Assembly: GCF_030490285.1 (NCBI RefSeq)
Contig: NZ_CP129884.1
Coordinates: forward strand, 124,001 to 188,000
Origin: Methylomonas montana
GTDB lineage: Bacteria; Pseudomonadota; Gammaproteobacteria; Methylococcales; Methylomonadaceae
Reading direction: 5' to 3'
Length of the DNA: 64,000 nt
Part shown: piece after piece, positions 1 to 64,000 of the stretch
How the letters are laid out: each line of letters opens with the position of its first letter
Position numbering within the stretch: position 1 is the stretch's first letter
The notes under the pieces: generated by a model
What the model was told of the DNA's origin: nothing
The model's database searches: none
Seen by the model: only the letters and a program-made list of their open reading frames with translations
Translations under genes and position numbers: made by a program

Positions 1-159
1 GCCCTCGGCTGCGGGTAAGGCTGTAATAGGTGTTTTTTCGTTACTGGCGCAGCCGGTAAGCTGGCTAATTAACACAGCCGCCAACAACTGACTCAGCAGT
101 AAAAAAGTTCGGCAGTGAGTGCGAAAAATGGACATCGGTGTTATCGACAACAAAATCAT
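1..159 (-). CDS. lipoprotein, N-terminal part only (cut by window edge)
   Basis: Reading the minus strand from an ATG at 159 (or the in-frame ATG at 135) gives a signal peptide: positively charged start (RTHCR), a hydrophobic stretch rich in Leu, Ala and Val, then the lipobox LTGC followed by ASNEK. This marks a protein exported by Sec and lipid-anchored through the cysteine. Only about 50 residues are inside the window, so the mature function cannot be told. No clear ribosome-binding site precedes either ATG; a TATAAT on the minus strand at 170-175 is close upstream, which would favour the shorter start at 135. The gene continues beyond base 1. Confidence 0.6.
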   Translation of the reverse strand, partial: MILLSITPMSIFRTHCRTFLLLSQLLAAVLISQLTGCASNEKTPITALPAAEG

Positions 160-337
160 CAGTTTGCATATTATAGACAGCCTATTTGTCGCGCGCGCTG
201 TTTATTGCATATCCCACTCCAAACCGGTCCTCCATTCCGATACGATTAAGCTAGGGGTGAACGACGGCTATTGAAAATGGCGAATTGTGCAGTCGACCCG
301 ACCGCCTAACTTGGCATAACGCTTATGCCTGGGCGGC

Positions 338-610
338 TTTCGCCGTCGCCCCGAAGGCTTACTCGGCATCGAAGGGGCACTTCGGAAGATCGGCGGGATA
401 CTTCCGAAGTACCCCTTAGACCTTCCGGGCGACCTCGTCGAGTTTCCGAAGTACCCCGGCGATATTCGTAAGTACCCGGTCGATCTTTTGTTCATCCACG
501 CCGACCTTTTTAGGTTCCAAGTCGATCTTCCGCTAATCCAGGTCGAGTTTTTTAAGTATCAAGCCAATGCTAGGTACTATCAGGCCGATTATTTGAGAGT
601 CCAAGTAAGG
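338..610. repeat. degenerate 21-base tandem repeat, about 13 units
   Basis: Cutting the sequence every 21 bases from 380 gives units starting 380, 401, 422, 443, 464, 485, 506, 527, 548, 569 and 590. Most begin with CTTCCG-like bases (plus strand), carry AAGTACC or a variant in the middle and end GTCGAT or similar. Two more weak units extend back to 338. The units differ at many positions, so this is an old expansion. The period equals seven codons, which fits the coiled-coil reading on the minus strand. Confidence 0.55.
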
Positions 611-721
611 CGAAACGGGAAATAAACTATCATCCGCTATCGAAGCGTTAGTGCTGGACCGGCGGGTGTCGACCCCTTTGAGACATTCGGATATAGATTT
701 AAACATCCCAATAGCGGTCAT
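359..721 (-). pseudogene. decayed coiled-coil gene built of 21-base (heptad) repeats
   Basis: From an ATG at 721 the minus strand encodes 62 residues ending LILKKLDLD before a TAG at 533-535. Beyond that stop the same frame keeps a regular seven-residue pattern (IDLEPKK, VGVDEQK, IDRVLTN, IAGVLRK, LDEVARK) through a second stop at 416-418 to a third at 359-361. The heptads have hydrophobic residues at positions 1 and 4-5 and lysines at the end, as in a coiled coil or a tail-fibre-like stalk. At DNA level the period is exactly 21 bases between about 338 and 610. I read this as a gene broken by at least two in-frame stops; a sequencing artefact is less likely because two separate stops are involved. 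It lies 20 bases downstream of the gene at 742-1812 on the same strand. Product family unknown. Confidence 0.45.
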
Positions 722-741
722 TTGAATGGTAACCTCTGATT

Positions 742-1812
742 TTACCGACCTACGCCGCTTTCCGCACGGGGTCGGCGGGATGATTGGGCGGGTTTAGCTT
801 GATTTATTTTATTTACGAGAATGTTTTGCTGCTGCTGAGTAATTAGTAGTTCTTTTAATATCTGAGTTTGCTCTGCCGCGATCTTACTATCATTTTCTTT
901 TTGATTGAGCGATAAGCTATTTGACTTTTCGGACTGTTTGGACTCTTCAATTGAATGATATAGAGAGTAAGCGCTTACCCCTAATGATAAAACACCGACT
1001 ATTACTGATAATGCCAATGTCCACATAGCTATGTGAATATTTTTTTCCTGGCTTTTTTCATCCTGTTTTTGTTTTAATCTAATGTCGATTAAAGCACTTG
1101 TTACAGCATCGTTGATGCCTCCAATCAAAGTAGCCATTGTGTTTGTCGTTTCATTAAGTGAATCAACTCTTTTGGTTTGCTCAATTACTGCCGTTAATAC
1201 CTTTTTAATTGGCATATTTGCATAATCGATCTTAGGCATTGAAATAGAAGGACCGCTGATCGACAAGTTGCCCGCGACCATTGCTTGTAGTCGTTTGGTA
1301 GTATCCGCATTCTTTATAAAAAGTCCTTTTGTGTATTCTGAAATATCCCCTCCCAATTTATCTATTATTTTTTTTGTAAAATCTCTATTTTCAGCGATTT
1401 GTATCCGGATTATACTAGCAAGCTTGGCTGTAGGATCTAGTGGATTATTATTGTCATCAGTGCTGATTTCTTGTTTATCGTTTTCTAAAAAAGTCTTCGC
1501 AAATAATTGAATATCTCTTTCGGTAAGTTTATTCCCTTCAATAGCATTTAAAGACGTGTCTGGTTGTTTACCATCAATTGTTGAATCTGTTGCTACCGCA
1601 AGCAATAGAGATTTGACTAATTCGTTATCACTGATTTCTAGATTTGGTGATATTTTGGTTAGGACCCCTACTGACAGATACCCAGTTTTTATTTTCAAGA
1701 TACCTAAATTTTCAGTCTTTAAAGTAAAAGGCGGGGGAGCGCCAGGTATAGAAAGTGTTTTTTTGGGAGTTGCTCCGCTTATGAAGTTTTCTTTTTCTGA
1801 CATATTGGTCAT
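742..1812 (-). CDS. hypothetical membrane protein with C-terminal coiled coil
   Basis: Family not recognised. I chose the ATG at 1812 because it is preceded by AAGGAA about ten bases upstream; the frame is open further upstream but only with non-ATG starts. The 356-residue product has a hydrophilic N-terminal region of about 260 residues with mixed alpha/beta character, a single strong membrane segment near residues 265-287 (WTLALSVIVGVLSLGVSAYSL), then a polar, Gln/Lys/Glu-rich tail that would form a coiled coil and a basic C-terminus (SSRRPRAESG). The gene is clearly richer in A+T than its neighbours, which suggests acquisition by transfer. It sits next to the broken heptad-repeat frame, so both may be parts of one accessory locus. 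Confidence 0.6.
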   Translation of the reverse strand: MTNMSEKENFISGATPKKTLSIPGAPPPFTLKTENLGILKIKTGYLSVGVLTKISPNLEISDNELVKSLLLAVATDSTIDGKQPDTSLNAIEGNKLTERDIQLFAKTFLENDKQEISTDDNNNPLDPTAKLASIIRIQIAENRDFTKKIIDKLGGDISEYTKGLFIKNADTTKRLQAMVAGNLSISGPSISMPKIDYANMPIKKVLTAVIEQTKRVDSLNETTNTMATLIGGINDAVTSALIDIRLKQKQDEKSQEKNIHIAMWTLALSVIVGVLSLGVSAYSLYHSIEESKQSEKSNSLSLNQKENDSKIAAEQTQILKELLITQQQQNILVNKINQAKPAQSSRRPRAESGVGR

Positions 1813-2131
1813 TTTTAAATATTTCCTTATTACAAGATGGAGTTCTGCAAACTTTAATTTTTCCAACTACGAATAATTCGCAACTTTCGAGAGAGCAGCG
1901 GGTAAGTAGTACTATCCTTTTCACTCATGGATGATAATTTTCACATATTAATTGATTTTTGAAGCAGTCAGTCGCGACCGACAGAAATTGGCCGCACCAA
2001 GGCGTTCAAAATCTGGCTGTTTTTGTATGTGAATCAAATCATCAGCAAGGCATCAATCGACAAGCCGAGCCGGAACGGCTAATACCGACCAGTCGATAGG
2101 CCGTTACACGCCAACATCGTTTGTTTTCTCG
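1813..2131. other. intergenic, no convincing gene
   Basis: This 319-base gap separates the AT-rich accessory gene from dinB. The left part stays AT-rich like the gene at 742-1812 and would hold that gene's promoter; the right part has the G+C content of the rest of the window. A stem (TTCTCGTC at 2126-2133 with GACGAGAA at 2139-2146) overlaps the dinB stop codon but has no T-run on the minus strand, so it is only a weak terminator candidate. A minus-strand frame at 1712-1924 has no recognisable product. Confidence 0.5.
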
Positions 2132-3220
2132 TCAAAGCGACGAGAATAAATCCAATTGCCGATAGCGTGTCACGGTGTCGCTGCGCTTCAGGCCGGACAG
2201 TGTCACGCCCAGCAGTCGAACTTTACTGGCGCCGACTCCGGTGTTTTTCAGCAGTTCGGCCAGTAACAGTCTAGTGGTCGGACTGTCGCCGATAGGTTCC
2301 GCCAGGGTACGGCCACGGGTAATCTGCACAAAATTTTGGTATTTGATTTTGATGGTGAGCGTATAAGCCGTCATCTGCTTCTCGGCCAGTCTGAGCAGGG
2401 CTTTTTGCAACAAATCTTGCAAGTGGCGAAGTATTGTCGGCAAGTCAGCGATGTCGTTGTCGAAAGTGGTCTCGATGCCCACCGATTTGCGTGCCCGATC
2501 CGAATTGACTGGACGTTGGTCGATACCCCGTGCGATATCGTAATAGTGTTGCGCGGCTTTGCCGAAATGCCTTTGCAACTCTGCTAGCGGCATCTGTTTT
2601 AAATCCTTGCCGGTCGTGATGCCCAAATCGTGCATTTTCTGCTCGGTTGCGCGGCCGATGCCGTGAAATTTACCGATAGCCAGCTTTTCGACGAATTCTG
2701 CGCCTTGCTCGGGGGGAATCAGATACAAGCCGTCCGGCTTGCCGAGGTCGGAGGCGATTTTGGCCAGAAATTTATTGTAGGAAATGCCGGCGGATGCAAC
2801 TAACTGGGTTTGCCGGCGTATCTCTAGTTTGATGTGCTTGGCCAGCAAAGTCGCGGAGCCTTGGTAAAGCTCGTTATCGCTGACGTCGAGATAAGCTTCG
2901 TCCAGCGACAAGGGTTCGAAATGCTGGCAATAACGGGCAAAAATACCACGGATCATCTCCGACGCTTCCTTGTAAATCTCAAAACGCGGCTTGACGAAAA
3001 TGGCTTGCGGGCATAGCCGATAGGCATGAGAAGAAGGCATGGCCGAGTGTATGCCGAACTGGCGAGCTTCGTAGCTGCAAGTAGCAACGACGCCGCGGGA
3101 ATCGGGTTTGCCGCCGACGATAATGGGCTTATGACGGTATTGGGGATGGTCGCGCTGTTCGACCGCGGCATAAAATGCATCCATGTCGATGTGGATGATT
3201 TTACGCGGCGCCGGCTCCAT
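2132..3220 (-). CDS. dinB: DNA polymerase IV
   Basis: Y-family translesion polymerase that copies damaged templates and lacks proofreading. The 362-residue protein has the family's order: catalytic start IIHIDMDAFYAAVEQ near residues 8-22 with the metal-binding aspartate, the second acidic motif SLDEAYLDV near residue 107, helix-hairpin-helix thumb (GIGRATEQKMHDLGI) near residue 185, and the little-finger domain in the C-terminal third. The C-terminus ends in QLDLF followed by SSL, a beta-clamp-binding-like motif (QLDLF). It is the last gene of a tight minus-strand run with DUF4389 (6 bases away) and DUF2333 genes, so it is probably co-transcribed with two membrane proteins rather than only from its own SOS promoter. 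Confidence 0.95.
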   Translation of the reverse strand: MEPAPRKIIHIDMDAFYAAVEQRDHPQYRHKPIIVGGKPDSRGVVATCSYEARQFGIHSAMPSSHAYRLCPQAIFVKPRFEIYKEASEMIRGIFARYCQHFEPLSLDEAYLDVSDNELYQGSATLLAKHIKLEIRRQTQLVASAGISYNKFLAKIASDLGKPDGLYLIPPEQGAEFVEKLAIGKFHGIGRATEQKMHDLGITTGKDLKQMPLAELQRHFGKAAQHYYDIARGIDQRPVNSDRARKSVGIETTFDNDIADLPTILRHLQDLLQKALLRLAEKQMTAYTLTIKIKYQNFVQITRGRTLAEPIGDSPTTRLLLAELLKNTGVGASKVRLLGVTLSGLKRSDTVTRYRQLDLFSSL

Positions 3221-3226
3221 AAAGGT

Positions 3227-3529
3227 TTACTGCTTGTCGAGCAATTCCAATTTGGCGGTTTCGTTCCAATCGGAGAACGGAAATGGCAGTTGTTCGGTAT
3301 TGAAGGTCAAGAATAACAAGATATGGTAATGGTAGGTCGACAGGCTGCGGCCAAAATTAAGGATGTTGGCGTTAGCGTCGCCGGTGAATAGCACCGAACC
3401 GACCTGCAACAGAATGACCAGCCATAACAACAGCTTAACCAGGCTGTCGATGGCGGCGAAGATCAGCATGAAGATGATGCGCTTCCAGGTCTCGATTTTT
3501 TTCAGGTTTTCGTTGATTTGTTCCTGCAT
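3227..3529 (-). CDS. DUF4389 family membrane protein
   Basis: Small integral membrane protein of 100 residues. A charged N-terminus (MQEQINENLKKIETWKR) precedes two hydrophobic helices near residues 17-47, then the family signature near residues 65-85: RSLSTYHYHILLFLTFNT followed by LPFPFSDW. The function of this family is not known. It sits 7 bases after the DUF2333 gene and 6 bases before dinB on the same strand, so the three form an operon. Confidence 0.8.
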   Translation of the reverse strand: MQEQINENLKKIETWKRIIFMLIFAAIDSLVKLLLWLVILLQVGSVLFTGDANANILNFGRSLSTYHYHILLFLTFNTEQLPFPFSDWNETAKLELLDKQ

Positions 3530-3536
3530 GACGGTA

Positions 3537-4559
3537 TTAACCTCTGTTCATCACGTCCCGCAAGTCCAGCGCCGCGGCGTTGGCGCGGGCAATATAGTTA
3601 GCCATGGCCAGCGAGTAGTTAGCGAATATGCCGAAACCGTCGCCGTTTAGAACCACCGGGCTAAGGGTTGGCGACAAGGCGTTTTCCAGCGCCTGGATCA
3701 TATTGTCCAAGGTGTTCATCGCCCGCTTATCCAGCAAAATGTCGGAAAAGTCGTGCTTGATGGCTTTCAGAATATGCAAAAGCGCCCAACAGGAGCCGCG
3801 CGCTTCGTAAAATACGTTATCGATCTCCATCCAAGGCGTCTGGCCGATGGTCGGCATGTTGATGTCGATCGGATTGGAGGGGTCGCCGTGAGTGGCGCCA
3901 GAAAACTTGTCGGTACTGGCCGCCAAACGCGTGGAGAGACCGCCCAGCCGTTTAATCACGACCTCGGTGTATTGCCACAGGTTGTCTGCCCTGGAGTGAA
4001 ACTGTGCCGCTTTGGAGGTGGAAGACGGGTTTTGCAGGCGCGTCATGTAATCATGCAGCGACTCGATGCCTTTGACATATTCCGACTCGGTGGACGGTAG
4101 TGCCCACGAATTACGTTCGTAGTAAAAATAAGGCTCGGCTTTTGCCAAATCCGGATCTTCCGCGGATTGCGACTGGTCGCGGGCGAAGTGGTTCCGCAAG
4201 GCGGTGGTGCCGTCGCGTAGCATCACTAGTGCGCCGTACTCGAAGTTTTGAATGTTATCGCAGAACAGTCCGGGGGGGGCCACGTCATTGGACAGATAGC
4301 CGCCGGATTTGAACAGTATCACGTCGGCGATATGTGCCAGGGTGTTGGCATATACATAGCCGATCGGCATTTGATCGGTATGGGTGACGTTCATGCGCTC
4401 GATTGCTTCATCCTGAACGCTGAATTGTTCTGGTTCGCGGCTCCACCATTCTCCCAGTACCAGCATGACCACGACGACGATGCCTATCAGCGTACCAAAG
4501 CCCCAGAGAATGCCCTTCGACTTTGCGTCGTCTTCAAGTGCGAATGAATTGTCTGACAT
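3537..4559 (-). CDS. DUF2333 family protein
   Basis: 340-residue protein with one N-terminal membrane anchor near residues 17-40 (WGFGTLIGIVVVVMLVLGEWW) and a large soluble domain that would lie in the periplasm. Family features include VTHTDQMPIGYVYANTLAHI near residue 54 and DNIQNFEYGALVMLRDGTTALRN written here as separate parts (NIQNFEYG, ALVMLRDG). The family has no known activity. It is the first gene of the DUF2333-DUF4389-dinB run; the gap to ycgL upstream is 85 bases and should hold the promoter. Confidence 0.8.
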   Translation of the reverse strand: MSDNSFALEDDAKSKGILWGFGTLIGIVVVVMLVLGEWWSREPEQFSVQDEAIERMNVTHTDQMPIGYVYANTLAHIADVILFKSGGYLSNDVAPPGLFCDNIQNFEYGALVMLRDGTTALRNHFARDQSQSAEDPDLAKAEPYFYYERNSWALPSTESEYVKGIESLHDYMTRLQNPSSTSKAAQFHSRADNLWQYTEVVIKRLGGLSTRLAASTDKFSGATHGDPSNPIDINMPTIGQTPWMEIDNVFYEARGSCWALLHILKAIKHDFSDILLDKRAMNTLDNMIQALENALSPTLSPVVLNGDGFGIFANYSLAMANYIARANAAALDLRDVMNRG

Positions 4560-4644
4560 GTGTTACTTATCCAGGTGTGAATAAAAAGGACGAATCGGCT
4601 GAATGCTGCCCATGTTAGCACGGATTATTGTACTGGGCTCGCTT

Positions 4645-4917
4645 TCAGTGTAGCTGTCGGCTGCTTGCCGCTAGCGGCAACGGCATGAGCGATGGCGGCA
4701 TTTGCACAAAAAACCCTTTGTTCCGGATGCTGGCGATGATTTTGCCGGCGTCCTCTCTGGCGAGTTTACGCTGCGGCGTTAAGTGCAGCTCCATGACGAA
4801 TTCCAAACGGCCGAAGCTTTTAAATAAAGCCTCCGGTAGCGCGGAAAAATCGTCTTTTTTATCCAGATACAGGTACAGTTCGTCTTTTTTAAGACTTTTA
4901 TAGATAAAGCAATGCAT
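4645..4917 (-). CDS. ycgL: YcgL domain protein
   Basis: 90-residue cytoplasmic protein with the YcgL (DUF709) pattern: CFIYKSLKKDELYLYLDK at the start, a middle FGRLEFVMELHL and the LAREDAGKIIASIRNKGFF segment near residues 54-72, ending in QMPPS. The fold is a small alpha/beta domain; the role is unknown, though in Pseudomonas and E. coli ycgL lies near RNase D or minC genes. The start is supported by GGAG nine bases before the ATG at 4917. Confidence 0.8.
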   Translation of the reverse strand: MHCFIYKSLKKDELYLYLDKKDDFSALPEALFKSFGRLEFVMELHLTPQRKLAREDAGKIIASIRNKGFFVQMPPSLMPLPLAASSRQLH

Positions 4918-5006
4918 GTAAGCCGCTCCCAGTCACTAATACTGCCAATTCTAACGGTTTTTGTTTAGAATTTTTAGTTCAAGTTTGCCGCGCCCAGCCC
5001 TTTGTC

Positions 5007-5603
5007 ATGGAAAATCGCCCCGCTTCAGAACAATTTTTTAAGATTGCCTGTTACTTCGAAGGTTCATTGGCTTTGGTGGCCTTGGCGCTGGGTTGGTTGG
5101 CGAATGTCTATCCCTTCGAAAATCTGTATTTTTCGGAAGATGGCTTGGCCGGTGGCTTACTGGCTACCTTGCCCTTGGTGTTGCTGTTTTTTGCGATGCA
5201 ACAATTGAGCTATCCGCCGATACAAAAAATTCGCGACTTGTTACTGGAAACCTTGGGTGCCGGTCTGGCATTTCGTCATTGGACCGATATATTGGTGTTG
5301 GCGGGCATTGCCGGGTTTGCCGAAGAAGCTTTGTTCCGCGGTTTCTTGCAACCATGGTTGGAAAACCATTGGGGCGCGCTGGTTGGCTTGTTGTTAAGCA
5401 ATGTGTTGTTCGCGCTGGTGCATGCGGTCACGCCGCTATATACGCTATTGGCGATGTTGATGGGCTTGTACATGGGGGTCATGCTGGATTACGGCGGCGA
5501 ACGCAATTTGCTGGTGCCGATGGTGATTCATGCGGTTTACGATTTTGTGGCTTTTGTTGTTATCCTTCGCGATTATCGTATCCGTCTTAACAGGAGTTTT
5601 TAA
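5007..5603 (+). CDS. CPBP family intramembrane glutamic endopeptidase
   Basis: 198-residue integral membrane protein with about six hydrophobic segments. The family's active-site motifs are present: EEALFRGFLQ (EExxxR type) near residue 110 and FALVHA near residue 140, with a third histidine in MVIHAVYDF near residue 176. Members are ABI/CAAX-type proteases (Rce1-like) whose bacterial substrates are mostly unknown. The stop codon overlaps the start of the next gene (TAATG), so the two membrane proteins are translated together. Confidence 0.85.
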   Translation: MENRPASEQFFKIACYFEGSLALVALALGWLANVYPFENLYFSEDGLAGGLLATLPLVLLFFAMQQLSYPPIQKIRDLLLETLGAGLAFRHWTDILVLAGIAGFAEEALFRGFLQPWLENHWGALVGLLLSNVLFALVHAVTPLYTLLAMLMGLYMGVMLDYGGERNLLVPMVIHAVYDFVAFVVILRDYRIRLNRSF

Positions 5604-6070
5604 TGTCTTTACCGCCCGAGCTATCAGCCGCCAAGCTTCGGCCGCACTGGTTTGTCTGCGCCGCTACTTTATTGTCCTTGGTCGGCTATAACCTCGTTTG
5701 TCACCTGTGGGGCGGCGAGCTGCAACTGGAATGGGATGAGCAACAGCGCGTGCTGATCAGAAGCATCTTGTATGGCGTCGCCATCGTGTTGTTCCCGTTC
5801 GTCAATCTGCTTCGGCATATTCTGTTGCGGCTGAATCAAACCATGCCAGGCTCCAAAACCGCTAGCCAACGTTATCTGCTGTCGATAGTCGTGACTCAAA
5901 GCCTGATCGAGCCGGTCGGCCTGTTCGGTTTAACGATGTTCATGCTCGGCGACGGTTTTAATACCTTATATATCTTTAGCACCATGCATCTACTGGGCAT
6001 CTTCCTGCATAAGCCCAAGTTAAACGAATATTTAGCGATAGAGTCGGCGCTCTCCAACGAAATTAGTTAG
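5603..6070 (+). CDS. hypothetical membrane protein
   Basis: 155 residues with four likely membrane helices (around residues 17-35, 52-72, 90-112 and 118-135). No family was recognised. It starts in the stop codon of the CPBP protease gene, so it is likely translationally coupled and may act with it. An SD-like GGAG lies inside the end of the upstream gene (AACAGGAGTTTTTAATG). It could be a partner or substrate-binding subunit of the protease, but this is only a guess from position. Confidence 0.65.
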   Translation: MSLPPELSAAKLRPHWFVCAATLLSLVGYNLVCHLWGGELQLEWDEQQRVLIRSILYGVAIVLFPFVNLLRHILLRLNQTMPGSKTASQRYLLSIVVTQSLIEPVGLFGLTMFMLGDGFNTLYIFSTMHLLGIFLHKPKLNEYLAIESALSNEIS

Positions 6071-6150
6071 GCGACACAAATCCCGTTGACTATTTCCGAT
6101 TTTTAGGAATACAGGTTAGGTTGTACAATGGCTGGCTTATTTACGATTAG

Positions 6151-7632
<1,482 letters not shown>

Positions 7633-7652
7633 GCCATCCTGGCTTGATTCGC

Positions 7653-7678
7653 CGGGCCTGCGCATCTTGGCAGGCCCG
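7653..7678 (+). terminator. stem-loop after guaB
   Basis: A perfect nine-base stem CGGGCCTGC / GCAGGCCCG with an eight-base loop lies 20 bases after the guaB stop. It is followed only by CTTTAAG, not by a long T-run, so termination may be partial. Confidence 0.5.
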
Positions 7679-7709
7679 CTTTAAGTAAACCAACCATAAC
7701 CCAAACGCA

Positions 7710-8669
7710 ATGTCCGAAACCTCCTCAACGCCCTGCAATCTTTGCGGAAGCCATAATGTCACCGTTTTATCGAATCGTAGCCGGAGCGGCACGGAACTGC
7801 GCACCGTGATCTGCGAACATTGCGGATTGGTATGGAGCGACCCGTTTCCGCATGATCCTCGCCAGTTCTACGAGGAAGACTATCGATTGGTGTACAAAAA
7901 CACTTACGCCCCCAAGGCCAAGCATGTGCTACGTGCCGGCCGTGTCGCCTTGACCCGACATGAAAAAATCAAGCATTTGCTGCACAAACCGCAAACCATG
8001 TTGGATGTCGGAACTGGCGGCGGCGAGTTTGCCTATCTGTTGAAATCATTGGGCCACGACTTGCACGGCATCGAGCCGAACAAGGGCTATGGCCAATATT
8101 CGGCGGCGCAGTACAATTTGAATTTGCAATTCGGTTTTATCCAAGACGCCCAGTTCGACGAGAACAGCTTCGATGTGATTACCATCTGGCATGTGCTGGA
8201 ACATACCGAAGATCCGTTTTTGGTGCTGAACAAATTGCGTAGCTTGCTGAAAACGGACGGCGTGTTGGTGGTGGAAGTGCCAAATATCGAAGCCATTTGC
8301 CAATCGCCTATCAGCACTTTTCACGAGGCGCATTTATACAATTTCAATCTGGCCACACTGCGCAGAATGGGTGAAAAAGCCGGATTGGTCGAAGAGCGGC
8401 ACCTGTTTTCCGAAGATGGCGGTAACGTGACCTTGTTTTTCAAAAAAACCGACGCGTCGAGCCAAGCTGCCGACAATTGGGCGATAGCCGGCAACGCCGA
8501 GCGGATTTCTTCTATCGTGCGTGGTCATACCAATTTGCGCCATTACATGCGGGCCGCGCCATATTTACGTTTCCTGAAACGCATGTCGCGCTCGCTGTTC
8601 GAAAACCGGACCGTGAAAGGTTTCGATAACAACAAAAGCTTGCTCGATCAACTGTACCGGGGATTGTAA
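7710..8669 (+). CDS. class I SAM-dependent methyltransferase with N-terminal zinc site
   Basis: 319 residues. The N-terminus has two CxxC pairs (CNLC near residue 8 and CEHC near residue 35) that would bind zinc, as in the Methyltransf_13/Methyltransf_11 type sugar and small-molecule methyltransferases. The SAM-binding motif I is LDVGTGGGEFAYLL near residue 95, followed by the acidic strand end GIEPN and the motif HVLEHTEDP near residue 155. The substrate cannot be told; similar proteins act on nucleotide sugars or lipid-linked molecules. Its place between guaB and guaA, on the same strand, is unusual. Confidence 0.8.
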   Translation: MSETSSTPCNLCGSHNVTVLSNRSRSGTELRTVICEHCGLVWSDPFPHDPRQFYEEDYRLVYKNTYAPKAKHVLRAGRVALTRHEKIKHLLHKPQTMLDVGTGGGEFAYLLKSLGHDLHGIEPNKGYGQYSAAQYNLNLQFGFIQDAQFDENSFDVITIWHVLEHTEDPFLVLNKLRSLLKTDGVLVVEVPNIEAICQSPISTFHEAHLYNFNLATLRRMGEKAGLVEERHLFSEDGGNVTLFFKKTDASSQAADNWAIAGNAERISSIVRGHTNLRHYMRAAPYLRFLKRMSRSLFENRTVKGFDNNKSLLDQLYRGL

Positions 8670-8739
8670 ACTAAGCTGAATAATCGATTTTTCGGTGGGC
8701 TGTCCCGCCCACCCCACATTTTTGAAAGGTTTTCCCGCC

Positions 8740-10323
8740 ATGTCATCCCCCACCAATATCCATTCCGACAAAATCCTGATTCTCGACTTCGGCTCGCAAT
8801 ACACGCAATTAATTGCCCGCCGCATCCGCGAAATTGGCGTTTATTGCGAAATCTATTCCTGCGATTGCAGCAGCGACGAAATCAAAAACTTCGCCCCAAA
8901 AGGTATTATCCTGTCCGGCGGCCCGGAAACCGTGACCAGCAGTGACACCCCGCGTGCGCCGCAAATCGTTTTCGAACTGGGCATTCCGGTATTGGGTATT
9001 TGCTACGGCATGCAAACCATGGCCGAGCAATTGGGCGGCAAGGTGGAATCTTCCGATCACCGAGAATTCGGCTATGCGCAGATTCGCGCCCGCAGCCATT
9101 CCAAACTGTTGTTGAACATCGAAGACCATACTTCTCCAGAAGGTTACGGCTTGCTGGACGTCTGGATGAGCCACGGCGACCGCGTCGTCGAACTGCCGAC
9201 CGGTTTTAAACTGATTGCCAGTTCCGACGGCGCGCCAATCGCCGGCATCGCTGACGAAGACAAAAATTTCTATGCGCTGCAATTCCATCCGGAAGTGACC
9301 CACACCAAACAGGGCGGCCGAATTTTGAGCCGTTTTGTGTTGGAAATCTGCGATTGTCAGGCATTGTGGAACGCCAGCAATATCATCGAAGACAGCATCA
9401 AGGCCGTCCGCGAAAAAGTCGGCAGCGACCAAGTCATTTTGGGTTTGTCCGGCGGGGTCGATTCCTCGGTGGTTGCGGCGCTATTGCACAAAGCCATCGG
9501 CGAGCAATTAACTTGCGTGTTTGTCGACACCGGTCTGCTGCGCTTGCATGAAGGCGACCAAGTGATGGCAATGTTTGCCCAGCACATGGGCATCAAGGTG
9601 ATTCGTGTCGATGCTGAAGCCCGATACTTGGGAGCGCTAGCCGGCGTCAACGATCCTGAAGCCAAACGTAAAATCATCGGCGGACTGTTCGTGGAAATCT
9701 TTGACGAAGAAGCTGGCAAACTGACCGATGCCAAATGGCTGGCGCAAGGCACCATCTACCCGGACGTGATCGAATCGGCCGGCGCTAAGAGCGGCAAGGC
9801 CCATCTGATCAAGTCGCATCACAATGTCGGCGGCCTGCCGGAGAACATGACGCTGAAATTGGTAGAGCCGTTACGCGAACTGTTCAAGGACGAAGTCCGC
9901 AAGCTAGGTTTGGAGCTGGGCCTGCCGGCCGACATGATCTTCCGCCACCCTTTTCCCGGGCCGGGCCTGGGTGTACGCATCCTTGGCGAAGTCAAAAAAC
10001 AATACGCCGACTTATTGCGCCAAGCCGACGCGATATTCATCGAGGAATTGTACCGCCATGATCTCTACGATAAAGTCAGCCAGGCCTTTGCCGTGTTCCT
10101 GCCGGTTAAATCGGTCGGCGTGATGGGTGACGGCCGAAAATACGACTACGTCGTCGCGATCCGCGCGGTGGAAACCATCGATTTCATGACCGCGCGCTGG
10201 GCACATCTGCCTTATGATTTCCTGGACTTGATCTCAAGACGCATCATCAACGAAGTGGCTGGTATTTCCCGGGTAACTTACGACATATCCGGCAAGCCGC
10301 CGGCTACGATTGAGTGGGAATAG
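8740..10323 (+). CDS. guaA: GMP synthase (glutamine-hydrolysing)
   Basis: Converts XMP to GMP using ATP and glutamine. I chose the ATG at 8740 (GAAAGG ten bases upstream), giving 527 residues, close to the family's 525. The N-terminal glutamine amidotransferase domain carries [15 protein letters not shown], the nucleophile loop GICYGMQ near residue 85 and the histidine/glutamate pair in [11 protein letters not shown] near residue 180. The ATP-pyrophosphatase domain starts with the P-loop [15 protein letters not shown] near residue 235, and the dimerisation domain ends with the XMP-binding lysine region and PPATIEWE. With guaB upstream it completes the two-step IMP to GMP pathway. Confidence 0.97.
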
Positions 10324-10357
10324 AAATCAGGCAAAAGACGCAAGACTAATACCCCAT

Positions 10358-10382
10358 CGTTACCACGCTCCGCGTGGTAACG
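10358..10382. repeat. intergenic palindrome (REP-like)
   Basis: CGTTACCACG and CGTGGTAACG form a perfect ten-base stem around a five-base centre (CTCCG). It lies between guaA and the accessory insertion. Its compact shape and intergenic place suggest a dispersed extragenic palindrome; no T-run follows, so it is not a typical terminator. No second copy was seen in this window. Confidence 0.55.
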
Positions 10383-10410
10383 ACTACTCTTCAAACTGAA
10401 AAAACAATCT

Positions 10411-10755
10411 ATGCCACAACAAAATACCAGTAGCGGTGAGTTCTCCAGCTATGTTTTATTCTCTCAATTTAAAGATGATGTAGATGGAAAGAGAATTTTA
10501 ATCTTTATTGAAGAAAGCGAGGATCTGGCTAAAGTTGAAGAGCGTAAGGCTGAGCTAAATAGAGAAATGCCCGTTCCAATTAAAGACACAACGGTAAGCG
10601 TGGGAGTGGCTACCTTTCATCCACACCCAGAAGACGAAGAAAAGGATTACATGCTAGTTACTCCAAGAGACGGCACGGAGCCTTTCTTCTGGCATCAGAT
10701 GATCGATGTAAAAGAGATTTTGGAATTTGCGAAAGAACGAAATATCCAAAAATAA
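10411..10755 (+). CDS. hypothetical protein
   Basis: Unrecognised soluble protein of 114 residues, acidic (many Glu/Asp), without signal peptide or membrane segment. It has a predicted alpha/beta make-up (YVLFSQFK, RILIFIEE, TTVSVGVATFH) and ends EFAKERNIQK. A stem-loop with T-rich tail begins inside its stop codon, so it is a single-gene transcript. The codon choice is slightly more AT-rich than guaA, fitting an accessory origin. Confidence 0.6.
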   Translation: MPQQNTSSGEFSSYVLFSQFKDDVDGKRILIFIEESEDLAKVEERKAELNREMPVPIKDTTVSVGVATFHPHPEDEEKDYMLVTPRDGTEPFFWHQMIDVKEILEFAKERNIQK

Positions 10756-10779
10756 GGTCCAAAGGGCCTTTTCTTTCTA
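10754..10779 (+). terminator. intrinsic terminator
   Basis: AAGGTCC at 10754-10760 pairs with GGGCCTT at 10764-10770 (one G-T pair) across an AAA loop, followed by TTCTTTCT. It directly follows the stop of the hypothetical gene at 10411. Confidence 0.7.
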
Positions 10780-10944
10780 TAGCTTGCTTTCACATACCCG
10801 CGATCATGCGAGGGAGCGCCGCTACATCGTTGAGAACACCGAAGACTTTAGCGAGAACATTCTGCCGGCAGGCAAAGATTTTAATTACAGTGTTTTAAAA
10901 AAAAGCATGATAAAATATTGTTTTTTATATTGAAAAATATCATC

Positions 10945-11238
10945 ATGTCGGAAAAGCAAGTCAATCTATCAGGCAGTGTAACCGTCAAGCTTTCGAAAAA
11001 TGGCATCACGAACTTGAAAAAGCACGTCAAGCATCTCAAAGGCAAGCATCGCATGTTCAGCATGGCTGATTTTTTGGAGATGTGCGCCAACGCGCCACTA
11101 TCGGTCTTGGAGCCTTTGGCTTTTGATCACGTGGCCAAGCGCCAGAAAGTGACCGGCACCGTCCTTCCTCCCAATTTATCCGATGAAGCCAAGGCAAAGA
11201 TCGAAGCCATTCTCGCGGAAGAAGCAGCAAAGAAATGA
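10945..11238 (+). CDS. hypothetical protein
   Basis: 97 residues from the ATG at 10945 (MSEKQVNLSG); the frame is open upstream but that part is AT-rich and lacks a good start. The protein is basic in its first half (TVKLSKNGITNLKKHVKHLKG written in pieces: KLSKNG, NLKKHVKHLKGK) and ends in an alanine/lysine helix (EAILAEEAAKK). No family recognised. The basic helical start could bind nucleic acid, but no motif proves it. It stands 59 bases before the nuclease-like gene on the same strand and may be its partner. Confidence 0.55.
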   Translation: MSEKQVNLSGSVTVKLSKNGITNLKKHVKHLKGKHRMFSMADFLEMCANAPLSVLEPLAFDHVAKRQKVTGTVLPPNLSDEAKAKIEAILAEEAAKK

Positions 11239-11297
11239 TATCGCTCCCTGAAGCGTGGAACGATGAATAATCAATAATTAGATACCAACGGACAATC

Positions 11298-11795
11298 ATG
11301 CTTATATCAACCCTGAGAGAAGCGATATCCGCACAGGCCGAGATAAATAGATTTCTTGCCTTAAATGGTATCAAAGATTTGGTTGGTGACTATGGAGAGT
11401 TATTAGTTCACAAAGCATTAGGCGGCACGCGTAAAAATCCAGTAAATCAGGGCTTTGATATTGAGCACCCTGAACTCAAACGCATTGAAGTAAAAACACG
11501 TAAGTTCGAACTGTTGCAGAACGGATCAGTCAGGGAGGAGAACCGAGCAGTTGGATTCAAAAGCAAAAAGAACAGTTTTGAATGGCTAGCGCATGTTGTT
11601 CTGAATATTGACTTCTCAATTGTAGGAGCCTGCCTAGTTCACTATGACGATGTTTGGCCCGAAATTGAGCGTACCTCTGAAAAAGTTAGCTTCTCCATGT
11701 CGTCGTGCTTACCCAGTAGTCGAGATATCACACAAGAGCTTCGACAAGCTCAGCAGGAATTGGACTTTGCATTGCATTCACACTCCAGTAGCTAA
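11298..11795 (+). CDS. PD-(D/E)XK nuclease-like protein
   Basis: 165-residue protein that shows a nuclease-type active-site pattern: a helix with GDYGELLVHKALGG near residues 30-43, then GFDIEHPEL and the strand RIEVKTRKF near residues 64-72, giving the D...ExK signature of restriction-endonuclease-like folds. No DNA-binding domain is visible, so the target is unknown. Similar stand-alone domains occur in restriction or repair contexts. It lies in a small accessory insertion with two unknown genes upstream and an antitoxin fragment just downstream. The assignment rests on motif pattern only. Confidence 0.55.
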   Translation: MLISTLREAISAQAEINRFLALNGIKDLVGDYGELLVHKALGGTRKNPVNQGFDIEHPELKRIEVKTRKFELLQNGSVREENRAVGFKSKKNSFEWLAHVVLNIDFSIVGACLVHYDDVWPEIERTSEKVSFSMSSCLPSSRDITQELRQAQQELDFALHSHSSS

Positions 11796-11803
11796 AAACA
11801 CAC

Positions 11804-11923
11804 ATGGACAGCCAAGAAACTATCGATGAGATTTGGGTGGCAGAAGCCGAAAATAGGCTCAGGGCCTATCGTGAAGGGCGTTTGGAAGTTGTGCCAATGG
11901 AGGAAATATTCGAAGAATCATAA
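11804..11923 (+). pseudogene. C-terminal fragment of an addiction-module antitoxin (TIGR02574-like)
   Basis: A short frame from ATG 11804 to TAA 11921-11923 encodes 39 residues. It contains IDEIWVAEAENRLRAYREG and VPMEEIFEES, the typical C-terminal half of the small antitoxin-like proteins encoded next to ParE/RelE toxins (family Unstab_antitox). The usual N-terminal half with the LPPEERxxLA segment is missing, the frame is closed upstream by a TAG at 11789-11791, and no ribosome-binding site is seen. No ParE/RelE gene follows; mutY begins 37 bases later. I therefore read it as a leftover of a lost toxin-antitoxin pair. Confidence 0.6.
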
Positions 11924-11960
11924 AAGCCCTTTCGCCTTACCCCTTTCACCTGATTTCTAC

Positions 11961-13013
11961 ATGCCCCCCGAACAATTCCAACAGCAACTCCTAGCCTGGT
12001 TTGATCTGTACGGCAGGAAAGACTTGCCCTGGCAACAGGACATCAATCCCTACCGGGTCTGGGTATCGGAGATCATGTTGCAACAGACTCAAGTTGCCAG
12101 CGTGATCGGCTATTTCTATAAGTTCATGTCCCGCTTCCCGAGCATACAAGATTTGGCCGAAGCCGAGCTGGACGAGGTGTTGCAACATTGGGCTGGTTTA
12201 GGCTATTACGCCCGCGCCCGCAATCTGCACAAAACCGCGCAAATCGTCGCCGCCAACCAAGGCCGGTTTCCGCAAACCGTGGAAGAACTCAGCGGCTTGC
12301 CCGGCATCGGCCGCTCTACCGCCGGGGCGATACTCAGCATCGCTTGCGGCCAGAGTCAGCCGATATTGGACGGTAACGTCAAACGGGTTTTGGCGCGATT
12401 CCACGCCATGTACGGCTGGCCTGGCGACAACAAGGTTGCCGCCGAACTTTGGCAAATCGCCGAGAAATACACACCGACACAACGGACCGGCGACTACACG
12501 CAGGCGATGATGGATCTGGGGGCGACGCTCTGTACGCGCAGCAAGCCGCTTTGCGAAATTTGTCCGGTCGCCACCGGCTGTCAGGCCAAGCAACAAGGCT
12601 TGGTGAAACAATTGCCCGAATCCAAGCCCCGCAAGGATTTACCGGTCAAACAACTGTATTTTTTGTTGCTAAGGGACGGCGAAAACCGGATATTGCTGGA
12701 GAAGCGGCCACCGGTCGGTATCTGGGGCGGCTTATGGAGCTTGCCGGAATTTGCCGATCTACAGGCTTTTCAGGATTGGTGCCGGCAAGGCGATTACCGT
12801 ATCGATATTTCACAAACCTTGCCCAGTCAGCGTCACAGTTTTTCCCATTATCACCTGGACTACACGCCGCTATTGGCGAAATTGGAAAACCCCATAAACA
12901 ATGTGATGGAAGGCGAGCGGGCGGTTTGGTATAAAACCGGCGAGATCGATACTTTAGGACTGCCGGCGCCGATCAAGCGTCTGCTCACAACATTACACAG
13001 AGGTTCACTATGA
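11961..13013 (+). CDS. mutY: A/G-specific adenine glycosylase
   Basis: Removes adenine mispaired with 8-oxoguanine. I chose the ATG at 11961, giving 350 residues, the normal length; the longer open frame overlaps the antitoxin fragment. Features: WVSEIMLQQTQV with the catalytic glutamate near residue 36, helix-hairpin-helix LPGIGRSTAGAIL near residue 113, the iron-sulphur cysteines in CTRSKPLCEICPVATGC near residue 190 (C-X6-C-X2-C-X5-C), and a C-terminal NUDIX-like domain that recognises 8-oxoguanine. The stop overlaps the yggX start by four bases, as in the mutY-yggX operon of E. coli. Confidence 0.95.
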   Translation: MPPEQFQQQLLAWFDLYGRKDLPWQQDINPYRVWVSEIMLQQTQVASVIGYFYKFMSRFPSIQDLAEAELDEVLQHWAGLGYYARARNLHKTAQIVAANQGRFPQTVEELSGLPGIGRSTAGAILSIACGQSQPILDGNVKRVLARFHAMYGWPGDNKVAAELWQIAEKYTPTQRTGDYTQAMMDLGATLCTRSKPLCEICPVATGCQAKQQGLVKQLPESKPRKDLPVKQLYFLLLRDGENRILLEKRPPVGIWGGLWSLPEFADLQAFQDWCRQGDYRIDISQTLPSQRHSFSHYHLDYTPLLAKLENPINNVMEGERAVWYKTGEIDTLGLPAPIKRLLTTLHRGSL

Positions 13014-13282
13014 CGAGAATGGTTAAATGCGTAAAACTGGGCGTGGAAGCGGAAGGACTGGATTCGCCGCCGTTTCCGGGCGTCAACGGCCAACGCATTT
13101 TCGATCACATTTCCAAACAAGCCTGGAAAGAATGGCTGGCGATGCAAACCATGATCATCAACGAACGTCGCCTGGCCAGTTTCGATCCGGCGGCAAAGAA
13201 AGTGTTAGAAGCCGAGCGTGAGAAATTTCTGTTTGCCGGTGGTTTCGAGATGCCGGATGGCTACGTGCCTAAAAAGGATTAA
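13010..13282 (+). CDS. yggX: Fe(2+)-trafficking protein
   Basis: 90-residue cytoplasmic protein of the YggX family, which is linked to iron handling and protection of iron-sulphur clusters under oxidative stress. Typical segments: VKCVKLGVEAEGLDSPPFPG with the conserved cysteine near residue 7, ISKQAWKEWLAMQTMIINE near residues 34-52 and GGFEMPDGYVPK at the end. AGAGG six bases before the ATG at 13010 supports this start. The ATGA overlap with mutY indicates coupling; MutY itself has an iron-sulphur cluster. Confidence 0.95.
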   Translation: MTRMVKCVKLGVEAEGLDSPPFPGVNGQRIFDHISKQAWKEWLAMQTMIINERRLASFDPAAKKVLEAEREKFLFAGGFEMPDGYVPKKD

Positions 13283-13423
13283 ATGGCTTCATGCATAGCA
13301 GCCCGCAGAATATTTATCTGAGAAGTCGGTCTTTTCCTAAGTGACGAGAGGGCGATTTAGTAGGGCGATAGGCCTCGCCTAGTTGTTGCTGATAGAATCA
13401 TCCTTTTTCGCAAACTGCCCATC

Positions 13424-14359
13424 ATGCGCTTAATTCGGGGTCTGAATCATCTTGAGCCGCTACGCGACGGCTGCGTGTTGACCATCGGTAATTTCGACGG
13501 CCTGCATCTCGGCCATCGACTCGTCATCGAAAAACTGGCCGAACACGGCAAGCGTTTAAACTTACCGACCGTGGCGATGGTGTTCGAGCCTCAGCCGCTG
13601 GAGTATTTTCTCGGCGATCACGCCCCATCCCGATTGACCCGCTTGCGGGAAAAAGCCATTCAATTTGCCAAGCTGCCGATCGACGAATTGCTGGTCATAC
13701 CGTTCAATCGGACTTTGGCCGATTGCGATGCCGAGGATTTCATCCGCGATATTCTGGTCGGCCAACTGCGTGTCAAGCATCTGACGATAGGCGACGATTT
13801 TCACTTCGGCAAGGCTCGGCGCGGCAATTTTGCATTATTGCAGCATCGCGGCCAGGAATACGGTTTTGCGGTTGAAGATAGCCCTTCGTTCGAACTGGAA
13901 GGGTTGCGGGTCAGCAGCACGCTGATCCGCGATGCCTTGGGCGAAGGCGAGCTGGATCAAGCCAGGTTGATGCTGGGCCGCGATTATTCGGTGTGCGGCC
14001 GGGTGGCACACGGCGACAAGCGCGGCCGGGAATTGGGTTTCCCGACCGCCAATGTGCGGATGTTTCGGAAAAATACCCCTATCGTCGGCGTATTCGCGGT
14101 GACGATGACCGGCGTGGACGGCAAGGAATACCGGGGCGTGGCGAATGTCGGCACCCGGCCTACCGTCGACGGCGGCGCCAAGGTGGTGCTGGAAACCCAT
14201 TTGTTCGACTTCAATCAAGACATTTACGGCCATTATGTCGAAGTGCATTTTAAGAAGAAGCTGCGCGACGAAATCCGCTTTGCGTCGCTCGACGAGTTGA
14301 AACTACAAATCAGCCGGGATGTCGAACAAGCCCGGCAGTTTTTAAGCCTTAGCAGGTAA
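13424..14359 (+). CDS. ribF: bifunctional riboflavin kinase/FAD synthetase
   Basis: Makes FMN from riboflavin and then FAD. The 311-residue protein has the N-terminal adenylyltransferase domain with TIGNFDGLHLGHRLV near residues 21-35 and SSTLIRDALGEG near residue 165, and the C-terminal flavokinase domain with GRVAHGDKRGRELGFPTANV near residues 191-210. It is followed five bases later by the DUF1289 gene, so the pair are probably co-transcribed. The 141-base gap upstream of it separates it from mutY-yggX. Confidence 0.96.
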   Translation: MRLIRGLNHLEPLRDGCVLTIGNFDGLHLGHRLVIEKLAEHGKRLNLPTVAMVFEPQPLEYFLGDHAPSRLTRLREKAIQFAKLPIDELLVIPFNRTLADCDAEDFIRDILVGQLRVKHLTIGDDFHFGKARRGNFALLQHRGQEYGFAVEDSPSFELEGLRVSSTLIRDALGEGELDQARLMLGRDYSVCGRVAHGDKRGRELGFPTANVRMFRKNTPIVGVFAVTMTGVDGKEYRGVANVGTRPTVDGGAKVVLETHLFDFNQDIYGHYVEVHFKKKLRDEIRFASLDELKLQISRDVEQARQFLSLSR

Positions 14360-14364
14360 CAGAG

Positions 14365-14595
14365 ATGGCCAATAGCAATGACAGCATCGAGTCGCCTTGT
14401 GTTAGAAACTGTTGCCTGAACGATGACGATGTGTGCCTGGGCTGCTATCGTTCTCTGGATGAAATCCGTCTGTGGTCGAATGCCGACGACTCGCTTCGCG
14501 CGCTGTTTTTAAAACGTGCCGCCGAGCGACGCGGCAACATGGGCAAAGCTATTCGCCCTGAGGCGATGTGTTTTGAAAAGCTGTCGGATAGTTGA
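14365..14595 (+). CDS. DUF1289 family cysteine-rich protein
   Basis: 76 residues with the DUF1289 pattern: ESPCVRNCCLNDDDVCLGC followed by YRSLDEI, that is, four cysteines (CxxxC...CxxC) near residues 12-28, which likely bind zinc or an iron-sulphur cluster. The C-terminus is basic. Function unknown; the family is common beside housekeeping genes in proteobacteria. It lies five bases after ribF and ends five bases before the convergent flippase gene, leaving almost no room for a terminator. Confidence 0.8.
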   Translation: MANSNDSIESPCVRNCCLNDDDVCLGCYRSLDEIRLWSNADDSLRALFLKRAAERRGNMGKAIRPEAMCFEKLSDS

Positions 14596-14600
14596 TGGGT

Positions 14601-16079
14601 TCAGCCGGACCGCTTTTGTAAGATCGGTCTGACATCCAGCCAAGCGGCAATGCCGATATAAATTGCCAAACCCAAGCTGCCGCTGAGCCAGACATTCCAT
14701 TGATACGTTGCCAAGCAATAACGGTTGGCAAAATACAAGGCCAAACCCAGCCCGAAATAGCCGATGATTTTGCCGATAGGATAAGTCACCGGGTAATAGC
14801 GGCGGCCCAATAGCCAAGATAAAACCACCATCAAAAAGTAGCAGGCCAGCGTCGCCCAGGCCGAGCCCAGATAACCCCATTGCGGAATCCACAGTATATT
14901 CAAAGCTGTCGTCACACCCGCGCCGGTTAGCGATACCCAGGCGCCCAGGCCGGTACGGTCGCTGAGTTTGTACCAAACCGACAGATTGACGTAAATCCCC
15001 AGCAGCAGATTGGCCATCAGTAAAATTGGTACCACGTCCAGTCCGGCGCGGAACTCCTCGCCGATGAAATACTTGAACAGATCGATGAACAACATCACCA
15101 ATAAAAAGATGAATACCCCGGCAATCACGAAGTACTGCATGACCAGCGCGTAAGCCCGTTTGGCGTCGGCGCGGCCTGCGTAAGAAAAGAAAAACGGCTC
15201 GCCGGCATAACGAAACGCTTGCACGAACAAGCTCATTAAGATCGACAGCTTGTAGCAGGCGCCGTAAATGCCCAGCATTTTCAGATTGGTGGTCAGATCG
15301 TAAGGCAACAAGACTTTCAGAATCGCCCGGTCCAGCATTTCGTTGACCATCCCGGCAAAACCGATGATGACCATTGGCAGGGAATAGCGCAGTATCGGCA
15401 CCAACACACGCGGATCGAGCTGAAAGCGTACCGCCCGGAACTGCGGCAACAGCAGCAGCAGTTTGCTGACGCTGGCCGCCAGATTGGCTAAGAAGATATA
15501 ACCGACGCCTAACTGCGGATCGTAATAAGTCGCCAATTCGCTAGTCGGCCAGACAGTCTGTAATTTCGGCCACGCTAGCAAAAACAATAGATTTAAGGCT
15601 ATGGCGATGAAAATCTCGGTCATTTTGATGCCGGCGAAGCGCCAAGCCCGATTCTCGGCGCGCAGCTTGGCAAACGGTAGCGCCGACAAGGCATCCAAGG
15701 CCAGAATCCAGCCGAACCACAGTAAATATTCGGGATGTTGCGGATATTGCAACCAATCGGCCAAGGGCTGTTGCCAATAACTGATAGCGGCGATAAAGCC
15801 GAGATTGGCAATTAACAAAAACCCCAATGCGCTACGGTAAACCTCGTCGCCGCTAAACTCCGGCTTTTGCCGAAAGCGGAAATAGCCTGTCTCCAAGCCC
15901 AGCACCAACAGCACCGCAAAAAAGCCGGCATAAGCGTAAAATTCTGAGACGACCCCGTACTCGCCGGCGCTGAAGGTGTAGGTGTACAGCGGCACCAACA
16001 GATAATTCAGAAAGCGGCCGACGATGCTGCTGAGGCCGTAGATGGCGGTTTGGGAAACGAGTTGGCGTAATGAGCTCAA
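14601..16079 (-). CDS. oligosaccharide flippase / polysaccharide biosynthesis membrane protein
   Basis: 492-residue integral membrane protein with about 14 hydrophobic helices, of the MATE/MOP superfamily branch that includes Wzx O-unit flippases. It starts SSLRQLVSQTAIYGLSSIVG, a typical entry helix, and ends in a basic RPILQKRSG. It would move a lipid-linked glycan across the inner membrane. The start codon is a TTG at 16079; no in-frame ATG lies close by, so the exact start is uncertain. No glycosyltransferases flank it, so the glycan cannot be named. Confidence 0.8.
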   Translation of the reverse strand: MSSLRQLVSQTAIYGLSSIVGRFLNYLLVPLYTYTFSAGEYGVVSEFYAYAGFFAVLLVLGLETGYFRFRQKPEFSGDEVYRSALGFLLIANLGFIAAISYWQQPLADWLQYPQHPEYLLWFGWILALDALSALPFAKLRAENRAWRFAGIKMTEIFIAIALNLLFLLAWPKLQTVWPTSELATYYDPQLGVGYIFLANLAASVSKLLLLLPQFRAVRFQLDPRVLVPILRYSLPMVIIGFAGMVNEMLDRAILKVLLPYDLTTNLKMLGIYGACYKLSILMSLFVQAFRYAGEPFFFSYAGRADAKRAYALVMQYFVIAGVFIFLLVMLFIDLFKYFIGEEFRAGLDVVPILLMANLLLGIYVNLSVWYKLSDRTGLGAWVSLTGAGVTTALNILWIPQWGYLGSAWATLACYFLMVVLSWLLGRRYYPVTYPIGKIIGYFGLGLALYFANRYCLATYQWNVWLSGSLGLAIYIGIAAWLDVRPILQKRSG

Positions 16080-16218
16080 AGGCGGGGTTCCGTGGGTTGA
16101 AAAGCAATGACCCGTCGGCGCGATTTCGGCTGTTCCAGTCTGGCGCGCGGGACGGGATTTAACCGCTATTGTAAGCCGATTCGGCGATTTGACGGTTAGC
16201 TTGGGTGGGAGGCGGCGT

Positions 16219-16794
16219 TTAGGCCTTGGTCGCGGCCAAGCTATTTTCGATCAATATTTCCGCTGCCGCCGAGGCGGTGCGCATCGCGCCGGATTCCCGC
16301 CGCATCTGCTCGCTGACGATTGCGCCGGAAATCAGCATGGCCAGTTGTTTGGACAGTTCGTCCGGATGGGCCGCGCCGGCCTGTTCGGCCAGGTCGGTCA
16401 ATAGTTGGCGGAATTCGTCCGAAAATTCGGCGGCGGCCAGTTGTACCGGGTTGGCTTGCTCGGCAAACTCGGCAGAGGCGTTGATAAACGGGCAGCCGCG
16501 AAATTCCGGGCTGGACAGCAATTCATCGAACACGGCGAATACCGCCAGCAATTTTTGCCGCGGCTGGTCGGCGCGAGCCTCGACGCCGGTGAGGATGCGG
16601 GTCATTATTGCTTCCCGGCTTTTGCGCAGGTGGGCCAGCACGAGATCGTCTTTCGACGGAAAGTATTTGTATAGGCTCATCTTGGTGGTGCCTGCGGCCT
16701 TGACGATGGCGTCGACGCCGGTGGCTTTGATGCCCTGGCTGTAAAACAGCCCGGAAGCGGTTTGCAGAATGTGGTCTTGGAGATTGCGAGCCAT
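16219..16794 (-). CDS. TetR/AcrR family transcriptional regulator
   Basis: 191 residues from the ATG at 16794 (MARNLQDHIL). The N-terminal helix-turn-helix is clear: ILQTASGLFYSQGIKATGVD then IVKAAGTTKMSLYKYFPSKD, ending near residue 48. The C-terminal ligand-binding domain includes EFRGCPFINASAEFAEQANP, a pattern common in regulators of detoxification genes. It is transcribed away from the glutathione transferase gene at 16908, and two inverted repeats lie in the gap. It therefore most likely represses that gene and itself until an electrophile or similar compound binds. Confidence 0.9.
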   Translation of the reverse strand: MARNLQDHILQTASGLFYSQGIKATGVDAIVKAAGTTKMSLYKYFPSKDDLVLAHLRKSREAIMTRILTGVEARADQPRQKLLAVFAVFDELLSSPEFRGCPFINASAEFAEQANPVQLAAAEFSDEFRQLLTDLAEQAGAAHPDELSKQLAMLISGAIVSEQMRRESGAMRTASAAAEILIENSLAATKA

Positions 16795-16818
16795 AATTTG
16801 GAAGAGCCGAAAAATAAT

Positions 16819-16870
16819 TTGCAACTATACAGACCGGTATGTATTATTTCAACAGACTGACCGGTCTGTT
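16819..16870 (+). promoter_or_regulatory. promoter and two TetR-type operators for the GST gene
   Basis: TTGCAA at 16819-16824 and TATTAT at 16842-16847 are 17 bases apart, a good -35/-10 pair for the plus strand. The spacer and -10 carry an imperfect palindrome centred on CCGG (16827-16844, ATACAGACCGGTATGTAT). A second inverted repeat, AACAGAC at 16851-16857 with GTCTGTT at 16864-16870, lies just downstream around another ACCGGTC. Both share ACAGAC and a CCGG core, so both are likely sites for the divergent TetR protein; occupancy of the first would block RNA polymerase. Confidence 0.6.
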
Positions 16871-16907
16871 CGGCTGCAGTCGTTGTTCAACTACAGGAGG
16901 CAATTCG

Positions 16908-17558
16908 ATGATTACTTTATACGGTGTTGCGATCAGCAACTATTACAACAAGATCAAATGGGCGTTGATGGAGAAGGAAATCGCTTTCATTGAAGAATTG
17001 GTGGTACCTAGTCAAAACGAGGCGGTTTTGAAGCGTTCACCGTTGGGGAAAGTGCCTTTTATCAAAACCAACGAAGGCTATTTGTCGGAATCGCAAGCGA
17101 TATTGGAGTATTTGGAAGACGCATTTCCGGAAAACCCGTTGTATCCGGCCGACCCATTCGAACGCGGTAAATGTCGGGAATTCATTCAACATATCGAACT
17201 CAATGTCGAGCTGATCGCCCGCCGCTTATACTCGGAAGCGCTTTTCGGCGGCAGTGTATTGCAGGAAACCAAAGACGAAGTCAGGCAAAAAGTCGAGGCC
17301 GGTCTGACCGGCTTAGCCAAATTGATGAAGCTGTCGCCCTATGCCTTGGGCAGCCAATTCAGCGCCGCCGATGTCGTGGCTTGGCCGCATCTGCAATTGG
17401 TCGGCTTCGCGACCCAGAAAATTTACGGCCAAAATCTGGTCGTGGAACACATACCTGGAATAGAGGCATATATTGCCCTGATCGAAAGCCGGCCTTACGC
17501 CAAACAAGTAGGCAACGACCGGGCGGCTGCCTTGGCGGCGTTTTTTGCAAAAAAGTAA
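16908..17558 (+). CDS. glutathione S-transferase family protein
   Basis: 216 residues starting at ATG 16908 after a strong AGGAGG seven bases upstream. The N-terminal thioredoxin-like domain has ITLYGVAISNYYNKIKWAL, the cis-proline loop GKVPFI near residue 51 and the glutathione-contact SESQAILEYLED near residues 63-74. The all-helical C-terminal domain covers the rest, with FSAADVVAWPHLQL near residue 155. The usual first catalytic Ser/Tyr/Cys region reads VAISNYYNK, so serine or tyrosine could serve. The divergent TetR gene and operators suggest induction by a toxic compound. Confidence 0.9.
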   Translation: MITLYGVAISNYYNKIKWALMEKEIAFIEELVVPSQNEAVLKRSPLGKVPFIKTNEGYLSESQAILEYLEDAFPENPLYPADPFERGKCREFIQHIELNVELIARRLYSEALFGGSVLQETKDEVRQKVEAGLTGLAKLMKLSPYALGSQFSAADVVAWPHLQLVGFATQKIYGQNLVVEHIPGIEAYIALIESRPYAKQVGNDRAAALAAFFAKK

Positions 17559-17657
17559 ACTGGCGTGGTTCGGGGGTTAGGCGGTTTTTGAGTTGCCAAA
17601 CGCCCGGCTAGGATCTCGAGAGCAGGGACTACGATTGCTCTCGATTTCCGTCTTTGA

Positions 17658-17978
17658 GCTTATTGCATCGCTAGCGGGGCAATTTATCAATCTCTGAAAA
17701 GTGGCGCCCAGGTAAATAGCGTCGATGCGATCGAACCAGTCAAAAAACTGGCCTTGGCCCATCTTGGTTTCGCTTATGATTTTGGTTTTGAAACCCACAA
17801 AAGCTTTAGTTGTACCGAATTTATCTACTTCATTTACCGTTGCGTTTGCCCTTTTGTCGACATCCAGTTGGTAGAGAAAAGTATCCTGTTTTTGACACGC
17901 AAGGTATTGCGGCCGGATGACTTCTTAGCACGGGTTTACAACAGATTTTTATCCAAAAATGAGCGGGGGCCTATCAAT
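17658..17978 (+). pseudogene. remnant of a permuted papain-like (YiiX/C92-type) enzyme
   Basis: The frame after a TGA at 17655-17657 reads without ATG for over 70 codons and shows a coherent pattern: ALAHLGFAYDFGFE, then FSCTEFIYFIYR about six residues later, then RKVLRPDDFLARVYNRF. In the YiiX/YaeF-type permuted papain family the same order occurs (a GxxYDF segment, the CSELVY-type cysteine motif and a PDDL segment). The N-terminal half with the histidine is absent, and stops at 17589-17591 and 17655-17657 interrupt the frame upstream. I infer a broken gene. The family assignment rests on motif memory, not on a search. Confidence 0.45.
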
Positions 17979-18048
17979 ATGGAGAATGTAAGCTTTGCAA
18001 TAGGTGGCTTGCAAAGTCATCATGCGGCGGGCGGAAAAAGTCTGGAGA

Positions 18049-18082
18049 GTGCAGGCGGGCCTGTGAGGACACCGGCCTGCAC
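18049..18082 (-). terminator. stem-loop downstream of sodB
   Basis: GTGCAGGC at 18049-18056 and GCCTGCAC at 18075-18082 form a perfect eight-base stem with an 18-base loop, starting 12 bases past the sodB stop on the minus strand. On that strand it is followed by TCTCCAGACTTTTT, so the T-run is a little distant. Confidence 0.5.
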
Positions 18083-18093
18083 CATTTCAAGCC

Positions 18094-18675
18094 TTAAGCT
18101 TCGTAATTGGCGCTGGCGAATTCCCAGTTAACCAATGCCCAGAAAGCTTCCAGGTATTTGGGGCGCAGATTGCGGAAGTCGATGTAATACGCGTGTTCCC
18201 AGACATCGCAAGTCAAAATGGGAGTTTGACCGGCGGTCAATGGGCAACCAGCATTGCTGGTGCTGACCAGTTCCAGGCCGCCTTTATCATTTTTAACCAG
18301 CCATGCCCAGCCTGAGCCGAAAGTGGTGACTGCGGTTTTGGTGAATTCTTCCTTGAATTTTTCGAAAGAGCCGAAAGTTCTTTCGATAGCGTTAGCCAAG
18401 CCGCCGGTCGGTTCGCCGCCGCCGTTAGGTGACAAGCTGTTCCAGTAAAATGTATGGTTCCAGACTTGTGCCGCGTTGTTGAAAATACCGCCGGAAGATT
18501 TTTTGACGATCTCTTCCAGAGACAGGCTTTCAAACTCGGTGCCAGGGACCAGATTGTTCAGGTTGGTGACATAGGTTTGGTGATGTTTGCCGTAGTGGTA
18601 CTCGAGTGTTTCCTCGGAAATGTGAGGTGCCAATGCGTCTTTTGCGTACGGTAATGCGGGTAATTCAAAACTCAT
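18094..18675 (-). CDS. sodB: superoxide dismutase, iron type
   Basis: Cytoplasmic enzyme converting superoxide to oxygen and peroxide. The ATG at 18675 is chosen over 18681 because GGAG is spaced properly only for it; this gives 193 residues, the length of E. coli SodB. Metal ligands are visible: H in [14 protein letters not shown] near residue 26, H in NHTFYW near residue 74, and D and H in [14 protein letters not shown] near residues 157-161. The iron-type glutamine is present in NNAAQVWNH, and GSGWAWLV and [14 protein letters not shown] are typical of the Fe group. Monocistronic, with a stem-loop after it. Confidence 0.96.
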
Positions 18676-18799
18676 CTTCATTCTCCAGATTGATTGAACA
18701 GCAGCAGCTATTAGGGATGGACTAACGGCCCAAACCTAATTACCCAGCATTATAATAAAGAATTATTCCATAACACTAACTAATCTAAGGAAAACAGCC

Positions 18800-19276
18800 A
18801 TGGCGCTTGAAGTTGAACATAAATTTTTGCTGACCAGCGGCGATTGGCGCGCCGAAATCGATCATTCCGTGCATTACAAGCAGGGTTATCTCAGTAGCAG
18901 CCCGCTCAGTTCGATTCGGGTGCGGATATCCGACAGCCATGCCTGGCTCAACATCAAAAGCGCGACTATCGGTACCCATAGGCAGGAATTCGAATACGAA
19001 ATCCCGTTGGCGGACGCCAATAGCATTCTCGACGATCTGTGCCACAAACCCTTGATCGAGAAGATGCGGCATTTTGTTTATCGCGGCCAGCACGTCTGGG
19101 AAATCGACGAATTCATGGGTGACAACCAGGGTTTGATCGTCGCCGAAATCGAATTATCGGAAGTCGGCGAGTCCTTCGCCAAACCGGCTTGGCTGGGCGC
19201 TGAAGTTACGGAAGACTTGCGCTATTACAACAATAATCTGTGCAAATATCCGTTTAAGGATTGGAAAGACAGTTAA
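18800..19276 (+). CDS. CYTH domain protein (probable inorganic triphosphatase)
   Basis: 158 residues forming one CYTH tunnel domain. The entry motif is EVEHKFLL (ExExK) near residues 4-8, followed by alternating charged strands: SSIRVRISD, AWLNIKSAT, EFEYEIP, and IVAEIELSE near residue 115, with positively and negatively charged residues that bind triphosphate and metal. Short single-domain members such as this one usually hydrolyse inorganic triphosphate; adenylate cyclase activity is known in some relatives. It is a separate unit, divergent from sodB. Confidence 0.88.
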   Translation: MALEVEHKFLLTSGDWRAEIDHSVHYKQGYLSSSPLSSIRVRISDSHAWLNIKSATIGTHRQEFEYEIPLADANSILDDLCHKPLIEKMRHFVYRGQHVWEIDEFMGDNQGLIVAEIELSEVGESFAKPAWLGAEVTEDLRYYNNNLCKYPFKDWKDS

Positions 19277-19506
19277 GGCTGACCCACTAATAACGCTAAA
19301 GCCTTCCGTTTTGTTTTCTTTTGGTGCATTTTGTTGCAAAAGTTACACAGCGTGTGCGTTGAATAACAACGAAATTACAAATATTCGTCGTCAATAGGTT
19401 GAAGCGGCAACAAATTTGACCCAACTTTTAGGTCAGTAATAAAGCTATAAAACAATAATTTACAGTACATATTGAAATGTAGGCTGCAATGCTCTATATT
19501 TCGTGT

Positions 19507-20196
19507 ATGAGTAAAGCCACTATTGTTGTTTTTTTGATACTATTTTCCGCGCCGCTGTTCGCATCGGAGCTGACTAAGGCTATCGCCGATCTGGAGAGCG
19601 ATTGGGCTAGCGCGTATTATCAAAGCGACGAAACCCGGCAAAGACAGACTTATCCGCTGTTGCTGGAAAAAGCCGCCGAATTGACCGAGCGCTATCCCAA
19701 TGCCGCCGAACCGAAAATCTGGCAAGCCACCATTATCGCCACCAATGCCGCGTTTCAATCGTCATTGAGCGCCCTATCGAGCCTGGAAGCGGCCAAGGCC
19801 TTGCTGGAAGCCGCCATTGCCCAAAATCCTAGCGCATTGGATGGTGCCGCGTATGTGACGCTGGGTACGCTGTATTACATGGTGCCGGGTTGGCCGGTGT
19901 CGTTTGGCGATAATCAACTGGCCGAACAAATGTTGAAAGCCAGCCTGAAAATCAATCCCAACGGTATCGATGCTAACTACTTCTATGCCGACTACTTGCT
20001 ACAACAAGACCGTAGTGCCGAAGCCGAGGAATATTTGCACAAAGCCATTCAGGCGCCGCTGCGTAAGCAGCAAGTGTTCGCCGACAGCCAATTGCAAAAC
20101 GAAGCCAGACTGGCATTGGCCAATACCCAGCAACGCAAATCCAACGCCGGCAAAAACAAATTTCAATCGCTGTTCACTTCCGCAACAGCCGACTAA
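19507..20196 (+). CDS. exported TPR-like protein
   Basis: 229 residues from the ATG at 19507 (MSKATIVVFL); the upstream ATG at 19489 would only add six residues. A signal peptide ending near FASEL is clear, so the protein is periplasmic. The rest is helical with TPR-like spacing: YPNAAEPKIWQATIIATNA, AIAQNPSALDGAAYVTLG, SLKINPNGIDANYFYADYL and DRSAEAEEYLHKAI. Such proteins mediate contacts between partners; the partner is unknown. The gene sits 66 bases before the large c-di-GMP sensor gene on the same strand and may be transcribed with it. Confidence 0.7.
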   Translation: MSKATIVVFLILFSAPLFASELTKAIADLESDWASAYYQSDETRQRQTYPLLLEKAAELTERYPNAAEPKIWQATIIATNAAFQSSLSALSSLEAAKALLEAAIAQNPSALDGAAYVTLGTLYYMVPGWPVSFGDNQLAEQMLKASLKINPNGIDANYFYADYLLQQDRSAEAEEYLHKAIQAPLRKQQVFADSQLQNEARLALANTQQRKSNAGKNKFQSLFTSATAD

Positions 20197-20262
20197 ATCT
20201 GGCTGGCATAATGGCCTTTCGATGTAGAATATCGCTACTTCACAATAGGCCGTTTGGCGTTT

Positions 20263-23200
20263 ATGAAAAAAACCATTTTTGGGCTGACAACGGTCTTTTT
20301 TCTACTGTTTAGTGCAGTCAGCGTTGCCGTCAATTCCTCGGCGGATCAGCCATTGGAAACAGTGGCGTTGCAATTGAAATGGTTTCATCAATTCCAGTTC
20401 GCCGGTTATTACGCGGCTGTCGAGCACGGCTACTATGCCGAGGAAGGCTTGCAAGTCACGATACGCGAGCGTGACCCAGCCCAAGATTACATTGAACAAG
20501 TTGCGTCCGGGCAAGCCGAATACGGCATCGGCGACTCGGGTATCATCGCCCAGTACGCCAACGGCCGGCCTATCGTGGCCCTGGCGGCCATTTTTCAACA
20601 CGATGCTTTGGTGTTGTTCAGCAAACAATCTTCCGGCGTCATCAGTCCTTACGAAATGGCTGGCAAACGTATCATGTACGATGTGGGCGGAGAGAATAAC
20701 GCCCAGGTGCGTGCTTTGTTGGCCGAAGCCAACCTCGACGAAACCCGCTATCAAAAAATTGCCGAGACTTTTAACCACGACGATTTCATCGCCGATAAAG
20801 TCGATGTAATGTCCGGTTATATTACCGACCGGCCATTTATCTTCCGCGCCGCTGGCATCCCATTCAACATTATTAATCCGCAAAATTACGGCATCGACTT
20901 TTACGGGGACATACTGTTTACCAGCCGTAACGAGTTGCAACAACACGCCGGCCGTAGCGAGCGCTTTCGCCGCGCCAGCCTGAAAGGCTGGCAATACGCG
21001 CTCGACCATCCCGAAGAAATCGTCCAACTGATCCTCAACAAGTATCAAAGCAAACTGAGCGTGGAACAGTTGCGCTTTGAGGCTGAGGAAACCCGTAAGC
21101 TGATCATGCCGGGTAGCATTCCGCTGGGTCAAATCCAGGCGGACAGACTCAGGCGGGTAGCAGGTATTTATGCCAACCTGAAATTGGCCAAGCCGTTGAG
21201 CGACAGCCGACTCAACGACTTCGTTCATAGTGGCAGCCAGCCCATCGAGTTGCAGTTGACCGAAGCCGAGCGGCAATGGCTAGTGGAACACCCGGAAATA
21301 CGGGTCGGCATAGACCGTGATTTTCTGCCTTACGAATCTCTGGACGAAAACGGCAATTATGTCGGCATGGTTGCCGAACATTTGCAACTGATCGGACAGC
21401 GGTTAGGCGTTAAATTCGTGCCGATTAAGAACAAATCCTGGCAGGAAACCCTGGATATGGCCCAGCGCGGCGAACTGGACATGATAGCCGCAGCGGTGAA
21501 AACGCCGGATCGCGAGCAATATTTAAACTTTACCCAGCCGTATATCAGCACGCCGGCCGTCATCATTGGCGATGAAAATAGCGGTTATATCAATACATTA
21601 AGATTGCTGGCCGGACATCGGGTGGCGGTGGAACAAGGTTATTTTCTTCAGGAACTGTTGAGTAGGGATTACCCGGAACTGCAACTGGTGGCTGCTTCGT
21701 CGGTACATCAGGCATTAAACCTGTTGGCGGAAGGCAAGGTCGATGCCTATGTCGGCGACGCCGCCTCGGCCAGTTATGTGATCAAACAGCAGGGCTTGTT
21801 GCATCTGCGCATCAAAGGGCAGACCAATTATCTGAGCGAGAGCCGGATGGCGGCAGTCAAGACTCATCCGGAATTGCTCAGCCTGCTTGACAAGGCGTTG
21901 TCCGGGATCGGTCAACGCGAACACGATGCCATCGTTAACCGCTGGATGGCCTTGAAAGTCGAGCAAGGCATTCGCCTGGAAACCTTGTTGAGGCCGGCGA
22001 TCGCCGCATTATTGATATTGCTGTTTTTTGGCTATTGGGTGTTTCGTATGCGCAGGGAGATACGCGCGCGTAAAGCCAGCGAAACCGATTTGGCCAGGCT
22101 TTACACCAATATGTCGCTGGGCTTTGCGCTGCATCAAGTGATTCGCGATCACAGCGGCAAAATCGTCGATTACCGCTATCTGGATATTAATCCGGCTTTC
22201 GAGAAAATGACCGGGATCGCTCGCAATAACTGGATAGGAAAAACGGTCAGGCAAGTGCTGCCCAATACCGAGGCTGCCTGGATCAGCAGTTTCGATAGTC
22301 TGGATACTAGCGGTGAACCCAAGCACTTAGAGAATCACGTGGTGCAACTCGGTCGGTGGTATGCGATCGACAGTTATAAAGCCGGTCCCGACCGTTTTGT
22401 GGTCCTGGTCCAGGATATTACCGAACGCAAGGAAACCGAGTTGGCGCTAAAGCAAAGCGAGGAGCGCTTCCGTATCGGTCAAGTCTACGGCGGCGTCGGC
22501 ATTTGGGAATACGATCTGATTAATGATCGCCAATACTGGTCGGACATTGTCACTACCGATTTGGGCTTCCCCAATACCGATCTTTTTACCTGGGATCATT
22601 TTCTGGCGGTAGTTTGCCCCGAGGACAGGCCGGTGATCATGGAGGCCTCTCGCCGGCATATCGAGTCCGGTGCCAAATACGATGTCGAATACCGGATTCG
22701 AACCGAACAAGGTGAAAAGCGCTGGATGCGCTCGGTCGGCCAAGTCGAACGCGATAGTATCGGCAAGCCGGTGCGAATGCGGGGTATCATCCAAGATGTC
22801 AGCGAACGTAAAAAAGCCGAAGAAAAACTGCGCTTGTCGGCACGGGTATTTTCGGATGCGCACGAAGGCATCATCATCACCGATGTCAACGCCTTGGTTA
22901 TCGATGTCAACGCGGCGTTTACCGAGATTACCGGTTACAGCCGGGAAGAAGCGATAGGCCGGAATCCGCGTTTCCTAAAATCTGACCGACATTCGGCTGA
23001 GTTCTACCAAGCGATGTGGCAAACATTAAACGAAACCGGGCATTGGCAGGGCGAGATATGGAATCGCCGTAAAAACGACGATTTGTATGCCGAACTACTG
23101 GCTATTTCGGCATTGCGCGACGAGGCCGGCAACGTTATCAATTACCTGGGTTTGTTCTCGGACATCACCGAAAGCAAACAGCACCAGCAAGCCCTGGAAG

Positions 23201-24861
23201 TGTTGGCGCATTTCGATCCGCTTACTCAGTTGCCCAACCGGGCGTTGTTTGCCGACCGTTTTGCGCAGGCTATTGCTCACAGCAAGCGCGCGGAATTGCT
23301 ATTGGCGATATGCTATATGGATTTGGACGGTTTTAAGCAAGTCAACGACAATTTCGGCCACGAAACCGGCGACCAGTTGTTAGTGGAAGTGGCCAAACGG
23401 ATCAGACAGAATCTACGCGAAGGCGATACGGTATGCCGACTGGGCGGCGACGAATTTGCGCTATTGTTTGAAAACCTGCAATCCGTGCAGCAGTGCGAAG
23501 ATGCCTTAAGTCGTATCCATCATGCCATGGCCGAACCGTTCCAGCTCCAAACGCATCAGATCAGGATTGCCGCCAGCAGTGGGGTGACTATTTATCCATT
23601 GGATCGCGAAGATCCCGATATTTTGCTACGCCATGCCGATCAGGCCATGTATCAGGCTAAATTGGATGGCCGCAATTGTTACCGGATTTACGAACATTTG
23701 GCCAATCAAGCCGAGAGCATTAATCATCGTCCTAGCCGTCTGGACCAAGCTTTGGCCGAAGTGGGCCAAAGCTTGGTCCAGAGCCAATTCCGCTTGCATT
23801 ACCAGCCCAGAGTCAATATTAAAACCGGTGAAATCGTCGGTATGGAAGCCTTGATTCGCTGGCAGCATCCCGAGCGTGGCCTGCTATCACCCGCCGAATT
23901 CTTGCCGATTATAGAAAACACCGCGCTGGAAATCGATGTCAACAATTGGATGTTGCGTCAGGCATTTAAGCAGTTGCAAATCTGGCAAGACCTGGGCTTG
24001 CGATTGCAAGTCAGTGTCAACATCTCGCCACGCCATTTGCAATGGCCGGATTTTGTTAAAAATTTGGAAGCGCTGTTGGCCGAACATCCGCAAATATCCT
24101 CGCGGCAGTTGGAACTGGAAGTGTTGGAAAGTAGCGTGCTGGATGATTTAATTTCGGTCGGCGAGATTCTCCAGCAGTGTTATCACGAGTTGGGTGTGCC
24201 TTGCGCGCTGGACGATTTCGGCACGGGCTATTCGTCTTTGGCTCACTTGCGGCATTTGACCATCCATACCGTCAAAATCGACCAAAGTTTTGTGCGCAAC
24301 ATGATAGACGATCCCAACGATATGGCTATCGTCGAGGGTGTGATTGCTTTGGCCAGGGCTTTCAAGCGAGAAGTCGTCGCCGAAGGCGTGGAAGATATCG
24401 AGCACGGCGTATTTCTGATTGCGCTGGGCTGCAACATCGCCCAAGGCTACGGTATCGCCCGGCCGATGCCGGCCGATGCGGTAGCGGGCTGGGTAAGAAA
24501 TTATCATAACCATCCGGCTTGGACCAATTGCGCCAAACGCTCGCTGAGCAACTGGCAAAATCAGTTGGAATTGCTGAAACTGCAACAGCAATATTGGTTG
24601 CGGCGTATCGAACAATGCCTGCAAGCCAACGCCGATAGCAAGCTGCGCTGGCCGATTTTGAATTCGAATAAATCGCATCTGGGTAAATGGCTGGAGCGGC
24701 TCAGAAGCGAGCAAAACACCGATCCGCGCCTGCTGAACCAATTGGAGCAAGCGCAGATTCGTCAATATCAACTGGCTCGGCAATTGCTGAACAGCCATCA
24801 AAATGGCATTAATAATGGCGATTTCAAAAAGTTGTTGGAGGTTAACCTGGAGATTGTGCAA

Positions 24862-24891
<30 letters not shown>
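20263..24891 (+). CDS. membrane sensor with NMT1 and SBP3 domains, PAS, GGDEF and EAL
   Basis: 1542-residue protein for c-di-GMP turnover. From ATG 20263: signal peptide (residues 1-25); an NMT1/THI5-like solute-binding domain near 28-310 ([17 protein letters not shown]); a family-3 solute-binding domain near 340-565 ([15 protein letters not shown]); one membrane helix near 574-597; three PAS domains near 610-980; GGDEF with intact motif at residues 1061-1065; EAL with motif at 1195-1197 and DDFGTGYSS downstream; and a 120-residue helical tail. Two different periplasmic binding domains in a row are unusual and suggest sensing of two ligands, the first possibly a pyrimidine or thiamine-like compound. 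Both catalytic motifs are intact. The stop lies inside the end of the convergent cobQ gene (30-base overlap). Confidence 0.92.
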
Positions 24892-26362
<1,471 letters not shown>

Positions 26363-26373
<11 letters not shown>

Positions 26374-27064
26374 CGGGCCAGCCGTTTTCGTAAATAAAAG
26401 CCGATAAGGGTTGCGGCGTCGCCCAGTTCTCCAATTCCAACATCGGTTTGGGATAAAACTCGGCGACATGGCCCAGGCAGAGGACCGCAATCGGCCGGCT
26501 GCCGGCCGGCATTTTCAATAATTGCGCCAGCGCCTCGGGATCGAACAGCGAGACCCAGCCCAGCCCCAGTCCCTCGGCGCGCGCCGCCAGCCACAGGTTT
26601 TGGATGGCACAGGCCGCCGAGGCCAAGTCCATTTCCGGCAGGGTGCGGCGGCCGAAAATGTGGCGCTCGCGTTGGTCGGGCAACGCCACGATCAGCAATT
26701 CGCCGCAATCGAGGATGCCTTCCACTTTCAGTTTCATGAATTCGTCGTGGCGTTCGGCGAGCGCTTCGGCAGTCAAGCGGCGCTCCTGTTCGACCAGATC
26801 GTAAATGCTGATGCGCAGGCCGCGATCGGTGATGCGGATGAAGCGCCAGGGCTGCATCAAGCCGACGCTGCCGGCTTGATGGGCGGCTTGCAGCAGACGG
26901 GTCAAGGTCTCGGTATCGACCGGCTCTGGCAGGAAATGCCGCATGTCGCGGCGTTCGGCAATGGCTCGATAAACGCCGGCGATTTGCTGTTCGGGGAAAC
27001 GGTGTGCGGTGTCTGTTTCGAAGACGTTGTCTTCGGATTGATCGGGAGTGGAGTTTCGATGCAT
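26363..27064 (-). CDS. bluB: 5,6-dimethylbenzimidazole synthase
   Basis: Oxygen-dependent enzyme that breaks down FMN to give dimethylbenzimidazole, the lower ligand of vitamin B12. The 233-residue protein is a nitroreductase-fold member with the BluB pattern: [20 protein letters not shown] near residues 30-48, [16 protein letters not shown] near residue 70, and [14 protein letters not shown] near residue 165, the flavin-binding region. The start ATG overlaps the cobS stop (TAATG). Its presence means the cell makes its own DMB under aerobic conditions, and it sits directly next to cobS and cobQ. Confidence 0.93.
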
Positions 27065-27783
27065 TAAAGTGCGACCGTAACCAGCACGGCGGTTTCCACC
27101 AATTCCACGGCCGCGCCGTAAACGTCGCCGGTGGCGCCGCCTAAGCGCGCTATCGCGGCATGACGTAGCCACAGCAACAGCAAACCGGCCGCCGCTAAAG
27201 CCGGTAATCCGGCAATCGCTAAAGCCAGCAGCACACAAGCGCCTACTAGCAGGCGTGCTGTAGATACCGGCAAATGTTGCAAGAGCGTTTCCGCCAAGCC
27301 TTGTGGGCGAACATAGTCGGTGCTTAACATCAGCACTAAAATGGCGCTACGGCCGAGTAACGGTGCAATCAATAGCGGCGCGAATCGACTTTGCGCCAGC
27401 AACGCCGTGAGGGCGGCGAATTTCAACAGCAAGACCAACACCAATACGCTGACCGCGATCGGCCCGGATGCCGGATCTTTCATGATGTGCAGGCTGCGCT
27501 CGCGGTCGCCGTAGCCGCCTACCCAGGCGTCGGCGCAGTCGGCCAAGCCATCCAGATGCAGGCCGCCGGTCGACAATACCCAGGCAGTCAGCACTAGCGC
27601 TGCTTGCAATAGCGCCGAATTGCCGGGCAGCAAGCTTGCCAGCGCCGCCAGCAATATTCCCAGCAACAGGCCAACCGCCGGATAAAACAACACCGAACGG
27701 CCCAATTGCTTATCGCTGGGGAGGCCGCGATAGTCGACGGGAATGCGGGTTAAAAATTGCAGCGCGATTAAAAACGAATCCAC
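27064..27783 (-). CDS. cobS: adenosylcobinamide-GDP ribazoletransferase
   Basis: Joins adenosylcobinamide-GDP and alpha-ribazole(-phosphate) in the last steps of B12 synthesis; inner-membrane enzyme. I favour the GTG at 27783, which begins DSFLIALQFLTRIPV, the standard N-terminus of the family; a longer open frame has no ATG start closer. This gives about 240 residues with several membrane helices and the metal-binding motif GGLHLDGLADCADAW near residue 58, followed by MKDPASGPIA. The gap to the TM2 gene upstream is two bases and to bluB it overlaps by one. Confidence 0.9.
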   Translation of the reverse strand: MDSFLIALQFLTRIPVDYRGLPSDKQLGRSVLFYPAVGLLLGILLAALASLLPGNSALLQAALVLTAWVLSTGGLHLDGLADCADAWVGGYGDRERSLHIMKDPASGPIAVSVLVLVLLLKFAALTALLAQSRFAPLLIAPLLGRSAILVLMLSTDYVRPQGLAETLLQHLPVSTARLLVGACVLLALAIAGLPALAAAGLLLLWLRHAAIARLGGATGDVYGAAVELVETAVLVTVAL

Positions 27784-27785
27784 GA

Positions 27786-28199
27786 TTATTTTAAATGACG
27801 GCCCTTGGCATCCTTGTAGATATGGCCGGTGGCGATCAATACGCCTTCGATAAAGCCCCACATCACGCCGAAGCCGCCGGTAACCAGGGTCACCACGGCC
27901 TGGGTGAAACCGAGGAAATAAAAGCCCAGATAAATACGATGTAAACCGATCGCTCCTAAAGCGATGCCCAGCAAGGCCGCCACCATCTTGCTTTTGACCG
28001 GTTTGGCTTCCATCAGATAGGCGCCCACCAGGCTGACGTCGGTCACCTTGTTGTCTTCATGATCGAAATCCACATCGTCGCCAGGTTTGGGTGGCGCTTC
28101 CGATGTCCATTGATCGAGATGGAATTCGTAGAATTGACCTTCGTGTTTGATCACGCCGGTCTGGCACCTATCATCGTAACTTTCTATATGTCCTAGCAT
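27786..28199 (-). CDS. cold-shock-like/TM2 domain protein
   Basis: 137 residues from the ATG at 28199 (MLGHIESYDD). The first 60 residues look like a small OB-fold (GHIESYDDRCQTGVIKHEG, FHLDQW, PKPGDDVDFD). They are followed by a TM2 module near residues 70-125: two membrane helices with MVAALLGIALGAIGLHRIYLG and GFGVMWGFIEGVLI joined by a short turn. Proteins with this layout are common but without known function. Its place two bases before cobS, after a terminator for cobT, suggests it leads the cobS-bluB-cobQ transcript, although a link to B12 is not shown. Confidence 0.75.
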   Translation of the reverse strand: MLGHIESYDDRCQTGVIKHEGQFYEFHLDQWTSEAPPKPGDDVDFDHEDNKVTDVSLVGAYLMEAKPVKSKMVAALLGIALGAIGLHRIYLGFYFLGFTQAVVTLVTGGFGVMWGFIEGVLIATGHIYKDAKGRHLK

Positions 28200-28270
28200 G
28201 TTGTTTACCAAATCATCGTTGTATGCTTTTTATTATTATTGGGGCCGTTAGTCAGGCCGCTGCTCGCAGT

Positions 28271-28311
28271 GAATAAAAAACCGGTGTCGCCTAAACGCCA
28301 CCGGTTATTTT
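28271..28311. terminator. bidirectional terminator between cobT and the TM2 gene
   Basis: AACCGGTG at 28279-28286 and CACCGGTT at 28299-28306 form a perfect stem with a 12-base loop. On the minus strand the stem is followed by TTTTTT, a strong intrinsic terminator for cobT. On the plus strand ATTTTT follows. It divides the cob cluster into two transcription units. Confidence 0.75.
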
Positions 28312-28375
28312 TCGCCGCCCATGATACGGGAAACCACGCCGACTCGCCATTGATCCTGGTTGCGATAGCCGGAAC

Positions 28376-29416
28376 TTACGATGTTGAAACTTGGGCCTGA
28401 CTAAAGGTCGCCATTTCGTTATGTAGCCGGCAAGCCATTTGTAATATCGGCACGGCCAACACCGCGCCGCTGCCTTCGCCAAGGCGCATATCGAGATTCA
28501 GCAAGGGTCGGGCATTCAAGGCTTGCAAGACTTGGGCATGACCTTTTTCCGCCGAACAGTGGCCGTAGAAAAACCAATCGGCGCAGCCCGGATTAATGCC
28601 GATCGCCAACAAGGCCGCGACGCTGCTGATAAAACCGTCGACCAATACCGGCAAGCCGCGTCGGGCTCCGGCAACATAGGCGGCCGTCAGCGCGGCGATC
28701 TCGAAACCGCCCAGCGTTTGCAGAATCTCCAACGGCGAGTTTAATCTGGATCGATGGCGCAGCAAGGCTTCGGCTATCACCTGAGCTTTGTAATCAATTT
28801 GTCCGGCATTCAAGCCGGTGCCGGCGCCGGTGATGTCGGCAGCCGGCATCCGCAACCAGGCTGCGGCCAACGCGCTGGCGCTGGTGGTGTTGGCGATGCC
28901 CATTTCGCCGCCGATGAAAATGTCGGCGCCGTTAGCGCTAGCCCGGTCGACGGCGGCTTGGCCGGCGGCCAGCGCGATATTGAGTTGTTCGGCGCTCATC
29001 GCCGCCGTGTGTTTGAAATTGGCGGTGCCGGGGCCGGCCCGATGATTGACGACATTGGGTAAATCCAGGGCTTGCAGCAGACCGACATCGACGACTTCAA
29101 AATAGGCATCGATATGGCGGGCCAACACGTTGACCGCTGCGCCGCCGACCGCGAAGTTTTTCACCATTTCCATCGTTACGACTTGCGGAAACGCCGACAC
29201 ACCTTCCTCGGCAATACCGTGATCGGCGGCAAATACGCTGACATGAACTTTTTCCAGGCGCGGTTGTTCGCTATGCTGCATCGCCGCTAGTCGGACGGCG
29301 CATTCTTCCAGCAAGCCCAGCGAGCCGGGCGGTTTGGTCAATTGCGCTTGTCTGTCCAATGCGTGTTGGCAATAGCTGGCGTCTGGCTCGGCTATCGGCT
29401 CGAATAAATTGTGCAT
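28376..29416 (-). CDS. cobT: nicotinate-nucleotide--dimethylbenzimidazole phosphoribosyltransferase
   Basis: Transfers phosphoribose from nicotinate mononucleotide to dimethylbenzimidazole, giving alpha-ribazole phosphate. The 346-residue protein has the family's landmarks: QLTKPPGSLGLLE near residue 26, the base-binding VFAADHGIAEEGVSAFP near residue 62, GEMGIANTTSASAL near residue 172 and the catalytic glutamate in MRLGEGSGAVLA near residue 316. It directly follows cobU (6 bases) and precedes a terminator. With BluB it forms the lower-ligand branch. Confidence 0.96.
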   Translation of the reverse strand: MHNLFEPIAEPDASYCQHALDRQAQLTKPPGSLGLLEECAVRLAAMQHSEQPRLEKVHVSVFAADHGIAEEGVSAFPQVVTMEMVKNFAVGGAAVNVLARHIDAYFEVVDVGLLQALDLPNVVNHRAGPGTANFKHTAAMSAEQLNIALAAGQAAVDRASANGADIFIGGEMGIANTTSASALAAAWLRMPAADITGAGTGLNAGQIDYKAQVIAEALLRHRSRLNSPLEILQTLGGFEIAALTAAYVAGARRGLPVLVDGFISSVAALLAIGINPGCADWFFYGHCSAEKGHAQVLQALNARPLLNLDMRLGEGSGAVLAVPILQMACRLHNEMATFSQAQVSTS

Positions 29417-29422
29417 CGATGT

Positions 29423-29950
29423 TTAAAGGTTTTTGAGGGTTTGCGGCAAGCCGGCGGTGACTAATACCACCTTGTCGCTGAGTTGGGCGAGCTTTTGATG
29501 TAAAAAGCCGGCTTCGTCGACGAAGCGGCGGGTCATCGCGTCGGCGGCGACCACGCCGGAACCGACTTCGTTGCTGACCATGATCAGATGGTGCTGGCCG
29601 GTCGCCAGTGCCGTGCATAAGGCTTCGGATTGTTGCTGGTAGCGTTGGGCTTGCAGATGACCTTGTTTATCGAACAGCGTATTGCACAACCATAGAGTCA
29701 GGCAGTCCACCAACAGGCAATGTTGTTTGCCAGCGTAATCACTGATGACCTGGGCCAGTAGGATGGGTTCTTCGACTGTGAACCAATGATCCGGACGGCG
29801 TTGCCGGTGATGCTGGATGCGGACTTGCATTTCGTCGTCGCCGGCTTCGGCGGTGGCGATATACACCACCGGCAGACCGGACGCCAGCGCTTGTTGTTCC
29901 GCGTAGCGGCTTTTACCGGAACGGGCGCCGCCCAACACCAGCTCAATCAT
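29423..29950 (-). CDS. cobU: adenosylcobinamide kinase/guanylyltransferase
   Basis: Phosphorylates adenosylcobinamide and attaches GMP. From the ATG at 29950 the protein has 175 residues, the usual size. The N-terminus holds the P-loop LVLGGARSGKSRYAEQ near residues 4-19, followed by YIATAEAGDDEM near residue 30 and the guanylate-binding histidine region IQHHRQRRP near residue 46. LLVDCLTLWLCN near residue 81 and SNEVGSGVVAADAM near residue 124 are typical. Its start overlaps the end of the uspA gene by eight bases, so translation of the two is coupled. Confidence 0.94.
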   Translation of the reverse strand: MIELVLGGARSGKSRYAEQQALASGLPVVYIATAEAGDDEMQVRIQHHRQRRPDHWFTVEEPILLAQVISDYAGKQHCLLVDCLTLWLCNTLFDKQGHLQAQRYQQQSEALCTALATGQHHLIMVSNEVGSGVVAADAMTRRFVDEAGFLHQKLAQLSDKVVLVTAGLPQTLKNL

Positions 29951-30386
29951 CGGCCAGACGCACCGCCAGTACATCGCATTTGGCGTGATGCAGCACGCCG
30001 TTGGCGGTGGAACCCAGCAACAGCGCAAAACCGTGGCGGCCATGCGAGCCGACCACGATCAGATCGACACGATTTTCTTCGGCTACCCGGACGATTTCCA
30101 GTTTCGGACTGCCCATTTCCAGCCATTGCCGTTCCTCGGGCACGTTCAATTTCTCGCCCAGCTCGCGTAGACGTTTTTTGGTGGCGTCCAGCAGTTCCTG
30201 GGTCAAATCGACATCGAACGGGATAATGGGGCCGTAAGCCGGGTCGGTGATTGGCAAATTATCGACGACATGCACCAGACTCAGTTGAGCGTTGCTTTGT
30301 GCGGCGATTTGGCGGGCTTTTTCCGCGACCTGATCGCCATGTTCGAAAAAATCGGCGGCCAATAAAACATGTTGATAAATAGTCAT
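29943..30386 (-). CDS. universal stress protein (UspA family)
   Basis: 147 residues in one Usp domain. It starts YQHVLLAADFF, has the strand AQLSLVHVVD near residue 34 and the nucleotide-binding GSHGRHGFALLLGSTAN near residues 114-130 (G-x2-G-x9-G-S), so ATP binding is likely. Usp proteins help survival under stress but their precise action is unclear. The gene overlaps cobU by eight bases and follows a membrane-protein gene by eight, so it is part of the same transcript, an odd neighbour for B12 genes. Confidence 0.9.
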   Translation of the reverse strand: MTIYQHVLLAADFFEHGDQVAEKARQIAAQSNAQLSLVHVVDNLPITDPAYGPIIPFDVDLTQELLDATKKRLRELGEKLNVPEERQWLEMGSPKLEIVRVAEENRVDLIVVGSHGRHGFALLLGSTANGVLHHAKCDVLAVRLADD

Positions 30387-30394
30387 AAATCCTC

Positions 30395-30907
30395 CTAGTT
30401 GCTAGCGGGCGTTACTACGGTGAACAACAAGCTCATTACCTGCGAGGAAATCAGTATATATAAAAAAGCCAGCGCCAAACCGAAAAGCAATGGCCGGTCC
30501 AGCGCATGCCGGAAAATATGGCCGTTGACCAGCCAATGCCAGCCCATCAATACCATCATCGCAATAAACGCCACGTCGCCGATCTGGGTGCCAAGGCTGG
30601 CGACGGCCGGAATCGCGCACAGACTGATCACCGCGTCGGTCCCCAATAGAGCCGTCAAGGTTTGCGGAAAGCGGGCGGTTTTGCCGGAAAAATACAGCAA
30701 CGGATAGCTGAAGCCAACCATCAACGCGGTTTCGACGGCGATCTGCATCAAGGCATGCAAGAGACTGCCATCCAATAACAAAATCAACAAATTGATCAGC
30801 AGATACGGCACGAACATCAGCCGCAACAACCACGGCGACGTGGGCACATCCTGCGGCCCTTTGCGTAGAATGCTAATCTCGAAAAACAATACGATCAGTT
30901 GGTACAT
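30395..30907 (-). CDS. hypothetical membrane protein
   Basis: 170 residues from the ATG at 30907 (MYQLIVLFFE) with about four or five membrane helices, including LLRLMFVPYLLINLLILLL near residue 29 and MMVLMGWHWLVNGHIF near residue 117. Not a family I can name. The gene overlaps nothing but leaves only two bases after the ABC-F gene and eight before uspA, placing it in a long minus-strand run. Confidence 0.65.
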   Translation of the reverse strand: MYQLIVLFFEISILRKGPQDVPTSPWLLRLMFVPYLLINLLILLLDGSLLHALMQIAVETALMVGFSYPLLYFSGKTARFPQTLTALLGTDAVISLCAIPAVASLGTQIGDVAFIAMMVLMGWHWLVNGHIFRHALDRPLLFGLALAFLYILISSQVMSLLFTVVTPASN

Positions 30908-30909
30908 GC

Positions 30910-32796
30910 TTACTCCGCTTGTTGTAGGTTTTCCTCGGCCGCCAGCCAATCCATTTCGGCCTGCTCCAGCGCACTATCGATTTGGTTTTTCCGACTCAGC
31001 AATTGTTTCAATTGTTCCTTATGCTCTTCGGCGTAAATGGCCGGATCGGCCAATTGCTCTTCCAAATCGCGTTGTTGCTGATGAAATTTCTCCACCGCCG
31101 CCTCGGCTTTTTTCACTGCGTCCAGCCAAGGTTTTAGACGCTGGCGGCGTTCGGCGTCCAGTTTACGCTGATCCTTGCGCGACACGCCGCCGGTATTATC
31201 GGTTAGTGCCGGCTCGTCGCCGGCTTTCTTTTGTTCGGCCAGCCATTGTTTGTAATCGTCCAGGTCGCCGTCGAAGGGCTGCACCTTGCCGCCGGCGACC
31301 AACAGTAGTTGATCGGTCACGGAGCGCAGCAAATGTCTATCATGCGACACCACCACGATGGCGCCTTGGTATTCCTGCAAGGCTACGCTCAGCGCATGGC
31401 GCATTTCCAAGTCCAGATGGTTGGTTGGCTCGTCCAGCAGCAGTAAATTGGGATTTTGGTAGACCAGCAGGGCCAGCACCAGCCGGGCTTTCTCGCCGCC
31501 GGAAAACGGGCCGACCGCATCGTTGACCTTGTCGCCGCGAAAATCGAAACCGCCCAGAAAATTGCGTAAATCTTTCTCGGTCGCTTGCTTGTCCAGCTTC
31601 TGCAGGTGCCAGAGCGGGCTTTCCTCCAGCCGCAGCAATTCCAGTTGATGCTGGGCGAAATAGCCGATATTCAGATCCTGCGCGGTTTGTAGTTTGCCGC
31701 TCAGTGCCGGCATCTGGCCGGCCAGCACCTTGATCAGACTGGATTTGCCGGCGCCGTTAGGTCCCAGCAAGCCGATGCGGTCGCCCGGCGAAATCGACAA
31801 ATTGGCGTTTTTGATGACGATCTTGTCTTCATAGCCGATGTCGGCTGCCTCGATTTTCAGCAGCGGATTGGGCATTTTCTTCGGCGGCGGAAAACTGAAA
31901 CCGAACGGCGAATCGACATGAGCCTGGGCGATCAGCTCCATCCGTTCCAAGGCCTTGATCCGGCTTTGCGCTTGTCTGGCCTTGGTGGCTTGGGCCTTGA
32001 ACCTGTCCACAAAACTCTGGATATGGGCCATCTCACGTTGCTGCTTCTCGTAGGCCGTTTGTTGCTGGGCCAGCTTTTCGGCGCGCATCCGTTCGAAATC
32101 CGAGTAATTGCCGGTGTAAATCTCGGCCCGGCTTTGCTCGATGTGGACGATGTGGTCGGTGATGGTATCCAGAAAATCCCGGTCGTGGGAAATCAGTAGC
32201 AGGGTGCCCGGATATTTGCACAGCCAATCTTGCAAATAGATCACCGCATCCAAATCCAGGTGGTTGGTAGGTTCGTCGAGCAGCAGCACGTCGGAACGGC
32301 ACATCAGCGCTTGGGCCAGATTCAAACGCATCCGCCAGCCGCCGGAAAAGGAACTGACCGGCCGGCTTTCCTGCACGGTGCTGAATCCCAGGCCGTTCAG
32401 CAAGCGCGAGGCGCGGGCTTGCGCGGTGTAGCCGCCGACATGATCCAGCGCGGCATGCAGCTCGGCCAGTTTCAAACCGTCGTGAGCTTGTTCGGCGGCT
32501 TGTAAGCGGCGCTGCAGATCGCGTAATTCGCGGTCGCCGTCCAACACATAATCGATCGCCGAGCATTCCAAGGCGGGCGTTTCCTGGGCCACATGCGCCA
32601 CCTCCAGATTGGGCGGCATCGAAAACTCCCCCTCGTCGGCATGCAACTCGCCGCGCAGCAATGCAAACAAGCTGGATTTGCCGGCGCCGTTGGCCCCGGT
32701 CAAGCCGATTTTTTGACCTTTATGAATGGTGAATGAGGCCCCGCTAAACAGCAAACGGCTGCCGCGACGGATGGCGATGTTTTTGAAATTAAGCAT
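30910..32796 (-). CDS. yheS: ABC-F family ATPase, YheS type
   Basis: Soluble duplicated ATPase of 628 residues from ATG 32796. ABC-F proteins bind the ribosome and relieve stalled or misfolded states. First domain: Walker A GANGAGKSS near residue 34, signature FSGGWRMRLNLAQ, Walker B with DEPTNHLD. Linker residues 240-300 are charged. Second domain: GPNGAGKSS near residue 350, GPFSGGEKARLVLALL and a second DEPTNHLD. A coiled-coil tail of about 100 residues follows. The N-terminus (IAIRRGSRLLF) and overall length match YheS rather than Uup or EttA. No membrane segments. Confidence 0.9.
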   Translation of the reverse strand: MLNFKNIAIRRGSRLLFSGASFTIHKGQKIGLTGANGAGKSSLFALLRGELHADEGEFSMPPNLEVAHVAQETPALECSAIDYVLDGDRELRDLQRRLQAAEQAHDGLKLAELHAALDHVGGYTAQARASRLLNGLGFSTVQESRPVSSFSGGWRMRLNLAQALMCRSDVLLLDEPTNHLDLDAVIYLQDWLCKYPGTLLLISHDRDFLDTITDHIVHIEQSRAEIYTGNYSDFERMRAEKLAQQQTAYEKQQREMAHIQSFVDRFKAQATKARQAQSRIKALERMELIAQAHVDSPFGFSFPPPKKMPNPLLKIEAADIGYEDKIVIKNANLSISPGDRIGLLGPNGAGKSSLIKVLAGQMPALSGKLQTAQDLNIGYFAQHQLELLRLEESPLWHLQKLDKQATEKDLRNFLGGFDFRGDKVNDAVGPFSGGEKARLVLALLVYQNPNLLLLDEPTNHLDLEMRHALSVALQEYQGAIVVVSHDRHLLRSVTDQLLLVAGGKVQPFDGDLDDYKQWLAEQKKAGDEPALTDNTGGVSRKDQRKLDAERRQRLKPWLDAVKKAEAAVEKFHQQQRDLEEQLADPAIYAEEHKEQLKQLLSRKNQIDSALEQAEMDWLAAEENLQQAE

Positions 32797-33051
32797 GGCG
32801 GTGAAAAATTGGCTGGGTGCATCGACGCACAACAGGGGAATTTTAACGCGCGAGAGGGCATGGCGTCTTTTGCAGTTTATTGTCGGCGATCTGCATCGGT
32901 TCGGTCTGTAGGTAATGTCTGGCTGGGATCGGTTTCAAGAGCGGCTTTTTGTGCAGATGGATTGCCTGATCGGTTACTCGAACTAAACTTTAATGGGTCG
33001 AAATGGTCTGCCGTGTTATTAACAGCATTTAATCAAGCAAAGAGGTGCGTC

Positions 33052-33318
33052 ATGTCGTTAAAGAACGAGTTTGAAAGTTTACTGGGCAATTTGGAAGCGG
33101 TTCGCGAGGAACTTCGATTAAAGCTGCATCTGGCGTCGATGGAAGCCAAGGATGAATTCGAGGAAGCTGAAAAACAGTGGCAGTTGATCAAAAGCAAAGC
33201 GTCTGAAATTGCCGACGACTCGGTAGAAACTTCCGAGGAATATATCGCCAAGGCCAAAATTGTCGGCGAAGAACTTAAGGAGGCGTATCAACGCGTCGCC
33301 AAGCGTCTATCCGAGTAA
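33052..33318 (+). CDS. small coiled-coil protein
   Basis: 88 residues, nearly all helical and highly charged: FESLLGNLEAVREELRLKLH, ASMEAKDEFEEAEKQW, and EELKEAYQRVAKRLSE. No signal peptide and no membrane segment. It looks like a soluble coiled-coil or apolipoprotein-like protein of unknown role. AGAGG seven bases before the ATG at 33052 supports the start. It stands alone between the ABC-F gene (divergent) and the flavin reductase gene. Confidence 0.65.
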   Translation: MSLKNEFESLLGNLEAVREELRLKLHLASMEAKDEFEEAEKQWQLIKSKASEIADDSVETSEEYIAKAKIVGEELKEAYQRVAKRLSE

Positions 33319-33438
33319 TTCTGACTCGTAGCCTCGATCAAAAGCGGTAATATCAAAGGAATACCCCGTTTGCTTTACCGCATCTATGATCGTTCTGAAC
33401 TAATTTAACGGAAGCAGGTGTGTAAGACGGTGTCTACG

Positions 33439-33969
33439 ATGCAAGAGTTACCGTTAGCAGAAGTCTATCGGTTATTGGAGCCGGGGCCGGTGGTTTTACT
33501 GACCACTGCTAATCAGGGCGGGCTCAATCTGATGACTTTATCCTGGCACATGATGGTGGAATTTGAGCCGCCCTTGCTGGCCTGTGTGGTCAGTAGTGAC
33601 GATTACAGTTTTGCTGCGCTACGTGCCAATCGGGAATGCGTGATCGCCGTGCCGGCAGTGGAATTGGCTACCAAGGTGGTAGAGGCTGGCAATCTATCCG
33701 GCCGGACTGTCGATAAGTTTTCGGTGCTTGGTTTGACGCAACTGCCGGCTCAACATGTCGCCGCACCGTTAATCGCCGAATGTTTCGCCAACCTGGAATG
33801 CAGGGTAGTTGATAGCCAGCTAGTGAATAAATACAATCTGTTCGTCCTAGAGGTTGTCAAAGCTTGGATTGATCCGGCGCAACAAAATCCCAAGACCATC
33901 CATCATCAGGGGTACGGCCGATTTGTGATCGATGGCGAGATCATCGAATTACAATCAAGGATGCGTTGA
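33439..33969 (+). CDS. flavin reductase family protein
   Basis: 176 residues from ATG 33439; GTG starts at 33418 or 33433 are possible too. A single FMN-binding split-barrel domain: GPVVLLTTANQGGLNLMTLS near residues 17-36, then LLACVVSSDDYSFAALRAN near residue 46 and ECVIAVPAVELATKV near residue 66, as in the flavoredoxin/FlaRed group. Members bind FMN and reduce flavin or serve a partner oxygenase. No partner gene is next to it. Confidence 0.85.
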   Translation: MQELPLAEVYRLLEPGPVVLLTTANQGGLNLMTLSWHMMVEFEPPLLACVVSSDDYSFAALRANRECVIAVPAVELATKVVEAGNLSGRTVDKFSVLGLTQLPAQHVAAPLIAECFANLECRVVDSQLVNKYNLFVLEVVKAWIDPAQQNPKTIHHQGYGRFVIDGEIIELQSRMR

Positions 33970-34054
33970 CCAACATAAAGGGTGATCATTACTGCTGGTT
34001 CGCTACCCGGACTTTTTTCTGATTCACACCGGCATAGAAATTCAAGGGAATCGG

Positions 34055-34726
34055 TTATTCGTTTGAGCCAGTCGCGTTGCCAAGCGTTGATCCGCAGTTC
34101 TGGCAATATTTCTGTCCTTCCAAAATAGCCTCCCCGCATTCAGTACAAGATAGGGATTCCCGGGTTTTATGCCCGCATTGATTACAAAAATGGGCGTTGG
34201 CGGAGATTTCCGTATGACATTGGGCGCAGACCCGTTTTTGCTGGGGGATGAATCGAGATAGCGTGTCGCTCACGTTGTTGACTGTATCAACTAAGTAAGC
34301 CGAGTAGCGATAAGCCCTTAAAACCAACCAAACACTGACGCAAGCGATCAAGATGATGGCTGAGCTATGGTAAATCGTCCTGCCTAGCGCATTGGCAAAA
34401 GGCGCCAATAATTCCCAAAACAGTGCCTGCATTGCAATGACAATCAATAGCGCAGCCAATGGTTCCGCAATGCCTTTCACAAAGGACAACGCGCCACCAT
34501 TGCTCGGGATGGCTTCTATCAAATATCGCGTAAAAAAATAAAATACCAAGAGTGCGGCTAGTCTAGCCAGAAACCAGATAATATCTGCAGCCTTGAAAGT
34601 ATTAGCTACTTCCAACTGATGCATGACCGGCACCAGCGTAATTAATTTACCGATTATCAGTATTGTCAAAATAGTGATAAAAAGCTGCGCCGCACGGTGG
34701 CATGCATTATTTAATGAGGCAAACAT
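34055..34726 (-). CDS. membrane protein with C-terminal zinc ribbons
   Basis: 223 residues. Four membrane helices occupy residues 10-140 (for example FITILTILIIGKLITLV and AIILIACVSVWLVLRAY). The C-terminal 60 residues hold two zinc-ribbon units: CAQCHTEISANAHFCNQCG near 167-185 and CTECGEAILEGQKYCQNCG near 194-212, each with two CxxC pairs. Such ribbons act as protein or nucleic-acid contacts. The family is unnamed to me; the layout of a membrane anchor plus ribbons suggests a regulatory or assembly role. Confidence 0.7.
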   Translation of the reverse strand: MFASLNNACHRAAQLFITILTILIIGKLITLVPVMHQLEVANTFKAADIIWFLARLAALLVFYFFTRYLIEAIPSNGGALSFVKGIAEPLAALLIVIAMQALFWELLAPFANALGRTIYHSSAIILIACVSVWLVLRAYRYSAYLVDTVNNVSDTLSRFIPQQKRVCAQCHTEISANAHFCNQCGHKTRESLSCTECGEAILEGQKYCQNCGSTLGNATGSNE

Positions 34727-35127
34727 AAGAACTCCAATCCCCTCTTTACAGGGAATAGTATCGGGTTTGAACGCATATTAACGGTTCAACAGATTGATTT
34801 CTATCAATCAAATTCAATCTGTTTTTACGAATGCTGTCGGTCAGAGAGGAGAATAACATACAAAATACCCGTGGCATCCGGCTAACGGTATGTTTGCAGG
34901 CGACTTTTGGAGATCATTTTTCGATCGATACTGGGCTTTGATTTATTGCTTGGCATGCAATTCCTCCCAATAATCGCACGGCTGTTCGCCGCGATTATTG
35001 GCCCAGCAAGCGGTCTATCAGAGAGCATAAATTGTCTGAGAATTCCCGGTTTGTTTGTTCCTGCCGTGCATGTTTTGTCAACCATGAGTTATCATGAAGG
35101 CAGTAAAATTTGGCAGGTGGGCACACA
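34727..35127. other. intergenic, no convincing gene
   Basis: About 400 bases between the zinc-ribbon gene and the small protein at 35128. Short frames on both strands overlap here (34882-35085 minus, 34907-35179 plus) but neither looks like a known protein and neither has a clear ribosome-binding site. An inverted pair around 34786-34824 (AACAGATTGATT ... AATCTGTTTTT) could act as a weak terminator or operator. The remainder should hold promoters for the flanking divergent genes. Confidence 0.45.
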
Positions 35128-35373
35128 ATGTTTGATGTTGAAAGGGTTTTTAGCCAGCGCAATCCTCAAACGGGATTAATGGAATGGTTCTTTTTTGCAC
35201 GGGAAGGCATTTTTGGGCCTTTTAGTAACAAAGAAAAATCCACTGAAGAGCTTAACGCGTTCATTAAAAACTGTATTAAGAACGGTGACGATGGCGGGCG
35301 CAAAGCTGGTGTTAAAAATGTAAAACTAAGCCTTGTTCCGATGCGCGAATTTGCATTCAAACGTAAAGAGTAA
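35128..35373 (+). CDS. hypothetical protein
   Basis: 81 residues from ATG 35128 (MFDVERVFSQ). Compact soluble protein with FFFAREGIFGPFSNKEKSTE near residue 20 and a basic end (REFAFKRKE). No family is recognised; the GPF(S/T) pattern followed by a helix resembles small proteins in phage or plasmid regions, but this is a weak hint. A clear intrinsic terminator follows, which supports it being a real gene. Confidence 0.6.
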   Translation: MFDVERVFSQRNPQTGLMEWFFFAREGIFGPFSNKEKSTEELNAFIKNCIKNGDDGGRKAGVKNVKLSLVPMREFAFKRKE

Positions 35374-35400
35374 AAAGCCGCGTGCTAGCGGCTTTGTTTG
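35374..35400 (+). terminator. intrinsic terminator
   Basis: AAAGCCGC at 35374-35381 pairs with GCGGCTTT at 35388-35395 over a six-base loop, followed by GTTTGTTTG. It begins immediately after the stop of the gene at 35128. Confidence 0.8.
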
Positions 35401-35630
35401 TTTGAGGGACTCCTCTCCTCTTTGCATCTGAGCAGATGACACATCTGCCACGTTCTTGATAACCACAAAACCATAAGCCACGAAGGTTAGGCTTCTCGAA
35501 CCTAACACCTCAGTAGTATTGATTCGGGCCGGAGATGTAATCTGCCCTCAGTCATTCAGACCAATTACAATTGGTTGATGCTTAGTTTTTTCGTCTGCGC
35601 TTTTCGGATTGATTGGGAATGCTTAGGCAC
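35401..35630. other. intergenic stretch with two small palindromes
   Basis: No gene seen. It holds a stem GTTAGG/CCTAAC (35486-35506, nine-base loop) and a palindrome ACCAATT-AC-AATTGGT (35560-35575). Both could be protein-binding sites or the folds of a small RNA, but no promoter or conserved RNA family was recognised. Confidence 0.4.
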
Positions 35631-35655
35631 AAAAAAGCCCCGATTTACCGGGCTT
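35631..35655 (-). terminator. intrinsic terminator of yicC
   Basis: On the minus strand AAGCCCGG, loop TAAAT and CGGGGCTT form a stem followed by TTTTTTG. It lies about 40 bases beyond the yicC stop. Confidence 0.8.
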
Positions 35656-35693
35656 CGATTAGCTCATGGGATTGGTCGGGACAGCCTGAAACT

Positions 35694-36557
35694 TTATTCA
35701 ATATTCTGAATCTGCTCGCGCATCTGCTCTATCAGCACCTTTAGATCGATCGAAATCTGGGTCATTTCCCGGTCTGCGGATTTCGACCCTAGAGTGTTGG
35801 CTTCGCGGTTCATTTCCTGCATTAAAAAATCCAGGCGGCGACCGGTGGGCTCGGGTTGTTTCAGGGTGCGCTGTACTTCGGCAACGTGGGTTTCCAGGCG
35901 GTCCAGTTCCTCGGCCACATCGAGTTTTTGCGCCAGCAAGACCAGTTCCTGCTCCAGCCGGTCGAAATTGGGTTCGGCAACCATTTCCAATACTCGGCTG
36001 GTCAATTTGCTACGCAGATTGCTTAGCACTTCCGGCATGCGTTTATGGGCGGCCACGACCAGTTGGTTGACTTTCTGGCAGCGGTCTTCCAAGAGTTGGG
36101 CCAGTTGTGCGCCTTCGCGAGCCCGCGTTTCCAGCATTTTGTCCAGCGTTGCATTGAGCAGCTGGATAATTTTTTCGCGGAGGGCTTCCTTGTCGGTTTC
36201 GGTTTCCTGCTGCACCCCCGGAAATGCCAGGACGTCCAACGCGGAAAACGGCTGCGGACTATTCATCATGGCTTCGATGCCGGCAGTAGCGGCAAGCAAT
36301 TTCTGCACGATCTCACTGTTGATATTAAAGCCGTTCTCGCTAGTTTGTTTTTTGTAGCTCAACGAACATTCGATTTTGCCGCGTTTCAATTTTTCGGCAA
36401 CCAGCCTGCGCACATCGGCTTCGGCAAAACGCAATCGCTCGGGTAGCTTGACGCTGACATCGCTATAGCGGTGGTTGACCGAGCGTAATTCGCAAAGGAT
36501 GGTTAGGTTGTCGGCGCACATTTCGCCATCCGCAAAAGCGGTCATGCTTCTTATCAT
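35694..36557 (-). CDS. yicC: YicC family endoribonuclease
   Basis: 287-residue cytoplasmic protein of the YicC family, shown in E. coli and Bacillus to be an endoribonuclease. Conserved parts: MIRSMTAFADGE at the start, CELRSVNHRYSDVSVKLPERL near residues 27-47 (here given as two parts, ELRSVNHRY and KLPERLR), the helical middle, and LDFLMQEMNREANTLGSKS near residues 243-261 near the end, which carries the conserved ExNRExNT-type motif (EMNREANT). It is divergent from the Ser/Thr kinase gene, with only 43 bases between the starts, and ends in its own terminator. Confidence 0.93.
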   Translation of the reverse strand: MIRSMTAFADGEMCADNLTILCELRSVNHRYSDVSVKLPERLRFAEADVRRLVAEKLKRGKIECSLSYKKQTSENGFNINSEIVQKLLAATAGIEAMMNSPQPFSALDVLAFPGVQQETETDKEALREKIIQLLNATLDKMLETRAREGAQLAQLLEDRCQKVNQLVVAAHKRMPEVLSNLRSKLTSRVLEMVAEPNFDRLEQELVLLAQKLDVAEELDRLETHVAEVQRTLKQPEPTGRRLDFLMQEMNREANTLGSKSADREMTQISIDLKVLIEQMREQIQNIE

Positions 36558-36600
36558 TTTTCACCTATAATCGTTATGCTTAACCCGCGCATCTTTACTC

Positions 36601-37512
36601 ATGGCCGAATACTACGATCCAGAAACTTATCCTAAGGAATGGAATTACCTGCAATCGGGAACCATTATAGATCAGTACATGATTGAGCGGGAATTAGCGC
36701 ATGGTGGCTTCAGCTCGGTGTACCTGGCCCGACAGCTGGCCGATCAGATTCAGGTTGCCATCAAGGAATATTTGCCTAGAAAGTTGGCGCATCGTACCTG
36801 GAATAACTTGGTGGTGCCCAATAGTGACGAGGCCAGAGTCTTGTTCATGCGTGGCCGAGCTTTGTTCTTTGAGGAAGCCAAGGTCTTGGCGATGCTCAAG
36901 CATCACAATATCGTCGATGTGATCAATTTCTTCCAGGCCAATGATACCGTCTATATGGTGATGACTTACGATTACGGCATCACCCTCGACAAAATCCTGC
37001 ATAAAAAAAGCTTGCCAATTAACGAGGATTTTTTGTTGACCGTGTTCAGGCTGTTGCTGACCGGTATCGAAGTCGTGCATCAAAAAGGCCTGGTGCATCT
37101 GGACATCAAGCCTGCCAATATTCTGATTCGTGGCGAAAACGACCCCTTGCTGCTGGATTTCGGTGCGATTCGCAAAATCACGCTGGATCCGCAACGTAAT
37201 CGCGCCAAGGTGCTGACCAACGGTTACTCACCGATCGAGCAATACGACAATGATGGCAATCTCGGGCCGTGGTCGGATATTTATGCGGTGGGGGCCAGCA
37301 TGCGTGCCTGTCTGGATTATAAGATTCCGATACCGTCGCCGGAACGGCTCAAACAGGACGATTTGCCGCTCGCTGCCAAAGTGTATAAGCGTCGTTTTCC
37401 GGAATATCTGCTCAAGGCCATAGATTGGTCGATGGCGGTTCTTCCGGAAAACCGGCCGCAAAGTGTCGCTGAATTACAGCAAGCCTTGAGCCCTGGCGAC
37501 CCGGCGCAATAG
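36601..37512 (+). CDS. serine/threonine protein kinase
   Basis: 303-residue soluble Hanks-type kinase. All core motifs are present: glycine loop HGGFSSVYLAR near residues 34-44, catalytic-pocket lysine in VAIKEYLPRK near residue 56, HLDIKPANIL near residues 165-174 (catalytic Asp), and LDFGAIRK near residue 184 (DFG). A substrate-binding GYSPIEQYD follows near residue 209. There is no membrane segment or extracellular sensor, so input must come from another protein. It lies divergent from yicC and upstream of rph-rdgB; no phosphatase or FHA gene is next to it. Confidence 0.92.
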   Translation: MAEYYDPETYPKEWNYLQSGTIIDQYMIERELAHGGFSSVYLARQLADQIQVAIKEYLPRKLAHRTWNNLVVPNSDEARVLFMRGRALFFEEAKVLAMLKHHNIVDVINFFQANDTVYMVMTYDYGITLDKILHKKSLPINEDFLLTVFRLLLTGIEVVHQKGLVHLDIKPANILIRGENDPLLLDFGAIRKITLDPQRNRAKVLTNGYSPIEQYDNDGNLGPWSDIYAVGASMRACLDYKIPIPSPERLKQDDLPLAAKVYKRRFPEYLLKAIDWSMAVLPENRPQSVAELQQALSPGDPAQ

Positions 37513-37543
37513 TTAAAATTCGGCCGAGTAAAGCCAGTATAAT
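37513..37543 (+). promoter_or_regulatory. possible rph promoter
   Basis: An exact TATAAT at 37538-37543 lies 30 bases before the rph start. The best -35 is TTAAAA at 37513-37518 with a long 19-base spacer, so the match is partial. A short palindrome ATGCCGGCAT overlaps just downstream. Confidence 0.35.
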
Positions 37544-37572
37544 GCCGGCATTTTCAGACTGGCGAGATCATC

Positions 37573-38322
37573 ATGAGACCAAGCGGACGCAATCCCGATC
37601 AATTACGCGAAATACGCTTTACCTGTAATTACACCAAGCATGCCGAAGGCTCGGTGTTAGTGGAGTTTGGCGATACACGGGTTTTGTGCACCGCCAGCGT
37701 CGACAATGGCGTTCCGCGCTTTCTGAAAGGCAAGGGCGAGGGCTGGGTTACCGCTGAATACGGCATGCTCCCGCGCTCCACTCACAGCCGGATGGACCGC
37801 GAGGCGGGGCGCGGTAAACAAGGCGGCCGCACCTTGGAAATCCAACGTCTTATCGGTCGCTCATTACGGGCCGCGATAGACCTTAAAGCGCTGGGCGAAA
37901 ACACCATCACCATCGATTGCGACGTGATCCAGGCCGACGGTGGCACCCGTACCGCCTCGATCACCGGCGGTTTCGTCGCGCTGTCGATTGCCATCGAGCA
38001 TCTATTAAAAACCCACAAGATCAAGAAAAACCCGTTGCACGGCCAAGTGGCTTCGGTGTCGGTGGGTATATATAGCGGCGTGCCGGTGCTGGATCTGGAT
38101 TATGCCGAAGATCATCAAGCCGAAACCGATATGAACGTGGTGATGAATGACGCCGGCCACTTTATCGAAGTGCAAGGCACAGCCGAAGGCCACGCCTTTA
38201 GAAAAGACGAACTCAACGCCATGTTGGAATTGGCCGAATTCGGTATCAACCAACTTTTGGAAAAACAACAGGCAGCATTACAAGAAGCCAAAAAGCCGGC
38301 CCCACTTCGCGTCGTGCTGTAA
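37573..38322 (+). CDS. rph: ribonuclease PH
   Basis: Phosphate-dependent 3' exoribonuclease that trims tRNA precursors. 249 residues, slightly over the usual 238-240. It starts [15 protein letters not shown], has [16 protein letters not shown] near residue 25, the catalytic-region [13 protein letters not shown] near residue 61 and phosphate-binding [17 protein letters not shown] near residue 85, then [20 protein letters not shown] near residue 117 (cited as [10 protein letters not shown] and TASITGGF). It is followed five bases later by rdgB, the common rph-rdgB pairing. Confidence 0.96.
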
Positions 38323-38327
38323 TCGGG

Positions 38328-38915
38328 ATGAGTTCGATTGTTTTAGCCAGCGGCAATCGCGGCAAAATCCGCGAGATTCAAGCCATCCTGCAAAACGATA
38401 AAATCCTGCCGCAATCGCAGTTTAACGTGGCCGAGCCGGAAGAAACCGGCGAGACCTTTATCGAAAACGCCATCATCAAGGCTCGCAACGCTGCCGCGCA
38501 TTGCAATTTGCCGGCTATAGCCGATGACTCCGGCCTGGTGGTGGATGCGTTAGATGGCGCGCCCGGCGTCATTTCGGCACGTTATGCCGGTGTCGGCGCC
38601 TCGGACCAAGCCAATCTGGACAAGTTGCTGGAAGAAATGCGCGACGTGCCGGACGCTGAACGCACGGCCCGCTTCATTTGCGTGATGGTTTATCTGCGCC
38701 ATGCGCTGGACCCGACGCCTATCGTTGCCCAGGGCGTTTGGGAAGGCCGGATTCTGCATCACGCGGTAGGCGAAAACGGTTTTGGCTACGACCCGGTTTT
38801 CTGGGTGGACGAATATCAGTGTTCTTCGGCGCAATTGGCGCCGGAGCTGAAAAACGCTCTCAGTCATCGCGGCCAAGCTTTACGGGCGCTGAGCCGACAA
38901 CTTGCCGGGCAGTGA
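38328..38915 (+). CDS. rdgB: XTP/dITP diphosphatase
   Basis: Hydrolyses ITP, dITP and XTP to keep deaminated purines out of nucleic acids. 195 residues with the HAM1/RdgB landmarks: IVLASGNRGKIREIQAIL at the start, ETGETFIENAIIKARNAA near residue 40, IADDSGLVVDALDGAPG near residue 64, and the end motif LSHRGQALRAL near residue 180. It lies five bases after rph, and its stop overlaps the GTG start of the next gene (GTGA). Confidence 0.95.
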   Translation: MSSIVLASGNRGKIREIQAILQNDKILPQSQFNVAEPEETGETFIENAIIKARNAAAHCNLPAIADDSGLVVDALDGAPGVISARYAGVGASDQANLDKLLEEMRDVPDAERTARFICVMVYLRHALDPTPIVAQGVWEGRILHHAVGENGFGYDPVFWVDEYQCSSAQLAPELKNALSHRGQALRALSRQLAGQ

Positions 38916-39973
38916 ACAGGCTGTATCGGGTTGCCGGGTATTTTGCCGGTGGACAAGCCGTCAACGACGTCATACCGCTCGGCAACGGCCTGATCAATGA
39001 CACCTTCCTGGTAAAGGCCGGCGATGTGCAATTTGTGCTGCAAGGCATCAATGGCCGGGTGTTTCCGGAACCGGAACAAGTGGTTGCCAATCTCCAGCAG
39101 CTCAATCGCCACATCGCCCAGCAAGCGTCGGCAAGCGTGTGTTTAAGGATTCCGGCGCTGCTGTCGGCCGACGCCGGTCAGGCTTATTATCGGGACGAAG
39201 ACGGGCAAATCTGGCGAGCGCTACAATTGATCGAACCGGCCGAGAGCCGCGAACAACTTGGTAATAGCGAGGAAGCTGCTCAAGTCGGCTTTGCATTAGC
39301 GCATTTTCATCGTCTGTGCGGCACATTATCTCCAGAGGCGTTGCATGACACGCTGCCGGGTTTTCATATCACGCCGACTTATCATCAAAATTATCTGACA
39401 TTGCTGGAGCTGCCGCTGCAAGTGCCAGTGGATGCGGAATTTCGGCAGTGCCAAGGCTTTATCGAACGCGTCCAAGATCGAATTTCGGTATTGGAACAAG
39501 CCAAGCAACGCGGCGAGTTGCGGGAGCGGGTCATCCACGGCGACCCGAAGCTGAATAATTTTCTGTTCGAGCCGGGTAGCAATCGCATCGTCAGCCTGAT
39601 CGATCTGGATACCGTCAAACCGGGGTTGGTACATTACGACATCGGCGATTGCCTGCGTTCCTGTTGCCACATTCCGCAAACCAATCAATTCGATCTGCCG
39701 CGTTGCCAGATCATTCTGGAAAACTACCTGCAAGAAGCCGCCGATTTTTTCAGCGCGAACGATTACGACTATTTATACCCCGCCATCTGGCTGATCCCGT
39801 TTGAGTTAGGGCTGAGATTTTTCAGCGATTATTTGAATGGCGATCAATATTTCAAAGTCGCCGCGCCGCGGCAAAACTTAAACCGGGCGCTTGCTCAGTT
39901 TGCTTTATGCGACAGCATAGACCGACAAAAAGGCGTGTTGCAGCAATGGATAGCCGGCTTGGGCTATCAATAG
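38912..39973 (+). CDS. aminoglycoside phosphotransferase (APH) family kinase
   Basis: 353 residues from a GTG at 38912 that overlaps the rdgB stop; the frame also runs further upstream inside rdgB but that part is out-of-frame shadow. The kinase motifs are HGDPKLNNFLFEPG near residue 208 (catalytic HxDxxxxN) and SLIDLDTVKPGLVHYDIGD near residue 228 (metal-binding Asp). The substrate-recognition part differs from antibiotic kinases and is closest in look to sugar kinases such as N-acetylhexosamine 1-kinase. I infer phosphorylation of a sugar or similar small molecule; the substrate is not known. Confidence 0.85.
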   Translation: MNRLYRVAGYFAGGQAVNDVIPLGNGLINDTFLVKAGDVQFVLQGINGRVFPEPEQVVANLQQLNRHIAQQASASVCLRIPALLSADAGQAYYRDEDGQIWRALQLIEPAESREQLGNSEEAAQVGFALAHFHRLCGTLSPEALHDTLPGFHITPTYHQNYLTLLELPLQVPVDAEFRQCQGFIERVQDRISVLEQAKQRGELRERVIHGDPKLNNFLFEPGSNRIVSLIDLDTVKPGLVHYDIGDCLRSCCHIPQTNQFDLPRCQIILENYLQEAADFFSANDYDYLYPAIWLIPFELGLRFFSDYLNGDQYFKVAAPRQNLNRALAQFALCDSIDRQKGVLQQWIAGLGYQ

Positions 39974-40050
39974 GGGCGGGCCGAGACGCAGCAAATGAAA
40001 CCGCGTGTTGGGATAGACAGCGGCGCGCCCCCGCGTGCAAAATTGCATAT

Positions 40051-40590
40051 TTAGTGAATATGCACTTCCCGAGATTTAGTTTTATCGCTTCTTTCCAGGG
40101 TATAGTCGTCCTGGTCACCGGGTATCGGCGTGCCGTCGCTGTTGAGTTGAACGAGGGTGCCTTCGTCTTTGATGCTGAATTGACGTTTGAGGTCGTTCTT
40201 GTTGGATGTTAACGAAAGGGTGTGGGTCTTATCGTCCCAGTCGTATTTGCCTTTGTCGTAATATTCCCTGGAGGAGGCTTTGGCATACTGGGTAACCAGT
40301 AAGTAATTGTTCTTTTGTTTCAAAGACAGCGTCATTTTGAAACCGTCGCAATCTTTTTCCTTGCAAGGCAAATAGCCATAAAAAACGCCGCGAAAGCCTT
40401 CGGTTTTATCTGCCAGATTGGTGTGAGCAGAATGATCCATGGATTGTTGATGAATCATTTCCCGCGCCTTGAGGGTTTTTTCCTGGAGTTGCTTATCGGA
40501 CTCCGCCCACGCGACATTCAGCGCCGGTAGCAAGGCGCCGAAAAAAATCAAAGTCACATTTTTTTTAATTTTTCTAGTGAATGTTTGCAT
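40051..40590 (-). CDS. NlpE-like copper-resistance/envelope stress protein
   Basis: 179 residues. A signal peptide ends near AWAES (residue 30), so the protein is periplasmic, not a lipoprotein. A Met/His-rich stretch MIHQQSMDHSAHTN near residues 45-58 could bind copper. The following domain has the NlpE N-terminal look: GFRGVFYGYLPCKEKDCDGF near residues 66-85, then alternating strands. In NlpE the cysteine pair is CxxC; here the spacing is CKEKDC, two residues longer. Likely a metal- or stress-related envelope protein; the exact role is inferred. Confidence 0.65.
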   Translation of the reverse strand: MQTFTRKIKKNVTLIFFGALLPALNVAWAESDKQLQEKTLKAREMIHQQSMDHSAHTNLADKTEGFRGVFYGYLPCKEKDCDGFKMTLSLKQKNNYLLVTQYAKASSREYYDKGKYDWDDKTHTLSLTSNKNDLKRQFSIKDEGTLVQLNSDGTPIPGDQDDYTLERSDKTKSREVHIH

Positions 40591-40713
40591 ATAAGATTTT
40601 TCTGTTTTTGTGAATAAACTGGTCGGGTTTAAAGCGTCTCCATACTGGTTGGGATTACCCTTGCATGGGGCAGGATACCATAGCGAAGCTTATCTCCTAA
40701 TGTAGCCCGGCGT

Positions 40714-41271
40714 CTATCGACGATAAGCCTGGGCTTCGCGGCGCAAATCATCGAGTTGCCGCTCGCGGTAGTAAAGGTCGTCTCGCAGCCTATCGTGTTT
40801 GCGGTCCAAATCACGAATGTCGTCGCGAATTCGCGCACGTTCCCTATCGCTCAATTTCTTGTCTCGCAGCAGGCTTTCTTTACTGGACAGGTCGCTATCG
40901 ATCCTATCGAGTTCAGTACGAACGCCATGCACGGCATAGGCGGCGGCATGGTAATGTCCAAACAAGCCATCGATGGCCGGTGGGCAGACATGATGATACG
41001 GGTAGCCATTCAAGCCAACGTTGAAGGCATTGTCCAGCCGGCAATAATCCCGCAGCCCTTGTTCGCGACCGGCCAAATAAGCGTCATTGCGAACCGCAAT
41101 GCCATATTCATAACAAGCCTTGGCATGATCGGACAGGCGGCTGGTGGTTTCCCCGGCAAGACCGTCTTTGACGCCCACACCAAACCAATCGCCACGCATG
41201 CAATCTTCCTGGCTGAGCGTGGCGCAGCCGCTTAAAACGATGAGACTCAACAGCGCGGTGATACGACGCAA
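40714..41271 (-). CDS. DUF2799 family lipoprotein
   Basis: 185 residues. The N-terminus is a lipoprotein signal with lipobox LSGC near residue 16 (MRRITALLSLIVLSGCATL). The DUF2799 pattern follows: EDCMRGDWFGVGVKDGLAG, HAKACYEYGI, YLAGREQGLRDYC and NAFNVGLNGYPYHHVCP. The last 80 residues are a charged coiled coil (RTELDRIDSDLSSKE, RARIRDDIRDLDRKHDRL). Function unknown. It is separated from the NlpE-like gene by 123 bases and may be expressed on its own. Confidence 0.8.
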   Translation of the reverse strand: MRRITALLSLIVLSGCATLSQEDCMRGDWFGVGVKDGLAGETTSRLSDHAKACYEYGIAVRNDAYLAGREQGLRDYCRLDNAFNVGLNGYPYHHVCPPAIDGLFGHYHAAAYAVHGVRTELDRIDSDLSSKESLLRDKKLSDRERARIRDDIRDLDRKHDRLRDDLYYRERQLDDLRREAQAYRR

Positions 41272-41539
41272 AGGATTTCTACTCGGTTGAGTTAAGGATT
41301 GTTCATGTTAGTTCGAGTGGCTCGAAAAATAAACATAAAGGCCTACCTTGTGCGTCAATTTCAACCGATTGCCCGGATACGGTAGAGAGCGATAGGCTAA
41401 AGCAATTCCCGGTCATTGACCAATCGGGCATTGGGTATAAGCCGAGTTGGCCCGGAGGTGGGACAATCAAGATTCACTGCAGAGCGTCATCGGGGGAATG
41501 AAAATAGATTTCCAAAGCCCCCGAGTTTTCTTTCAACGC

Positions 41540-43099
41540 TTAATGCCCGGATGAAGGCGCGACGCCTTCGACGCTAAATCCCTGGATTTCGACGCTGATA
41601 CCGCGATCCGGCGCAGCCAATAGGAAATCGGCAATGGTTTCCAGAATATCCAGATCGATAAATTGAGCCTTGGCGCCGTCGATCCGTAAATCGCTGTCAT
41701 CGGGTACTTCGCCCAGATATTTACGCAACAAAGCCTTGTTCAGGAACGACACGTCTTTATGCAGCCGCAACAGATAATGCGGGCCATGCTGGGTCAAGGT
41801 GATCGCGGCATGGAAATTGGCACGCAACACGAAGAAGAAGCCGCAGGCCATGCCGACGGCAATGCCTTCCAATAAGTCGGTGGCTAAAATGGCGACGATG
41901 GAGATCGCAAACGGCAGAAACTGATTCCAGCCTTTGCGGTAAAACTCCACGAATAATGCCGGCTTGGCTAGTTTATAGCCGGTTTGCAGCAAAATTGCCG
42001 CCAGGCAGGCCAACGGGATCATGTTCAGATATTTGGCAAAGAACAGCACGCTCACCATCAACAACACGCCGTGGAAAAAGCTTGATATTTTGGTCTGACC
42101 GCCGGCATTGATGTTGGCGGAACTGCGGACGATCACCGCAGTGATCGGCAGACCGCCCACCAAACCGCTGATCATATTGCCCAATCCTTGCGCTTTAAGC
42201 TCGCGGTTGGTCGGCGCGATGCGTTTATGCGGATCCAGTTTATCGACCGCTTCTATACTGAGTAGCGTTTCCAGGCTGGCGATAATCGCAATGGTCACCG
42301 CAACGCTGTAAATCTTAGGATTGGTAAAATAACTAAAATCCGGCAGGCGCAACTGGTTGATAAAATTAGCGGTGCTGCCCAGCTCCGGCAGCGAGACCAG
42401 ATGTTTTTCGGTGATGATCCATTCAGGCGCAAAATGCAGGGCAAGCGAGTTGAAACTGATCCCCCAAATCACCGCCAGCAGCGGACCCGGAATCAGCTTT
42501 AACAATTTGAACTGTTTGATAAAGCCGGTTTCCCAAATGATCAGAATCAATAATGCCACGACGCTGACGATGGTCACGCCGGGGGTAATCCCTTCCAGCG
42601 CCTGCGTCAGTTCAAAGAAGCTCGATTCGGCAGTCTCCTGCATGTAGCTTTCGTCGCCCTCGAAGCTGGTGTCGTAACCGGTGGCGTGTGGGATTTGTTT
42701 GATGATCAGGATCAAACCGATCGCGGCCAGCATGCCTTTGATCACCGAAGCCGGAAAGAAGGCGCCAATTACGCCGGCTTTTAGAAACCCCAGTATGATT
42801 TGTATACCGCCAGCAATCACCAGGCTCAGTAAAAACCCGCCGAAGCCACCCAAGGTTTCGATGGCTTCAAATACAATGACCGTCAGACCCGCCGCCGGCC
42901 CGGAGACGCTCAATTGCGAGCCGCTGGCCCAGGAAACCAGCAAGCCGCCGACCAGCCCGGCAATAATCCCCGAAAACAGCGGCGCGCCGGAAGCTAACGC
43001 TACTCCCAGGCATAATGGCAAGGCGACCAGGAAGACCACGATACTGGCGGGCAGATCCTGGTGCAGATGTTTCAAATAATCATTTGAATGAGTTGTCAT
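41540..43099 (-). CDS. SulP family anion transporter (probable bicarbonate transporter)
   Basis: 519 residues: about 12 membrane helices and a short C-terminal STAS domain (near residues 465-519, ending IEIQGFSVEG in variant form EIQGFSVEG). The first helix has PASIVVFLVALPLCLGVALA near residue 17 and the pore region GSQLSVSGPAAGLTVIVFEAI near 61, given here as SQLSVSGPAAGLTV. SulP proteins move sulphate, bicarbonate or other anions. The gene directly follows the beta-carbonic anhydrase (32 bases), the arrangement seen for BicA-like bicarbonate uptake, and both lie downstream of the DabA block; bicarbonate is therefore the likely substrate. Sulphate cannot be ruled out from sequence. Confidence 0.85.
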   Translation of the reverse strand: MTTHSNDYLKHLHQDLPASIVVFLVALPLCLGVALASGAPLFSGIIAGLVGGLLVSWASGSQLSVSGPAAGLTVIVFEAIETLGGFGGFLLSLVIAGGIQIILGFLKAGVIGAFFPASVIKGMLAAIGLILIIKQIPHATGYDTSFEGDESYMQETAESSFFELTQALEGITPGVTIVSVVALLILIIWETGFIKQFKLLKLIPGPLLAVIWGISFNSLALHFAPEWIITEKHLVSLPELGSTANFINQLRLPDFSYFTNPKIYSVAVTIAIIASLETLLSIEAVDKLDPHKRIAPTNRELKAQGLGNMISGLVGGLPITAVIVRSSANINAGGQTKISSFFHGVLLMVSVLFFAKYLNMIPLACLAAILLQTGYKLAKPALFVEFYRKGWNQFLPFAISIVAILATDLLEGIAVGMACGFFFVLRANFHAAITLTQHGPHYLLRLHKDVSFLNKALLRKYLGEVPDDSDLRIDGAKAQFIDLDILETIADFLLAAPDRGISVEIQGFSVEGVAPSSGH

Positions 43100-43131
43100 T
43101 GGCTTACTCAGTAGTTACGAAAACCGAAATG

Positions 43132-43764
43132 CTAATCGGCGTATCGATAAATCGGATTGATCTGGGTGTTGTGGTCCAGTTTGATCAATTCGGCGATTAA
43201 ACCGTCATTCAGACCGTAGACCCAGCCGTGCAACGTGGGTTTGTGGCCATGTTTCCAGGCCGATTGGATGATAGAGGTATGAGCCAGGCGGTAAACCTGT
43301 TCGATGATGTTGAGTTCGATTAAACGATCGGTTTTTTTCGCCGGATCGATCGCTTCCAGCTCTTCCTGATGCAGGCGATAGACGTCCTTAATATGCAACA
43401 GCCATTTATTGGCGATCACCAAATCGGATCTTTGCGGCTGTAAGGCGGCTTTAACGCCGCCGCAGCCGTAATGCCCGCAGACGATGACGTGTTTAACCTT
43501 TAATGCCGAAATCGCGTATTGCAAAACGCTCAGGCAATTGAAGTCAGTCGTGATGACTTGATTGGCGATATTGCGATGCACAAAGATCTCGCCGGGTTGG
43601 GCGTTGACCACGGTTTCCGCCGGCACCCGGCTATCCGCGCAACCTATCCACAAAAAATCGGGTTTTTGTTCCTTCGCCAGTTGTGTAAAAAAAGAAGGGT
43701 CTTTTCGGCTGATCTCTTCAGACCAGGCTTTGTTTTCGAGCAGCAATTTCGCAGGGGTATGCAT
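43132..43764 (-). CDS. can: beta-carbonic anhydrase
   Basis: Zinc enzyme interconverting CO2 and bicarbonate. 210 residues with ligands at the same numbers as E. coli Can: C42, D44 and R46 in CADSR, H98 and C101 in GHYGCGG. The N-terminal helix and the HRNIANQV segment near residue 63 also match. It lies between the NuoM-like gene and SulP. A candidate promoter in front of it (43850-43877) suggests that carbonic anhydrase and SulP can be expressed apart from the DabA block. Confidence 0.95.
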   Translation of the reverse strand: MHTPAKLLLENKAWSEEISRKDPSFFTQLAKEQKPDFLWIGCADSRVPAETVVNAQPGEIFVHRNIANQVITTDFNCLSVLQYAISALKVKHVIVCGHYGCGGVKAALQPQRSDLVIANKWLLHIKDVYRLHQEELEAIDPAKKTDRLIELNIIEQVYRLAHTSIIQSAWKHGHKPTLHGWVYGLNDGLIAELIKLDHNTQINPIYRYAD

Positions 43765-43849
43765 TTTTGTCGTCCTGTATTCAATGATTCAAGGTGTCGT
43801 AGAGTCAATTCGGCCGTGATTGTTCAAAGCGCGAATCGTTAAAAGCAAT

Positions 43850-43877
43850 ACTATATCGAATCGAAACTATATGGCAA
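43850..43877 (-). promoter_or_regulatory. candidate promoter for carbonic anhydrase and SulP
   Basis: On the minus strand TTGCCA (43872-43877) and TATAGT (43850-43855) are 16 bases apart, each one mismatch from consensus. They sit just past the stop of the NuoM-like gene and 86 bases before the carbonic anhydrase start. Confidence 0.45.
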
Positions 43878-45449
43878 TCATTTTACGGTTCCTTCGCTCT
43901 GCAAGGCTAAAACTGTGGCATGCAGACTTTGTTTCGATTCAGCGATCAACTGTGTCGGGCTATGCAAGCGTTGTAACCAGGCCTGCAAACTGGTTTCTTG
44001 CCAAGCTAAAAGCCATTGTGGGTATACCCCCACGATTAACACCAGCAAAGCTGCCGCCGCCAGCAAACACAGCTCGCGGGCGCGTAAGTCCTCGGTTCTG
44101 GCGACCGCCTCGTGGACAATCGGTCCGAAAAAGGCTCGTCTGACAAAGCCTAATAGATAGGCCGCGCCCAATATCGCACCGAACAGTGCCACGACCGCCA
44201 GCGCCGGATAAGCTTGCAAGGCGCCAAGTATCATCATTAACTCGGCCGGAAAGCCATTGGTGCCGGGCAGGCCGAGACTGGATAAGGCAAACAGAAAAAA
44301 CAAGGTCGTCAGCCTCGGCAGCGGCTTCGCTAGTCCGCCGAGATGAGTCAGATCGGTGCTGCCCAAGCGCTGTTGCAGCATGCCGGCGATCAACATCAAG
44401 CTGCCGGCGACGATGCCGAAATTCAGCAATTGCATCACCGCGCCTTGCAAGCCTTGCAGATTGAACGCAGCGATGCCGACGATTACCAGGCCGACATGGC
44501 TGATACTGGCATAGGCCAGCAAACGGCGCAGATTGGTTTGTTGCAAGGCGATCAAGGCGCCGTAAATCAGCGTGATGGCGCCGGCTATCGCCAGTGGCCA
44601 GCGATGTTCCAAGGCTGCTTGCGGGGTCAGCGGAATCGCGAAGCGGACGATACCGTAGACGCCCAACTTCAGACCAACCAGCAAGGCGCTTAGAAAAGCC
44701 GGCGCTTCCATCGCGACGGTCGGCAGCCAGGTGTGAAACGGCAATAGCGGAGCTTTCACCGCAAAACCGACGATTAGCAGCAGGAAGATTGCGCTCTGCA
44801 TCGACGCTTCTATCGGCGTATTCAGCAAGATCGGCAAGCTGAAGCCTAAGTCTTCCGGAATCGCGCCGCCGCTGTGTTGGGCATGATTGATGGCCAGCAT
44901 GATGATCGCAAACAGTAGCGGCACGCCGCCGAACAGCATGTACAGCGTATATTTCATCGCCGCGTGCCGACGCTCCGCGCCGATGCCCCATAAGCCGACC
45001 AAAAAGAAAATAGGCGGCAGCGTCAATTCCCAGAACAAGAAAAACAAGGCCAGATCCAGCGCGGTAAACACGCCGATGGTGACGCTTTCCAACACCAGCA
45101 TCAGCGCCAGTTGAAAGCGGTTTAAATGCTGTACGCTGTTCCAGCTCGCCAACAAGGCCATCAGACTCAGTAGGGCCGTCATCGGCAAAAACAGTATCGA
45201 GATGCCGTCCACACCGAGTTGGTAATGGATATTCAGGCCGGGTATCCACGGATAGTCTTCCTGCAATTGAAAGCCGCCGTGTTCGGGATTGAAACGATGG
45301 ACCGCTGCCAGGGTGAGCAGCAATTCCACGATGGCAACCAGCAGCGCGCCGCGCTTGGCCCGGCGGCTGTCCTTGATAAATGCCAGCGACAACGCGCCCA
45401 ATAAGGGCCAGGCCAGACATAAGGAGAGCAAGGGGAAGCTGTCAATCAT
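43878..45449 (-). CDS. NuoM/MrpD-like proton-conducting membrane subunit
   Basis: 523 residues with about 14 membrane helices. Key charged residues for proton translocation are recognisable: the glutamate in FWELTLPPIFFLVGLW near residue 135 and the lysine in LVGLKLGVYGIVRF near residue 245, with FHTWLPTVAMEAP just before it. It overlaps the preceding NuoM-like gene by eight bases. As there are no other complex I subunits around and DabA is in the same run, I read this as one of several antiporter-like partners of DabA. An Mrp-type antiporter subunit is the alternative. Confidence 0.8.
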   Translation of the reverse strand: MIDSFPLLSLCLAWPLLGALSLAFIKDSRRAKRGALLVAIVELLLTLAAVHRFNPEHGGFQLQEDYPWIPGLNIHYQLGVDGISILFLPMTALLSLMALLASWNSVQHLNRFQLALMLVLESVTIGVFTALDLALFFLFWELTLPPIFFLVGLWGIGAERRHAAMKYTLYMLFGGVPLLFAIIMLAINHAQHSGGAIPEDLGFSLPILLNTPIEASMQSAIFLLLIVGFAVKAPLLPFHTWLPTVAMEAPAFLSALLVGLKLGVYGIVRFAIPLTPQAALEHRWPLAIAGAITLIYGALIALQQTNLRRLLAYASISHVGLVIVGIAAFNLQGLQGAVMQLLNFGIVAGSLMLIAGMLQQRLGSTDLTHLGGLAKPLPRLTTLFFLFALSSLGLPGTNGFPAELMMILGALQAYPALAVVALFGAILGAAYLLGFVRRAFFGPIVHEAVARTEDLRARELCLLAAAALLVLIVGVYPQWLLAWQETSLQAWLQRLHSPTQLIAESKQSLHATVLALQSEGTVK

Positions 45450-46980
45450 GATCTGGGCCGTTCATATGGTGGCGATGTTCAGGATAATGTTCGCCGATTT
45501 CCTTGGCTTCCTGATCGATATATTTCAACCAGGGTGTGGTGTAAAAACCGGTGCCGATCAGCAGGCCGCATATCGTCACGGCAATGATACGTTCCTTGAC
45601 TACCGGGTGGTGAATGCTGCCGTAAGGCTGCACGAAGCGTCTGGGGTGGGCGATGAACAGCCGCTGGAACGCCCAGAGCAAAAACGCCGCCCCCAACACG
45701 TTGCCCAGCAAGATCGCAATCGCAATATACCAACCGTGTTCCTCGATAGTGCCTTCGATCAGCAAATGCGCCGCATCGAAGCCCGGCGTGCCGGGCATCA
45801 CCATCGTGCTCAACGCCGAAATCAAAAATAGCAAGGCGATCGTCGAATTGGTTTCGAACAATCCGCCCAGACGCGGTAGAAACGAGGTGCGGGTGCGTTC
45901 GTAAATCAAACCGATGCTGAACAGCATGCCCGCCGTGGCCAGGCCGTAGGCAATCGACAACAGAATGCTGCCTTCCAGCGCAAAATCGTTGAACGAAAAC
46001 ACGCCGATGACCAGCATGCCGGTATGGCTGATCACCGCGAATGCCAGCAGCCGGCGCATATTGATCTGCATCAACGCCAGCAAGGCGCCGTAAAAAATAC
46101 CGATCAGCCCCAGGTCGACCACAAAATGTACCCATTGCTCGGCGGCGCCCGGTACTAGCGGCAGGATGAAACGAATCATCGCGTAAACGCCCAGTTTCAA
46201 ACCGGTCAGAAATATTGCCACGCTGGCAGCGGTGCCGTGTTCGGCCAACAAAGGCAGCCAGGCGTGAAACGGAAACAGCGGCGTACGCACCGCAAAGCCG
46301 AAGAACAGCAGGATGAAAATCAGGGTTTCGTTCGGGATAGCCAGGTTGTGATGCTTCAAGATTAGCCAGTCGAAACTCAGGTCCATGCCGCTTTGCGCCA
46401 AGCCGAAACTCAGCAAGACAAACCCCGCCAGACTCATCGCCAAGCCGGACAGCCAGTATTGCAACACCGCTTTCACCACCCGGTTGCGTTGCTTGCCGGT
46501 ACCGGCGGAGATCGTCAATAACACCACCGGTACCAGTTCCAGCAAGCACCAGAACCAGAATTGCAGCGTATTCAGCGCCGCGAATGCGCCGATCAGAATG
46601 CCTTGATAAGCCAATAGACAGGCCATGAACAAACGGTCTTGGTGATGGCGGGTGATCAAGGTATAGACCAGCGCCAGCAATCCCAGAATCGCGGTCAGCG
46701 GAATGAATAAAATATTGGTGCCGTCGACGCCGACCCGGTAATTCATGCCGAACCATTGAAGATGCTCGGCAAGATGGATGCCCGGTGCCCGGGAGTCGAA
46801 GATCAGCAACAGATAGATGCTGAGCAGCACGTTCAACAGCGCGCCACCGAAGGCTAGTCGCACGCTGTAAATCGGCTTGGCGAGTACTACCGCCAGCATG
46901 GTCAGCAGCGGTACCAGCGTCAAAACGGTGAGCAAGGGCACGGCGGCCACCGCGGACCAGAAAACAATATCGGTATTCAT
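45442..46980 (-). CDS. NuoM-like proton-conducting membrane subunit
   Basis: 512 residues with about 14 membrane helices. The conserved acidic site reads WCLLELVPVVLL near residue 142 and the lysine-helix reads FLTGLKLGVYAMIRF near residue 252, preceded by FHAWLPLLAEHGTAA where canonical NuoM has EAP. The tail is histidine-rich (EHYPEHRHHMNGPDHD), which could bind metal or protons. The start overlaps the NuoL-like stop by four bases and its end overlaps the next NuoM-like gene by eight, so the three are translated as a set. Confidence 0.8.
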   Translation of the reverse strand: MNTDIVFWSAVAAVPLLTVLTLVPLLTMLAVVLAKPIYSVRLAFGGALLNVLLSIYLLLIFDSRAPGIHLAEHLQWFGMNYRVGVDGTNILFIPLTAILGLLALVYTLITRHHQDRLFMACLLAYQGILIGAFAALNTLQFWFWCLLELVPVVLLTISAGTGKQRNRVVKAVLQYWLSGLAMSLAGFVLLSFGLAQSGMDLSFDWLILKHHNLAIPNETLIFILLFFGFAVRTPLFPFHAWLPLLAEHGTAASVAIFLTGLKLGVYAMIRFILPLVPGAAEQWVHFVVDLGLIGIFYGALLALMQINMRRLLAFAVISHTGMLVIGVFSFNDFALEGSILLSIAYGLATAGMLFSIGLIYERTRTSFLPRLGGLFETNSTIALLFLISALSTMVMPGTPGFDAAHLLIEGTIEEHGWYIAIAILLGNVLGAAFLLWAFQRLFIAHPRRFVQPYGSIHHPVVKERIIAVTICGLLIGTGFYTTPWLKYIDQEAKEIGEHYPEHRHHMNGPDHD

Positions 46981-48548
46981 CGGTATCCCAGCGCCACCAT
47001 CAGGGTAATCAAGACAAACAGCGCCAGATAGCGCGGCTGCAACAATAACTGCTCGAAGCGGTTGGCGGCCTGACCCAGCCGGCGGCCGATCCGAATCGAA
47101 TCGCGGCCGATGCCGCGCAAAATGAAGTGATATTCAAACCAGTTCAGTAAGGCGGCCGTCCACTGCGCCAGTTTGCCGGCCAGGCCGCTGCCTTGCGCGA
47201 AGCTGTCCTCGGCGCTATCCAGGTTGGCGCCCATTTTTTGTTCTTCCCATTCTGCCAGCGAGGACACGGCCTTGATCGCCGGTGCCGGCGCGCCCAGAGC
47301 GGGATCGACGATGTACTCGTCGATATAACGCACATCCTTGGCCAGTCTCAACACCGGCTTGACCAGCAACCAATCCATCGCCGGCTCCAGCCAGCCGCGC
47401 TGCAAGGAGGCGACAAACGCCCAGCGGCAATTCGCCAGGATAGGCGCGACAGGCGCTATCGGTTGGCCATGGGTGTTGTGCAGGATGGACGGCGCGGTCA
47501 GCAGCAGATAACAGCGCACCACGGCATGGGCGCCCAGATGCCAGGCCGCCAAGTCCCAAAATCCCAGGCCGCATTCGACGAACATCAAGCCTAACTGTGC
47601 GGAGGTCGCGAAAATCTGCGAGCTTTTAATGTCGGTTTGGCTCAAGCCCACCCAATAGCTGTAGATTGCCGTCAGACCGCCAACCACCGCCAGCAGCAGC
47701 ATCGCCAGCGGCGCCTGCATAAACAATGGCTGTAATTGAATCACCAAAAACACTCCGGCATGGATTATCGTGCCGCCGTAAAAAATCGCGCTGGACGGTG
47801 TCGGGCCTTCCATCGCTCGGGCCAGCCAAGGCGTAAACGGAATCTGCGCGGATTTAGCAAATGCCGCCAAGGCAAAGCTCAACGCCAGCAGCGTGGCGTC
47901 GCCCGGATCGAGATCGTTGGCGCTGAGATTGATGAATTGCCAGTCGGCGCTTTCCAGCCAAGCCAAGGACAGGCATATCGCCAGGATAAAACCGCAATCG
48001 CCGACGCGGTTGGTGACAAACACGCGGGTGGCGTTATGCGCGGCGATCGGCCTGTCGTAGGCGTAGGCGATCAGCCAATAGGAGCAGACCCCGGCGATTT
48101 CCCAGGCAATAAAGGTGAACACCGCGTTGCCGGACAACACCAATAGCAGCATCGCCGCCGCGAACAGACTAAGGATGAAAAAAAAGCGGTGGAAACCGGC
48201 CTCGCGGTGCATGTAATTCACCGAGAAACGCATCGCGATTAATAGTAGCAATGAGAACACGCTGGCTAGCGCCAGATTGAAACCGCCGGTCGTCAGTTTG
48301 AAGGCGATTGTCAGCTTGCCGCTGCTCAGCCAGGTGCCGTAAGTGACCGAATCGGCGAGCTGGCCGGATAAATCGGCCGTTAATAAGGCCAATGCTGTCA
48401 GTACCGACAGAGCGATAGCCGTAACGGCGAGGCGCGCGCTGGTTTTCTCGCCGGCTTCGCCGCCGACAATCCGGAAAAAATTTAGGCCGCCAATCAATAC
48501 GGCGGCCAGCAACGGCAACAGCGGAATTAGAAACGCCCAGACAGCCAT
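46977..48548 (-). CDS. dabB: NuoL-like (DabB-type) proton-conducting subunit
   Basis: 523 residues from ATG 48548, with GGAG nine bases upstream. The NuoL signature is clear: FIAWEIAGVCSYWLIAYAYD near residue 145, AKSAQIPFTPWLARAMEGPT near 228, and PSSAIFYGGTIIHAGVF next to it. After the last antiporter helix comes a C-terminal extension (YIDEYIVDPALGA near residue 415, then charged helices and a final membrane helix), like the lateral arm of NuoL. It begins one base after the dabA stop, as expected for the DabB partner of DabA. It would provide the proton flow that powers DabA. Confidence 0.82.
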   Translation of the reverse strand: MAVWAFLIPLLPLLAAVLIGGLNFFRIVGGEAGEKTSARLAVTAIALSVLTALALLTADLSGQLADSVTYGTWLSSGKLTIAFKLTTGGFNLALASVFSLLLLIAMRFSVNYMHREAGFHRFFFILSLFAAAMLLLVLSGNAVFTFIAWEIAGVCSYWLIAYAYDRPIAAHNATRVFVTNRVGDCGFILAICLSLAWLESADWQFINLSANDLDPGDATLLALSFALAAFAKSAQIPFTPWLARAMEGPTPSSAIFYGGTIIHAGVFLVIQLQPLFMQAPLAMLLLAVVGGLTAIYSYWVGLSQTDIKSSQIFATSAQLGLMFVECGLGFWDLAAWHLGAHAVVRCYLLLTAPSILHNTHGQPIAPVAPILANCRWAFVASLQRGWLEPAMDWLLVKPVLRLAKDVRYIDEYIVDPALGAPAPAIKAVSSLAEWEEQKMGANLDSAEDSFAQGSGLAGKLAQWTAALLNWFEYHFILRGIGRDSIRIGRRLGQAANRFEQLLLQPRYLALFVLITLMVALGYR

Positions 48549-48549
48549 A

Positions 48550-51500
48550 TCACAAGACTCCTGCAAAATCGGCTTGCTTAATCAACATCGGTGCGACCGG
48601 CTGAGTATCGTTTCGATAACAATCCGGCGAACTGTCGCGCAATGGTAAATCTACGGTTTGCGCTTGCCAGGGCGTAAAACCGATACCGCGCTGAAACACA
48701 AATATCTCGCCGCTGTCCGGGTCCTTGGCACTGAGATGCACCCAGCCGCCGCCGATCAATTCCCGCAAGCTTTCTTGCCGGTCGTAAATTTGTTCCAGCA
48801 CCGCAGTCTTGGCCTCGACGACGATCTGCAAGCGCATTGCCTCGTGGATTTCGATCATCTGTCGGGGCAGGCCGGTGCGCAGATCGCTGCCGGCGCCTTC
48901 CATCACCGCGAAAAAGCCGGTCAGGTTGTGCGGCACTTTTGAACCGCAACCCAGCCGCTCGTTATTGACGGTGGAGAAATAATATTCTAGATTGATGCCG
49001 GCGCCGACCGGGCCGACCGCCAACAAGATGCCTTCCAGCACCGTACCGTCCGGGTCCTGGCTGGGATCGTAGGAAATCAAGAACAAGCGGCGGTCGAAAA
49101 ACGCGCCTTGCGTCAGCGAACGTCTGCCCACCAGCGCGGAGGCATTGGTGGCGTGGCCCAGCTCCGGGCGGGCTTGCGAGAAATCGGCCGAGCGGCCCTG
49201 AAAATGCCGCAAAGCCTGTTTCGGCGACGGCCGCCGAGGTGCCGACGCCAGCCGCCGGCAGCGCTCGTGCGCCGACATAAGTTGGGCATGGCGCATTTGC
49301 TCGACAAACCGGTCCAATGCCGGTTGGCGAGCCGCCGGTACCTCGGCGTGGTCATACCAAATAATCTCTTCGTCGCAGGTATTGTGTTCGGCGCCGATAA
49401 ACCAAGTGTCGTCCGGGATAACGATATTCCGTTCTGCTAACAATTTGCGCACCTCGGGACGATTCGCCATCGCCGCGAACAACCTGGCGTTCGGCCCGCC
49501 GTGACGGCCGCTACAGGCGCCGCAATCGTAAGCCGACAAATGCGGGTTGTTCTGACTCATCGAGCCATGGCCCATCAACACTACCAATTCGGCAAAGCCG
49601 TAGCTCAGGCCGGTATTGCGCAGAAAGCCGGCGACACGCTCGGCTTGCTCCTGATCGGTAAAACCCAGGCGCGGCTGCTGGGGCGTGGCCGGGGCGGCGT
49701 TGTCGGTCGCAGTAAAATGCAAGTGTGTATCTACTTCGGGTGCGATCTTTTCGGCACTCGCTGCTAGCAATTGTTGCTGGGTTTTCGGAAAGAAGCTTTT
49801 AGCCAGCAAGCCCAGCAAGGCCACCGGCGCGATGGTGTTGATCAACGGAAATGCCAGCAAGGCATTGCGGCGCAGACCGTGATGGAGCAAATTGGCGATA
49901 GCTTGTCTCAAGGTCCGGCCGTGGCGGTGGTGGGCGACTACATTTTCCTGGCCGGGCAAGCCACATTCCTGAACGTTATGGGCAGGTACCACCACCACCG
50001 GGCACAGCGGCGTCAGCCTGGTATCGTCCAGCCCTTGATAATTCATAGGCACACCGAAGAAGCCGGCGGCGCCCAGCGTTTCGACGGCGGGGTTTAGTTC
50101 TTCCAGGTGGCGGCGGATACCTTCCTCGCGGTCGTCCATGCAAAACACGATTTGCGCCTCCGGGCGACTGTCGCGTTTTGCCCAGCGCCCCCGGCCATGA
50201 TTGGCATGCAGGGCTTGCAGCAGCTCTTGCTGATAATGGCGTTCGTAAGCATTCAGCCAGATATTGCTTAGCTGGACTGCGCCGAGGCTGTCGATCACAT
50301 CCAGCCAGGCCAGCAATTGGGATTTATCGAGATGTTGCAAGGCAGTCGCGCTCAATTCCAACTGCTGGCAGACGCGGAACAGCCGCCAGCCGTGGTTGTA
50401 TACGCTTAAAACGGCGGCTGTCGCGTCGGTTGCCAAAGGGCTGTGTTGCCAGATCCAAATGCGTTCGGCCAGCGTTTGCCAGGCTGATTTATCGCGCGAA
50501 GCTTCATTTAATAAAGATTGACCGGCGAGGGCCAGATACTCCGGCAAACAACCTTGAAACAAGGCCTGTCTGACCGAAAATTCGGCTAAATTTTTTGAAA
50601 AATAGCTTTGCAGCTTGTCCAGATGCGCCTGGCAATGCCATTGCCGGCGGCAGAGTTGTTCCGCGTAAAGCCGGTCCAGCGTCAAGCGTATCGCCAGATA
50701 ATCCGCCAATAGCGGTTTGGTTTCGTCGTCGGCTTGATAGCCGGGATGAGTTTGCCGCCAGTTAATCAGGCCGGACCAGCCGGGCAGTTCCAAGGCCAGT
50801 CTTTGCAGATAGCCTGGCCACTGTAGTTGCGGAATCGCCAGCGCGTCGAGTTGTTGGGCGATGGCGTCGACAGAGTCCTCGGGCAGCGCATCGGTGATGG
50901 TTTGCCAATCGCTCAGTTCCTGGAAAAACGGTTGGGCATCGAAGCTCAAGCTGTGCCGCCAGGAGTGGTACAAACCCAACTCCTGCCGCTGCGGCAAACG
51001 CCAGGCCGCCAGCCCTTCGTCGAGCAGGGACGCGCACAGCCGGATCAATTGCGGGCGCACCGCGTCCAAAACGTCCTTACCGGTCAAGGCCAGCAGCAAA
51101 CCGCGCAAGCTCAGGCTCTCGCCAACTTGCGAAAACAGCATGGCTAGATTCTCGGCGGCGTGTAACCGCATCGGCAGCTCGGCGCTGGCATCGGCTTGAT
51201 GCGGCAACCATTGTTGGATTTGCTCGCCGGACAAATCCAGCAAATCTTCCGGATGCAGTTCGGGCATGGCTAATTCCAGCTTGTTCAGCAGGGTATGCCA
51301 CATCGTGCGCGACGCCGCGTCATTCAAAGTACCTAGCTCGTTCACTTGCCAATCGAATTGGGCAGGCGTCAGTATCTGCAAGTCACATAGCAAGGCTAGC
51401 CGGTAGAGTTGTAGATGGGTGACAGTTTTGTCGCCGACGTCGCCAAGCGCGGTTTGTAACAAAGCCCCAAACTGTTGCCCCAGTACCGCGTCGAGGTCGC

Positions 51501-51747
51501 TATCGGTTATCCGGTCTTGCCGATAAAGCTCGCGGAATTGTTCGGCGGTTAGATAACAGCTTATGCCGGTCAGTGCGCTGAATTCCGCCAAGGCCTGTTC
51601 GAACGGCAGATGTTGAAAGCCGTGCAAGGTGTTGTGATGCACGAAGTCGTGTATCGGCGCCTGTCCCGGCAGCACATGATCCAGGTGATGGATCGCGTCT
51701 ATGATAATTTGTCGTGGGGACAGAGTGCTTGCAGAGAATGCCGTCAT
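48550..51747 (-). CDS. dabA: DabA-type inorganic carbon subunit (DUF2309)
   Basis: 1065-residue protein of the DUF2309/DabA family. The family start FVHHNTLHGFQHLPFEQAL is near residue 34. The carbonic-anhydrase-like zinc site is intact: C536 and D538 in VFCMDDREEG, H727 in MGHGSMSQN and C742 in YDCGACSG. The spacing (two and fifteen residues) equals that of the proven ligands C351/D353 and H524/C539 in Halothiobacillus DabA. It would hydrate CO2 to bicarbonate in a one-way manner, driven by the proton-conducting partner. It is about 200-250 residues longer than the Halothiobacillus protein, mostly before the active site. A hairpin-rich gap precedes it. Confidence 0.9.
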   Translation of the reverse strand: MTAFSASTLSPRQIIIDAIHHLDHVLPGQAPIHDFVHHNTLHGFQHLPFEQALAEFSALTGISCYLTAEQFRELYRQDRITDSDLDAVLGQQFGALLQTALGDVGDKTVTHLQLYRLALLCDLQILTPAQFDWQVNELGTLNDAASRTMWHTLLNKLELAMPELHPEDLLDLSGEQIQQWLPHQADASAELPMRLHAAENLAMLFSQVGESLSLRGLLLALTGKDVLDAVRPQLIRLCASLLDEGLAAWRLPQRQELGLYHSWRHSLSFDAQPFFQELSDWQTITDALPEDSVDAIAQQLDALAIPQLQWPGYLQRLALELPGWSGLINWRQTHPGYQADDETKPLLADYLAIRLTLDRLYAEQLCRRQWHCQAHLDKLQSYFSKNLAEFSVRQALFQGCLPEYLALAGQSLLNEASRDKSAWQTLAERIWIWQHSPLATDATAAVLSVYNHGWRLFRVCQQLELSATALQHLDKSQLLAWLDVIDSLGAVQLSNIWLNAYERHYQQELLQALHANHGRGRWAKRDSRPEAQIVFCMDDREEGIRRHLEELNPAVETLGAAGFFGVPMNYQGLDDTRLTPLCPVVVVPAHNVQECGLPGQENVVAHHRHGRTLRQAIANLLHHGLRRNALLAFPLINTIAPVALLGLLAKSFFPKTQQQLLAASAEKIAPEVDTHLHFTATDNAAPATPQQPRLGFTDQEQAERVAGFLRNTGLSYGFAELVVLMGHGSMSQNNPHLSAYDCGACSGRHGGPNARLFAAMANRPEVRKLLAERNIVIPDDTWFIGAEHNTCDEEIIWYDHAEVPAARQPALDRFVEQMRHAQLMSAHERCRRLASAPRRPSPKQALRHFQGRSADFSQARPELGHATNASALVGRRSLTQGAFFDRRLFLISYDPSQDPDGTVLEGILLAVGPVGAGINLEYYFSTVNNERLGCGSKVPHNLTGFFAVMEGAGSDLRTGLPRQMIEIHEAMRLQIVVEAKTAVLEQIYDRQESLRELIGGGWVHLSAKDPDSGEIFVFQRGIGFTPWQAQTVDLPLRDSSPDCYRNDTQPVAPMLIKQADFAGVL

Positions 51748-52072
51748 TGCCGTGAGCCTCTGAGCTTGAAAAACAGTGTCGCGACCGCGACGGATGTTTT
51801 AAAGTCGGTTCTCGGACCGACAGCCGAGATACTTTCTTTTGCGTCGCCAAAAGAAAGTATCCAAAGAAAAGGCGACCCGAATGCCGCTTCGATCCAGCGC
51901 GCCAAAGCATTTGTCGAGGGTTTTCGGAAGGGGCTTCCCAGCCCCTCCGAAAACGAGCGGCATCCATGCCGCTCCCCTAGCGGGCTGTTCTCGCCAAATG
52001 CTTCGGTGCTCGGCGCGGCATACGGGAATGGGGCCCTTCCAATGGTAAGGGTGAGTTTTTTATTCAATGGAC
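51748..52072. other. hairpin-rich intergenic gap inside the carbon cluster
   Basis: This gap of 325 bases between the first NuoM-like gene and dabA is the only long non-coding space within the run. A minus-strand frame (51744-52334) spans it but overlaps the NuoM-like gene in another frame and has no known product. The central part is the three-hairpin element at 51831-51974. A dabA ribosome-binding site is present near 51755 on the minus strand only as a weak GAGGC. Confidence 0.5.
51831..51974. repeat. three-hairpin intergenic element
   Basis: Three stems lie in a row: ACTTTCTTTTG / CAAAAGAAAGT (51831-51841 with 51848-51858, six-base loop); TTTTCGGA-AGGGGCT / AGCCCCT-CCGAAAA (51921-51953, four-base loop, one bulge); and GAGCGGCAT / ATGCCGCTC (51955-51974, two-base gap). 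Such mosaics are typical of dispersed chromosome repeats in this group of bacteria. It may stop or slow transcription between the two parts of the cluster. Confidence 0.6.
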
Positions 52073-53545
52073 TCACGGCAACCTCTCCCCCATCACCGCC
52101 AACATCTTCCCCACCGTCGCGGTAGACAACTCGATCAAAGGGGCCGGTAATAGGCCGAATAACACGATGCCGCCTACCAACACCCCGGAAGCCATCAGTT
52201 CCACCGGTTTCAGGTCGGCGATGTCGCGCATCTGCGGTTTCACCGGACCGGTGAACAGCAAACCGATGGTGCGCATCGCGTAGGCGGCGCTGATCAGGAT
52301 GCTCAGGCTGAAAAACACCATCAAACCGCCCCATTGTTGAAAGCCGCCGATGATGGTGTGCAACTCGGCGATGAAACCCACCGAACCGGGCAAGCCCATC
52401 GCCGCGAGTAGCGTCAAGGTGGTAAAGGCCGCGAAGCGCGGCATCACTTGCACCAGCGAGCTGTAATCCTGGATGTTGCGGGTGTGGGTGCGCTCGTAAA
52501 GCAGGCCCACCAGCAGGAATAATGCGCCGGCGATCAGGCCGTGGGCGGTCATTTGCAATATCGCGCCGGTGAAGCCGGTCTGGTTCAGCGCAGCAATGCC
52601 GAGCAACACTACGCCCATATGACTCAGCGACGAATAGGCCACCATCGCTTTCAGGTCGCGCTGCCGCCAGGCTAACAGGCCACCGTAGATCATGCCGAAC
52701 AAGGCCAGGAACACCAACAAAGGTTGAATCAGCTTGGCGGCCACCGGCAACATCACCACCGAACGCAGCAAACCGTAGGCACCCATTTTCAACAGAATGC
52801 CGGATAGCAGGATGCTGATTGGGCTGGGCGCTTCGACGTGAGCCAGCGGCAACCAGCCGTGCAACGGGAAGATCGGCATCTTGACCCCGAAACCGATCAG
52901 AAAGCCCAGCAGCACCAATACCTGTTCGACCACCGGCATGCTTTGCGCGGCTTGACCCATCGATGCCATCAAAGAGCCTTGATGTTCCAGATCGTACTGG
53001 CTGATCGCCAGTAAACTGAGCAGCATGAACACCGAGCCGCCCATGGTGTACAGCACGAAATTCAAGCTGGCGGCGTGGCGGCGTTTACCGCCCCAGCGGT
53101 CGATCAGGAAGAACAGCGGGATCAGCGTGACTTCCCAGAAGATGTAAAACAGTGCCCAGTCTTGCGCCATGAACACGCCGAGCATGCCGAATTCCAGCAG
53201 CAGAATGGAGATGTGATAACCCTTGATGCCGTCGGACAGCGAGAACGACGCCAACAGGGAAATGGCGGTCAGTAGCGTGGCTAGCACCAGCATCGGCATT
53301 GAAAGTCCATCCACGCCCAAGGCATAGGCGCTGCCGAGCTTGGGATTGAGCGGATAAAACTCACTGAATTGCAATGCGGTATTGGCGGCATCGAAATCGG
53401 CCAATACCCGGCAGGCCAATAAAAAGGCCAGTAAACTGAAGAGGTTGGCTATGGTTCTAATCAACCGGCTGTTATGGCCCGAAACCAATACCAGCAGGAT
53501 TGCCCCCAGCGCCGGGGTCCATAGCAGCGCGCTTAACATCACCAT
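52073..53545 (-). CDS. NuoM/NdhD-like proton-conducting membrane subunit
   Basis: 490 residues from ATG 53545 (ATG 53539 is equally possible; no good ribosome-binding site). About 14 membrane helices. Closest of the three to canonical NuoM: FYIFWEVTLIPLFFLIDRWG near residue 118 with the conserved Glu, HGWLPLAHVEAPSPISILLS near residue 215 and GILLKMGAYGLLRSV near residue 236 with the lysine. A weak promoter (TTGGCT at 53602-53607, TAGAAT at 53577-53582, long spacer) lies upstream. It is the first gene of the minus-strand run, separated from dabA by the hairpin element. Confidence 0.8.
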   Translation of the reverse strand: MVMLSALLWTPALGAILLVLVSGHNSRLIRTIANLFSLLAFLLACRVLADFDAANTALQFSEFYPLNPKLGSAYALGVDGLSMPMLVLATLLTAISLLASFSLSDGIKGYHISILLLEFGMLGVFMAQDWALFYIFWEVTLIPLFFLIDRWGGKRRHAASLNFVLYTMGGSVFMLLSLLAISQYDLEHQGSLMASMGQAAQSMPVVEQVLVLLGFLIGFGVKMPIFPLHGWLPLAHVEAPSPISILLSGILLKMGAYGLLRSVVMLPVAAKLIQPLLVFLALFGMIYGGLLAWRQRDLKAMVAYSSLSHMGVVLLGIAALNQTGFTGAILQMTAHGLIAGALFLLVGLLYERTHTRNIQDYSSLVQVMPRFAAFTTLTLLAAMGLPGSVGFIAELHTIIGGFQQWGGLMVFFSLSILISAAYAMRTIGLLFTGPVKPQMRDIADLKPVELMASGVLVGGIVLFGLLPAPLIELSTATVGKMLAVMGERLP

Positions 53546-53640
53546 TGTTATCGTTGTAAGTCCAATACAGACCGGCATTCTAACGACATTTGGTTGAAAA
53601 AAGCCAATTTTGGAAAAAACGGTTTAAATAAACCAATTTG

Positions 53641-53714
53641 GCTCGGTCGGGTTGCGCCCCAGCCGGCGGAGCCGATTTCGCAAAGCCGGCGGCTTCGTGT
53701 ACCCTACGCGGCAT
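53641..53714. repeat. GC-rich intergenic repeat-like element
   Basis: This stretch between the divergent NuoM-like and MBL genes has two copies of AGCCGGCGG (near 53660 and 53685) and ends with GTACCCTACGCGGC. The GCCGCCGGC palindromes and the GTACCCTACGC end look like a dispersed repeat. No second copy is in the window, so this is a weak call. Confidence 0.35.
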
Positions 53715-53746
53715 AAATCAATAGGATTTGAGGGGGAATCCGTCAC

Positions 53747-54499
53747 ATGCGCAACAACGTTACGCTATTTAACAGCGACCATCATCGCTATATTTTATTG
53801 AACGAAAGCGAGCCTGGCGAGGAAGACGGCATTCCGTCCAACCAATATCTGATTGTCCACAACGGCAAGGGCACCTTGATGGATCCGGGCGGTTTCGGGG
53901 TGATGCCTCAAGTGCTTAACGAAATGCTGCAATATCTGAATCCGGACGATATCGAAGCCATTACGCTGTCTCATCAGGATCCGGACATCGTCGGCGGCTT
54001 AAGCAGCTGGATGAAACTGACGCCGGCCCGCATCTATGCCTCGCGCATTTGGCTGCGCTTTCTGCCACATTACGGTATTTCCGGGATGCGCCGTTTTGTC
54101 GGCATCGCCGACCAAGGCGAGTCGGTTACCTTACATTCCGGCTTGCAGCTGCAATTCGTCCCGGCGCATTTTCTGCATTCGCCCGGCCAGATCAATGTGT
54201 ACGATCCGATTTCGAAAATCCTGTTTTCCGGCGATGTCGGCGCTTCGATGGTGCCGAACGACAATTGCGAAGTTTTCGTCAGCGACTTCCAGCAACATCT
54301 GCCGTTCGCGGACGGTTTTCATAAACGCTATATGGCCTCCAACCGCGCTTTGCGTTACTGGGTGCAACAAGTCAGAAAGCTGGACGTAGAGATCATCGCG
54401 CCGCAACACGGGCCTTTGTATCGCGGCCAAGCCAAAGAGGACTTTTTGAACTGGCTGTACGATTTGCAGTGCGGCAGCGATTTGCTGGATGTCGAATAA
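53747..54499 (+). CDS. MBL-fold di-iron protein (flavodiiron/ODP-like sensor)
   Basis: 250-residue metallo-beta-lactamase-fold protein without a flavodoxin domain. Metal motifs: H76, D78 and D80 in LSHQDPDIVGG, H in PAHFLHSPGQ near residue 142, D in LFSGDVGAS near residue 164 and H in APQHGPLY near residue 222. The PAHFLHSPG block is typical of flavodiiron (FprA) and oxygen-binding di-iron proteins (ODP), which bind O2 or NO. The usual HxE/HxDH motif is HxDxD here. The next gene, a GGDEF-EAL protein, begins at the very next base after its stop, so this is most likely a gas sensor for that enzyme. Confidence 0.82.
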   Translation: MRNNVTLFNSDHHRYILLNESEPGEEDGIPSNQYLIVHNGKGTLMDPGGFGVMPQVLNEMLQYLNPDDIEAITLSHQDPDIVGGLSSWMKLTPARIYASRIWLRFLPHYGISGMRRFVGIADQGESVTLHSGLQLQFVPAHFLHSPGQINVYDPISKILFSGDVGASMVPNDNCEVFVSDFQQHLPFADGFHKRYMASNRALRYWVQQVRKLDVEIIAPQHGPLYRGQAKEDFLNWLYDLQCGSDLLDVE

Positions 54500-56650
54500 A
54501 TGGATTTCCCGACTAAAAGGCCCTCGCAGCTAAAATCGCTGCATATTCACAGCATCCGCACCTTGACCGAGTTGCTGGAAGCGCAAAACCGCACCCAGAC
54601 TTTCGAACGCGGCATTATTGACCTGGCGATACGCGAAGTCGGCAAGCTCGCCGAGCGCCTGCCGATATTGGCCGACAACCATGCCGCGAAAGCAGAAGTG
54701 GCCGGGTACGCCCGACGCTGCAAGACCATCGCCGCCAGTCTGACGCTGCTCAATCAGCAACAGGGCAAGGATGCACACAATAATTGCCGGAAGATTTCTT
54801 CCTTGATCACGGAAACCCACGAGCTGTTGCGGCGCATGGAATTGACGCTGATCGATAAGAGCCTGTTCGAGCGGCAATCGGCGGTATTGGAAAACATCAT
54901 CCTCTCCCACGAAAAAGTCACGCAATGGAAGGAGTTCGTGCAGGAAATCCTGCTGGAATTTCACGGCTTTTTTCCGTTCAATTTTTTCTCGATCGCTTTT
55001 ACCGGCGCGTCCGGCATCAGCATTTATTTGTATTATTTGGGGCAATACGACGAACAGACCAAAATCTTCGTTCGTAAGCGTTTGGCCGATAATCTGCTGG
55101 CCGAACTGAAAATTCCGGCCGACACGCTGGTGGAACTGGAAGAGTTTTTCATCACCGACATCAAGCAGCAACGCGATTTCGAGGAAATCGAAACCATCAC
55201 AGTCGGTGTGCCGGACGAGAAAGTCGGTGTCGGCGGCATTCTGGGGGTCAGTTACTCGTCCGGTTACCGTTTGACGACCCAGGAACAAAGCATCATCCGT
55301 TCGTTGCTGTCGGTGATGGTGATGGTGGTCGGTTCCAGCAAAACCTTGTCGCGCACGTTGCAAGAACTGGCCTATTACGCCGAACACGATCCCTTGACCG
55401 GGCTGCATAATCGCCGCTATTTCAATGAAATCCTCGAATACGAATTCGACCGCGCCTGCCGTCACAATGATCAATTCGCACTGTTGTCGATGGATCTGGA
55501 CAATTTTAAAGGCGTCAACGACGGTTTCGGGCACATGGTCGGCGATCAGGTGCTGATCCATCTCGGGCAGTTGTTGAAAAAGCAATTGCGCAAGGGCGAT
55601 GTGCTGGTGCGCTTGGGTGGGGACGAGTTTGCCGTGCTGCTGCCTGGCGCCGACGATCACAGCGCGCTGATCATCGCCGAATCCTTGCGGCAAGCGGTGC
55701 ACGATTTCGAATTTGAGGTCGATGGCCCTTATCGGGAGCACATCAGCCTGACGACCTCGATCGGTGTCGCCACCTTTCCGAAGGATGCGCCGGTGGTGGC
55801 CGATTTGTTGGCTGGCGTCGATTTGGCCTTGTACCAAGCCAAAAGCGCCGGTAAAAATTTCGTTTTCCCGCTACGCAGTCTGGAAACCGGCATTGCTCAA
55901 AACAAAAAAATGCTGGGCCTGTCGGAAGTCTTGAAAAAGGCCTTGAAGGAAGAGCGTATCGTGCCGTATTTTCAACCGATCATGGCTTGCGCCAGCGGTG
56001 AGTTGCACGCCTACGAAGCGCTGGCGCGATTAGCCACCGAAGACGGCGAAATCATTCCGGCCGGGGTGTTCATCGACGCCGCCGATAAATATGGTATCAG
56101 CTTGAACCTGGATCACGTGATGCTGCGCAAAGTTACCGCCTTCATGGCCGAGCAGTATGCCGAAACCGGCCAAATGCCCACCGTATTCGTCAATCTGACG
56201 CCGCAGGAAATTCAACGCCGCGACATCCTGCAATATGCGGAAAATCTCTGTCGGCAACAGCGCATCCCGCCGGAAAAACTGGTATTCGAAGTCACCGAGC
56301 GTGAAGCGATCGGCGATCTGTCCAATATGCGCAAGTTTCTCAGCAATTTGCGGGAGAAAGGCTTTGCCTTTGCGTTGGACGATTTCGGTAGCGGCTATAA
56401 TTCCTTTCATTACCTGCGCGATCTGCATTTCGAATACGTCAAGATCGACGGTGCGTTTATTTCCAATATCATGGAATCCAAGGTCGACAGTGTGTTGATC
56501 GAAAATCTCAACCGGCTTTGTCAGCAGCTGGGGATGAAGACTTTGGCGGAGTTCGTCGAATCCGAAGAAATCATGGCTAGGTTGCGGGAGATCGGCGTCG
56601 ATTATGCCCAAGGCTTTCATCTGGGCCTGCCCAGAGAACGTTTCCTGTAG
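54500..56650 (+). CDS. diguanylate cyclase/phosphodiesterase (GGDEF-EAL)
   Basis: 716-residue cytoplasmic protein without membrane segments. Residues 1-140 are helical (a possible docking part), residues about 150-290 look like a GAF-type domain (FPFNFFSIAFTGASGISIYL), then GGDEF with intact motif at residues 373-377 and EAL with the motif at 506-508 (YEALARL) and DDFGSGYNS near residue 630. Both activities could be present, controlled by the sensor part. Its start directly follows the stop of the di-iron MBL gene, so the two are made together. Confidence 0.92.
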   Translation: MDFPTKRPSQLKSLHIHSIRTLTELLEAQNRTQTFERGIIDLAIREVGKLAERLPILADNHAAKAEVAGYARRCKTIAASLTLLNQQQGKDAHNNCRKISSLITETHELLRRMELTLIDKSLFERQSAVLENIILSHEKVTQWKEFVQEILLEFHGFFPFNFFSIAFTGASGISIYLYYLGQYDEQTKIFVRKRLADNLLAELKIPADTLVELEEFFITDIKQQRDFEEIETITVGVPDEKVGVGGILGVSYSSGYRLTTQEQSIIRSLLSVMVMVVGSSKTLSRTLQELAYYAEHDPLTGLHNRRYFNEILEYEFDRACRHNDQFALLSMDLDNFKGVNDGFGHMVGDQVLIHLGQLLKKQLRKGDVLVRLGGDEFAVLLPGADDHSALIIAESLRQAVHDFEFEVDGPYREHISLTTSIGVATFPKDAPVVADLLAGVDLALYQAKSAGKNFVFPLRSLETGIAQNKKMLGLSEVLKKALKEERIVPYFQPIMACASGELHAYEALARLATEDGEIIPAGVFIDAADKYGISLNLDHVMLRKVTAFMAEQYAETGQMPTVFVNLTPQEIQRRDILQYAENLCRQQRIPPEKLVFEVTEREAIGDLSNMRKFLSNLREKGFAFALDDFGSGYNSFHYLRDLHFEYVKIDGAFISNIMESKVDSVLIENLNRLCQQLGMKTLAEFVESEEIMARLREIGVDYAQGFHLGLPRERFL

Positions 56651-56656
56651 CAACTT

Positions 56657-57121
56657 ATGCAAATACATATGATCGCGGTCGGCAACAAGATGCCGGACTG
56701 GGTGCAGCAAGGCTATAATGAATACGCCAAACGGTTGCCGCGCGAATGCGAGTTGCTGTTGAAGGAAATCGCGCCGGACAAGCGCCGTGGCGGCGACATT
56801 GCCCGGATTACCAAGGACGAAGGCGAGCGCATGATAGCGGCGCTGCCGGCCAGGGCGCATGTGGTGACGCTGGATATACCCGGTAAACCCTGGACGACGC
56901 CGAATCTGGCGCAGGCTTTGCAACGTTGGCTGGGCAATGGCCAGCCGGTGGCCTTGATGATAGGCGGCCCGGAAGGTTTGTCGCCGCAAGTCAAAGACCT
57001 GGCCCGGGAATCCTGGAGTTTGTCGCCGCTGACCTTTCCGCATCCCTTGGTCCGAGTGATTGTCGCTGAACAAATCTATCGAGCTTGGAGTCTGCTCAAT
57101 AATCACCCTTATCATCGTTAA
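56657..57121 (+). CDS. rlmH: 23S rRNA (pseudouridine1915-N3)-methyltransferase
   Basis: SPOUT methyltransferase acting on the 70S ribosome at position 1915. 154 residues, normal size. It begins [20 protein letters not shown], has the SAM-knot sequence [14 protein letters not shown] near residue 102 and ends with the conserved [20 protein letters not shown] and the His-Tyr-His-Arg tail. It stands six bases after the GGDEF-EAL gene and five before maf, starting the conserved rlmH-maf-rng run. Confidence 0.96.
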
Positions 57122-57125
57122 CCGA

Positions 57126-57701
57126 ATGAGTCCACAAATCATCCTGGCTTCCGCCTCGCCGCGCCGCAGCGAATTGCTCAAGCAGATCGGCGTCCGCCAC
57201 AGTATCATGGCGGTCGATATCGACGAAACGCCGCTGCCTAGCGAAGCGCCGGCCGCTTATGTCGAGCGGGTGGCCGCCGAAAAATCCGCGCTTTGTCTGG
57301 CGATGACCGGCGCGGCGTTGCCGGTGCTGGCGGCCGATACCAGCGTGATTTGCGACGGCCGCATTCTCGGCAAACCGGACGATTTGCAGCATGCCATCGA
57401 AATGTTGAGCCACTTATCCGGTCGCAGCCATCAGGTATATAGCGCGGTGTCCCTGCGTGGCGCCGAGCATTGGCAAGCCTTGAGCATCAGCGAGGTGCGC
57501 TTTCGGCCACTGAGCCACCAGGAAATCGTCGCTTACTGGCAAACCGGCGAACCGCACGATAAGGCCGGTGCTTACGCGATCCAGGGTCTGGCCAGCGTCT
57601 TCATCGAAGCGATGTCCGGCAGTTTTTCCGGGGTGATGGGCTTGCCGCTGTTCGAAACCGCGCAATTATTAAGCCGAGCAGGCATAGACATAATCCAATG
57701 A
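57126..57701 (+). CDS. maf: Maf-like nucleotide pyrophosphatase
   Basis: 191 residues from ATG 57126. Maf proteins hydrolyse dTTP/UTP or modified nucleotides to monophosphates. Motifs: ILASASPRRSELLKQIG near residues 5-21, the YVERVAAEKS helix near residue 48, LPVLAADTSVICDGRILGKP near residue 66, and the end GSFSGVMGLPLFE near residue 169. The aspartate of AADTSV is the catalytic acid. The stop overlaps the rng start (ATGA). Confidence 0.94.
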   Translation: MSPQIILASASPRRSELLKQIGVRHSIMAVDIDETPLPSEAPAAYVERVAAEKSALCLAMTGAALPVLAADTSVICDGRILGKPDDLQHAIEMLSHLSGRSHQVYSAVSLRGAEHWQALSISEVRFRPLSHQEIVAYWQTGEPHDKAGAYAIQGLASVFIEAMSGSFSGVMGLPLFETAQLLSRAGIDIIQ

Positions 57702-59155
57702 GCGAAGAAATATTAATTAACGTCACGCCGCCGGAAACCCGGGTGGCGGTGATCGAAAACGGCGTACTGCAAGAACTGATCATCGAGCGGGTTCGGCAAA
57801 AAGGTTTGGTCGGCAATATTTACAAAGGCGAGGTCTGTCGGGTATTGCCGGGCATGCAGGCGGCTTTTGTCGATATTGGTTTGGAAAAAGCCGCGTTTTT
57901 ACATTTATCCGATTTCAGCAGCCTGGAACTGGCGGAAAAGTCTTCGGAAAACATCGAACATTATCTGAAGGAAGGCCAAAAGCTGGTGGTGCAAGTCACC
58001 AAGGACCCGCTCGGTAATAAGGGTGCGCGGCTGACCACCGATATTTCGATACCGTCGCGTTATCAGGTTTACATGCCTTACGCCGGCAATTCCGGGGTGT
58101 CGCAGCGTATCGAATGCGAAGCCGAGCGTACCCGCTTGCGGGCCTGCATCGAAGCTTATCAGCAAAAACATGCGGTGCCGGGCGGTTTTATCTCCCGCAC
58201 CGCCGCCGAATGCGTGGAAGAGGTGATCCTGTATTCCGACATGACTTTTTTGCACAAGCTCTGGGAATCGATCCTGGATAAAAGCAAAAAGGCCAAGATC
58301 AAGTCCTTGATCCACGAAGACCTGCCGCTCAGCGTCCGTACTCTGCGCGATTTGTACAAGGACGGTATCGAAAAAATCCGAGTCGATTCCAAGGAAACTT
58401 TTCTAAGGCTGGTCGAGTTTGCCGAAACCTTCGTGCCGGAAATCGTTTCGGTCATCGAGCATTATTCCGGCGAGCGGCCGGTGTTCGACATTTATAACGT
58501 CGAAGACGAAATCAGCAAGGCGCTGGACCGCAAAGTCAAGCTCAAGTCCGGCGGCCATCTGGTGTTCGACCAGACCGAATCGATGACCACCGTGGACGTC
58601 AACACCGGCGGTTATGTCGGCGGCCGCAATCTGGAAGAAACCATCTTCAAGACCAATCTGGAAGCGGCGCAGACTATTTCCCGGCAGCTGCGGCTGCGCA
58701 ATCTGGGCGGCATCATCATCATCGATTTCATCGATATGCAGAGCGAGGACCACAAGAAACAGGTGTTGCAGGCCTTGCAGCGCAATCTGGACAAGGATCA
58801 CGCCAAGACCAAGATCACCGAAGTCTCGGCGCTGGGGCTGGTGGAAATGACCCGCAAGCGCACCCGCGAGAGCCTGGAACACATTCTTTGCGAACCGTGC
58901 TCGACCTGCGGCGGCCGTGGCGTATTGAAAACTCCGGAATCGATTTGCCTGGAAATTTTTCGGGAGATCATTCGGGTGGTCCGCCAATACAGTGTGCAAC
59001 AGATTTTGGTGCTGGCTTCAGAGCAAGTGGTGGAAATGCTGCTGGACGAAGAAGCCGACATGTTGGCCGAGTTGGAAGTGTTCTTGAAAGTCGGCATCAA
59101 AATCCGCGCCGAAGCCGAATACAATCAGGAACACTACGACGTGGTGTTGTTATAG
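57698..59155 (+). CDS. rng: ribonuclease G
   Basis: Endoribonuclease of the RNase E/G family that matures 16S rRNA 5' ends and turns over mRNA. 485 residues, no C-terminal scaffold. The S1 domain is near residues 38-125 (GLVGNIYKGEVCRVLPGMQA), catalytic metal-binding aspartates are in TTVDVNTGGYVGGRN near residue 300 and IIIDFIDMQSEDH near 345, and the zinc-link is CEPCSTCGGRG near residue 405. The overlap with maf and the next gene yhdP only nine bases on show one transcript. Confidence 0.96.
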   Translation: MSEEILINVTPPETRVAVIENGVLQELIIERVRQKGLVGNIYKGEVCRVLPGMQAAFVDIGLEKAAFLHLSDFSSLELAEKSSENIEHYLKEGQKLVVQVTKDPLGNKGARLTTDISIPSRYQVYMPYAGNSGVSQRIECEAERTRLRACIEAYQQKHAVPGGFISRTAAECVEEVILYSDMTFLHKLWESILDKSKKAKIKSLIHEDLPLSVRTLRDLYKDGIEKIRVDSKETFLRLVEFAETFVPEIVSVIEHYSGERPVFDIYNVEDEISKALDRKVKLKSGGHLVFDQTESMTTVDVNTGGYVGGRNLEETIFKTNLEAAQTISRQLRLRNLGGIIIIDFIDMQSEDHKKQVLQALQRNLDKDHAKTKITEVSALGLVEMTRKRTRESLEHILCEPCSTCGGRGVLKTPESICLEIFREIIRVVRQYSVQQILVLASEQVVEMLLDEEADMLAELEVFLKVGIKIRAEAEYNQEHYDVVLL

Positions 59156-59164
59156 GGTTGGGTC

Positions 59165-62100
59165 TTGGTCATTCACCACGTTACGCGGGCGACGCGACAT
59201 CTGCTGTTTTGGTCCCTGATTGCGGCCGCTCTGGCCTTGAGTGCGGTGCGGATTTTTTTGAGCGATATCGGCACTTACCGCGCGGCGCTGGAACAAAAAA
59301 TTCGGCAAACCACCGGCATTCCGCTGCACATCGGTCGGCTGGGCGCCAATATGCGCGGTTTCAGTCCGGAATTGCTGCTGCGGGAAATTGCCATCGAGGG
59401 TGTCGACGCCAAGGCCAAGCCTGCCATCCGTCTCAAGGAAGTGCGCATCGGCATCGATTTGCTGGAGTTATTGCTGACCCAGGATCCGATGGCCGCCAGT
59501 TGGGTGACCTTGGTGGGCGCCAAACTGGACATTCTGCGCAACGAAGACGGCAGTATCAGCATCAAGGGCTTACAAAGTAGCGACGAACAACCTTTGTGGC
59601 TGTTGCAGGGCGGCAAATACGAGATTTTGCAAAGCCAGGTGACTTGGCAGGATCTGAAGCGGCATCGGCCGCCGGTCACTGTCGAACAATTCGATTTACT
59701 GATCAAAAACGATTATCCGGATCAAAGTCACGAGATTCATTTGCTTAGCAGTTTGCCGGCGCAATACGGTGATAGCTTGCGGATTTCTGCGCGGCTTAAT
59801 GGCAATCTCTTTCAAGCCAACGCCATCAACGGCCAGCTCTATATCGAGGGCAACAATCTGCAAGGGCCGGCTTGGCTGATCGAGGACTTGGCGCTGGGTA
59901 TGCACTTGGAATCCGGCTCCGGCGATATCCGTATCTGGAGCCAATGGCGAGATTCCACGCCTTATCAGCTTAGCGGTTATCTACAAGGTCAACAGATTAA
60001 AATAGCCAAACAGCAGGGCAAAACCCTGCAATTGGATACTTTCGAAGGCAATCTGGGCTGGACCGAGCAAGATGGCTGGCAACGCTGGAGCGCTTACGAT
60101 GTCAATATCGTGGCGAATCATCAGCGCTGGCGGGACGGTGAGGCGTATCTGCAGCAGGACGCGCAAGGCAATCTGAGCGGGGTGATCAAGCAGTTGAATT
60201 TGCAAGCCTTGATGCATTTGGTGCCGCTGTTTTTGCCAGCCGATCAAAGCGATTTCGGCAAATGGCTACAACTCAATCCGCGCGGCAATTTGCAAAACCT
60301 GGCGTTTTACACGGACAGCAGCCGACAACGTTATGCGGTTAGCGGACATTTCAGCCAGCTTGGCAACGATGCGCAAGGCGACGTGCCGCAAATCCAGGAA
60401 TTGAGCGGCTCAATTCGTGCCAGCGATCAGGGCGGGCAACTGATAGTCGACAGCGAAAACGCCAAATTCAATGCCGTGCAAATGTTCAGAAGCAGCCTGG
60501 ACATCCCGCGCTTGCAAGGTCAAATCGACTGGCGGCAAACCGACACCGACTGGCAAATCTCCAGCGCAAACCTGGTGCTGGACAGCGCCGCCTTCCAAAC
60601 TCAAACTCGTCTGCAACTCAGCATCCCGAAGAATAACGACAGTGCTGTTATCGATATGCGTACCCGCTTCGGCAATTTCAAAGACATCAGTAAAGTACCG
60701 CAGTACCTGCCGGCCAAGATCATGGGCAAGGATGCGGTCGCCTGGTTGGACGATGCCTTCGTCGGCGGCCATATCGACAAGGGCGAAATGCTGCTGAACG
60801 GCAAACTGGCGGACTTTCCTTTCAGCAACGGTCCTGGCCGGTTTGAAGTGGTGTTTGCGATAGACGACGGCGACATTCAGTTCAACGAACTTTGGCCGCA
60901 TTTGCGTGATGTGCATGCCGACGTGCAGTTCCTCGGCGCGGACTTGCAGGTGGCGATCGACAGTGGCCGCAGCGAGAATGTCGATATCAAACAGGCGATG
61001 GTTACCATCCCCGATCTGGCCAATAGCGATTATGTCTATGTGTTGGGGCAAGTGCAGAGCAAATTGCCGCACAGCTTGCAGTTCCTGCAAAAAACCCCGT
61101 TGCGCGTCAAGGTCGATCCCCTGGCGAAAGTATTGGCGCCGGACGGTCAAACTCAGGTCGATCTTGATTTGAAAATCGCCTACTACGAAACCTTGCCCAC
61201 CACCGTTAAAGTCGATGCGCATCTGGACAAAGCCAGGTTGATGGTGAAGCCGGTGGATCTGGCCATCGACGGCATCAGCGGCGTTCTGCGCTTTACCGAG
61301 GATAGGGTCAGCAGCAATCGTATCGAAGCGCATACGCTGGGCTACCCGATCCATGCGTTGCTGCAAAGCGACCATGCGGCTACCCAGTTGCTGATAGATG
61401 GCGTGACCGATATTGACCGGCTGGAGCAGCAATTCAGCTTTTTGAAAAACCAAATTGCCGACGGTAGTTTTAATTACCAGACGGTGCTGACGCTGCCTTA
61501 CGATGCGGCCAAGCCATCGATCCTCAATATCGGTAGCGATTTGCGAGGGGTGACGATTAATACCGAGGATGCGTTGGCTAAATCGGCCGATCAAGAACAA
61601 GCCCTGAGTTTGCGCTTTCAATTCGATAACAGCACTTACCTGCCTTTACAGCTTCATTACGGCAAGGAATTGAACGCGGCGCTGTTGATCGACGGCAAGC
61701 AAAATAAGCTGTACTCGGGACATGTGATCTACGGCCGCGAAGACGCCGATTTTTTCGACAAAGCCGGCCTGAAATTGGAAATCCGCCAGCCGCGCTTTAA
61801 ATTATCCGAAGCCATCGCCGCTTTTGCCGACAACGAAAATCAGCAACGCTTGCCGGCATTACAAGAAGTTATTCTGGATACCGACGAACTGATCTGGCAA
61901 GGCCAGAATATCGGCGCATTGCAATGCCGACTCCAGCATCTGAACCAGGCCTGGCAGGGCACGATAGACAGCGCGATGGCGCGGGGCCGGCTGACGGTGC
62001 CGGATCAACGTAGCGGTGCCAACCCGATCAAGTTGCGGATGGATTATCTGAATTTATCGGCGATGGATGGCTTGAATTTCGACGCCGCCGAGGAAGTGGT

Positions 62101-62962
62101 CACCGACTTGCCGCTGATCGATATCGACAGTAAGCAACTGTTATGGCGCGGCGTGGATTTAGGCAATCTGAAGCTGGATACCGAGCGGCTGATCAACGGC
62201 ATTCATTTCAAGCATGTGCAGCTGGCCAGCGTCGCCGGCACCATAGACCTGAGTGCGGATTGGGTCAAACTGGTCGGCGGCAGCTCGACGCAATTGACCG
62301 GCAAGCTGAACATGAACGGTTTCGGCTTGTTTTTATCGCAATTGGGTTATACCGACGATATCCGGGGTACGCATGCCGAAATCAGCTTTAACGGCGGTTG
62401 GCGCGGCGCGCCGCAGCAATTTTCGCTGGCTAATCTGAACGGTCAAATGCAGGTCAAACTCAGCGACGGCCGCATCTCCAGCATCGAACCGGGTTTCGGG
62501 CGTCTGTTGGGTTTGATCGCGATGGAACAGTGGGCCAAGCGCTTGAGCCTGGATTTCAGCGACGTATACCGGCAAGGCTTGGCGTTTGATCAGATTACCG
62601 GCAATTTCACCATCGGTAACGGCCTGGCCTATACCGACGATTTATTGATCGACGCGGTGTCCGCCAAACTCAGCGTGGCCGGCACCGTCGATCTTCTGAA
62701 AAAGACCATGGATCATCGGGTGGCGGTGGTGCCCAAGAGTTCCGGGGCGTTGCCGATTGCTGGTACAATCGTCGGAGGCGTCGCCGCCATCATTACTCAA
62801 GTTGTGACGGACGATTATAAAGAAGGTTATTTTTTCGGCTCGCAATACAAACTGGCCGGGCCATGGGGAAATGTCGAAGTCACGCCGCTGCACGATCAGG
62901 ATGGCTTGGTGCAAAAAGCCTGGCGCAGCCTGACCGGTTTCGGTTGGCTGACCGGCAATTGA
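59165..62962 (+). CDS. yhdP: YhdP family envelope phospholipid transport protein
   Basis: 1265-residue AsmA-like (DUF3971) protein. One N-terminal membrane helix (LLFWSLIAAALALSAVRIF near residue 13) anchors a very large periplasmic beta-rich part, expected to form a hydrophobic groove spanning the envelope to carry phospholipids to the outer membrane. The C-terminal AsmA-like domain contains DGRISSIEPGFGRLLGLIAM near residue 1100. The start is a TTG at 59165 preceded by GGGTTGGG; an exact start needs proof. It follows rng by nine bases and precedes the nitrilase gene, as in Pseudomonas. Confidence 0.93.
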   Translation: MVIHHVTRATRHLLFWSLIAAALALSAVRIFLSDIGTYRAALEQKIRQTTGIPLHIGRLGANMRGFSPELLLREIAIEGVDAKAKPAIRLKEVRIGIDLLELLLTQDPMAASWVTLVGAKLDILRNEDGSISIKGLQSSDEQPLWLLQGGKYEILQSQVTWQDLKRHRPPVTVEQFDLLIKNDYPDQSHEIHLLSSLPAQYGDSLRISARLNGNLFQANAINGQLYIEGNNLQGPAWLIEDLALGMHLESGSGDIRIWSQWRDSTPYQLSGYLQGQQIKIAKQQGKTLQLDTFEGNLGWTEQDGWQRWSAYDVNIVANHQRWRDGEAYLQQDAQGNLSGVIKQLNLQALMHLVPLFLPADQSDFGKWLQLNPRGNLQNLAFYTDSSRQRYAVSGHFSQLGNDAQGDVPQIQELSGSIRASDQGGQLIVDSENAKFNAVQMFRSSLDIPRLQGQIDWRQTDTDWQISSANLVLDSAAFQTQTRLQLSIPKNNDSAVIDMRTRFGNFKDISKVPQYLPAKIMGKDAVAWLDDAFVGGHIDKGEMLLNGKLADFPFSNGPGRFEVVFAIDDGDIQFNELWPHLRDVHADVQFLGADLQVAIDSGRSENVDIKQAMVTIPDLANSDYVYVLGQVQSKLPHSLQFLQKTPLRVKVDPLAKVLAPDGQTQVDLDLKIAYYETLPTTVKVDAHLDKARLMVKPVDLAIDGISGVLRFTEDRVSSNRIEAHTLGYPIHALLQSDHAATQLLIDGVTDIDRLEQQFSFLKNQIADGSFNYQTVLTLPYDAAKPSILNIGSDLRGVTINTEDALAKSADQEQALSLRFQFDNSTYLPLQLHYGKELNAALLIDGKQNKLYSGHVIYGREDADFFDKAGLKLEIRQPRFKLSEAIAAFADNENQQRLPALQEVILDTDELIWQGQNIGALQCRLQHLNQAWQGTIDSAMARGRLTVPDQRSGANPIKLRMDYLNLSAMDGLNFDAAEEVVTDLPLIDIDSKQLLWRGVDLGNLKLDTERLINGIHFKHVQLASVAGTIDLSADWVKLVGGSSTQLTGKLNMNGFGLFLSQLGYTDDIRGTHAEISFNGGWRGAPQQFSLANLNGQMQVKLSDGRISSIEPGFGRLLGLIAMEQWAKRLSLDFSDVYRQGLAFDQITGNFTIGNGLAYTDDLLIDAVSAKLSVAGTVDLLKKTMDHRVAVVPKSSGALPIAGTIVGGVAAIITQVVTDDYKEGYFFGSQYKLAGPWGNVEVTPLHDQDGLVQKAWRSLTGFGWLTGN

Positions 62963-63059
62963 TCGGCTTTCGCCGGCTACATGGCCGGCATAATCGGCGT
63001 ATCGCCAAAAATACCCCGCTCAGCATAAGTTATCAAAAACAATTAATCAGGGACCACTC

Positions 63060-63878
63060 ATGACAATATGTGCAGCCATCCAAATGGCTTCCGGACCGCA
63101 AGTCGGCGCCAATTTGCTCGAAGCCGAAAAACTGATCGCCGAAGCCGTCAAAGCCGGCGCAAAACTGGTGGCCTTGCCGGAAAACTTCGCCATCATGGGC
63201 ATGAACGAATACGACAAGCTCAAAGTCAGCGAGCAGGATGGGCAAGGACCGATTCAGGATTTTTTGGCGGCCACTGCTAAAAAATATGGGGTTTGGGTAA
63301 TCGGCGGCACCATGCCGATGCAAGCGACCGTTCCTAACAAGGTGCGCGCGGCCTGCCTGGTTTACAACGAGCAAGGCGAGCGCGTGGCCCGTTACGACAA
63401 GGTACATTTATTCGATGTCAGCGTGCCGGATAGCGCCGAGGAATATCGCGAATCCGATTCGGTAGAGGCTGGCGATGTTCCCTGCGTGATCGACACCCCG
63501 TTCGGACGGGTCGGGATTGCGGTTTGTTACGACTTGCGTTTCCCGGAGTATTTTCGGCCCATGACCCGTCACGGGCTGGACATCCTGGTAATTCCTTCCG
63601 CTTTTACCGCCAAGACCGGCGCCGCGCATTGGGAAGTGCTGTTGCGGGCTCGCGCCATCGAAAATCTTTGCTACGTGATCGCCCCGAACCAAGGCGGTTT
63701 TCATATGAATGGCCGGCAGACGTTTGGGCACAGCATGGTGATCGATCCCTGGGGCGTGGTGCTGGATTGTTATAAAACTGGCCCGGGCTTTGTCAGCGCC
63801 GAAATCGATAAAAGCCGTTTGGAAAAAACCCGGCTGTCTTTCCCGGTGCTGGAACATAGACGCTTTTTTTGCGAGTGA
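63060..63878 (+). CDS. carbon-nitrogen hydrolase (nitrilase superfamily, Nit1-like)
   Basis: 272-residue amidase. The catalytic triad Glu-Lys-Cys is visible: E in ALPENFAIMG near residue 41, K in YDKVHLFDV near residue 113 and C in IAVCYDLRFPEYF near residue 155. The sequence pattern and place (yhdP upstream, tldD commonly downstream in relatives) fit the Nit1/YbeM type that removes deaminated glutathione. That role is inferred from known homologues. It is separated from yhdP by 97 bases. Confidence 0.9.
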   Translation: MTICAAIQMASGPQVGANLLEAEKLIAEAVKAGAKLVALPENFAIMGMNEYDKLKVSEQDGQGPIQDFLAATAKKYGVWVIGGTMPMQATVPNKVRAACLVYNEQGERVARYDKVHLFDVSVPDSAEEYRESDSVEAGDVPCVIDTPFGRVGIAVCYDLRFPEYFRPMTRHGLDILVIPSAFTAKTGAAHWEVLLRARAIENLCYVIAPNQGGFHMNGRQTFGHSMVIDPWGVVLDCYKTGPGFVSAEIDKSRLEKTRLSFPVLEHRRFFCE

Positions 63879-63883
63879 TCCTT

Positions 63884-64000
63884 ATGTTGAGAAAGTTGAC
63901 TTACGGTTTGCCTTGTTTATTGTTGACGGCGTGCGCGGATGCGCCGGACAAGTATCGAGACACACACCATTTGGAACTGCCGCCGGTATTGCCGATAGAG
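63884..64000 (+). CDS. lipoprotein, N-terminal part only (cut by window edge)
   Basis: ATG 63884 opens a frame to the window end. It begins MLRKLTYGLPCLLLTACADA, a signal peptide with lipobox LTAC, then the mature part starts ADAPDKYRDTHHLE followed by LPPVLPIE. This type of start (tyrosine-arginine-aspartate-threonine, then a Pro-rich stretch) resembles BamC-like lipoproteins, but 39 residues are too few to be sure. It follows the nitrilase gene by five bases and is probably in the same operon. Confidence 0.65.
   Translation, partial: MLRKLTYGLPCLLLTACADAPDKYRDTHHLELPPVLPIE

Follow-up and report, generated by a model that had tools for sequence, protein, structure and literature searches.

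An oxygen-binding di-iron protein paired with a GGDEF-EAL enzyme in Methylomonas montana: a probable two-subunit switch for c-di-GMP

Two neighboring genes on the forward strand of Methylomonas montana encode a small metallo-beta-lactamase (MBL)-fold di-iron protein and a soluble GGDEF-EAL protein. Do the two products act as one device, and if so, what does it sense? The window analyzed here is a 64,000-nucleotide stretch of contig NZ_CP129884.1, and the features of the pair are listed in Table 1. The upstream gene belongs to the oxygen-binding di-iron proteins (ODPs), and its position right before the gene of a c-di-GMP enzyme suggests that the two probably form one switch. Such a switch, set by O2 (or iron), probably decides between swimming and settling in methane- and iron-oxidizing bacteria.

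Table 1. Features of the ODP/GGDEF-EAL gene pair, in window coordinates
Feature	Position	Strand	Details
ODP gene	53747..54499	+	250 aa, ATG start
Partner GGDEF-EAL gene	54500..56650	+	716 aa, ATG start
TAAATGG junction	54497..54503	+	ODP stop, then partner ATG at once, 0 nt between
Predicted ODP metal ligands			H76, D78, D80, H144, D163, H221; six-ligand MBL di-iron set present
Helical N-terminal module	54521..54853	+	partner residues about 8-118; candidate ODP docking module
GAF-fold domain with entry helix	54854..55363	+	partner residues about 119-288; predicted fold
GGDEF domain	55373..55864	+	partner residues 292-455; PF00990, 157.2 bits
GGDEF signature 373-377 and RxxD 364-367			both intact in partner; profile and alignment
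EAL domain	55931..56635	+	partner residues 478-712; PF00563, 212.2 bits; catalytic set complete

The immediate pairing described in the original prediction is confirmed, as the two reading frames abut. The sequence across the junction (...GAATAAATGG...) is consistent with translational coupling of the ODP and its partner. Promoter and terminator scans returned four sites each, within the range of shuffles.

The product of the first gene matches the ODP family ("oxygen-binding di-iron protein", PF19583) with 254.6 bits against a cut-off of 27.2 in a Pfam profile search. Its top matches in the PDB are the oxygen-binding di-iron proteins 6qnm (262 bits) and 6qrq (250 bits), and the best flavodiiron-type chain lies far below at 41 bits. 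The protein is better called ODP-type than flavodiiron-type. The C-terminal FMN flavodoxin domain, a membership feature of flavodiiron proteins, is absent from the stand-alone ODP, in which the Pfam profile search matched MBL-type models only and no flavodoxin part. Neither the ODP nor the partner was matched by any hemerythrin model in the profile searches.

The six ligand positions in Table 1, which we take to bind iron by analogy with flavodiiron proteins, are invariant in all 68 ODPs of the partner-linked type. The first metal motif is HQDPD, i.e. HxDxD, and had been proposed to tune this particular protein from catalysis to sensing. The same HQDPD is the first motif of both solved ODPs (6qnm and 6qrq). 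Across 122 ODPs from the genome of the window and from sampled genomes, the H, D, and D are kept in 121 of the 121 with letters there, and H144, D163, and H221 are the same in 122/122. The one genuine flavodiiron protein encoded in this genome (C1:925824) instead carries HLEPD (HxExD). HxDxD thus characterizes ODPs as a family, and its interpretation as the sign of a special sensing variant is rejected.

The tightness of the link between the ODP and its partner was followed at increasing distance from the window. Among 61 genomes (that of the window and 60 relatives), the partner N-terminus occurs at 11 places in 10 genomes, each time (11/11) directly downstream of an ODP with at least 59% identity; conversely, each of the 11 ODPs with at least this identity has the partner. 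ODPs were found at E<=1e-20 in 72 of 369 class genomes, and strong matches to the partner N-terminus in three, the window's own included, all adjoining an ODP. The class genomes contain a fourth ODP of the partner clade (G152), which ends 19 nt before a contig edge. Searches of 398 phylum genomes gave three further strong partner matches, from one family outside the class, and 3/3 have the ODP upstream.

A scan of GTDB, with one genome per species, located the partner N-terminus in 80 named loci; it detects a gene only if either of two conserved peptides is present, so that 80 relatives out of 92 were retained, a limit that the class and phylum profile searches do not share. These loci span Methylomonas, Methylotuvimicrobium, Methylovulum, Methylotenera, Gallionella, Sideroxydans, and Ferrovum, together with Curvibacter, Rhodoferax, Zoogloea, and Azoarcus relatives and others. 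The ODP lies directly upstream on the same strand in 76 of the 80, 8-74 nt before the start of the partner profile match, although two of the linked ODP reading frames are incomplete (L247, 169 aa; L266, 70 aa at a contig start). By crude gene calling (longest open reading frame, three start codons), the partner ATG falls at -4 to 0 relative to the ODP stop (overlap of at most 4 nt or abutting) in 34 of the 76 linked loci and up to 60 nt past it in 31, with a deeper overlap in three and other arrangements in eight. Three loci break off at a contig edge, where the room upstream is 69, 12, and 12 nt. The sole locus of the 80 without an ODP within 1,660 nt is that of Ferrovum myxofaciens P3G (L289), whose partner gene keeps the GAF-GGDEF-EAL core and has the helical module replaced by a CxxCH motif, a membrane stretch, and a HAMP segment. 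A PAS reading frame in another frame adjoins the partner gene at that locus.

Weak matches to the partner N-terminus (18-71 bits) were recorded at 17 places in 16 class genomes, with no ODP near any of the 17. At 15 of the places the match is to the GAF part, and at two (L082, L083) it is weak and confined to the helical part. An ODP at E<=1e-20 is missing from 11 of the 16 genomes; in the other five it sits on a different contig or at a distance of over 50 kb. Within fetched flanks of about 1.5 kb, the helical profile is absent at the weak places save one at 18.3 bits, and all four weak-match proteins examined have strong membrane segments. This pattern indicates that the helical module goes with the ODP and that other sensors make use of the same GAF-GGDEF-EAL core. 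Above 30 bits, the helical-module profile found only ODP-linked genes and two genes at a contig edge.

The genes that flank the pair differ among carriers, and a role of the pair as part of a larger conserved operon was rejected for this reason. A response-regulator-like cluster, built by single linkage, touches 37 of the 80 loci. Eleven loci were mapped; in one of them (L215), a response regulator and a kinase-like gene immediately precede the ODP in the same orientation, an arrangement absent from the other ten. No viral copies of the pair were present among 21 candidate stretches.

Pairwise p-distances of ODPs and partners correlate with a Pearson coefficient of 0.76-0.83 over 47 pairs, a value reached in 0/1000 permutations. 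We read this correlation as showing joint descent of the two proteins, not contact. The underlying alignments cover 67 of the 80 loci and the window, with an ODP reading frame of 240-320 aa, a partner of more than 650 aa, both domains, and the helical profile required; the 47-partner set consists of 46 of these 67 loci and the window.

Turning to the partner, the predicted intact motifs of the GGDEF and EAL domains are borne out by the alignments. The GGDEF signature, D332, N340, D349, and RxxD, as well as E506, N565, E597, E600, D627, D628, K648, E684, and Q704 of the EAL domain, are invariant in 11/11 and 47/47 aligned partners; we take these positions to have catalytic roles and RxxD to be the inhibitory-site motif. 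The predicted lack of a membrane part also stands, with no membrane segment found in the partner and a maximum 19-residue hydropathy of 1.49, compared to 2.23 in the NuoM-like protein of the window. Cyclase and phosphodiesterase activities would both be possible for such a protein. Alternatively, the partner might have no turnover role and act as an effector of c-di-GMP or as a scaffold, since bifunctional-looking GGDEF-EAL proteins are often one-sided and the letters at the EAL motif itself vary (EAL in 5/11 partners; ESV, ETV, or ETL in 6/11). The invariance of the checked catalytic positions in both domains across 47 partners argues against this alternative, which we consider very improbable. 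As a turnover enzyme, the partner would be one of many, and the 48 other GGDEF matches over the cut-off in the same genome imply that the pair may alter the total c-di-GMP pool little or only locally.

The 288 N-terminal residues of the partner have no Pfam match over the cut-off, and a PDB sequence search with them gave no convincing match (best E 0.026). Nor did any PAS model match the partner in the profile searches. An AlphaFold model of the N-terminus (68-row alignment, mean pLDDT 73) consists of helices at 8-57 and 61-138, followed by a mixed domain; the helical module of Table 1 takes in the first helix and the initial portion of the second. Comparison of the mixed domain to GAF domains with VIA-align led to Z scores up to 11.3, and the corresponding part of DosP scored 10.5; the GAF assignment rests on VIA-align, and Foldseek alone matched nothing to this model at E<=0.001. 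The helical part reached Z of about 9-10 with VIPP1/PspA-type helices, scores that are common for long helices according to the VIA-align warning. A model of the full-length partner reached pLDDT 80 and pTM 0.43.

No Pfam family matched the helical module in more than 1 of 68 members. Homology with the MCP-like partner found beside other ODPs, or with the N-terminal regions of divergent-ODP partners, was considered and rejected (hhalign probabilities 3.9 and 0.2). The module is the fastest-evolving and least conserved part of the partner, with a mean p-distance of 0.67 compared to 0.40 for GAF, 0.38 for GGDEF, 0.35 for EAL, and 0.31 for the ODP. Segment 117-163 of the partner is strongly conserved. 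There, 12 of 23 conserved positions tested differ from all eight aligned ODP-less sequences, which come from 19 loci and one strand, the positions being preselected as conserved with the ODP. Given the low conservation of the helical module, docking could sit in 117-163 instead, and the sequences are compatible with an ODP docking site in either.

Taken together, we consider it likely that the pair encodes one two-subunit sensor-enzyme, in which the ODP sensor docks on the partner N-terminus and sets c-di-GMP turnover. The ODP would be the sensor subunit, taking up Fe(II) and binding O2 at its di-iron MBL site. The partner, built in the order helical module, GAF, GGDEF, EAL, would provide the output and would receive the ODP at its N-terminus. 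From there, the iron/O2 state of the ODP may be relayed by the long helix 61-138 through GAF to GGDEF and EAL, which would shift the balance of c-di-GMP synthesis versus breakdown. The direction is a guess, with a slight preference for O2-loaded ODP favoring breakdown. The original prediction of a two-piece gas sensor acting on c-di-GMP is right in outline, with strong support from the conserved linkage (76/80, 11/11, 3/3) and further support from the fusions described below; Fe and O2 binding by this ODP, docking and its site, and regulation are what we infer.

A tree of the ODP family was built from 20 relative regions (chosen from a longer list), 98 class-search regions, and the window, and contains 122 ODPs and one flavodiiron protein. 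The 14 ODPs labeled with this partner form one clade (99/93). The label required a c-di-GMP neighbor and an ODP above 350 bits, and was also given to the window, to five loci placed by coordinates, and to L115, which was labeled by hand because its ODP ends the contig and the partner is out of sight. Thirty-one rows are next to MCP-like proteins. Ten rows are divergent ODPs with GGDEF neighbors (six), histidine-kinase neighbors (three; L207 and L208 by Pfam, L210 by eye), or a GGDEF fusion (one). This divergent label needs three changes on the tree. Owing to the very long flavodiiron branch, neither the rooting nor the position of L211 is certain. Single-chain ODP-GGDEF fusions exist in three genomes (L300, L301, and L302). 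The partner clade, two divergent groups, and the fusions together indicate c-di-GMP coupling in several ODP lineages.

In one divergent group, four partners share the N-terminal stretch EK.L.MR...Y and differ in output (GGDEF, GGDEF-EAL, histidine kinase, and hybrid kinase); such a stretch would look like the adaptor expected for an ODP. The genome of the window has a second ODP (C1:800160), beside a protein with an MCP-signal-like match of 22.6 bits, below the Pfam cut-off of 34.6. A broader proposal, which we hold to be evenly balanced, is that a class of two-subunit c-di-GMP switches is widespread in Pseudomonadota, with a portable, detachable ODP that plugs in via lineage-specific N-terminal adaptors and, in the present pair, gates a bifunctional cyclase/phosphodiesterase. 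Under this proposal, ODP adaptors would serve chemoreceptors, histidine kinases, and c-di-GMP enzymes, and ODP-less GAF-GGDEF-EAL cores would be driven by membrane segments, once with CxxCH.

By crude gene calling, 67 of the 122 tree rows have no MCP-like or GGDEF/kinase neighbor in sight, 59 of them in one clade, which suggests that some ODPs may serve other roles. The ODP of the window could likewise be an O2 (or NO) scavenger or an iron-handling protein that is merely co-transcribed with the enzyme gene, free of contact or allostery, and true O2/NO reductases do share its di-iron MBL fold. However, the ODP has no flavodoxin or electron-transfer part, a single partner type is linked to it at nearly all loci, ODP-GGDEF fusions exist, and the founding ODP is said to contact its receptor directly (PMC6978683). 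A scavenger or iron-handling role is thus quite unlikely, and the sensor role is preferred.

The main signal of such a sensor may be Fe(II) availability or NO and not O2. Several carriers belong to the iron-oxidizer genera Gallionella, Sideroxydans, and Ferrovum, as would suit an iron signal, but carriers also include methanotrophs, methylotrophs, Zoogloea, and Azoarcus, the last two of which are, to our knowledge, not known for iron oxidation. The sequences hold nothing that separates the ligands. The description of ODP as a sensor of iron as well as oxygen is in favor of this alternative (PMC7319448, PMC6978683). We regard Fe(II) or NO as the main signal as unlikely and retain O2.

Should the proposed mechanism hold, c-di-GMP is set by a non-heme subunit in methanotrophs and iron oxidizers, organisms that inhabit oxygen gradients. 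A sensor that can be separated from its enzyme could also be convenient for engineering gas-gated c-di-GMP. Both proteins are soluble, so the proposal is open to testing.

Several known systems resemble the pair in part. TREND describes ODPs as recruited to various signal transduction pathways, in operons with signaling genes and in fusions to signaling domains, and cites Muok et al. 2019 for this statement (PMC7319448). The general kind, an ODP beside or fused to signaling genes, is therefore already known; among the matches listed from the open-licence literature, no study of this ODP/GGDEF-EAL pair was found. O2 and iron are the ligands named for ODPs (PMC7319448, PMC6978683). The ODP of Treponema denticola (TDE2498) and its receptor TDE2496 are the closest in kind on the sensor side, with an ODP of the same family that likewise stands alone and whose gene is coupled to that of its target (PMC7666581). 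The receptor on which this ODP reportedly acts has no sensor of its own (PMC7666581, PMC6978683). The T. denticola target is a receptor acting on CheA (PMC7666581), whereas the proposed target in M. montana is a GGDEF-EAL enzyme that brings an N-terminal module of its own. The second ODP of the window's genome, with its MCP-like neighbor, is more like the T. denticola arrangement (PMC7666581). Flavodiiron proteins such as flavorubredoxin NorV have the MBL di-iron fold in common with ODPs, but carry a flavodoxin-like domain (PMC7785958) that the ODP here does not have.

Heme PAS, globin, and hemerythrin domains are known to place c-di-GMP under O2 control (PMC8846402). In that 2022 census of c-di-GMP sensors, di-iron and metallo-beta-lactamase terms led to hemerythrins only (PMC8846402). 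The hemerythrin sensors VcBhr-DGC and Ferrovum Bhr-HD-GYP also tie non-heme di-iron sensing of O2 or redox state to c-di-GMP enzymes, but their fold is unrelated to ODP and the sensor is fused in cis. According to a 2022 review, no EAL-type hemerythrin phosphodiesterase is known (PMC9388753). On the output side, the O2-sensing DosP (PdeO) of E. coli shares the order GAF-GGDEF-EAL with the partner, in which GAF is assigned by predicted fold, and the DosP family model covers partner residues 243-710 with a score under its cut-off. The sensor of DosP is a heme PAS domain in cis, whereas here it would be a di-iron protein in trans, the partner having no PAS match. The pair would then work like DosP, a separate di-iron protein standing in for the heme-PAS part, and represents a conserved version of a sensor type that is already known.

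In Ferrovum myxofaciens (L289), a CxxCH/membrane/HAMP segment occupies the place of the ODP adaptor and is followed by the same GAF-GGDEF-EAL core as in ODP-linked partners. This arrangement is a natural sensor swap. The PAS ORF and the ORF that carries this segment and the core have possibly been split through a frame change. In three other genomes, ODP and GGDEF are joined in a single polypeptide, with approximately 200-260 residues separating the two matches.

Features in the window and in loci of other genomes
Feature	Location	Strand
PAS ORF, then, in another frame, CxxCH/membrane/HAMP segment joined to GAF-GGDEF-EAL core (F. myxofaciens)	L289:348-3528	
ODP-GGDEF single polypeptides	L300:1219-3321, L301:153-1976, L302:484-2331	
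rlmH (beginning 6 nt past the pair), maf, RNase G	window 56657-59155	+
NuoM-like and NuoL-like proton-antiporter proteins with a 1065-aa ORF between them, divergent from the pair	window 52073-53578, 48550-51747, 46977-48566	-

The ODP residue at position 195 (numbering of the window ODP) varies with lineage. It is Trp in all 31 MCP-linked ODPs and Tyr in all 14 members of this pair's clade and all 10 divergent ones, while the remaining ODPs carry Tyr (59), Trp (7), or His (1). This residue could serve as a mark of receptor type or ligand tuning.

A relative's genome (G046) contains the pair twice (L053 and L054), and the helical module of the second copy is divergent. The 4.6-Mb genome of the window has 49 GGDEF matches above the cut-off, including the window's own, so any specificity of c-di-GMP has to be either local or conditional.

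The 1065-aa ORF upstream had no NCBIfam match at E<=1e-10, and together with its NuoM-like and NuoL-like neighbors it presumably resembles a DAB-type inorganic carbon transporter. Downstream, an RNase G neighbor clusters in only 3 close Methylomonas loci across the flanking sequence retrieved for all 80 loci. DosC/DosP of E. coli is linked to the degradosome, and the RNase G gene near the pair is reminiscent of that link.
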